Virus record (IMG/VR): IMGVR_UViG_3300045996_002544
Coordinates: 1 to 27,143 of that record
Strand: one strand, 5' to 3'
Length of the DNA stretch: 27,143 nucleotides
Source: a virus
This document shows positions 1 through 27,143 of the stretch, piece by piece. Under the pieces are notes generated by a model. That model was not told the origin of the DNA. It was given only the letters and a program-made list of their open reading frames with translations, and did not search any database. Positions within the stretch are counted from its first letter, which is position 1; each line of letters begins with the position of its first letter. The translations under genes and the position numbers were made by a program.

Positions 1-444
1 CCGATCGGCCTGCACGCCGGCAAGCGCAAACAGCGCCTTGTCGATCGGCGACGCATCCTCGGGTCCACCATTCGGCGGATAGCCAAGCTCGGCCATTCCG
101 GAGATCAGCGGCTCGATCTGTGCCTCCAGCGCGGCATCGAGATCGGCCTGCGTGAAGGTCTTTGGCGCGCCCGCTTCCGCAACCGCCTCGGCCGCCGCGC
201 GCACCTTGTCGTCTGTCACGCCCGCCGCTGTGCCGGTCAGCCCCTCGGGCTTGCCGCCTTTCTCGGCGCGCTGCTTCAGCTCGGCTTCCACCGGCGTCAG
301 CAGCGTCGAGCGCGTCTTGCCGCCCTTTTCCAGTTCCAGCAGCTGCTCGAGCGTCTTGGTAGGCATATCGCTCACCTTGGCCAGAACATCGTCGACATTG
401 CCGTCGAGCAGAACGGGCAGGTCATATTCCACGGTCTTGGTCAT
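1..444 (-). CDS. Phage structural-module protein, unknown function (3' end outside window)
   Basis: An open frame runs leftward from ATG at 444 to the window edge without a stop, giving 148 codons, so the C-terminus is missing. The protein begins MTKTVEYDLP and is acidic and rich in Ala, Glu and Lys. Residues 25-100 look helical, and no catalytic motif is visible. A GGAGG sits five bases before the ATG at 444, which decides this start over the in-frame ATGs at 456 and 459. It follows the small gene ending at 456 with almost no gap, so it belongs to the terminase operon. By position it could be a scaffold-like or portal-adjacent protein, but that is only inference. Confidence 0.75.
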   Translation of the reverse strand, partial: MTKTVEYDLPVLLDGNVDDVLAKVSDMPTKTLEQLLELEKGGKTRSTLLTPVEAELKQRAEKGGKPEGLTGTAAGVTDDKVRAAAEAVAEAGAPKTFTQADLDAALEAQIEPLISGMAELGYPPNGGPEDASPIDKALFALAGVQADR

Positions 445-455
445 CGTCGCCTCCA

Positions 456-689
456 TCATTGTCCCATCAGGGTCTTCTTGGTGCCGGTGCTGGATTCAGC
501 GCCGCCCCTCCCGGTCCGCATGTTCGCCGCCGATCCGCGCCGGCTCAGCAACGCGTCGGACACGGCGGAATTGGCGCGCGGCGTGGCCACCGGCAGCGGC
601 AGCATCGGCTTCGGCGCCTTAGGTTTCTTGATGAATGCGCTGGCCACCGCCGTGATCGGAGACAGCAGGAATTTCGCCACGCCAGCCAT
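456..689 (-). CDS. Small phage protein next to the large terminase (77 aa)
   Basis: The ATG at 689 overlaps the TAA stop of the large terminase (TAATG), so translation is probably coupled. The protein starts MAGVAKFLLSP, has a short hydrophobic N-terminal stretch, a basic Pro/Lys segment (KKPKAPKP), and ends in STGTKKTLMGQ. From memory, a C-terminal S/T-G-K-K-T-L-G tail after an Arg/Gly-rich segment is typical of small proteins beside terminase and portal genes in many podoviruses and siphoviruses; their function is unsettled. A longer frame from 713 would overlap the terminase further and is less likely. Confidence 0.75.
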   Translation of the reverse strand: MAGVAKFLLSPITAVASAFIKKPKAPKPMLPLPVATPRANSAVSDALLSRRGSAANMRTGRGGAESSTGTKKTLMGQ

Positions 690-2551
690 TATGCCGCCCT
701 CCCCATCGCCCAATCCGGATTATCGTTCGCCGCGCGCATGCCGGCAGGCCGATGCGCGAAATGCCCGTTGCCGAAATTGACCTTGCCGCGCTGCTTGCGC
801 TGCGCCGCGCCCTTGCCGGCGGCGTCTTCCCAGCCGTCATGCTTGACGAGGCCCAGCACCAGATACTGGTTGGCGTCGTGGACATGGCTGAAGTCGTTCT
901 TCAGCGGCTCGTCTTTCCAGCGCCCGCCGCCAGTCGAGAATTCGACCCGCACCACCACGTAGCCGCGATTATAGCCTTCGCGCAGCACCTTGCAGAGGTC
1001 GCTGATCACGTAAGCGGGCTGATTGTCGTTCACGCCCTTCAGCTGCTCGCGAACGGCTTCCAGCCGCGGCCCGATCAAATTGCGCTTCACCGGCGCCGGC
1101 TTGAACTTCAGCGCCACGCCGGTGATTTCCTTGAATCCTGCGACGAATTTGTGGATCCACGCACGATCCTCGGCATTGGCGTCGCTGTCGCCGAACCATG
1201 CGGAGGGGTCCGCCCAATGCGTGTCGCCCAGCCGGCAGCCCTTGAAATTCTCGTTCCAGTAGCGGCCGCAGCTCTGGCCGAATTCCTTTGCGCCCAGATT
1301 TTCGAGCGTCTTTTCCTTGCCCGGCTTGTAGATCACGCATTCGTCGACCACGCGCACCTGCCCGGCCACCTTCTGGCCGAACAGCGCCGCCGGCGTGTTG
1401 CCGCCGTCCAGCCCCAGATGCACCGGAAAGCGCGGATCGACCCGCATGCCCGCCACGCAGTGCCGGGTGTCGGCATATTGCGAATAGACCGGATTGCCGT
1501 CGCGCACCGCGCCGAACTGGTTGTGCACGAAGCGGCGCTTGTCCGCCTCCGTCATGCCGATCTGGATGCGCTCGTAATAGCCCTTGGGCAGGTTGGCGAT
1601 ATTCTCCGCACCGGCGCTCAGCCCGCCGGGCTGGACATGGAACGACACGCGGAAATTCTCGCCGAACTCGCGCTGGTATGCCGCCATTTCCTCGGGCGTC
1701 AGCCCGATATTCTTGTTGACGTTGAAATCATAGGTCCAGCTGTCTTCGGCGGGCGCGTTCATGTCGCCGATCACGCCGCTCCAGCCGCCGATCGGCGTGC
1801 CCGGCGGGCGATAGCGGCCCACGCGCGGGAAGCCGTATTTGAATACGTCCTGGTGCAGCGTGTCCTTTTCGTTCAGCCACAGCCCCGTCAGCGCCATGCC
1901 CTTGAACAGCTCTTCGGCGGACTGGTTGTCGACCGCGCGGAACAGCATCTCTAGCTCGAGCCATTCCAGCTGCCCCGGCGCCACCGGGATCGCGAAGCGC
2001 AATTTATGGGTGTTGGTCGAAAGGTTGTAATTTTCCTTCGTCTTCGGAAACCACATGAACCAGTCGGCCATGACGTTCGATTGCAGATGCCCATAGGTGT
2101 CGCGCACCACGCACCAGCGCGCCCGCCGCACCCCGTCCGGTCCCTTGGGCTGCCACAGGATCGAATTGATGATCTTCTGGAAGCACGTCGTCGTCTTCGC
2201 GGAGCCGTATGGCCCCATGATCGTCGACACTGCCGACTTGTCGACCCGGAAGGCATGCGCCACCGGCCCGACGAACTTCATCGTCAGGCCCTTGGACGCC
2301 GCCAACAGATTGCCATAACGCTCGCGCGCCTCCGGCTCGAGCAATTCGGGATCGACTTCCTCCAGCCGCTGGATGATCCGATCGGCTTCCGTCACGATCC
2401 GGTGCTGCTCCACCGATCGCGTCGGCAGATCGCGCAGCGGCCGCGCTTCCACGATCGCACCCGTGCAGAGCTCGAGCACCGTCGCGGTAATCACCGCCGC
2501 CGAGCTCAACGCCTTCAGCGCGTTGTCGGTAAAGGTGGGGGGGAGCTTCAT
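689..2551 (-). CDS. terL: Terminase large subunit (DNA-packaging ATPase/nuclease)
   Basis: The 620-residue protein has the two parts of a large terminase. The N-terminal ATPase has a Walker A-like MGPYGSAKTTT (about residues 112-122) and a Walker B-like LTGLWLNE (221-228). The C-terminal RNase H-fold nuclease is marked by LGLDGG (Asp382), HWADPS (Asp448) and HVHDANQY (Asp559), which fit the acidic metal-binding triad. It would drive genome translocation into the prohead and cut the DNA. Its ATG overlaps the upstream stop by four bases. About 110 residues precede the Walker A motif, longer than in many terminases. Family assignment is secure; the exact subfamily is not. Confidence 0.93.
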   Translation of the reverse strand: MKLPPTFTDNALKALSSAAVITATVLELCTGAIVEARPLRDLPTRSVEQHRIVTEADRIIQRLEEVDPELLEPEARERYGNLLAASKGLTMKFVGPVAHAFRVDKSAVSTIMGPYGSAKTTTCFQKIINSILWQPKGPDGVRRARWCVVRDTYGHLQSNVMADWFMWFPKTKENYNLSTNTHKLRFAIPVAPGQLEWLELEMLFRAVDNQSAEELFKGMALTGLWLNEKDTLHQDVFKYGFPRVGRYRPPGTPIGGWSGVIGDMNAPAEDSWTYDFNVNKNIGLTPEEMAAYQREFGENFRVSFHVQPGGLSAGAENIANLPKGYYERIQIGMTEADKRRFVHNQFGAVRDGNPVYSQYADTRHCVAGMRVDPRFPVHLGLDGGNTPAALFGQKVAGQVRVVDECVIYKPGKEKTLENLGAKEFGQSCGRYWNENFKGCRLGDTHWADPSAWFGDSDANAEDRAWIHKFVAGFKEITGVALKFKPAPVKRNLIGPRLEAVREQLKGVNDNQPAYVISDLCKVLREGYNRGYVVVRVEFSTGGGRWKDEPLKNDFSHVHDANQYLVLGLVKHDGWEDAAGKGAAQRKQRGKVNFGNGHFAHRPAGMRAANDNPDWAMGRAA

Positions 2552-2880
2552 GCCGCCCCGCCATGTTGCTCAGTGCCGATCCGGAGTCCGCGGTTCAGGC
2601 CGAAATCGATCCCCTGCCGAAAATTCTTAAGCGCCGCCTCACAAACGCGCTTCTTATCTTGTTGCCGTAGCGCCCCCGTCGCCATCAGTGTGCCTGCTTG
2701 CACCCCGGCGAAGGTGGCGGCGGAGGACATGAGAACGGACAACGCATCACGCGGATCATCAAACGCCTGATCCAGGATCGGCGTGGTCGCCTCGCGCATC
2801 GCCTCCATCATTGCGAACAGCAGCTCAAACCACGGGTCACCCGGCTTGCCTTCAATTTCCTTGAGGCCCGCGTCGGTCAT
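2548..2880 (-). CDS. Conserved-looking phage protein between terminase genes (110 aa)
   Basis: The protein starts MTDAGLKEIEGKPGDPWFEL, is mostly helical in composition, and has no recognisable catalytic motif. It overlaps both neighbours by four bases (ATGA), so it is translated between the putative small and the large terminase. It could be a packaging accessory protein. I do not recognise a family. Confidence 0.72.
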   Translation of the reverse strand: MTDAGLKEIEGKPGDPWFELLFAMMEAMREATTPILDQAFDDPRDALSVLMSSAATFAGVQAGTLMATGALRQQDKKRVCEAALKNFRQGIDFGLNRGLRIGTEQHGGAA

Positions 2881-3641
2881 TCGCCGTCCACTTCGTCATC
2901 GTCGCCCAGCGGCTCGCGTTCTTCGCTGTCGTCGGGCACCGGCTCGAACGGCGTGTATTCCAGCGCCTCCAGCTGATCGCTGGTCAGCTCGGGCGCGTTG
3001 ACGAAATCCTGCAGCGCGGCGGCATCGGTCAGCCCCGGAATGTTCAGGATCACGTCGGGGCGCATCGTCACGTCGACGGCCACCGGCATCTTGCTGTGGA
3101 CGTACTGCGCCACTTCGCGCGCCGAATCGCGCTGCAGCAGCAGGGCCTTCAGCGCCAGCTCGCCGGGCTTCGCCTTGAGCACCCGGAAATCGTTCTGCAC
3201 ACGGTCGACCAAGACTTTGAGCCGTTCGATTTGTTTGTCAGTCAGCGACACTTCACCTGCCAGCACACGGCTCAGCAGCGTTTCGAGTTCATCGAGCCGC
3301 ATGGCCATCAAATGCTCGCGCTCACGCGATCCATCGGCAATCATCAGCAGCTCGCAGAGCTGGTCCAGCGGCATCGAATAGATCGAGGCCATCGCCTCCA
3401 CCGGATCGCCGAACTTGTGCACGATCAGCTTCGCCAGCGCCTGCGTCCGCTTGTTGCCCGAACCGGCAGGGCGCCCCACGCCGCGCTCGGCATTCTCGCG
3501 CATCCGCCGGAAAATATCGGAAGGCAGCCTGCCGTCTTCGCCCCGCAGCAGATCCAGCTGTTCGGTATCGGCATCGACGCCCAGCATGGTGCCGGCCTCG
3601 GCCGTCATCGCCTTCATCAGCGCGGAGGGTTCAGCGCCCAT
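2877..3641 (-). CDS. Putative terminase small subunit (254 aa)
   Basis: The protein lies two genes upstream of the large terminase. It has a Gly/Arg-rich GRPAGSGNKRTQ stretch near residue 56, followed by a predicted helical region, a central coiled-coil-like segment around residues 110-160, and a very acidic C-terminus (DDDEVDGE). A basic DNA-binding N-terminal part with an oligomerising middle and an acidic tail fits a small terminase that recognises the packaging site. The assignment rests mainly on position and architecture. A generic DNA-binding or scaffold protein is the alternative. Confidence 0.6.
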   Translation of the reverse strand: MGAEPSALMKAMTAEAGTMLGVDADTEQLDLLRGEDGRLPSDIFRRMRENAERGVGRPAGSGNKRTQALAKLIVHKFGDPVEAMASIYSMPLDQLCELLMIADGSREREHLMAMRLDELETLLSRVLAGEVSLTDKQIERLKVLVDRVQNDFRVLKAKPGELALKALLLQRDSAREVAQYVHSKMPVAVDVTMRPDVILNIPGLTDAAALQDFVNAPELTSDQLEALEYTPFEPVPDDSEEREPLGDDDEVDGE

Positions 3642-3838
3642 CAGGCGATTACCTCATACTCGGCGATATCGAAGGGACTGCCCGTCAGGCTCCAGCGGCA
3701 ACCACCCTTGCCGTCCGCCGCCCAGCCGGGCGGGCTCATCGGATTGGGATCGCAGCGGCCGATCCCGCCATGCGCCATCCGCACGCGAACCCGCTTCCCT
3801 TCGGCCTCCGCCGGACAATATCCGAGGTTAGGCACCAT
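3641..3838 (-). CDS. Small conserved phage protein, KRVRVR...GCRWSLTGSPFDIAEYEV type (65 aa)
   Basis: The 65-residue protein carries a basic KRVRVRMAHGG segment and a C-terminal CRWSLTGSPFDIAEYEV. I associate this pattern from memory with small proteins in alphaproteobacterial prophages; no function is known to me. Its stop overlaps the next start in a TGATG arrangement, and its own start overlaps the preceding gene by 11 bases, so it sits within the packaging operon. Two Cys residues (8 and 29) and one more at 47 could bind metal, but no clear finger is formed. Confidence 0.7.
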   Translation of the reverse strand: MVPNLGYCPAEAEGKRVRVRMAHGGIGRCDPNPMSPPGWAADGKGGCRWSLTGSPFDIAEYEVIA

Positions 3839-4073
3839 CGGGCTTGCCCCCGGCGAGCGCCCGCAGATGCGCTGCTTGGTCGGTCAGCAGCCCCGCGCGA
3901 TGCTCCAGCACCTTCGCCGCGGCGAGCAACGTGAAGCTGGTAATCCCGCGATCGGCACCCAAATAGGCGCGCAGCGTCCGCTCGGCGATCCCCATGCCCG
4001 CCGCCAGCGCAACCTGCCCGACAAGCTCACCTGCCTTGCGCAACGCCACGATGCGCGGCAATCGCGAAGCCAT
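3828..4073 (-). CDS. Putative helix-turn-helix phage protein (81 aa)
   Basis: From ATG 4073 the protein reads MASRLPRIVALRKAGELVGQ and continues with AAGMGIAERTLRAYLGADRG, which resembles a helix-turn-helix (turn around AAGMGIAER, recognition helix TLRAYLG). The frame stays open upstream to about 4205, but that part would overlap the microprotein at 4112-4225, so the shorter start is preferred. No clear ribosome-binding site precedes 4073. It may bind DNA at the packaging region or regulate late genes. Confidence 0.6.
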   Translation of the reverse strand: MASRLPRIVALRKAGELVGQVALAAGMGIAERTLRAYLGADRGITSFTLLAAAKVLEHRAGLLTDQAAHLRALAGGKPDGA

Positions 4074-4111
4074 CGCACTGTGCCGCTTTTCAGGAACGGG
4101 CGCGCCAGAGA

Positions 4112-4225
4112 TCACGAAAGCGCCCAGGCCGCTGCGATAATGCCGACCCATGCGACGACGAGCACCAGGCATGCGAGCAACCGGGCTTGTCGCACCTGTG
4201 CGCAATCATAGTGCTCCCCGCTCAT
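4112..4225 (-). CDS. Single-pass membrane microprotein (37 aa)
   Basis: A 37-codon frame starts at ATG 4225, overlapping the stop of the upstream lipoprotein by four bases (ATGA). It begins MSGEHYDCAQVRQARLL and then has one long hydrophobic segment (about residues 16-36), a clear transmembrane helix with a short cytoplasmic or periplasmic N-terminus. The overlap and the membrane segment argue that it is real. With the adjoining lipoprotein it might form a membrane pair such as a spanin-like or exclusion system; this is inference. Confidence 0.6.
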   Translation of the reverse strand: MSGEHYDCAQVRQARLLACLVLVVAWVGIIAAAWALS

Positions 4226-4452
4226 AGCCGCGGGCACTTGTCGAGTGCTGCCAGGCTGACGCGCAGCGCACCCAGCGCCGCTTCGCGCTTCACCGGGTCC
4301 GCGATCGTCTCAGCCTTCACCATCGCCGCGATCAGGCCGGCGCGCACCGAATCCTGCCGCGAACAGACGACGGCGCCGGCCGAGTTGACGCCCTGCCCAC
4401 CGGCGCAGCCCGCGAGCAGCGAAGCCGCGATGATCAAGCCGAGACGCTTCAT
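4222..4452 (-). CDS. Small phage-encoded lipoprotein (76 aa)
   Basis: The protein starts MKRLGLIIAASLLAGCAGG: a basic N-region, a short hydrophobic core and a lipobox LLAGC with the lipidated Cys at residue 16. The mature part is about 60 residues with two further Cys (30 and 73) that could form a disulfide. A strong GGAGG lies six bases before the ATG. It is the first gene of the leftward packaging operon and overlaps the membrane microprotein. Possible roles are an outer-membrane spanin-type subunit or superinfection exclusion. It is not Pro-rich like classical Rz1, so the role is open. Confidence 0.75.
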   Translation of the reverse strand: MKRLGLIIAASLLAGCAGGQGVNSAGAVVCSRQDSVRAGLIAAMVKAETIADPVKREAALGALRVSLAALDKCPRL

Positions 4453-4560
4453 TCGATCCTCCGATATCGGCGGGGCGCGCGCTGAACGCCGCGAGGGGCG
4501 GCGCGATCGCCGCCCGCCGGGTGCCTTGCGAGCAGTACCGGACGCCCCTTGGGTATTTCG

Positions 4561-4590
4561 TTGACACTGCCCGCCGGCGGAGTCAGACTC
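4561..4590 (+). promoter_or_regulatory. Promoter-like site with an 11-bp palindrome over the -10
   Basis: A consensus -35 hexamer TTGACA (4561-4566) is followed after 17 bases by CAGACT (4584-4589), a weak -10. A perfect palindrome GAGTCAGACTC (4580-4590) covers the -10. It points rightward into the region without genes. The -35 match is exact but the -10 is poor. Confidence 0.35.
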
Positions 4591-4858
4591 TCCGACTTGC
4601 CAGCACCGAGCGGATGATGAGCCTCAGCTTCACCCCGACCCATTGCCCTGCGAACGGATTCGGCGCGCTTCGCGCCTGAAGTCTCGCGGCGCGGGAAAGC
4701 CCGTACCCCCGACCCCATTTTCGCAACTGAACTTCGCGGCCCCTCGCACCCGTCGATGCGCTCACCGCGACAAGTCGCGATCGAACCTTCCGAAAGATTT
4801 TCCGAGCTCCAGCTCCGGCGGACGCCAGGGACATTGGGGGTCGCGCGACGGCGCGAAA

Positions 4859-4873
4859 GGGGGGACACCCCCC
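4859..4873. repeat. G6/C6 hairpin
   Basis: Six G residues, ACA, then at least six C residues form a short, very stable hairpin. No T-run follows on the plus strand. Confidence 0.5.
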
Positions 4874-4877
4874 CTCC

Positions 4878-4911
4878 GATCGGCGCCGGCAGGCCGCCCG
4901 GCTGGCCGATC
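4878..4911. repeat. Compound inverted repeat
   Basis: The outer arms GATCGGC and GCCGATC are perfect 7-bp complements, and inside them GCCGG (4885-4889) pairs with CCGGC (4898-4902). It directly follows the G6/C6 hairpin and precedes the 25-bp palindrome, so three secondary structures stand in about 100 bp. Confidence 0.5.
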
Positions 4912-4932
4912 TGGGCGCGCTCGGCGCCGCGC

Positions 4933-4957
4933 GTCGTCAGATTGGCAATCTGACGAC
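4933..4957. repeat. Perfect 25-bp palindrome (12-bp arms, 1-bp centre)
   Basis: The arm GTCGTCAGATTG (4933-4944), a single G, and the exact reverse complement CAATCTGACGAC (4946-4957) form an uninterrupted dyad. Such length without mismatch is unlikely by chance and suggests a protein-binding site (operator, relaxase nick region, recombination or replication site) or an RNA stem. No gene is recognised on either side within several hundred bases. Confidence 0.75.
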
Positions 4958-5301
4958 TGCCCTCCAAAAATGCTGTCTTCACAAGCCCTTGCGGCCCCCA
5001 TGCGACAACGCACCGTGCGACATAGCCGAATCGACCCGCCAGAAACGGCAGAAAACCGTGGGTCGCAAGGATCCGGCGAGGATGCCGATCGACACCCTCG
5101 CCGGCCTCGGCCAGGCCAGTCTCGAGCGCCAGCACCAAGCCCGCCCGGCCGAAAAAATCCCCAGCCGCCCGACGCCCACGCACCTCGCACACCCATCGGG
5201 CGGCGGGAGCGGCATATCTGCCCCCTATTAAATTCGGCTCGGGAGTCGGGCTGAGAAACATGGCGGCGAAACTGCGCAAGCCCCCTCTGGGGCCGTCCTA
5301 A

Positions 5302-5496
5302 ATGTTCTATCCTTGGGACGCTAAAGAGAGAGGATTAGTGCCGCGTTCCAGATGTTCCAGCCTTCTCGCGCGCACGTGAGGCACAGCCGCTTGGGCGCAC
5401 ATCGGCGGGAGCCCCGCTTGGGACGGAACGGCCCAGATCAGCAACTAAATACAGGCTTATCAGTGCCTTACCGCGTTCCAAGTCTGGAACATCCGG
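5302..5496. repeat. Three related GTTCC dyad sites
   Basis: ATGTTCTATCCTTGGGACG (from 5302), ATGTTCCAGCCTT (from 5352) and, on the minus strand, ATGTTCCAGACTTGGAACG (ending near 5473) are variants of one sequence. The third is a near-perfect dyad, GTTCCAAG with TCTGGAAC (5475-5490). CCGCGTTCCA precedes two copies, at 5341 and 5471. The set looks like a multi-site operator or iterons. Confidence 0.5.
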
Positions 5497-5598
5497 TACA
5501 CCCCCGACCCGTCGCTGCACCCAGAATTCGCGTGAAACTTGATCGCTAGAAACGGGTCCGGGTGAACAGGGAGGCGAGGCGGGGAGGCAGACGAAGGA

Positions 5599-5637
5599 GG
5601 CCGCGCGCATCGCGCCGCGGTGCGGCGCTGCGCGGCC
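5599..5637. terminator. Large GC-rich stem-loop, possible terminator
   Basis: Outer arms GGCCGCGC (5599-5606) and GCGCGGCC (5630-5637) enclose a second perfect stem GCGCCGC / GCGGCGC with a 3-base loop. The T-rich GAGTTATTTGTTTG follows on the plus side. It could stop rightward transcription, although the T-run is not immediate. Confidence 0.4.
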
Positions 5638-5730
5638 GAGTTATTTGTTTGACCAGTATTCGTGGCAGACGGGTCGTCTAGTTCGTGCGCTCAACTGTCC
5701 AATTCGGGTAGGTTACTGGCGACAAACTTG

Positions 5731-5750
5731 CCAGCCCGCACCGGGGCTGG
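5731..5750. repeat. 7-bp hairpin ahead of the membrane gene
   Basis: CCAGCCC (5731-5737) and GGGCTGG (5744-5750) are perfect complements, ending directly before a GTG codon (5751) in frame with the membrane protein. It could be a leader hairpin. Confidence 0.35.
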
Positions 5751-5807
5751 GTGTCCCGCAGCGCGATACTTGCGCCGGAACCGCCCGCCGTGGCAGCTTG
5801 GCCCGCC

Positions 5808-6161
5808 ATGTCCCAGACGATCGCCGCCGCCATTGCCGCCGCCGCTTTCGGCTTTGTGCTGCACATCGCCGATATGCGCGACGCCGATCCGCCGAGCCCC
5901 GAGCTCCAGCACAGCCGACGCATGATACTTTACATGCTGATCCTGCCCAGCAGCATTGCCTGGGCGATCGACGCGCCCAGCTGGGCCAGCGCGATCAACC
6001 GGGCGTTCATGCCGGCGGGCGTCGCTCAGCTCGCCGCGATCACCGGCGATGCGCTGCAGGCGGCCGTACCGTTGGGGCGATGGCGCAGATGGCTCGTCGG
6101 CGGCTGCTTTTTGCTGGCGATCGGCGCCTGCAGCCTCGGCTTCCCTTCGCCTGACGCCTGA
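5808..6161 (+). CDS. Small integral membrane protein (117 aa)
   Basis: From ATG 5808 the protein reads MSQTIAAAIAAAAFGFVLHI and has three hydrophobic stretches: residues 3-20, about 38-54 and about 95-112. The first follows almost directly from the N-terminus and the last ends close to the C-terminus, so it probably crosses the membrane two or three times. An in-frame GTG at 5751 would add 19 residues and lies next to a hairpin; neither start has a strong ribosome-binding site. Size and topology would suit a holin or exclusion protein, but it lies far from the endolysin. I do not recognise the family. Confidence 0.6.
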   Translation: MSQTIAAAIAAAAFGFVLHIADMRDADPPSPELQHSRRMILYMLILPSSIAWAIDAPSWASAINRAFMPAGVAQLAAITGDALQAAVPLGRWRRWLVGGCFLLAIGACSLGFPSPDA

Positions 6162-6298
6162 CCGTCGACTCGCGCGCCCTTAACATGGATCAATCCACCA
6201 GACGATTTCGGAACACCCCGCGCTCGCCGCGCCGGCTGCGCCCCGGATAGGCGTGCAGGTTCGCGCGGCAGGCCGCCGTGCGGAACCATGGGGGTGGG

Positions 6299-6559
6299 AT
6301 GAATGAGATGGCAATACAAGGTCATACCTATCACTTTTCGGAACCACCGGAGTTCTACCTAGTCGATGAGAATGTGCATGTCGTCGATCGGATCAAGGGA
6401 GAGGTGACGCTGCACAAGATCTACCCGCCCAGCGTGCTAGAGCGGCTAGGCGAGCGCGCGCGCCACGTGAAGAATGCGGCCGAAATGATGGCAAATCTGG
6501 CCCGACCGCCCAAGGTGAAGAAGGCCAGAAAGGCAAGCAAGAGCAAGAAGCGCAAGTAA
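6299..6559 (+). CDS. Small Lys-rich protein of unknown function (86 aa)
   Basis: ATG 6299 follows a G-rich stretch (GGGGGTGGG) that can act as a ribosome-binding site. The protein has an N-terminal region rich in aromatic and acidic residues (residues 9-27) and ends in a strongly basic tail (KKARKASKSKKRK), typical of nucleic-acid binding or of a disordered anchor. Its stop lies five bases from the end of the convergent methyltransferase gene. Base use is less GC-rich than around it, which suggests separate acquisition. No family recognised. Confidence 0.65.
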   Translation: MNEMAIQGHTYHFSEPPEFYLVDENVHVVDRIKGEVTLHKIYPPSVLERLGERARHVKNAAEMMANLARPPKVKKARKASKSKKRK

Positions 6560-6563
6560 CGCG

Positions 6564-7283
6564 CTAGAGCAGCGGACCTCGGGTCGCACCGGCCGCCGCA
6601 ACCGCATAATCCGGATAATCGCCTGCCCGCTCGAGCAGGAGCCGGCACGGCGGAATCCAGCGCAGCCGGGTGTCGCCGGTGCCATCGGTCAGCCACACGA
6701 ACCAGCAATAGCTTGTCGCGGTCGACGCCTTTTTCAGCTTGCCGTCCTGATCGGCCGAGAACGGGTCCGGGGTGCCGATCTGCACCAGGCGCCCCTCCAG
6801 CATGCAAACGCGCTCGGCGAACTGGAGCACGTAATCCGGCGGATGATCGCTGAACAGCCCGTTATAGCGTTCCTGCCCCTCAAGGAAGGCACCGCGCAGA
6901 AGCATAGCAACGCCGACGCGCGCCACGGCCAGTCCGGTGCGGATAAACGCCTCGGCGAGCACGAACGGCGGGTTGCTGATCGCCCAATCGGTTCTCGGCT
7001 CGAACTGCCCGGTAACCGTGAAGTCCAGCAGCGCGTGATCCTCGCCATAGCGGTGGACGTCGCTCGCGCGCACCGCTGCGAAGAATTCGCGCAGCGGCCG
7101 CACCATGTGCATCTCGCCGCACGCCGGCTCCCACGCCTCCTGTTCCTCGATCGCATACCCCAGCTCGTGCAGGAAGCGGCATAGCGCCCGCGTGGCGAAG
7201 GGCGGCGTCGGGAAATAGTCCAGGCTATCCGGTGCCACCCTGCGCCGCTGCATGACGGCGGTGGAGGTGTTCTGGCCTGTCAA
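6564..7283 (-). CDS. Phage DNA N6-adenine methyltransferase (class I, SAM-dependent)
   Basis: The 239-residue protein carries DYFPTPPFATRAL (residues 22-34), a motif I-like WEPACGEMHM (51-60) for S-adenosylmethionine and the catalytic motif IV DWAISNPPF (99-107). Asn-Pro-Pro-Phe is the signature of N6-adenine or N4-cytosine DNA methylation. The TTG start at 7283 overlaps the upstream stop by four bases and keeps the N-terminal TGQNTSTAVMQRR, which I remember from such phage enzymes; ATG 7253 is the alternative. No restriction partner is seen, so it is probably an orphan that protects phage DNA or regulates its genes. Confidence 0.82.
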   Translation of the reverse strand: MTGQNTSTAVMQRRRVAPDSLDYFPTPPFATRALCRFLHELGYAIEEQEAWEPACGEMHMVRPLREFFAAVRASDVHRYGEDHALLDFTVTGQFEPRTDWAISNPPFVLAEAFIRTGLAVARVGVAMLLRGAFLEGQERYNGLFSDHPPDYVLQFAERVCMLEGRLVQIGTPDPFSADQDGKLKKASTATSYCWFVWLTDGTGDTRLRWIPPCRLLLERAGDYPDYAVAAAGATRGPLL

Positions 7284-7690
7284 AACGGTGGGCTTAGCTC
7301 GGGCCTTGGCGTCGGGACGCGCTCAATCAGCGCGTCGCGGCATGGCTGTCCGTCGTGCCATTCCAGCTCATCGATCTGCCCGCATTGGATGCAGCGCACC
7401 GTGCCGTCGTCAACCTCATCAGGATGGCGAATGAAGCGGCGATAAGATCGGCCGCCGATTTCGATAGTGTCGTTAAAGGTGACGTGCTCGCCGTTCACAC
7501 GGGAAATAGACCCGGCGCTAATGTCGCTCCGCGTCGCGGTACAGATCCAGTTGCCGTCCCAACCGGTAACGGTTGCCCAACGCTTTGTGCCGGGGCAGCT
7601 CGTAAAGACGATGCGATCGCCGGGCTTCAGCGCGGCCTTCGCACGAGCGGTTGCTCGCATAAGCTCATCATATCGCTGTTGCGTGATCAT
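7280..7690 (-). CDS. Unknown early protein with a Cys pair (136 aa)
   Basis: An AGGAG six bases before ATG 7690 supports the start. The middle part (GDRIVFTSCPGTKRWATVTGW) looks like a small beta-barrel such as an SH3 or KOW-like fold. The C-terminal third holds CIQCGQIDELEWHDGQPC, with a CxxC followed by His and Cys that could bind zinc. It is translated between the ATPase and the methyltransferase and overlaps the latter. Base use is less GC-rich than in the ATPase gene. No family is recognised; a role with DNA modification or replication is inferred only from position. Confidence 0.7.
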   Translation of the reverse strand: MITQQRYDELMRATARAKAALKPGDRIVFTSCPGTKRWATVTGWDGNWICTATRSDISAGSISRVNGEHVTFNDTIEIGGRSYRRFIRHPDEVDDGTVRCIQCGQIDELEWHDGQPCRDALIERVPTPRPELSPPF

Positions 7691-7699
7691 GTCGGTCTC

Positions 7700-9589
7700 C
7701 TAGCTGTCCACATTGCCCCGCAGCGCCCGCAGCGGGATCGCGATGGCATTCTCGGGTCCGGGGCCGCCAAAGCGCGGCTTCAGCTTCGTGGTGATCGCCC
7801 CTTCCACCTTGCCGAGCGACTGGATCCACGCGCCCGAAGCCCATTCGGTGCCCTTGAACAGCTCTTTCAGCGGCTGGCACGTCGGATAGGCGATCGCCAG
7901 CCAGCCCTCGTCCCAGCCCTGTTCATTGGGCAGCGGCTCGCCGTCGGACAGCCATCCTCGATCGCCCTGCTTCAGCAGCATCAGCCGCAGGCCATATGGC
8001 TTCAGCCGCGCCCGCGCCGCTTCGTCGATCCCCATCTGCAGGCCGCCTTCGGTCTGCAGCTCGCGCATCGCCTTCTCGATCCACTGGCCCACCGTCTCGG
8101 CGTGCCGGCCGTGATCGCCGGGGAGCAGCGAATACATAAGATGCGAGATGCAACGCTCCACGTCGCTCCGCGCCTGGCTGCGCCCGCGCGTCATCATCGG
8201 CAGCACGGATCGCACCCATTCCTTCTCGCGCCCGAAAGCCTCCTCGTGCACGCCTGTCAGGCTCGGCGCCGTCTCGTGCAGCAGGCAGTCGGCGCAGGCG
8301 AGCAGGGTGCCAAACGTGTCCTGCCAGCGCCCCTCCAGCCCATGGGTCCAGATCTCGCGCTTGTAATCGGCCAGGGTTCGGGCGAAGCGCGGCCATTGCT
8401 CGATCATCCGCCGGTGCATCCGCCGGCCGGCAAGCCGCCAGTGCTTCAGGTCCGGCCCCTCCCACATCTTGTCGGTCGAAACGACGGGCATCAGCTCGAG
8501 GATCGCGACGCGGTTCCATTCCTCGCCCTTCACCAGCCCGTGCAGCACGGACGAGAGCAGGAAACAGCTCTGCGCCGTGAATTCCTGCGCCCGGTGATCG
8601 GCGGCGCCGCGGTGCATCTTCGCGCCCGAGCTCGCTTTTTTCAGCAGGTTCAAAATCGCGCGCTGCCGCTCGTAATTATCGTCCGCCTCGGCTTCGTCGA
8701 TCAGCACCGGCAGCGTGTCGTCCTTCAGCGTCTGGCGGATCGCCGCCTCGCTCGCATCCTCGGTATGGAGGCACCACCCGCCCAAAATCGCGCGCAGCAG
8801 CTTCTGCAGCGTCGATTTGCCCGCCGTGGTGGGCGCGCTCAGCCACATATGCGAACGCCAGCTCAGCGCCCCGCAAATGAACATCTGGCCCACCATGCCG
8901 ATCAGCAGCAGCTGCGCTGCCACCGGCTCTTTCCAGTTCCATTGGCCAAACAGCTTGTGCAGCGCCATCGCCTCGGCCGTCGTGCTCGCCACTTCGGCAG
9001 GCGCGGGGAGGGGGGCCAGCGCCGGAAAGAAGCGATCGCCCAGTCTACCGGCGGGATAGGCGATCGGATTCACCGTGCGCTTGCCCTTCTTGTCCGCCTC
9101 GCCGACGCTCAGCACGCTGCTGCCCATGTGGAGCACCAGTTGCTCTTCGTCCTCGCCGATCCGGTGCGCCCCGCGGCCGAAAACCCGCCCCTGCGGATCG
9201 AATATCTTCCGCGCGCGGCATTCCTCGATCAGCGCGGATTGCGCATCGGCCTGGTCGAACTTGTCCGGCGGGCCGCGCTCGGCCAGATCCTTTTTCAGCT
9301 GTTCCTTGGTCCATTGCGGAAAGTGCCGCAGCAGATAGGAATCGCCGAACAGCAGCTGCAGGTCGCCCTTCCGGCAATCGGTCGCGATGCACTGCAGCTG
9401 GTTGTTGCCGTCCAGCACCCACATCTTCATGCCCTGCACGCCCAGCGGGATCACCGGGCACGGTACCGGCAGCGCCGGTTCGTCGAACAGGTCGCCTTCC
9501 GTCTCGCGCACCCGCATGTCGGGCGCCTCCACGGGCTTCCCCACGGATGCGATCACGCGATCGATGTTGTTGTCGGTTCCCCCCGCCAT
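7700..9589 (-). CDS. Replicative ATPase/helicase-like protein (DUF927/SF3-like)
   Basis: The 629-residue protein has one ATPase core with Walker A SAPTTAGKST (about residues 251-260) and Walker B LPVLIDEAEAD (293-303). It follows an N-terminal region that resembles nothing I can name. A Toprim-domain protein precedes it by two genes, so the pair is probably the phage replication module. A hexameric helicase or primase-associated ATPase in the manner of DUF927, D5-like or SF3 proteins is the best fit. No polymerase is encoded in the window, so host polymerase would be used. The ATG at 9589 has only a weak, distant GAGG. Confidence 0.72.
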   Translation of the reverse strand: MAGGTDNNIDRVIASVGKPVEAPDMRVRETEGDLFDEPALPVPCPVIPLGVQGMKMWVLDGNNQLQCIATDCRKGDLQLLFGDSYLLRHFPQWTKEQLKKDLAERGPPDKFDQADAQSALIEECRARKIFDPQGRVFGRGAHRIGEDEEQLVLHMGSSVLSVGEADKKGKRTVNPIAYPAGRLGDRFFPALAPLPAPAEVASTTAEAMALHKLFGQWNWKEPVAAQLLLIGMVGQMFICGALSWRSHMWLSAPTTAGKSTLQKLLRAILGGWCLHTEDASEAAIRQTLKDDTLPVLIDEAEADDNYERQRAILNLLKKASSGAKMHRGAADHRAQEFTAQSCFLLSSVLHGLVKGEEWNRVAILELMPVVSTDKMWEGPDLKHWRLAGRRMHRRMIEQWPRFARTLADYKREIWTHGLEGRWQDTFGTLLACADCLLHETAPSLTGVHEEAFGREKEWVRSVLPMMTRGRSQARSDVERCISHLMYSLLPGDHGRHAETVGQWIEKAMRELQTEGGLQMGIDEAARARLKPYGLRLMLLKQGDRGWLSDGEPLPNEQGWDEGWLAIAYPTCQPLKELFKGTEWASGAWIQSLGKVEGAITTKLKPRFGGPGPENAIAIPLRALRGNVDS

Positions 9590-9630
9590 GGGTCAGTCGG
9601 CCTCAAACGCGCAAATGGTTTCGGCTGGAG

Positions 9631-10449
9631 TCACTCGGACGGACCGACGAAGCGCAGACCCTGTTCAGAGCAATAGCGTTGGAACGCAGGGCCATGGAGT
9701 TCGCTTGGCAGCATCGCGATGCTGTGTCCGACCGTGCCGCCCTTCCACGAGCCTTTGCGCCGGCCAACCTCCGACGAAAAGCTTAGGTCGAGCGAGCGGC
9801 CAACCTTGTTGCGGCCGATGAAGAGCAGACGAAACACGCCCTTTCCGCGACGCCATTCACGTTCTTCAATACGGCAGGTTGCTGTGATGCGCTCGCCATC
9901 GAAGTCGTCGAAGGCAAACTTCGCTACAGGGCACGCTGCCTCAATGGCATTCTTTACAGCCCAGCCATTCTTATGCCGAAAGCCCCATTCCGGCAGGTCT
10001 GCGAAATGCTCGCCGTCCAGGTCGTACAGGCTGTGGCGAACGAAGCGGTGCTCGCGCCACGGATAGAACCAACACTTGCTTTTTGTCGTCTCGCTGTCGT
10101 GCGTCTGCGGGCCGTAATGGAGGTGCAGCGATCCCTCGAATAGGGAGAGCCCGAACTCCCGAGCGTGCTGATCCCAATAGCCGGGGCGTCTGCCTTGTGC
10201 GAGGATCTGGGACCGTGTCGGCTCGGTCGTGATTTCATGCCACTTACGCCAAGGTTTGATCAGCGCAGGCAGTCGGACGATCAGCGTGTGGGGTCCAACT
10301 GCGATGCGCAGGCGGCAATGAGGATAATCATCCCCATCACCGGACCCGAGCATGATCGCCAGCTTTCGATAGCGAGGTTCGTGGGCATAGGTGAACGGGC
10401 CGAAATAGCGGTCGTTGTCGCTCCATCGAATTGCAGTCGCTCTGCTCAT
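9631..10449 (-). CDS. Conserved phage protein of the 'SDNDRYFGPF' type (272 aa)
   Basis: The start at ATG 10449 is supported by AGGAG nine bases upstream. The protein begins MSRATAIRWSDNDRYFGPF. It contains GDGDDYPHCRLRI and HTLIVRLP near residue 60, DLDGEHFADLPEWG in the middle, and a C-terminal SFSSEVGRRKGSWKGGTVGH. From memory this order of motifs belongs to a widespread uncharacterised family in alphaproteobacterial phages. No catalytic residues can be named. It stands in the leftward early operon next to the replication genes. The N-terminal extension of the frame to 10542 has no start signal and overlaps the neighbouring gene. Confidence 0.75.
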   Translation of the reverse strand: MSRATAIRWSDNDRYFGPFTYAHEPRYRKLAIMLGSGDGDDYPHCRLRIAVGPHTLIVRLPALIKPWRKWHEITTEPTRSQILAQGRRPGYWDQHAREFGLSLFEGSLHLHYGPQTHDSETTKSKCWFYPWREHRFVRHSLYDLDGEHFADLPEWGFRHKNGWAVKNAIEAACPVAKFAFDDFDGERITATCRIEEREWRRGKGVFRLLFIGRNKVGRSLDLSFSSEVGRRKGSWKGGTVGHSIAMLPSELHGPAFQRYCSEQGLRFVGPSE

Positions 10450-10486
10450 GACCGGATCTCCTGAGAAAGATTGAAAGCTCGGGCGT

Positions 10487-10630
10487 TCACCGCCCACGCC
10501 CCGCCCAGCGCTCGGCCGCCTGCTCCATGCTGGAAGGCGCATTGCGCAGGTCGATCAGCTTGCGCCGCGGCGCCGGCGCAACCGGACGCGGCACCGCCGT
10601 CAGATCCTTGCGCTCATCCTTGCCGCTCAT
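10487..10630 (-). CDS. 47-aa basic protein coupled to the Toprim gene
   Basis: The frame starts at ATG 10630, overlapping the Toprim stop by four bases (ATGA), with GGAGGGG four bases upstream. It begins MSGKDERKDL and has a Pro/Arg-rich middle (VPRPVAPAPRRK). The strong ribosome-binding site and the overlap make it credible despite its size. No family recognised. Confidence 0.55.
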   Translation of the reverse strand: MSGKDERKDLTAVPRPVAPAPRRKLIDLRNAPSSMEQAAERWAGRGR

Positions 10631-11715
10631 AACCCCTCCATCCGCATGCCGCGGAGCTGATCGTTGAAATCCTTGAATCCCGGCTCGGGCCAGATGCAGC
10701 TCACGCGCCGCCCCGCTGCCTGGTGCAGCGCAATCTGCTTCTCCAGCGAACCGTCGGCGGGGCTGCCGGGCTTGTCGTGCTGCCCCACGATGATCAGCGC
10801 CGCCACCGCGCCGGGCAGCTGCATCGCGCCGATATTGCCCAGCGTGCCGGCGGCGACGAGCCGCAGCGCCGGATCCGCCATCGCCACGGTCAGCCCGTCC
10901 TCGATCCCCTCGCTGATATGCACGCACGTCCCCGCCGGCACGTCGCGCAGCGGCATCCTGCCCGCCGCGCCCTTGTTCAGCGGGATATGCGCCCCCCAAT
11001 ATGCGGGGCTCCAGATCATCTTGGCGGTTTCCAGCGGTGCCTTGGTCCAGCCCCGCTGCCCGCGCTCCAGATAGGTCACGTGCGCGCCCTTGGACTTGGC
11101 ATCCAGTCCGCCGACGAACAGCGATACCATCGCCGGCATCGCCCGCCGCGCCTCGCTGCTCCACACGTCGTGCCGGTATCGCAGCGCGCCGGGGAAGTGC
11201 CCTAGCTTGGCGAAGTCGATCCCGCGCCCCTCCAGATAGGATTGCGCCGGGCTGCCCTCCAGCGGCTGCGCATGCCCCCACAGGTTCACGGCGTTCAACC
11301 GCTTGCGCTCCGTCTCGCCCGCCGCCTGCCGCTCGGCCTTCTCGGCGGCGGCGCGCGTGCGGTCGCGGAATTGCTCCATCGCGCGCGGGTTCATCGAATC
11401 GAGTCCCAGAAAACGCTTCGCCTCCCGGATGGCTTCCTTGATGTCGCCATTGCCCACGGTCAGCTGCAGCAGCTTCAGCATGTCGCCCTTGCCCAGCTTG
11501 TCGCCGGGATCGCGCGAATAATCCGCCCAGCTGCCCTGCCGGTTGCCCTTGGTGCGGATCTTCAGGCTCTTGCCCGGCTCCCCCTCCACCGATCCGATAT
11601 GGAAGAACCCGCCATATTCCTTGCCCGCCGGATACAGCTTTCGGGCCAGCGCCGCCGCATTGGCGTTCAGCATGCGCGCGATCTCGCTCGCATCGGGGCC
11701 CTTGGGATGTTTCAC
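10627..11715 (-). CDS. Toprim-domain replication protein (DUF7146/primase-like)
   Basis: From GTG 11715 the protein has 362 residues. The N-terminal half resembles the DUF7146-like part of phage primase proteins but has no CxxC zinc finger. The C-terminal half is a Toprim domain, with the conserved Glu in SEGIEDG (residue 269) and a final FKDFNDQL (347-354). The usual DxD strand is replaced by IIVGQHDKPGSPA (308-320), so one acidic metal ligand appears to be missing. It most likely works with the ATPase at 7700-9589 in replication. The frame is open to 11982, but that part overlaps a better gene; GTG 11715 is preferred without a clear ribosome-binding site. Confidence 0.7.
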   Translation of the reverse strand: MKHPKGPDASEIARMLNANAAALARKLYPAGKEYGGFFHIGSVEGEPGKSLKIRTKGNRQGSWADYSRDPGDKLGKGDMLKLLQLTVGNGDIKEAIREAKRFLGLDSMNPRAMEQFRDRTRAAAEKAERQAAGETERKRLNAVNLWGHAQPLEGSPAQSYLEGRGIDFAKLGHFPGALRYRHDVWSSEARRAMPAMVSLFVGGLDAKSKGAHVTYLERGQRGWTKAPLETAKMIWSPAYWGAHIPLNKGAAGRMPLRDVPAGTCVHISEGIEDGLTVAMADPALRLVAAGTLGNIGAMQLPGAVAALIIVGQHDKPGSPADGSLEKQIALHQAAGRRVSCIWPEPGFKDFNDQLRGMRMEGL

Positions 11716-11731
11716 GAGGAACGTTCCACGG

Positions 11732-12010
11732 TCACAGCAGCGGCCTGACGACTGCAGCCGGATCCAGCGGGGTATCAGCTGGGTCGATCGCCTCGAAGGC
11801 AGTGCAGCGCGGTCCGCTGGGGCCGTCACGGCGCCATTCACGAGGATACTCCGGGTCGCTGATCGCAAACGCCATGGTGGCGGCTGCGATCGTACAGCTA
11901 TCGCCGCGGTCCTCGCGGAATGCGCGATCCAGGCGACACCGGCCACACCAACGCGCCATGAAGTCGGCCCCGTCGCTGCCACAGGACGGCCGAAAGAGAA
12001 CCGGCGCCAT
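11732..12010 (-). CDS. Small Cys-rich protein of a conserved phage family (92 aa)
   Basis: ATG 12010 overlaps the stop of the previous gene (TGATG) and has a GGAGG upstream. The protein contains FMARWCGRCRLDRAFRE with a CxxC, a later Cys in GDSCTIAAA, and GPRCTAFEAI. From memory, F-M-x-x-x-C-x-x-C-x-x-D followed by these Cys residues is common in small alphaproteobacterial phage proteins. The four Cys suggest a zinc site. Function unknown. It stands directly before the Toprim gene. Confidence 0.72.
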   Translation of the reverse strand: MAPVLFRPSCGSDGADFMARWCGRCRLDRAFREDRGDSCTIAAATMAFAISDPEYPREWRRDGPSGPRCTAFEAIDPADTPLDPAAVVRPLL

Positions 12011-12282
12011 CACTCCGCCGCCTCCACCATCGCGGCATCACGCTCGCGAAGCCGCGCGATCGCGCCGTCGATCACGCCACGGATCTGGTCCCCGCGCAGC
12101 ACGCGATCCTCCGATATTCCCTGCTCCGGCGCCGGCAGCGGCGGGCCGCCCTCGTGCAGGAACGCATGCAGCGCCCGCCGATCGGCCAGCACGCGCGAAC
12201 GCCGCACCCGGCTGCGCGCCGCCTTCTTCGCCGCCGCGCTGCGCTTGCCCGGCGTCGTGTCGGTCCACACGCCGCGCGGCAT
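12010..12282 (-). CDS. Small basic/acidic early protein (90 aa)
   Basis: ATG 12282 overlaps the stop of the winged-helix gene (TGATG) and is preceded by AGGAG four bases upstream. The N-terminal half is strongly basic (residues 12-36), and the C-terminal half is helical and mixed (IRGVIDGAIARLRERD). A DNA- or RNA-associated role is possible. No family is recognised. Confidence 0.62.
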   Translation of the reverse strand: MPRGVWTDTTPGKRSAAAKKAARSRVRRSRVLADRRALHAFLHEGGPPLPAPEQGISEDRVLRGDQIRGVIDGAIARLRERDAAMVEAAE

Positions 12283-12545
12283 CACTCCTGCTCCCACGGC
12301 ATGGGAAGGCCGGGCACGGGAACCAGCAGCAGGCGCGCCCCGTCGGGCGCCCGTGGCACCAGCCGATCCAGCCCCTTCCGGCCACCTAGACGCTCCACGG
12401 CAAGCTCGCGTAGCCGATGTCCGCTGCTGCGCGCCTTCAGGCCAACGCCGCTCGCGATATCGGCCGTCGTGGGCTCCACGCCCATCGCGCGCTGCCGCAC
12501 GATGTGGTCGCACGCGCGCTGTTGCATCGCTGTGAGACCGATCAT
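12282..12545 (-). CDS. LexA-like winged-helix DNA-binding protein (87 aa)
   Basis: The N-terminal half, MIGLTAMQQRACDHIV followed by GVEPTTADIASGVGLKARSS and GHRLRELAVERLGG, matches the winged helix-turn-helix of LexA (TxxQ start, P-T-x-x-E/D-I recognition of the turn, S-x-x-S helix). The C-terminal peptidase half of LexA is absent, so it cannot self-cleave. AGAGGAG lies seven bases before ATG 12545. It is the first gene of the leftward early operon. Direct repeats and a palindrome just upstream are likely operators for this protein or for the phage repressor. Confidence 0.72.
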   Translation of the reverse strand: MIGLTAMQQRACDHIVRQRAMGVEPTTADIASGVGLKARSSGHRLRELAVERLGGRKGLDRLVPRAPDGARLLLVPVPGLPMPWEQE

Positions 12546-12565
12546 CGCAGACTCCTCTTGCGTTG

Positions 12566-12612
12566 TAGGAAATATCCTAGGAAGAACATATAAGGAACAT
12601 CAATAAGGAACA
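12566..12612 (-). promoter_or_regulatory. Leftward early promoter with operator repeats
   Basis: On the minus strand a -35-like TTGATG (12603-12598) and a -10-like TAGGAT (12579-12574) are 18 bases apart. Overlapping them are two exact copies of ATAAGGAACA (12590-12599 and 12603-12612), a related GGAAGAACA (12580-12588), and a dyad TAGGA-AATA-TCCTA (12566-12579). The site would drive the winged-helix gene and the replication operon. Confidence 0.5.
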
Positions 12613-12630
12613 GCGGTGCCCCGAATGTCA

Positions 12631-12951
12631 TCACGCTTCCCCTTGCCCGACACCCGCGAATCGGTGCGCCAGCGGGCAATCCGCACGGCCGCACGCGGCC
12701 ACCGCGTCATCGTCGCTCGGCAGCGCGCATTCGGAGCACTCCGCCTTCACGAACCAGTCGGCGTGGGTGGCGATGCCCTCGGCGGCCAGGCGGTTGACCA
12801 CCTCGGCCTTGTCGGGGCGCTTGCCCTCTTCTTCCCATCCCTGAACGGTGCCCGCCTTCACGCCGATCCGCTCGGCGAATGCCGGCCGGCCCATCTTCGG
12901 TTGGCGTCCCTCCCGGAACTGCCTGATTTTGCGTCCCGCCAATGTCGTCAT
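12631..12951 (-). CDS. HTH repressor-like protein with Cys-rich tail (106 aa)
   Basis: From ATG 12951 the protein begins MTTLAGRKIRQF. Residues 19-44 (MGRPAFAERIGVKAGTVQGW) form an XRE-type helix-turn-helix. The C-terminal part contains ECSECALP and CGRADCPLAH, with two Cys pairs and a His that could bind metal. GGGAAG stands eight bases before the start. It is divergent from the HTH gene at 13057, with a 19-bp operator in the gap, so it is the best candidate for the lysogeny repressor. It lacks a LexA-type peptidase, so induction would work differently. Confidence 0.7.
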   Translation of the reverse strand: MTTLAGRKIRQFREGRQPKMGRPAFAERIGVKAGTVQGWEEEGKRPDKAEVVNRLAAEGIATHADWFVKAECSECALPSDDDAVAACGRADCPLAHRFAGVGQGEA

Positions 12952-12958
12952 GCCAGTG

Positions 12959-12977
12959 ACTTCCCATAATGGTAAGT
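12959..12977. promoter_or_regulatory. 19-bp operator in the divergent switch region
   Basis: ACTTCCCATAATGGTAAGT is a dyad: the left arm ACTTCCCAT and the reversed right arm ACTTACCAT agree at 8 of 9 positions. It lies directly before the repressor start. Two related sites stand at 13510-13562. Confidence 0.65.
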
Positions 12978-13006
12978 TTGTGGCAAGAGCCCTTTCGCTG
13001 AAAATT
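12978..13006 (+). promoter_or_regulatory. Putative rightward promoter
   Basis: TTGTGG (12978-12983) and AAAATT (13001-13006) are 17 bases apart, directly beside the operator. It would transcribe the HTH gene at 13057. Both hexamers are imperfect. An AATTACC half-site (13003-13009) overlaps the -10. Confidence 0.4.
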
Positions 13007-13056
13007 ACCGGAAAAGTGGATAGCAAGACGTGGGCATAGTGATTCACATCACCGAA

Positions 13057-13419
13057 ATGGTGAAACAGCTCGATAATCCGCCAAACCGCATACGCGAGGT
13101 CCGCAAGGGCAAGGGGATCACCCTGCGCGTGATCGCGGAAACGCTGGGCACCAGCCAGACGCAGATCAGCCGTTTCGAAACCGGTGATCGCCCCGTCGAT
13201 CTGGTCTGGCTCGGGCGTATCGCCCGCGTGCTCGGGGTCGATATCGGCCAGCTTCTCAATGCAGAGGACAACCAGCTCGCCGCCCGCGACGATCGCGAGC
13301 GCGCCGTGCTCGAATCGATGCGCCGCGGCGAGGAGATCGCCGGGCCGGTGCTGAAGGTCGCCGAAAGCCTTTCCAGCTTCCACGCCGAAGAGCCCGGAGA
13401 CTCACGCCGCCGCGCCTGA
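13057..13419 (+). CDS. XRE-family transcriptional regulator (120 aa)
   Basis: The helix-turn-helix lies near the N-terminus: IREVRKGKGITLRVIAETLG followed by TSQTQISRFETGDRPV, the classical XRE pattern with Q-x-x-I-S-R-F-E. The rest (residues 70-120) is helical and acidic, probably for dimerisation. It is the first rightward gene of the switch, analogous in place to Cro. The frame begins at GTG 13030; ATG 13057 puts the domain at the usual place, but neither has a clear ribosome-binding site. A strong terminator follows, so it may be a single-gene unit. Confidence 0.75.
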   Translation: MVKQLDNPPNRIREVRKGKGITLRVIAETLGTSQTQISRFETGDRPVDLVWLGRIARVLGVDIGQLLNAEDNQLAARDDRERAVLESMRRGEEIAGPVLKVAESLSSFHAEEPGDSRRRA

Positions 13420-13442
13420 TCGCGCGCGCTTCTGATCGGCTG

Positions 13443-13478
13443 AAAGGGCCGCCCCGGCATGTGCCGCGGCGGCCCTTT
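13443..13478 (+). terminator. Intrinsic terminator after the XRE regulator
   Basis: AAAGGGCCGCC (13443-13453) and GGCGGCCCTTT (13468-13478) are perfect 11-bp complements. The loop contains an inner CGGC/GCCG pair, and a T follows the stem. It ends 24 bases after the regulator stop region. Confidence 0.8.
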
Positions 13479-13509
13479 TCGCGTCTCCACATGCCCCCTC
13501 CTCGTCCCG

Positions 13510-13562
13510 TATCCCCATAATGGTGATTTTCCCGCTTGCCGAAACTTCCCTTATTGGGTAGT
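13510..13562 (+). promoter_or_regulatory. Two operator copies before the rightward early operon
   Basis: TATCCCCATAATGGTGATT (13510-13528) and ACTTCCCTTATTGGGTAGT (13544-13562) are imperfect 19-bp dyads sharing CCCATAATGGT and ACTTCCC with the operator at 12959. They stand 25 bp apart ahead of the gene at 13598, where the promoter of the long rightward operon must lie. Confidence 0.6.
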
Positions 13563-13597
13563 TCTGCCTCCGCACCGAATTTCCAAGGAGGCAAGTT

Positions 13598-14041
13598 ATG
13601 GGCGAAATCACGCCCTTCCCGACAAGAGGATTCCCCCTCCGCCTGATCAGCAGCACGCCCGCTCCCCCCGAGAGTGAAGCTGTTGCCCCGGCGGCCACCG
13701 GCGATCTCCCCCTCACCGGTGGCCGCCGCGGAGAATATGCGCTGGGCGATGTCGCCCGCGATCTGAAGATCGCGCATTTCCGCTGCGTCCGCACGATCAT
13801 CGAGAAGCTCCGCGTGCTCGCCGAGCATGACGGCATGCCGCTCCCGGTCACGCCGCGAATCGAGCGCGGTCGGATGATCAAGGGACCCCGCAGCATTCAC
13901 ATGCACAGTCGCTGGGATGCCGGCGAATTCGATGCCTGGCTCGATCGCCGATCGCCCTCGGGCCCCGCCGCCGCCGGCACCGTTCCTCCCCCCATCCGTG
14001 CCGCGATGCAGGCACGCGCACTGGAGCTCGCACGCGCATGA
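13598..14041 (+). CDS. Putative winged-helix DNA-binding protein, first gene of the early operon (147 aa)
   Basis: A strong AAGGAGG precedes ATG 13598. After a Pro-rich N-terminus the conserved part (about residues 45-120) contains YALGDVARDLKIAHFRCVRTI, then GMPLPVTPRIERG and SRWDAGEFDAWLDRR. That is a helix-turn-helix followed by a wing, with the W-D-x-x-x-F-x-x-W-L ending seen in excisionase- or AlpA-like phage proteins. It is under the two operators at 13510-13562. A role as transcription factor, excisionase or replication organiser is possible. Confidence 0.65.
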   Translation: MGEITPFPTRGFPLRLISSTPAPPESEAVAPAATGDLPLTGGRRGEYALGDVARDLKIAHFRCVRTIIEKLRVLAEHDGMPLPVTPRIERGRMIKGPRSIHMHSRWDAGEFDAWLDRRSPSGPAAAGTVPPPIRAAMQARALELARA

Positions 14042-14289
14042 AAACCAGCAATCTCATGTCGGCCGCTGCCGGCATCGCTCTCGCTGCAGCTGCGCAGCTG
14101 CGCAGCGGCAAGATCTACGGCTACGAAAATATCCGCCGTCACTTGCAGACCCACAAGCCTGATCATGCACGCGGCGGGAACTCAATTGCGAAGCTGAACC
14201 GTCACACCGGCCAGCCGCACGAGCACAAGCGCGAGATCCAGCGCCGCTTGCGACAGCAGGCCGCCCGCGACGCCAGGACATCGGCATGA
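14038..14289 (+). CDS. Small basic early protein (83 aa)
   Basis: ATG 14038 overlaps the previous stop by four bases. Residues 7-22 are Ala-rich and hydrophobic, followed by a His/Arg/Lys-rich region (KLNRHTGQPHEHKREIQRRL). No motif is recognised. A membrane-anchored or DNA-binding role cannot be decided. Confidence 0.6.
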   Translation: MKTSNLMSAAAGIALAAAAQLRSGKIYGYENIRRHLQTHKPDHARGGNSIAKLNRHTGQPHEHKREIQRRLRQQAARDARTSA

Positions 14290-14396
14290 TCGCCCGCATT
14301 CAGGAAACCGCCGATCGGCTCACCGTCGCCGCCGCGATGCTCGGCACCGGCGCCGTGCTCGCCATCTCCCTGCGCAGTCTCGGGATCTGGCCATGA
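14286..14396 (+). CDS. Membrane microprotein (36 aa)
   Basis: The frame overlaps both neighbours in ATGA style and reads MIARIQETADRLTVAAAMLG, then a hydrophobic stretch to the end (about residues 13-35), enough for one transmembrane helix. The double overlap is the main evidence. Confidence 0.5.
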   Translation: MIARIQETADRLTVAAAMLGTGAVLAISLRSLGIWP

Positions 14397-14557
14397 TCTC
14401 CGGCATCCCCTCGCGCATGCGCCATCCTGATCTCGCGGCCGTGCTGTCGCCCGCGCCGGCGCCGGCCCCAATGCCGCGCCCCGATTTCGGCCCCGGACGC
14501 ATGCGCGGCCGCGCCGCATTGCTCGCCTCCCTCCAGCAAGGAACCCGTCATGGCTGA
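14393..14557 (+). CDS. Small Pro/Arg-rich protein (54 aa)
   Basis: ATG 14393 overlaps the microprotein stop by four bases. The sequence contains PAPAPAPMPRP and ends ALLASLQQGTRHG. Low complexity and lack of a family keep confidence moderate. Its end carries the CTCCAGCAA box that recurs at gene boundaries in this operon and the ribosome-binding site of the next gene. Confidence 0.45.
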   Translation: MISGIPSRMRHPDLAAVLSPAPAPAPMPRPDFGPGRMRGRAALLASLQQGTRHG

Positions 14558-14744
14558 TACTGCGCGCGTGCAGGCGATCTATCGCCCACGCAGCGAGGAT
14601 GTCCGGATCATTCGCCGCGACGGCGAATCCTTCGACATTCCGGCGAGCGACGCCGACGAGCTTGCCCGCGCCCTGCGCGATGCGGTGGCCATCCCCGGCC
14701 ATGCCGAGGCGCTGTGCCGCGAAACCGCGTGGAGCGCCCGCTGA
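14550..14744 (+). CDS. Small early protein (64 aa)
   Basis: AAGGA stands eight bases before ATG 14550. The sequence MADTARVQAIYRPRSEDVRI with RRDGESFDIPASDADELAR suggests a small alpha/beta domain. Its stop overlaps the next start (TGATG). No family recognised. Confidence 0.62.
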   Translation: MADTARVQAIYRPRSEDVRIIRRDGESFDIPASDADELARALRDAVAIPGHAEALCRETAWSAR

Positions 14745-15022
14745 TGCGCCGCGATGTCCCCGCCCAGATCGCGCGCCTCGCCCAGCTCGAGGCGATTCGC
14801 GCCCGCACGCTCAGCCCCGCCGAACTGGACGAGCTCGAGCTGTTGCTGGCGCGCGAGCGCTCCCGCAAACGCGCGATCGCCCGCCAGCTGCAGGCCGCCG
14901 AGCGACGCCACCAGCTATATCTGATCCGCCGCGCCGCCAGCCCCACGCCGCGCGTCTCGCGCCAGCTCGCCACGGTCGACGCGCGCCTGCGGCGCCTTCG
15001 CGAAGCGGCGGTCCGGTGCTGA
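14744..15022 (+). CDS. Arg-rich coiled-coil protein (92 aa)
   Basis: From ATG 14744 most of the protein is charged and helical: LSPAELDELELLLARERSRK and similar stretches point to a coiled coil over residues 20-60, with a strongly basic C-terminus. Translation is coupled to the preceding gene. A nucleic-acid or protein-binding role is inferred only from composition. Confidence 0.6.
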   Translation: MRRDVPAQIARLAQLEAIRARTLSPAELDELELLLARERSRKRAIARQLQAAERRHQLYLIRRAASPTPRVSRQLATVDARLRRLREAAVRC

Positions 15023-15023
15023 A

Positions 15024-15323
15024 ATGGCCAGGCGCCACCATCCTTGCGACGTTCCCGGCTGCGGCCGGGAGCGCGATCGGTGGCAACGTCTGTGCCCACA
15101 TTGCTTCCGCGCCCTGCCGGCGCCGATCCGCACCGGCATCATCCAGTCATTCAAATTCGGGCTCAAGGAGCGCCACCGCGAATGGAAGCGCCTCGCCGCC
15201 GAGCACATGGCGCCTCAGCTCGCTGCCCGCACCACGGCCGGCGTCAGCGCCGCCCAGGCTTATGCGCTCGCCAATCGCATCACCGGCGATCGCGACGAGG
15301 ATTGGCCGGAGGCGGCCGAATGA
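15024..15323 (+). CDS. Small zinc-finger-like protein (99 aa)
   Basis: The N-terminus contains CDVPGCGRERDRWQRLCPHC, two Cys pairs about 15 residues apart, which should bind one zinc. The rest (residues 35-99) is helical. ATG 15024 begins two bases after the previous stop. Small single-finger proteins of this kind in phages often bind DNA or host proteins. No family name recognised. Confidence 0.68.
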   Translation: MARRHHPCDVPGCGRERDRWQRLCPHCFRALPAPIRTGIIQSFKFGLKERHREWKRLAAEHMAPQLAARTTAGVSAAQAYALANRITGDRDEDWPEAAE

Positions 15324-15345
15324 ACCGATACAAGGGGAGGGCAGC

Positions 15346-15663
15346 GTGGGCGAAGTGTTCATCCTGAAATATCAGGGCCGGCGGGTGCTGGTGCCGCGCG
15401 ATCCCACCGATTGCTGCCCGGAAAAGGCCCGCTACGACACGGAGATCGCGGCGCGCATGGGCGCGCAATCGCATCTCTCGGTCGGCGCCCGCGGCGGGGC
15501 CAAGCGCCTCTGGGTCTATCCCTGCATCCGCTGCCACGGCTGGCATCTCACCCGCAGCGGCGAACAGGATCGCCCCGCCGTCAGCGCCACCCAGCTCTAC
15601 GTCGGCTTCGACGGCATCCCGCCGTCCGCCCTCCCTCTTCTCCAGCAAAGGATCTCGCGATGA
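15346..15663 (+). CDS. Small protein with CxxCHxxH motif (105 aa)
   Basis: GTG 15346 stands five bases after AAGGGGAGGG, a strong ribosome-binding site lying inside a tiny overlapping frame (15320-15367, 15 codons), which may only serve to couple translation. The protein has a Cys pair at residues 23-24 and a central [12 protein letters not shown], whose two Cys and two His look like a zinc site or a treble-clef end. Function unknown. Confidence 0.68.
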
Positions 15664-15899
15664 GCGATAGCATCTCCGCCGAGCAGCTGCGCCTGTTCAT
15701 CGAACGCATCGAACGGCTTGAGGAAGAGAAACGCGGCATCGGCGACGATATCAAGGATGTCTATGCCGAGGCGAAGGGCACCGGCTTCGACGTCAAGACA
15801 ATGCGCGCCATCGTCCGCCTGCGCCGCATGGACAAGAATGCCCGCGACGAAAACGACGCGCTTCTTGAAACCTATCGCAACGCGCTGGGGCTCCACTGA
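15660..15899 (+). CDS. gapR: GapR family (DUF2312) DNA-binding protein (79 aa)
   Basis: The protein begins [20 protein letters not shown] and continues with [38 protein letters not shown] and [12 protein letters not shown]. This is the DUF2312/GapR signature over its full length. In alphaproteobacteria GapR is a small nucleoid-associated protein that clamps overtwisted DNA and helps topoisomerases ahead of replication and transcription. A phage copy may aid its own replication or alter host chromosome structure. It overlaps both neighbours (ATGA before, TGATG after). The assignment is very secure. Confidence 0.93.
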
Positions 15900-16345
15900 T
15901 GCGCGCCGAACGCACCCCCTCGAACCAGACCGCGGCGGTGGGTGGGCCTGACCGTTTCCGCAAGGCCGCGCCCGTTATCGCGCTGACCCCTGAGGTCATT
16001 GCCGATCTGCGCAAACTGCTCGATGGAGCGCAACAGCACGCCAGCATCAACGGCCTTCCTTGGAGGCGTGGTGCGAACGCAGGCAAGCCGCTTCTGTACG
16101 GCGGCGAAGAGGGCCGGGGCGCGCTGATCGCAAACGGCACGATCGGCTCATGGACGGAGATCGACCTTGCGGTTGCGGCGGTAAATGCGCTGCCGGCCTT
16201 GCTCGCGGTCCACGATGCCCTGGTTGGCGCGATGCCGATCCTTGCCAGCGCCGAGAGCAACGCCAGCGGCAATCCTGAATGGGAATATGTCGGCCCTCGC
16301 GTTGCCGCCGTTCGCGCCGCCCTCCAGCAAGCGGAGGCCGAGTGA
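15899..16345 (+). CDS. Unknown early protein (148 aa)
   Basis: ATG 15899 shares a base with the GapR stop. The middle holds GANAGKPLLYGGEEGRGALI and a helical C-terminus (DLAVAAVNALPALLAVHDAL). No family motif is seen. The gene ends with the CTCCAGCAA box and is coupled to the next gene (TGATG). Confidence 0.68.
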   Translation: MRAERTPSNQTAAVGGPDRFRKAAPVIALTPEVIADLRKLLDGAQQHASINGLPWRRGANAGKPLLYGGEEGRGALIANGTIGSWTEIDLAVAAVNALPALLAVHDALVGAMPILASAESNASGNPEWEYVGPRVAAVRAALQQAEAE

Positions 16346-16521
16346 TGGGCTACGAAACCGACTGGACGCCGATCAACAGCAAAGTGCCGTGCCGGAAGTG
16401 CGGCGTCGCTGGAAAGGTCGAGTATCGCGATTGGGAAAGCTCCTGCGGCGGATACGAGGATGTTCACTACCGCTGCAAAGCGTGTGGTGGCGACTGGTGG
16501 GTGGAAGGAGCGGACGCATGA
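16345..16521 (+). CDS. Zinc-ribbon protein (58 aa)
   Basis: Two Cys pairs, CRKCG (residues 16-20) and CKACG (44-48), about 24 residues apart with a short Trp-rich end (GGDWWVEG), make a zinc ribbon that occupies the whole protein. It overlaps both neighbours by one and four bases. Such mini ribbons are common in phage early regions; the partner is unknown. Confidence 0.7.
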   Translation: MGYETDWTPINSKVPCRKCGVAGKVEYRDWESSCGGYEDVHYRCKACGGDWWVEGADA

Positions 16522-17492
16522 CCGCTCGCACCCCCGATCCGCAGACCGCGACCCCGGCGGGCGAGCTGGTGGAAGGCCGCGCTCGTGAAATGCTGCAAGA
16601 GCTTATCGGCAACCGCTACAGCGACACGGCGCTGCGAGTTGCAACCGACTGGCTCAAGCAAGAGCACCGCCTCGCCCACGCCAAAGAGCAGGCGGTGGGG
16701 GTGGATGCTGTCTTGCGCTGCGACTTCGACGATCAGTGTAATCGGCAGGCGGCCTGTGCCTGGCAGACCGTCGATGGGCGGTACTTTCCGGCATGCGATG
16801 AATGCTCGGCGAAGACCAGTGCTCGCTACCCGCTGAGCGTCCTTTCCCAACCCGCCCTCGCACCTGCGGAGGTGATGGAACGGGAAGCCGCGTTTGTGGC
16901 ATTCGCGCTCCGGTGCTCGGCGAACAACCCCGCCGCGATTGGCCCCGCACGCAACGAAGCTATCGAATTGCTGGAGCGCTTCGGCATCGAGCCGAGAGAG
17001 CGAGGCGTGTTCTTCCACGACATCGCAGCAGATGAGCTAAACACCGCCAAAGCCCTCGCAGCCGCCCCGGCATCGTCTGTGGGGGAGGGCGCCCCCGAGC
17101 ATGGGGAGTTGGCTTCGCTGGTGGAGACGTTGGAGCGTATCGAGCGCTGGGAAATGCCGAAAACCGGCAAGTTCTGGACGAACGCGGACGGCACGACATC
17201 GGATCGGCCGATGTCCTATGCAGCCTGTTACGGCTCTAACGGCGAGCGCGACCTAATCCGCAGCATCGCCAGCGCCGCCCTCCAGAAGCTCTCAGCCTCA
17301 TCGGGCGGTGGCGTCTCTTTGGATTTCGAGGGCTTGGGCGACGCGCTGTTTGCGCTGTCGGCCCGGCTCAAGGCGTCCGGGTTTCTGGACGATACCGCCA
17401 ATCGCCCCGCCTACGAGCGCGTCGTCGCTGAATTCCAGAAACTCAGTCCCGCCGACGAGCAGGAGCAATCCGCAACGGGGGGTGCGCGATGA
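16518..17492 (+). CDS. Modular early protein, Ea22-like in style (324 aa)
   Basis: From ATG 16518 the protein combines a helical N-terminus, a possible metal site (CDFDDQCNRQAACAW and FPACDECSAK at about residues 70-105), linkers rich in Ala, Pro and Gly, and a C-terminal helical part (DFEGLGDALFALSARLKASG). The alternation of short unrelated blocks with low-complexity linkers is typical of Ea22- or dATP-type early proteins put together by recombination. Function is unknown. Less GC-rich than the genes before 15900. Confidence 0.68.
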   Translation: MTARTPDPQTATPAGELVEGRAREMLQELIGNRYSDTALRVATDWLKQEHRLAHAKEQAVGVDAVLRCDFDDQCNRQAACAWQTVDGRYFPACDECSAKTSARYPLSVLSQPALAPAEVMEREAAFVAFALRCSANNPAAIGPARNEAIELLERFGIEPRERGVFFHDIAADELNTAKALAAAPASSVGEGAPEHGELASLVETLERIERWEMPKTGKFWTNADGTTSDRPMSYAACYGSNGERDLIRSIASAALQKLSASSGGGVSLDFEGLGDALFALSARLKASGFLDDTANRPAYERVVAEFQKLSPADEQEQSATGGAR

Positions 17493-17665
17493 GAAACCCT
17501 GTCCGCTTCACTCTGCTCGGCTGGTCCTTCCTGTTCAACACGCATTGGGACCTGATCGGCCTGCGCACGCATCTGCCGCGCCGCGACCGTAATCAGCAGC
17601 ACATCACGCTCTTCAACATGCTCCTCCTCGGATGCGAGCTTAGCTGGTTCAAACGCCATGACTGA
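17489..17665 (+). CDS. Small aromatic-rich protein (58 aa)
   Basis: ATG 17489 overlaps the previous stop by four bases, and its own stop overlaps the next start by eight bases. It reads MRNPVRFTLLGWSFLFNTHW and later HITLFNMLLLGCELSWFKRH. Two short hydrophobic stretches could associate with the membrane. No family recognised. Confidence 0.55.
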   Translation: MRNPVRFTLLGWSFLFNTHWDLIGLRTHLPRRDRNQQHITLFNMLLLGCELSWFKRHD

Positions 17666-18083
17666 TACCGATCACCCCGGCCTTTCCGAGCAGCGGGCGC
17701 GCGGGCTCACCCCGGAGCAAGTTGCTGAAATCCGCGATGCCCGCGCCAAAGCAACCAGCAGAGAATGGGGGGCTGCCAGGTATGCCCGAAAGTTCGGCGT
17801 CAATCGGACAACTGTCGAGCGTGCGGCTAGGGGTGCGTCATGGAGCGCCTTCGCCCAGCCGCCAGCAAGCGTGGTGGATCGGTCCTCCAAGCCAGTGCCA
17901 TTCGAAGGCCACGACGAGCAAAATCAACGGGAAACTGCGGCTGATCTTGTGGCGCGGCTGTCCGAAATGCTCGGCGACGACACGGACTTCGACAACTACA
18001 CTTTCAGCATCAAGCGCGGAAATCTGCGCCGCCTGTTGAAAGCCCTCACCGGCTCCGGGAGGACTAACCATGCCGCGCAATGA
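17658..18083 (+). CDS. Putative HTH protein (141 aa)
   Basis: Residues 17-60, LTPEQVAEIRDARAKATSRE followed by AARYARKFGVNRTTVERAAR, have the pattern of a helix-turn-helix of the HNH- or resolvase-associated type (V-x-x-I-R, then Y/A-x-x-F-G-V-x-x-x-T-V). No HNH residues follow. The C-terminal half (DDTDFDNYTFSIKRGNLRRL) is a separate small region. The gene overlaps its neighbours and could regulate the end of the early operon. Confidence 0.65.
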   Translation: MTDTDHPGLSEQRARGLTPEQVAEIRDARAKATSREWGAARYARKFGVNRTTVERAARGASWSAFAQPPASVVDRSSKPVPFEGHDEQNQRETAADLVARLSEMLGDDTDFDNYTFSIKRGNLRRLLKALTGSGRTNHAAQ

Positions 18084-19194
18084 AACGCTGGACAATGCGT
18101 GTAAGCGTATCACCCGCGATGCCATCAAGGAGTCGCTGGCAGAGATCGCGCAGGCGTTCGACACGCTATTTGCGGACCGCGACGAATGGCGAGAGCAGCA
18201 CGAGAACCTTGTCGGCGTTCGTCAGGCTGATCTAGCAGCCCTCACCAACTCCGGGGCACCGGTGCCGGGGGAGTTCATTCAAGTGCGCCGGGCTGATCTT
18301 GAGAAGATCGCACAGCGGCGCTTTCAATGCTCGCTTCATCAGCACGGAATGGCCGCAGCCGAACTGGCGGGCCGGATGATCGATGAAGCCGCCAACCCGG
18401 TGCCCGACGATGCGGGTGGGGCTTTGGAGCGCGCCGCCACCGTGTGGAGAGAGGCTTACATTGCCGTCTATGGGTGCGAGCCTACGCATTCCAAAGAGGC
18501 ATATCAGGCGGCTTACAATGTAATCGCCACCGCCCTGAAAGCCCATGCCGCGCCAGCACCCTCAGACGAGGCGGGCGAGTGCTGGGTTCGCGTGCACAAG
18601 CCGACGCTCAATGATCTTTCGGCGATCGGTGAAGCGGCCGAGAGCGCCCTGCTATCCGAAAAAGGATGGACGGAAATCGGCCGGGCGGTGTGGGATCTGA
18701 TCAGCGAGGATGCTGAGGTATCCGACTGGTCGAACGCGATCCGCGGGAAATTCTATAGCGGCAAGAAGGGTCCCGAGGCGGGCGTTCCCGCTGGCATGGT
18801 GCTGGTGCAAGCGGCGACCGAGCTGCTTGAGCGCATGTCGTCCACCTACAAGGCTCGCAATGGTCGCGAAGTCGGCGTGCAGGGCGATGACGGCGAGAAG
18901 GTCTGGCTCGTCCATAGCGACGAGATCGAAGCACTGCGCCGCGCGCTAGAGAACACCCCCAAGCAAGCCACCCCGACCGACGAGGCTGTGCTGGGCGCCG
19001 ATCCTGAGCGGGAAGCTTGGGGATCAGCAGTCGAGCACGCTAAAGCCATATGCAGCGGCATCGCTGCCCGGTACGAATACGGCTCTCCCGAGAACAACGT
19101 TGCTCGGAATTGCCGCGATGCAGTGGCGGCGCTCGCCATCCGAGCCCGCTCGGCTCCAGGCTCCGGTGTGGGGGGAGGGCACCGCTCCGATTGA
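18070..19194 (+). CDS. Modular early protein, unknown (374 aa)
   Basis: GGGAGGA precedes ATG 18070. Like the 324-residue protein upstream, it joins several helical blocks by Ala/Pro linkers (AHAAPAPSDEAGE, ENTPKQATPTDE), suggesting recombinational assembly. It ends in a Gly/Ser-rich tail (APGSGVGGGHRSD). No catalytic motif found. It is the last gene of the compact early chain; the integrase begins 48 bases after. Confidence 0.68.
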   Translation: MPRNETLDNACKRITRDAIKESLAEIAQAFDTLFADRDEWREQHENLVGVRQADLAALTNSGAPVPGEFIQVRRADLEKIAQRRFQCSLHQHGMAAAELAGRMIDEAANPVPDDAGGALERAATVWREAYIAVYGCEPTHSKEAYQAAYNVIATALKAHAAPAPSDEAGECWVRVHKPTLNDLSAIGEAAESALLSEKGWTEIGRAVWDLISEDAEVSDWSNAIRGKFYSGKKGPEAGVPAGMVLVQAATELLERMSSTYKARNGREVGVQGDDGEKVWLVHSDEIEALRRALENTPKQATPTDEAVLGADPEREAWGSAVEHAKAICSGIAARYEYGSPENNVARNCRDAVAALAIRARSAPGSGVGGGHRSD

Positions 19195-19242
19195 TCCCGA
19201 ACCTACACCGGACTAGCCTGCCGCCCGCCAGCACCGCACAGG

Positions 19243-20493
19243 ATGCCCGCAATGCCCAAGAAGCGCCAGATTCCCTGCCTGTTCTCTCAGCCGCTCGCCT
19301 CCGGCGCCACCGTGTGGCACTGGAAGCCGAGCAAGTCGCTGCGCGCCGCGGGCTTCGTCAACGTCAAGCTCGGCACCGATATGGCCGCCGCCTTCGCCCA
19401 GGCGATGGAGCTTAACGCACAGGTCGCGGCCCTGCGCGCCGGCGTGCCGCTCGCCGAATCCGCGCCGCGCCGCCAGATTCCGCGCATCGTCCGCTTCGCC
19501 GAGCTCATACAGCGTTACAAGAAGAGCGACAGCTGGATCCAGCCGCCCGCCCGTGGCGGCCTCGCCGCCAGCACCAAGGCCGAATATGCCAGCCGCCTGC
19601 GCGCGCTCGAGCATTGGGCGATGGACGGCCAGCTGCCGGTGCGGGACATCGATCGCCAGCTGGTGCGCGATCTGCGCAACGAGCTGGTCAAGGGCAGCCC
19701 GTGGCGCGCCGCCGGCATCCTGCGCGTGCTGCGCCTCATTCTCCAGTTCGCCGTCGACGAAGGGATCGTCGCCGCAAACGCTGCCGAGAAATGCGACATT
19801 CCCGAGCCGCCGGCCCGCAAGACCCGCATGGAAGAGCCGGTGCGCGCCGCGATCGCCGAGGCCGCGCGCCAGCTAGACATGGCATGGCTTGCCCTCGCGC
19901 TCGAGCTCGCTTTCTGGGAGCTTCAGCGGCAGGGCGATATCCGCAACCTCAATCGCATGGCGTGGCGCGAAATGAACGACGTCGATCCGCGCGACGCCGC
20001 CGTGCTCGCCAATCCGCGCGGCCGCGTGATGGGCTTCCGCCTCTGCCAGCAAAAGACCGGAACATGGATCGACGCGCCCGTGCCGCCCTTCCTCCACGAT
20101 GAAGTCGAATCGGCGATGAAGGCCAGCAACAGCGGCTATGTCTTCCCCCATCCCGATCGGGCAGAGGAAGCCATGCCCGCATGGATGATCCAGCGCCGCT
20201 TCCGCGAGGCGCAGGGCGCCGCCTGGGCCGTGGCGATCATGGAGGAAGACTTTGCGCTGGCCGACGCGATCGATTCGTGCCAGTTCCGCGATCTGCGCCG
20301 CACCGGCATGATCCACTACAAGGATGCGCGCACCCGCACGCAGGACATCACCGCCTTGAGCGGCCACTATGCGCTGGGCAAGAAGACCATTCTGGACGTG
20401 TACATGCCCGGCGACACCGCCGGCGCCTGCCGCTGCGTCGCCAACGGCGTCCGCTACCTGCAGGAGCGCGAGCAGAGGGAGGCAATGGGGTGA
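19243..20493 (+). CDS. int: Tyrosine-family site-specific integrase
   Basis: The 416-residue protein has an N-terminal arm-binding part, a SAM-like core-binding domain (about 85-190) and a catalytic domain. Candidate catalytic residues are Arg229 (LQRQGDI), Lys271 (QQKTGT), Arg352 in FRDLRRTG, His375 (SGHY) and Tyr387 (LDVYMPG). The first His of the usual HxxR box is Arg349, a known variation. It would recombine attP with a host attB. ATG 19243 and ATG 19252 are both possible. The gene overlaps the next by four bases (GTGA). Confidence 0.9.
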   Translation: MPAMPKKRQIPCLFSQPLASGATVWHWKPSKSLRAAGFVNVKLGTDMAAAFAQAMELNAQVAALRAGVPLAESAPRRQIPRIVRFAELIQRYKKSDSWIQPPARGGLAASTKAEYASRLRALEHWAMDGQLPVRDIDRQLVRDLRNELVKGSPWRAAGILRVLRLILQFAVDEGIVAANAAEKCDIPEPPARKTRMEEPVRAAIAEAARQLDMAWLALALELAFWELQRQGDIRNLNRMAWREMNDVDPRDAAVLANPRGRVMGFRLCQQKTGTWIDAPVPPFLHDEVESAMKASNSGYVFPHPDRAEEAMPAWMIQRRFREAQGAAWAVAIMEEDFALADAIDSCQFRDLRRTGMIHYKDARTRTQDITALSGHYALGKKTILDVYMPGDTAGACRCVANGVRYLQEREQREAMG

Positions 20494-20861
20494 CACATCT
20501 CTGGGACGTAGATCACGACTATTACTGTTCGGACGAAAATTACTATCAAAACGGCACCCAGAAGCTGTTCGAAAGCTGGGCCGAGTTTATGGAGGCCGAA
20601 GGCGACGCGGAGATGGATCGCAACCTCGTTTTCCGCTGGGATTGGCGCGAGGGCGAAGGCTGGGAACTGGGCGACTACAACGGCGACGATTACTATCGTT
20701 ACGCTCGCATCCAGATCTACATTATGAACCAGCGCCACGGTGCATTCCGAAGCGCTTCGGTCAAAGTGTGCCGCGCCGACGAAGCAGATATCATCGCGTA
20801 TCTCAGACCGCGGTGGGAGAACCTCGCGGAGCTTTGGGCCCCGATTAATTCTCAAGATTGA
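20490..20861 (+). CDS. Conserved phage protein, acidic/aromatic (123 aa)
   Basis: GTG 20490 overlaps the integrase stop by four bases, with AGAGGGAGG upstream. The protein has many Trp, Tyr, Asp and Glu: FESWAEFMEAEGDAEMDRNL, VFRWDWREGEGWELGDYNG, and a C-terminal VKVCRADEADIIAYLRPRWE. I recall this pattern from small unannotated proteins in several prophages. Its strongly negative character could mimic DNA or bind a host protein, but this is only inference. Confidence 0.7.
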   Translation: MTHLWDVDHDYYCSDENYYQNGTQKLFESWAEFMEAEGDAEMDRNLVFRWDWREGEGWELGDYNGDDYYRYARIQIYIMNQRHGAFRSASVKVCRADEADIIAYLRPRWENLAELWAPINSQD

Positions 20862-20894
20862 CCGAATCGCGCGCATTGGAACACAGCGTGAACA

Positions 20895-21197
20895 ATGCCG
20901 CGCTATGCCACCCTGGAGGAAATCGACCGCGCGGGGTTCGACGTCCGGCTATGGTGCTTCCGGTGCGGACGCGGCCACACGGTGGACGGGATTATCTACC
21001 TGCACTTCGAAAAGCGGGGCCTCAGCGGCGATCTGCGGGCCGTACAGCCCTTTTTCCCGTGCCGGGGCTGCGGAGGTCGCGACGCGCTTATCCTGCCCTG
21101 CACGCCCGCCACACCGCGGCACGTGCCATCGCCGGCCGGGCTCGTCGCCGGCTGGTTTCACCAGATGCGCAGTGCGGGAAAGAAGCAGCGGCGCTAG
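20895..21197 (+). CDS. Small zinc-binding phage protein (100 aa)
   Basis: The protein has two Cys pairs, CFRCGRGH (residues 21-28) and CRGCGG (56-61), about 32 residues apart, separated by IIYLHFEKRGLSGDLRAVQP. A zinc ribbon is likely. It is the last plus-strand gene before the convergent late operon. Small zinc proteins behind integrases are common in phages of this kind; no function is known. Confidence 0.7.
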   Translation: MPRYATLEEIDRAGFDVRLWCFRCGRGHTVDGIIYLHFEKRGLSGDLRAVQPFFPCRGCGGRDALILPCTPATPRHVPSPAGLVAGWFHQMRSAGKKQRR

Positions 21198-21213
21198 CCC
21201 GAGTCGCCGGTTT

Positions 21214-21233
21214 TTGTCGCACGTGCGACAAAG
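21214..21233 (+). terminator. 20-bp palindrome, terminator or binding site
   Basis: TTTGTCGCAC is followed directly by its exact reverse complement, and GCTTTTG comes after it. It could end transcription from the plus-strand gene stopping at 21197. It could equally be a protein-binding site, since a further half-site lies at 21237-21246. Confidence 0.45.
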
Positions 21234-21369
21234 CTTTTGTCGCACGGCGCTCTGCCAAGGCCCTTGACCCACGCATTTCCGCCACTTAGGGGAGCCCCCG
21301 ATTGCCCCGTCGTCTAAAGGTAAGTTTTCCGACGACTTAGCAATTTCAATAGCTTAGCATGCAAAACCT

Positions 21370-21405
21370 GTGCGACATGGCGTTCCCGCGTGGGCTTTGT
21401 CGCAC
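21370..21405 (-). terminator. Stem-loop ending the late operon
   Basis: On the minus strand GTGCGACA, a 20-base loop with an inner CCC/GGG pair, and TGTCGCAC are followed by AGGTTTTG. The stem begins eight bases after the stop of the SGNH-hydrolase gene, which suits an intrinsic terminator. Confidence 0.5.
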
Positions 21406-21412
21406 GGCCCGA

Positions 21413-22675
21413 TCATACCTTTCGGACGGCCATCGCTCCGACGCGGTATATTCCCGACACTGCCTGGCCGTTGATCGTGCGGCCCTTCATTCCCACCCGA
21501 ATCGTCGTATCAGTAAGCGTGAACTTCGGGGTGCGCATCACGCCAGAAACCGCCAGACTCGGCATTACCATCGCGTTGATGTCCGTCGAGTCCATGAGGA
21601 AACCGGAATTGTGCGTGAAATCCGTCGTGGAAGTTATCGACAGGCCATGCGACGTAAGGCCGCCGATGCTGTCATATTCAACCTCCGCGTAAGCTTCGAT
21701 GACATCGCCGATAGTGAGATTTCCTGCCGAAAGTGTCTGATAGAAATCGAACACGTCCGCACTCGCCGAAGCGGTCCCGCTGAGGGTGATTTGCTGTATA
21801 TCTGTCCTGCCGCCGGCCAGGCTGACCTTCGCGCCCGTGGCGGTCACGCCTGAGCCGCCGCTGACCGTATAGCCGGTCGCCGCCGTCGCACCGCCCTGCA
21901 TCATCGGATTCGAGTTGACACACCCGCGCGGATACGAGGCGTTCCACACGTCGGTATTCTGGCCCGGAAGCACGTCCACGAAGGGAAAGAGGCCAGGAGA
22001 TCGGCCGATGCCGAACAATTCGGCGAGCGCCAGACCAGCCCAATAGCCTCCCGCGACCGACGGATGGAGACCGTCATAGGTGAAGTTGGTCTTCATCGCG
22101 CCGTTCGCGCTCGCCGGATCGGCGAGGTATCGCCACATATCGACGACGTACACGCCCCCGCCGGGGTTCGCGAGGCTGAGAACATAGTCCCGGCGCGCCA
22201 GATGGTCCCGGAGCTGCGCGGCCGTCAGGGTGAGCCCGCTGGCCGTGATGTCGCGAGGTCTCGGCGTGACGCAAACGCAGATGCGTCCAGCGGCTAGGAC
22301 CATATCGACCATCCGTCGGTAATTGGTCTTCGACTGCGCTAGCGTGACGCTGTTCGGCCCGTCGTTCGTGAGACAGTCGAGAATAACCGTCCCGGCCGTC
22401 GTGGCCGCGAGCGCCGCGGGCGCGCGGGCCAGAACGTCATTGGTATTGTCGCCCGGAACCCCGAAGTTGTCCGCGTGGTCATAGATCCAGCGCTGGCGCC
22501 CGAGGAATGATGCCCAATTCACATAACCTTTCGCGTAGTGCTTGAGCGCGTTCCCCGACAGGAAACTATTCCCGTAGGCAATGGAGTCGCCCAACAGGGC
22601 AACGCGATTGTTCCGGAAGCGCGGGGCCGAAGCCGACTTCGCTGCCCCGAATGCCGCGGCTGAAAATCCGGCCAT
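21413..22675 (-). CDS. Tail-associated SGNH/GDSL hydrolase
   Basis: The N-terminal 215 residues have the SGNH pattern: VALLGDSIAYG with nucleophile Ser31, CLTNDG with Asn104, and YDGLHPS with Asp201 and His204. There is no signal peptide, so it is probably assembled into the virion. The C-terminal half (about 230-420) is rich in Gly, Ser and Thr and beta-like, as in receptor-binding or carbohydrate-binding regions. It probably removes acetyl or other acyl groups from a host surface polysaccharide. It is the last gene of the late operon. Confidence 0.82.
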   Translation of the reverse strand: MAGFSAAAFGAAKSASAPRFRNNRVALLGDSIAYGNSFLSGNALKHYAKGYVNWASFLGRQRWIYDHADNFGVPGDNTNDVLARAPAALAATTAGTVILDCLTNDGPNSVTLAQSKTNYRRMVDMVLAAGRICVCVTPRPRDITASGLTLTAAQLRDHLARRDYVLSLANPGGGVYVVDMWRYLADPASANGAMKTNFTYDGLHPSVAGGYWAGLALAELFGIGRSPGLFPFVDVLPGQNTDVWNASYPRGCVNSNPMMQGGATAATGYTVSGGSGVTATGAKVSLAGGRTDIQQITLSGTASASADVFDFYQTLSAGNLTIGDVIEAYAEVEYDSIGGLTSHGLSITSTTDFTHNSGFLMDSTDINAMVMPSLAVSGVMRTPKFTLTDTTIRVGMKGRTINGQAVSGIYRVGAMAVRKV

Positions 22676-22678
22676 AGC

Positions 22679-23071
22679 TCAGCCCTCCCAGATCGTGACG
22701 GCGGCGCCGGCCGAAAGGCCGACCAGGTACAGCGCGTTGGTCGGGCATTCCTGCCCCACAATCGTGTTGGGCACATTTGCGAACAGCGGCCAGCCTGCCG
22801 TCGCGGCAGTGGCGATGGTCAGAATGCAATCCGCCGGAGGGTTGATCATCAAAGCCTTGCGGTTTGCGTTCGCTGCCAGAACCGTCGCCGTATGTGCCGC
22901 CTGCCCGGCGCTCAACGATGCGATCGAAGCGTCGGTGTAGGCGGTCCCCGGCGCCCCCACCGGCAGCGGCGTGGCTGCGCTCGCCGCCTGCCATGGCGAG
23001 CCCTCGGCGCCGTAGCCCAGCGCTACCGGCTTGACTTCATTGAATACGCCTTCCAGCCCGACCTTGCTCAT
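22679..23071 (-). CDS. Small virion-type protein, Ala/Gly-rich (130 aa)
   Basis: The gene lies three bases before the SGNH-hydrolase gene. The sequence starts MSKVGLEGVFNEVKPVALGY and is otherwise rich in Ala, Thr and Gly with beta-like segments. Composition and place suit a virion accessory protein (head decoration or fibre-associated). No family is recognised. It overlaps the upstream gene by four bases. Confidence 0.68.
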   Translation of the reverse strand: MSKVGLEGVFNEVKPVALGYGAEGSPWQAASAATPLPVGAPGTAYTDASIASLSAGQAAHTATVLAANANRKALMINPPADCILTIATAATAGWPLFANVPNTIVGQECPTNALYLVGLSAGAAVTIWEG

Positions 23072-23421
23072 CTGCTATCTCCTGATTGTTCGATCGGCAC
23101 GGGGTTCGCGGCCGAGTTCGTCACGTTCACGTCCAGCGATCCCGGCGCCGGCGCGGCGGCCAGTTGCGTGCCCAGCTGCTGGATCTGCCGGCCGCTCGCG
23201 AGCTGCACGAGCGAGCTAAGGCAATCGCCCAGCCGCAATCCGGTGACAGAGGCGATGCCAACCAGCACGTTCTCCGCCCAATTCGGCACGGCCATGCCAG
23301 GGCGCGAAGTCAGGAAGAGCCCGAGCACGATGCCCAGCAAGATCGCGATCAGTCCGCCGGCGATGATCATCAGCACGCGCAGCTCCTGCCGCTGCGAGCA
23401 TTCGAGGGGGGACGCGCTCAT
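23068..23421 (-). CDS. Holin-like membrane protein (117 aa)
   Basis: ATG 23421 overlaps the endolysin stop by four bases. After a short N-terminus (MSASPLECSQRQELR) one strong hydrophobic segment (about residues 16-38) crosses the membrane. A second weaker stretch lies at 48-62. The C-terminal half is polar. Place directly after the endolysin suggests a holin or other lysis membrane protein; sequence gives no family proof. Confidence 0.62.
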   Translation of the reverse strand: MSASPLECSQRQELRVLMIIAGGLIAILLGIVLGLFLTSRPGMAVPNWAENVLVGIASVTGLRLGDCLSSLVQLASGRQIQQLGTQLAAAPAPGSLDVNVTNSAANPVPIEQSGDSR

Positions 23422-23885
23422 CGGAAATACCGCCAGTTGATCGCGGTGCGCGGCCCGCCGGCCTGTCGCCCTGCCATCATGCGGGCGCGCGGATCGAAGC
23501 TGACGTGAACGACGTTGCGCCCGCTTTCCCAGATCAGCTGGTCGATCTTGATCGCCTTTGCCGTCATGGCGGCGGCGATGCGCCGCGCGAGATCGAGCGA
23601 GGAAAGCCCAGCGGCGCGGATGTCGCCGGCAAAGCCCAGCGGATGCGCCGACGTCGCCGTGCCGCCCACCAGGCGATTTATTTCCGGATTCCGGTATGCG
23701 CTCATCACCACGATCGGCTTGCCGCCAATGAGCGCGCGCAGCTGCTCCAGCCCCGGCGCAAGATGCCGCCGCATATTCTCCAGATGCGCCGGCTGTGGAT
23801 CGTTGGCGATTCCGCGCTCGTCCGCCACGGACGAAACCAGCAGTTCGTCCAGCCAAAAATGCTCGCTCAGTCGTTCACGCGCCAT
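23418..23885 (-). CDS. Endolysin, peptidase M15 family
   Basis: The 155-residue protein has the M15A pattern: SAYRNPEINRLVGG (residues 62-75), SAHPLGFAGD with His81 and Asp88, and VVHVSFDP with His127. These are the zinc ligands of D-Ala-D-Ala-type peptidases that cut peptidoglycan cross-links. No signal peptide is present, so a holin must let it out. ATG 23885 is preferred to 23894 because GAGGG is nine bases upstream of it. The gene overlaps the spanin-like gene by 11 bases. Confidence 0.85.
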   Translation of the reverse strand: MARERLSEHFWLDELLVSSVADERGIANDPQPAHLENMRRHLAPGLEQLRALIGGKPIVVMSAYRNPEINRLVGGTATSAHPLGFAGDIRAAGLSSLDLARRIAAAMTAKAIKIDQLIWESGRNVVHVSFDPRARMMAGRQAGGPRTAINWRYFR

Positions 23886-24348
23886 TTGCCGCATCCCTCA
23901 CCAGCCGGTGCGCGCTCACCGCCACCTGCACGTCCTGCCGAAGTTCGCCGCGCAAGCTTGCCCGCCGCTCGCGCTTGCCCTCCCGGGCGGCGATCACTTC
24001 GGCGATGATGATCGGATGCTTTTCCGGATCGGAGTGCTTAAGCGCGAGCAATAGCCCGTCGAAGGTCCCCTCCAGATTGTTCAGCTCTTGCTGCACGATC
24101 TCCAGATTCTTGTGGCACAGCTCGTTTTCCAGCCGCGCCGATCCACGGTCGCTCTCTCGGCCGGCTTCCAGCATCGTGATCCGCTGCGCCTGCTGCTGCA
24201 CCAGATCCAGCGCGACATTGTCGGTCTGCTTCCGTTTCTCGCGGCTATGCTGCAGCATCCGGTCGTAAAGCCGCGCCAGCACGCCGCCCACGCCCAGCGA
24301 TCCGCCGGCCGTTAGCAGCATGGGCCAGTTGTCCACCAGCCAGCTCAT
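23875..24348 (-). CDS. Spanin-like membrane/coiled-coil protein (157 aa)
   Basis: The N-terminus (MSWLVDNWPMLLTAGGSLGVGG) is one hydrophobic segment. A long charged helical region follows (residues 28-115), with heptad-like spacing around DNVALDLVQQQAQRITMLEA and LENELCHKNLEIVQQELNNL. One membrane anchor plus a coiled coil next to the endolysin fits an inner-membrane spanin (Rz-like). I see no embedded or following Rz1-type lipoprotein here. The lipoprotein at 4222-4452 is distant. Confidence 0.62.
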   Translation of the reverse strand: MSWLVDNWPMLLTAGGSLGVGGVLARLYDRMLQHSREKRKQTDNVALDLVQQQAQRITMLEAGRESDRGSARLENELCHKNLEIVQQELNNLEGTFDGLLLALKHSDPEKHPIIIAEVIAAREGKRERRASLRGELRQDVQVAVSAHRLVRDAANGA

Positions 24349-24384
24349 TCTTTGCCGACTTCCTGCTTGGCCGAGAGTCGCGGC

Positions 24385-24399
24385 GGTGATAAATTCACC
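24385..24399 (+). promoter_or_regulatory. Small dyad directly ahead of the acyltransferase start
   Basis: GGTGA-TAAAT-TCACC is a perfect 5-bp dyad ending two bases before ATG 24402. No good Shine-Dalgarno site is present, so the dyad may be an operator or translation-control hairpin. Confidence 0.35.
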
Positions 24400-24401
24400 C
24401 G

Positions 24402-25064
24402 ATGTCGAGAATTGCCATCTTCGGGACGGGCGGTTTCGCGGTCCAAATGATTGATACCGTCGCCGCGCTGGCCGACCAAGGTCATCAGATTTTCTTTGCA
24501 GATGATCAGGTCCGGGAGTTCTTTGGCTATCCTGTCACCAAGCTTGTGGATGTCGGCATTGCCGAACTTGTGATCAGTGTATCTGAGCCCGACGTAAGGC
24601 GGAGCATCGCCAGTCGGTACGCCCGGCATTCGCCGGGAACGTTGCGTGCGAATACGGCGATTGTCTCGGAAAGGGCTGAAATCGCAGGCGGCGCTATCAT
24701 TGCGCATCAGGTCGTGATCGAAGCTGGCGCTAAAGTTGGCGCGCATTTCCATGCGAATGCCTTTGCTTTCGTCGCGCACGACTGCTCGATCGGGGATTTT
24801 GTCACGATTGGACCTCGCGCCACCTGCTGCGGCAATGTCCGGATCGGGGATGGCGTCACCGTGGGGGCGCATGCCGTCATTCGAAACGGAACGCCCACTC
24901 GTCCGCTCATCATAGGCGCAGGCGCGGTAATAGGTATGGGCGCCGTCATTACGAAGAACGTGCCCGCCGGCGCGATCGTATACGGGAACCCCGCCCGGAT
25001 TCATGCCTGGGTCCATGCGCCGACGATCCCGGTGAGAATCCACGCCGGCCCACCCACCCCCTGA
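24402..25064 (+). CDS. NeuD/PglD-type sugar O-acyltransferase
   Basis: The 220-residue protein has an N-terminal nucleotide-binding-like part (MSRIAIFGTGGFA) and a C-terminal left-handed beta helix of hexapeptide repeats (about residues 84-195). VAHDCSIGDF supplies the conserved catalytic His (126). Such enzymes move acetyl groups from acetyl-CoA to sugar nucleotides or O-antigen and capsule sugars. It lies on the opposite strand of the late operon between the tailspike and lysis genes, and its end overlaps the tailspike end by 64 bases. Base use is less GC-rich than in the replication genes. A lysogenic-conversion gene is likely. Confidence 0.82.
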   Translation: MSRIAIFGTGGFAVQMIDTVAALADQGHQIFFADDQVREFFGYPVTKLVDVGIAELVISVSEPDVRRSIASRYARHSPGTLRANTAIVSERAEIAGGAIIAHQVVIEAGAKVGAHFHANAFAFVAHDCSIGDFVTIGPRATCCGNVRIGDGVTVGAHAVIRNGTPTRPLIIGAGAVIGMGAVITKNVPAGAIVYGNPARIHAWVHAPTIPVRIHAGPPTP

Positions 25065-27143
25065 AACTCGAGGCTTCCACCAACGTCCCCAGCGTTGGTT
25101 GCCGAGATGCTGTCCTTGCTGGCACCGGTGCCGGTAAACAGCGAAGTGCCGGAAGGTCGCGATACCTGTAGCGCCTGCGTCGAAAGTTTCAGCACGCGTA
25201 ACTTCGTGCCAGGCACTGCGGTCGGTAGGGTGAAGGCCTGCCCTGCCCCGCCGGTGGCGGCGATGATTCTGCCGGTATCGCGAATATCGAGCACAGATAC
25301 GGAGTCACTGACGCTGACAATTTTACCATCGATATTTGCGATTTGTACCCGCGTGCTAAGGTTGCGGAATGCGTTGACCGAAGCGTCGGACTGCCGATCG
25401 TATCGGAAACGCCCCGCGATCGCTGCATTGTCCGCAGGCACATCGTAGAGCCGGTTGCAGGCAGCTTTGGCGAGATCGGGGCCGATGTCGAAAGCGAGGC
25501 TGGTCGTTGGCACGATCTTGAAGCCGGCGCCGTCGGCGTTGCTGATCTTCGCGAACTCGTTGGCGCTGCCCGTGAAAACGCCGCCGCTAAGCGTAAATCC
25601 ATCGGTGCAGTAGGCGTTGTTACCGCGCAGATCGAGCATGCCGTTCAGGGTCCCGGCCTTGGAATGATCCCCAAACCAGTTGCCGTGCATGGCGCCGGTC
25701 ACATTGATCAGGCGAACCCATTCCGTGCCGGCGTAAAAAGATGTCGATCCACCGAATCCGCATCCGATAAAGCAAAAGCCATCAACATTGTTGAGGTCGA
25801 TCGATCGGGTGCAGTTGACGACAATAGGGTTGAACGCGCAGCCCTGGATGGTCAGGCCGGCTCGCGTGCGGTTTCCGTCATGACGGATCATCCGGCCCGT
25901 GAAGTCGTAAAACACACAATTCACGAGAGTCGTTTGGCTTCCCCCAAACGGGCTGAACCCTTCCGATGGGCCTCTCGTGTCGTCGGACCAGATGCCGTCG
26001 ACGGCGCCATCGAAGACGCAGTCTTGCGCGTGGAAAAACTCGTCATAGGTCAACCGGACGAGAGAGCGTGCGGTTTGTTTCCGCTCGACAGCAGTTCGCC
26101 CATAGGTGCCTACGTAGACCCGCGACAGCGTGACCCCGGGTGTGGAATAGAAATCGAGAAGGTCGCCGGTGAAGGTCTCGTCAGCATAGCATATATCAAG
26201 GTCTTCGATATGAAGTGCCCGCGCCCCGTTCGCCTTCATCTGAAGGCCAAATCCGGAGGAAGCACCGCTGACCAGAATGGTGGTTCGTCCGCGATTGGCA
26301 TTAGTGGTTCGGCGGCTGCCTCGCCCCCGGACAACCAAACCATTGTCCTGGGTAAAGCTCAGGAGATCGGGAGACACCTTGAACACGCCCTCGCCAAGCT
26401 CGAGCACACCGCTTCGGTAGGAAGTGAACGGGCCACTTCCCAAGCCATCGGTTGAATAGGTGTACCCTGGGCCACGCAGCGCATGGACCGCGCGTATAAA
26501 GGCCGCAGTGCAATCGACAGCACCGTCACCGATTGCGCCATAGTGCTCCAGCCAAACCGAACGGCGCAGCTCGTCCAGCACGGCGCCCTCCACCGCATCA
26601 TCGCCATCAGCGACAAAACCGACATTCTGCGCTCCGACAGGCGCAGCCAGATCTTCGCGCAGACCTTCGTCAGCGCCGGTCCCGCCAGAGCTGCCCCAGC
26701 TTCCGTCGGGGAGCACGACGAGGAATTGGCCGGGAACGGCGCCTTCGATCGGCAACAGCGGCGCGCGGGCGATCACATCGGCTATGTCGCGCCGGTTTTC
26801 CTGCGCCCCCATCATCGCCTTGTCCAGGGTCCGCTCCAGCTCTACGGCGGGCACTGGCTCTCCCGGGCGGATCACCGCCTTCTGCTTCAGCTCGGTCACC
26901 CGCTCGATCAGGAACAGATCGGCCGCCGGCCATTCGTCGCTTGCAGTGATCGTCCCCGCCTGCAGCGCCCCGTTGCCTGTGACCACATAATCTATGTCGA
27001 GCGTCAGCGTCGATCGCACCCCGGTGGCGTCCGCCACATGCGTAACCAGCAGATCGGCGGCCTGCAGGAACGGGAAGGGGATGCCCTCGGCCGCCATTGC
27101 GGAACCGGGGTTGTAGCTATGGCTGGTTATTTCGGTATTTACC
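25001..27143 (-). CDS. Tailspike/tail fibre with T7-fibre-like N-terminus and beta-helix (5' end outside window)
   Basis: At least 698 residues are visible. The first 100 resemble the T7-type tail-fibre anchor: FPFLQAADLLVTHVADATGV, then an LxxDIDYVVTG-like stretch, a LIERVTELKQ line and VELERTLDKAM. After a linker comes HYGAIGDGAVDCTAAFIRAV, the start of a pectate-lyase-type right-handed beta helix as in phage tailspikes. ATG 27097 has no ribosome-binding site and the frame remains open to the right edge (reading ...EITSHSYNPGSA before it), so the true start probably lies beyond the window. The spike likely binds or cuts host polysaccharide. Confidence 0.82.
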   Translation of the reverse strand, partial: VNTEITSHSYNPGSAMAAEGIPFPFLQAADLLVTHVADATGVRSTLTLDIDYVVTGNGALQAGTITASDEWPAADLFLIERVTELKQKAVIRPGEPVPAVELERTLDKAMMGAQENRRDIADVIARAPLLPIEGAVPGQFLVVLPDGSWGSSGGTGADEGLREDLAAPVGAQNVGFVADGDDAVEGAVLDELRRSVWLEHYGAIGDGAVDCTAAFIRAVHALRGPGYTYSTDGLGSGPFTSYRSGVLELGEGVFKVSPDLLSFTQDNGLVVRGRGSRRTTNANRGRTTILVSGASSGFGLQMKANGARALHIEDLDICYADETFTGDLLDFYSTPGVTLSRVYVGTYGRTAVERKQTARSLVRLTYDEFFHAQDCVFDGAVDGIWSDDTRGPSEGFSPFGGSQTTLVNCVFYDFTGRMIRHDGNRTRAGLTIQGCAFNPIVVNCTRSIDLNNVDGFCFIGCGFGGSTSFYAGTEWVRLINVTGAMHGNWFGDHSKAGTLNGMLDLRGNNAYCTDGFTLSGGVFTGSANEFAKISNADGAGFKIVPTTSLAFDIGPDLAKAACNRLYDVPADNAAIAGRFRYDRQSDASVNAFRNLSTRVQIANIDGKIVSVSDSVSVLDIRDTGRIIAATGGAGQAFTLPTAVPGTKLRVLKLSTQALQVSRPSGTSLFTGTGASKDSISATNAGDVGGSLEFQGVGGPAWILTGIVGAWTQA

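Follow-up and report, generated by a model that had tools for sequence, protein, structure and literature searches.

A candidate late-operon leader of sphingomonad-type phages holds DNA sites within a long open frame of unconstrained amino-acid sequence

What fills positions 4453-5807 of the viral record IMGVR_UViG_3300045996_002544, a linear IMG/VR fragment of 27,143 bp that is analysed here as a whole and called the window? The stretch is bounded by the start of a minus-strand gene (4452) and by a plus-strand ORF from about 5808, and a first-pass annotation took it to be free of genes and full of secondary structure, offering a packaging site, an origin, attP, a structured RNA or an oriT-like plasmid remnant as its possible content. 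No ORF of 4453-5807 matches Pfam, PHROGs or NCBIfam, which agrees with the absence of recognisable genes, but a long minus-strand frame running from 5261 to 4449 had been overlooked. This frame, the transit ORF, and the genes that follow it are:

4449-5261, minus strand: transit ORF, from ATG at 5261 to TGA at 4449, 270 codons, open without amino-acid constraint
4222-4452, minus strand: inserted lipoprotein-like gene of 76 amino acids, with SD GGAGG; its start overlaps the transit ORF stop (ATGA)
3828-4205, minus strand: inserted gene of 125 amino acids, whose relatives lie close to the terminase genes in other contigs
3641-3838, minus strand: inserted ORF of 65 amino acids
2877-3641, minus strand: putative small terminase subunit (TerS), named by position only
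689-2551, minus strand: large terminase subunit (TerL), 33% identical to TerL of Burkholderia phage BcepC6B

Three small genes (3641-4452) separate the block from the small terminase in the window, and in L187, L188 and L205 other genes lie between the two. A PDB profile search with the large terminase gave no informative match, and the putative small terminase had neither a family match nor a match in a fold search, for which the predicted model was weak. Relatives of the 125-residue gene (3828-4205) occur near the terminase genes of L205, L069, L187, L188 and L189, and in L205 directly after the leader.

Further from the terminase genes, 9631-10542 (minus strand) has a strong Pfam match to Acb3, a CBASS anti-phage inhibitor (PF25187, E 4e-78). 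A hexapeptide-repeat acyltransferase with a PglD-like N-terminus is encoded at 24402-25064 (plus strand, opposite to its neighbours) and possibly serves surface-sugar modification, while a GDSL-type lipase/esterase (21413-22675, minus strand) and an M15 peptidase (23418-23894, minus strand) are probably a tail-borne esterase and the endolysin, respectively.

With the large terminase as query, eleven close relatives were found in IMG/VR. Ten of these first eleven have the module ahead of their terminase genes, and the contig of the eleventh begins inside TerS. The ten share a conserved block of about 600 bp, located upstream of the gene that precedes TerL and homologous to approximately 4550-5400 of the window. 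Its core, AAYGGGGTCGGGGGTRCGGG, was found in a prophage of Sphingomonas hankookensis KCTC 22579 and in 12 contigs of viruses that belong to this family; the sole other genome matching the 20-mer core pattern, Hymenobacter telluris, was set aside as a probable chance match, since tblastn placed none of 13 window proteins in its 8-kb locus. The wider sample comprised distant relatives in genomes of Sphingomonas and other Sphingomonadaceae together with two overlapping sets of 80 viral loci each, and here too the module was found in many distant relatives, within a recurring gene order of Toprim, primase, block, small terminase and large terminase. Read in the terminase direction, the module consists of tandem GAACn5GAAC boxes, TTGCG, ATG, CGAATAAAATAGGGGGCGGATAT, direct repeats, a dyad, a hairpin, GGGGTCGGGGG boxes and RTGTCAAC, the last of which is the start of the putative small terminase in relatives. 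The corresponding features of the window are:

5499-5512, minus strand: ACGGGTCGGGGGTG box, an upstream copy of the GGGTCGGGGG motif; similar upstream copies in L037 and L014
5475-5490, minus strand: GTTCCAGACTTGGAAC dyad
5343-5358, minus strand: distal GAACn5GAAC box (GAACATCTGGAAC); L187, L188 and L205 likewise have such a further copy, about 50 nt upstream
5295-5309, minus strand: proximal GAACn5GAAC box (TAGAACATTTAGGAC), a putative activator site
5275-5280, minus strand: -35-like CTTGCG; the 20 nt that bear the -10 of relatives are absent in the window
5214-5236, minus strand: CGAATTTAATAGGGGGCAGATAT element, 27 nt after the ATG
4998-5024, minus strand: two direct repeats, TATGTCGCACGG / GTTGTCGCATGG, with a spacing of about 15 nt
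4933-4957, no strand assigned: 25-nt palindrome GTCGTCAGATTG-G-CAATCTGACGAC, also in L037 and half-kept in L003
4854-4874, minus strand: GGGGGGGTGTCCCCCCTTTCG hairpin, a candidate cleavage or binding site
4700-4720, minus strand: core box AAATGGGGTCGGGGGTACGGG, about 155 nt after the hairpin
4631-4644, minus strand: second, weaker box AATGGGTCGGGGTG
4557-4567, minus strand: GTGTCAACGAA, at the site of the small-terminase start (RTGTCAACTGA) of relatives; the stop is lost and the frame continues

Among relatives the transit ORF keeps its frame, its start and the position of its stop while its amino acids differ, and each of the close lineages has a long frame that spans all the module elements. 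For counting, the frame was set by the CGAATAAAATAGGGGGCGGATAT element (which L186 does not have), and this was located by its DNA pattern alone, so that loci were not selected for openness. Frame 0 was open for 185-261 codons in 38 of the 42 element-bearing loci and frame 1 was open in three of the other four; in L084 the element is followed by no open frame. Stops within 180 codons after the element, counted in 37 loci, numbered 14, 103 and 110 by frame, with all 14 of the frame-0 stops confined to five loci and that of L213 being the frame's own terminal stop. Shuffling gave a probability of about 0.02-0.3 per locus, and the product over the stop-free loci was e^-69 (summed ln P of -69), a value that ignores kinship and therefore overestimates the significance, though not by enough to matter. 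The nearest in-frame stop upstream of the ATG lies at a median distance of 12 nt, indicating that openness begins at the ATG.

At the other end, where checked, the stop of the frame overlaps the start of the next gene or lies no more than about 40 nt from it; in the window the overlap is ATGA at 4449-4452. The forms of overlap with the small-terminase start vary (RTGTCAACTGA, RTGTCAACTAG, TGATG and others). Where genes have been inserted or the small terminase has been displaced, the RTGTCAACTGA stop is lost and the frame extends to an ATGA overlap with the next start. The gene that begins there is lipoprotein-like in the window and HTH-like in L205; L187 and L188 have unrelated genes at this place, and in L204 it is the small terminase. 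In having a conserved start and stop, the open frame behaves as a protein-coding gene would.

The amino acids do not follow suit, and purifying selection on codons was not detected in the 12 pairs of leaders compared. Differences were spread over the codon positions as 529:529:508 (chi-square, p = 0.75); in the same pairs the adjacent TerS gene had an excess at position 3 (e.g. 22:12:57, 21:16:60 and 24:17:90), and two very close pairs had a mild third-position excess in the leader (4:4:13 and 10:5:12). As in non-coding DNA, 26 of 39 leader indels were not multiples of three, the frame being restored by compensation. The DNA of the core box is read in frame 0 or in frame 2 depending on the lineage, giving MGSGVR or NGVGGAG, and the third positions of the N-terminal element are conserved as well as the others. 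The predicted leader product has a mean pLDDT of 34 and no secondary structure. Taken together, the flat codon-position pattern, the compensated indels and the boxes read in differing frames indicate that DNA sites and translatability are conserved; as judged by comparison of the sequences, translatability, not protein sequence, is what selection has kept. The first-pass annotation had held that a protein conserved in one frame among homologues would make the stretch coding; the frame is indeed conserved, the protein is not.

Two readings of the frame have to be weighed against these observations. It could be an ordinary but very fast-evolving protein gene, accessory or anti-defence for example, that is translated before the small terminase, and the conserved ATG, the length of about 200-270 codons, the stop/start coupling and an N-terminal pattern NxIxGGY would all suit such a gene. 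The flat codon-position pattern in 12 pairs and the frequent compensated indels of 1-2 nt do not, nor do conserved DNA in differing frames, an N-terminal element whose third positions vary no more than the rest and the lack of either fold or family, and we regard a protein gene as improbable. The frame could also be a chance feature of GC-rich DNA, as at a single locus an open frame this long arises in about 2-30% of shuffles. However, nearly all lineages agree in which frame is open, the other two carrying their 103 and 110 stops, and the stops of the open frame coincide with the start of the next gene; this reading is already contradicted and we give it almost no credence.

Within the frame, the AT/G-rich CGAATAAAATAGGGGGCGGATAT lies 27, 39 or 48 nt after the ATG among relatives. 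The unit of the direct repeats is lineage-specific (GTCGCAYGG, TGACGCACCGG, AAGTCGCAACG or TGTCTGTCTGG), while the spacing of about 15 nt is kept. The unit has been exchanged between otherwise similar phages (window 4998-5024, minus strand, L006, L014, L037 and L009), and exchange of a unit at fixed spacing is as expected of a specificity element. The palindrome of the window, which the first-pass annotation had rightly singled out, has perfect arms of 12 nt with 1 nt between them, an arm of at least 12 nt appeared in no dinucleotide shuffle, and it sits where relatives have a dyad of variable sequence. The hairpin has G5-8/C5-6 among relatives and is followed by TT(T), the GGGGTCGGGGG core comes about 155 nt after it, and a weaker second copy of the core is found 75-90 nt further on. 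The family of GTTCC/GGAAC dyads reported earlier is present as well (5295-5309, 5343-5358 and 5475-5490). The four or five strong hairpins of the same account were an overstatement: with perfect arms of at least 8 nt only two are found, against 0.6 +/- 0.7 in shuffles, to which the G6/C6 hairpin at 4854-4874 and an imperfect one at 5073-5104 can be added, and the number of hairpins is only mildly raised over shuffles.

Upstream of the frame, the spacing of the elements resembles that of a promoter. The distance from the TTGCG hexamer to the conserved ATG is 32 or 33 nt in 22 of 26 scanned loci, and a TA-containing hexamer follows 17 nt after TTGCG, with 9-10 nt from there to the ATG. Such a promoter would be sigma70-like, and its transcript, beginning 0-3 nt ahead of the ATG, would be nearly leaderless. 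The proximal GAAC box is at -64 to -67 relative to the ATG in most relatives and at -46 in the window, and from the interval separating the -35 hexamer from the leader ATG (5259-5280) the window lacks about 20 nt that nearly all relatives have. Because of this loss, the window's copy of the late promoter may be impaired, or another promoter may be used.

From these elements we infer packaging function, promoter activity and translation of the leader. A phage activator would bind the GAAC boxes, transcription would begin at or just before the ATG without a leader, ribosomes would translate about 200-270 codons of a sequence-free transit ORF and then pass to the small-terminase start through the stop/start overlap. 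The direct repeats, the palindrome, the G6/C6 hairpin and the GGGGTCGGGGG boxes would function at the DNA level, most likely as the site that the small terminase recognises to start packaging, and the open frame would keep the late mRNA covered by ribosomes across a GC-rich, hairpin-rich site without termination or uncoupling. The stretch is thus probably the late-operon leader of a temperate sphingomonad-type phage family, with DNA sites, most likely a packaging start (cos or pac), lying within a translated transit ORF.

A packaging start is the simplest reading of the sites because they are tied to the terminase genes rather than to the primase and because the dyad is flanked by repeated boxes; being translated, they are unlikely to work as folded RNA. 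As expected of cos, the site immediately precedes the genes for both terminase subunits, with three small genes between in the window. One circular contig of 42,189 bp (G002, L030/L031), with an exact end overlap of 127 bp (assembly k-mer), is broken over the G/C hairpin, where a random break would fall in well under 1% of cases. Three other circular contigs (G409, G411 and G434) are broken elsewhere, and among upstream contig ends no concentration at the hairpin was visible, so a fixed cos-type end is unsupported in general. The literature on packaging in BcepC6B and BPP-1 gave no direct answer; a PhageTerm survey reported a BcepC6B-like phage without fixed termini, but the same was reported for all 82 phages and may be uninformative (PMC12860723).

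Among the options offered by the first-pass annotation the best-fitting candidate is a packaging site, as every relative with the module has it ahead of its terminase genes. The others fared less well. An attP is unlikely from the arrangement of the genes, since in the S. hankookensis chromosome the module lies within the phage gene block, between primase and terminase, and the window's integrase is about 14 kb from the stretch. For a structured RNA, no Rfam family matched in the stretch, and one would hardly be expected where the DNA is kept translatable. The idea of an oriT-like plasmid remnant found no blastn match in PLSDB, and the nucleotide comparison proposed at the time, run with 2.8 kb around the region, gave no blastn match in phages or plasmids. 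The remaining option, that the module is a replication origin, draws on the two iteron-like direct repeats about 15 nt apart, the AT-rich hexamer and the primase and Toprim genes a few kb upstream; but its position is fixed to the terminase genes while the distance to the primase varies by kilobases, there are just two repeats and no initiator gene is adjacent, which makes an origin quite improbable. A late-operon regulatory leader alone, with promoter, attenuator or terminator hairpin and antitermination elements and no packaging function, deserves more serious thought: the promoter-like spacing and GAAC boxes suit it, the G6/C6 hairpin is followed by TTT and folds at -11 to -17 kcal/mol, and late control regions lie, as here, between replication and structural genes. 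We nevertheless consider it unlikely, as the lineage-specific direct repeats, like the boxes that follow the hairpin, resemble protein-binding DNA sites, translation would disturb RNA elements, the hairpin tail has only 2-4 T and a terminator scan of the window found none.

If the leader with a packaging start is translated, shielding from termination is the obvious reason. Rho polarity is not indicated as that reason, as no C-rich, rut-like stretches were found in the leader transcripts. Since the transcripts are G-rich and without such stretches, occlusion of the GC hairpins or coupled initiation of TerS may count instead.

We found no report of such an element in the open-access literature. 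Whether dozens of divergent lineages share a phage element of a distinct class, with a long frame kept solely for being a frame, a sequence-free ribosome track that carries cis-acting DNA sites and lets the late transcript pass them, is in our judgement evenly balanced. If so, selection can keep some 200-270 codons translatable whatever their product. Such a case would let one ask by natural experiment why transcripts in bacteria have to be translated, and it would be a warning for annotation in both directions, as such ORFs resemble orphan genes or empty DNA. The module would also be a precise place to seek the packaging start of widespread, little-studied sphingomonad phages, and its leaderless late promoter would be a test object.

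The lambda cos region (cosQ-cosN-cosB) lies upstream of nu1/terS, and the module resembles it: in both, conserved DNA spanning a few hundred bp, in which a dyad and repeated boxes occur, immediately precedes the small and large terminase genes. Unlike lambda, the module has no known cut site or overhang and contig ends generally do not fall here; lambda cos is not known to lie within a maintained reading frame. The SPP1-type pac (pacL-pacC-pacR), a headful packaging site, lies upstream of gene 1, and there too a central site with boxes on either side precedes the small terminase gene; however, the module sequence is unrelated. The BcepC6B/BPP-1-like podoviruses supply the annotated large terminase that comes nearest at broad coverage (33% identity), and in BcepC6B a gene upstream of TerS also overlaps the TerS start (475-478), but that gene is a short annotated repressor gene and the module DNA has no match there. 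Finally, as in translational coupling and leader peptides, the stop/start overlap would bring ribosomes to the next gene; leader peptides, however, are short, whereas here 200-270 codons are kept open, unconstrained in sequence and carrying DNA sites.
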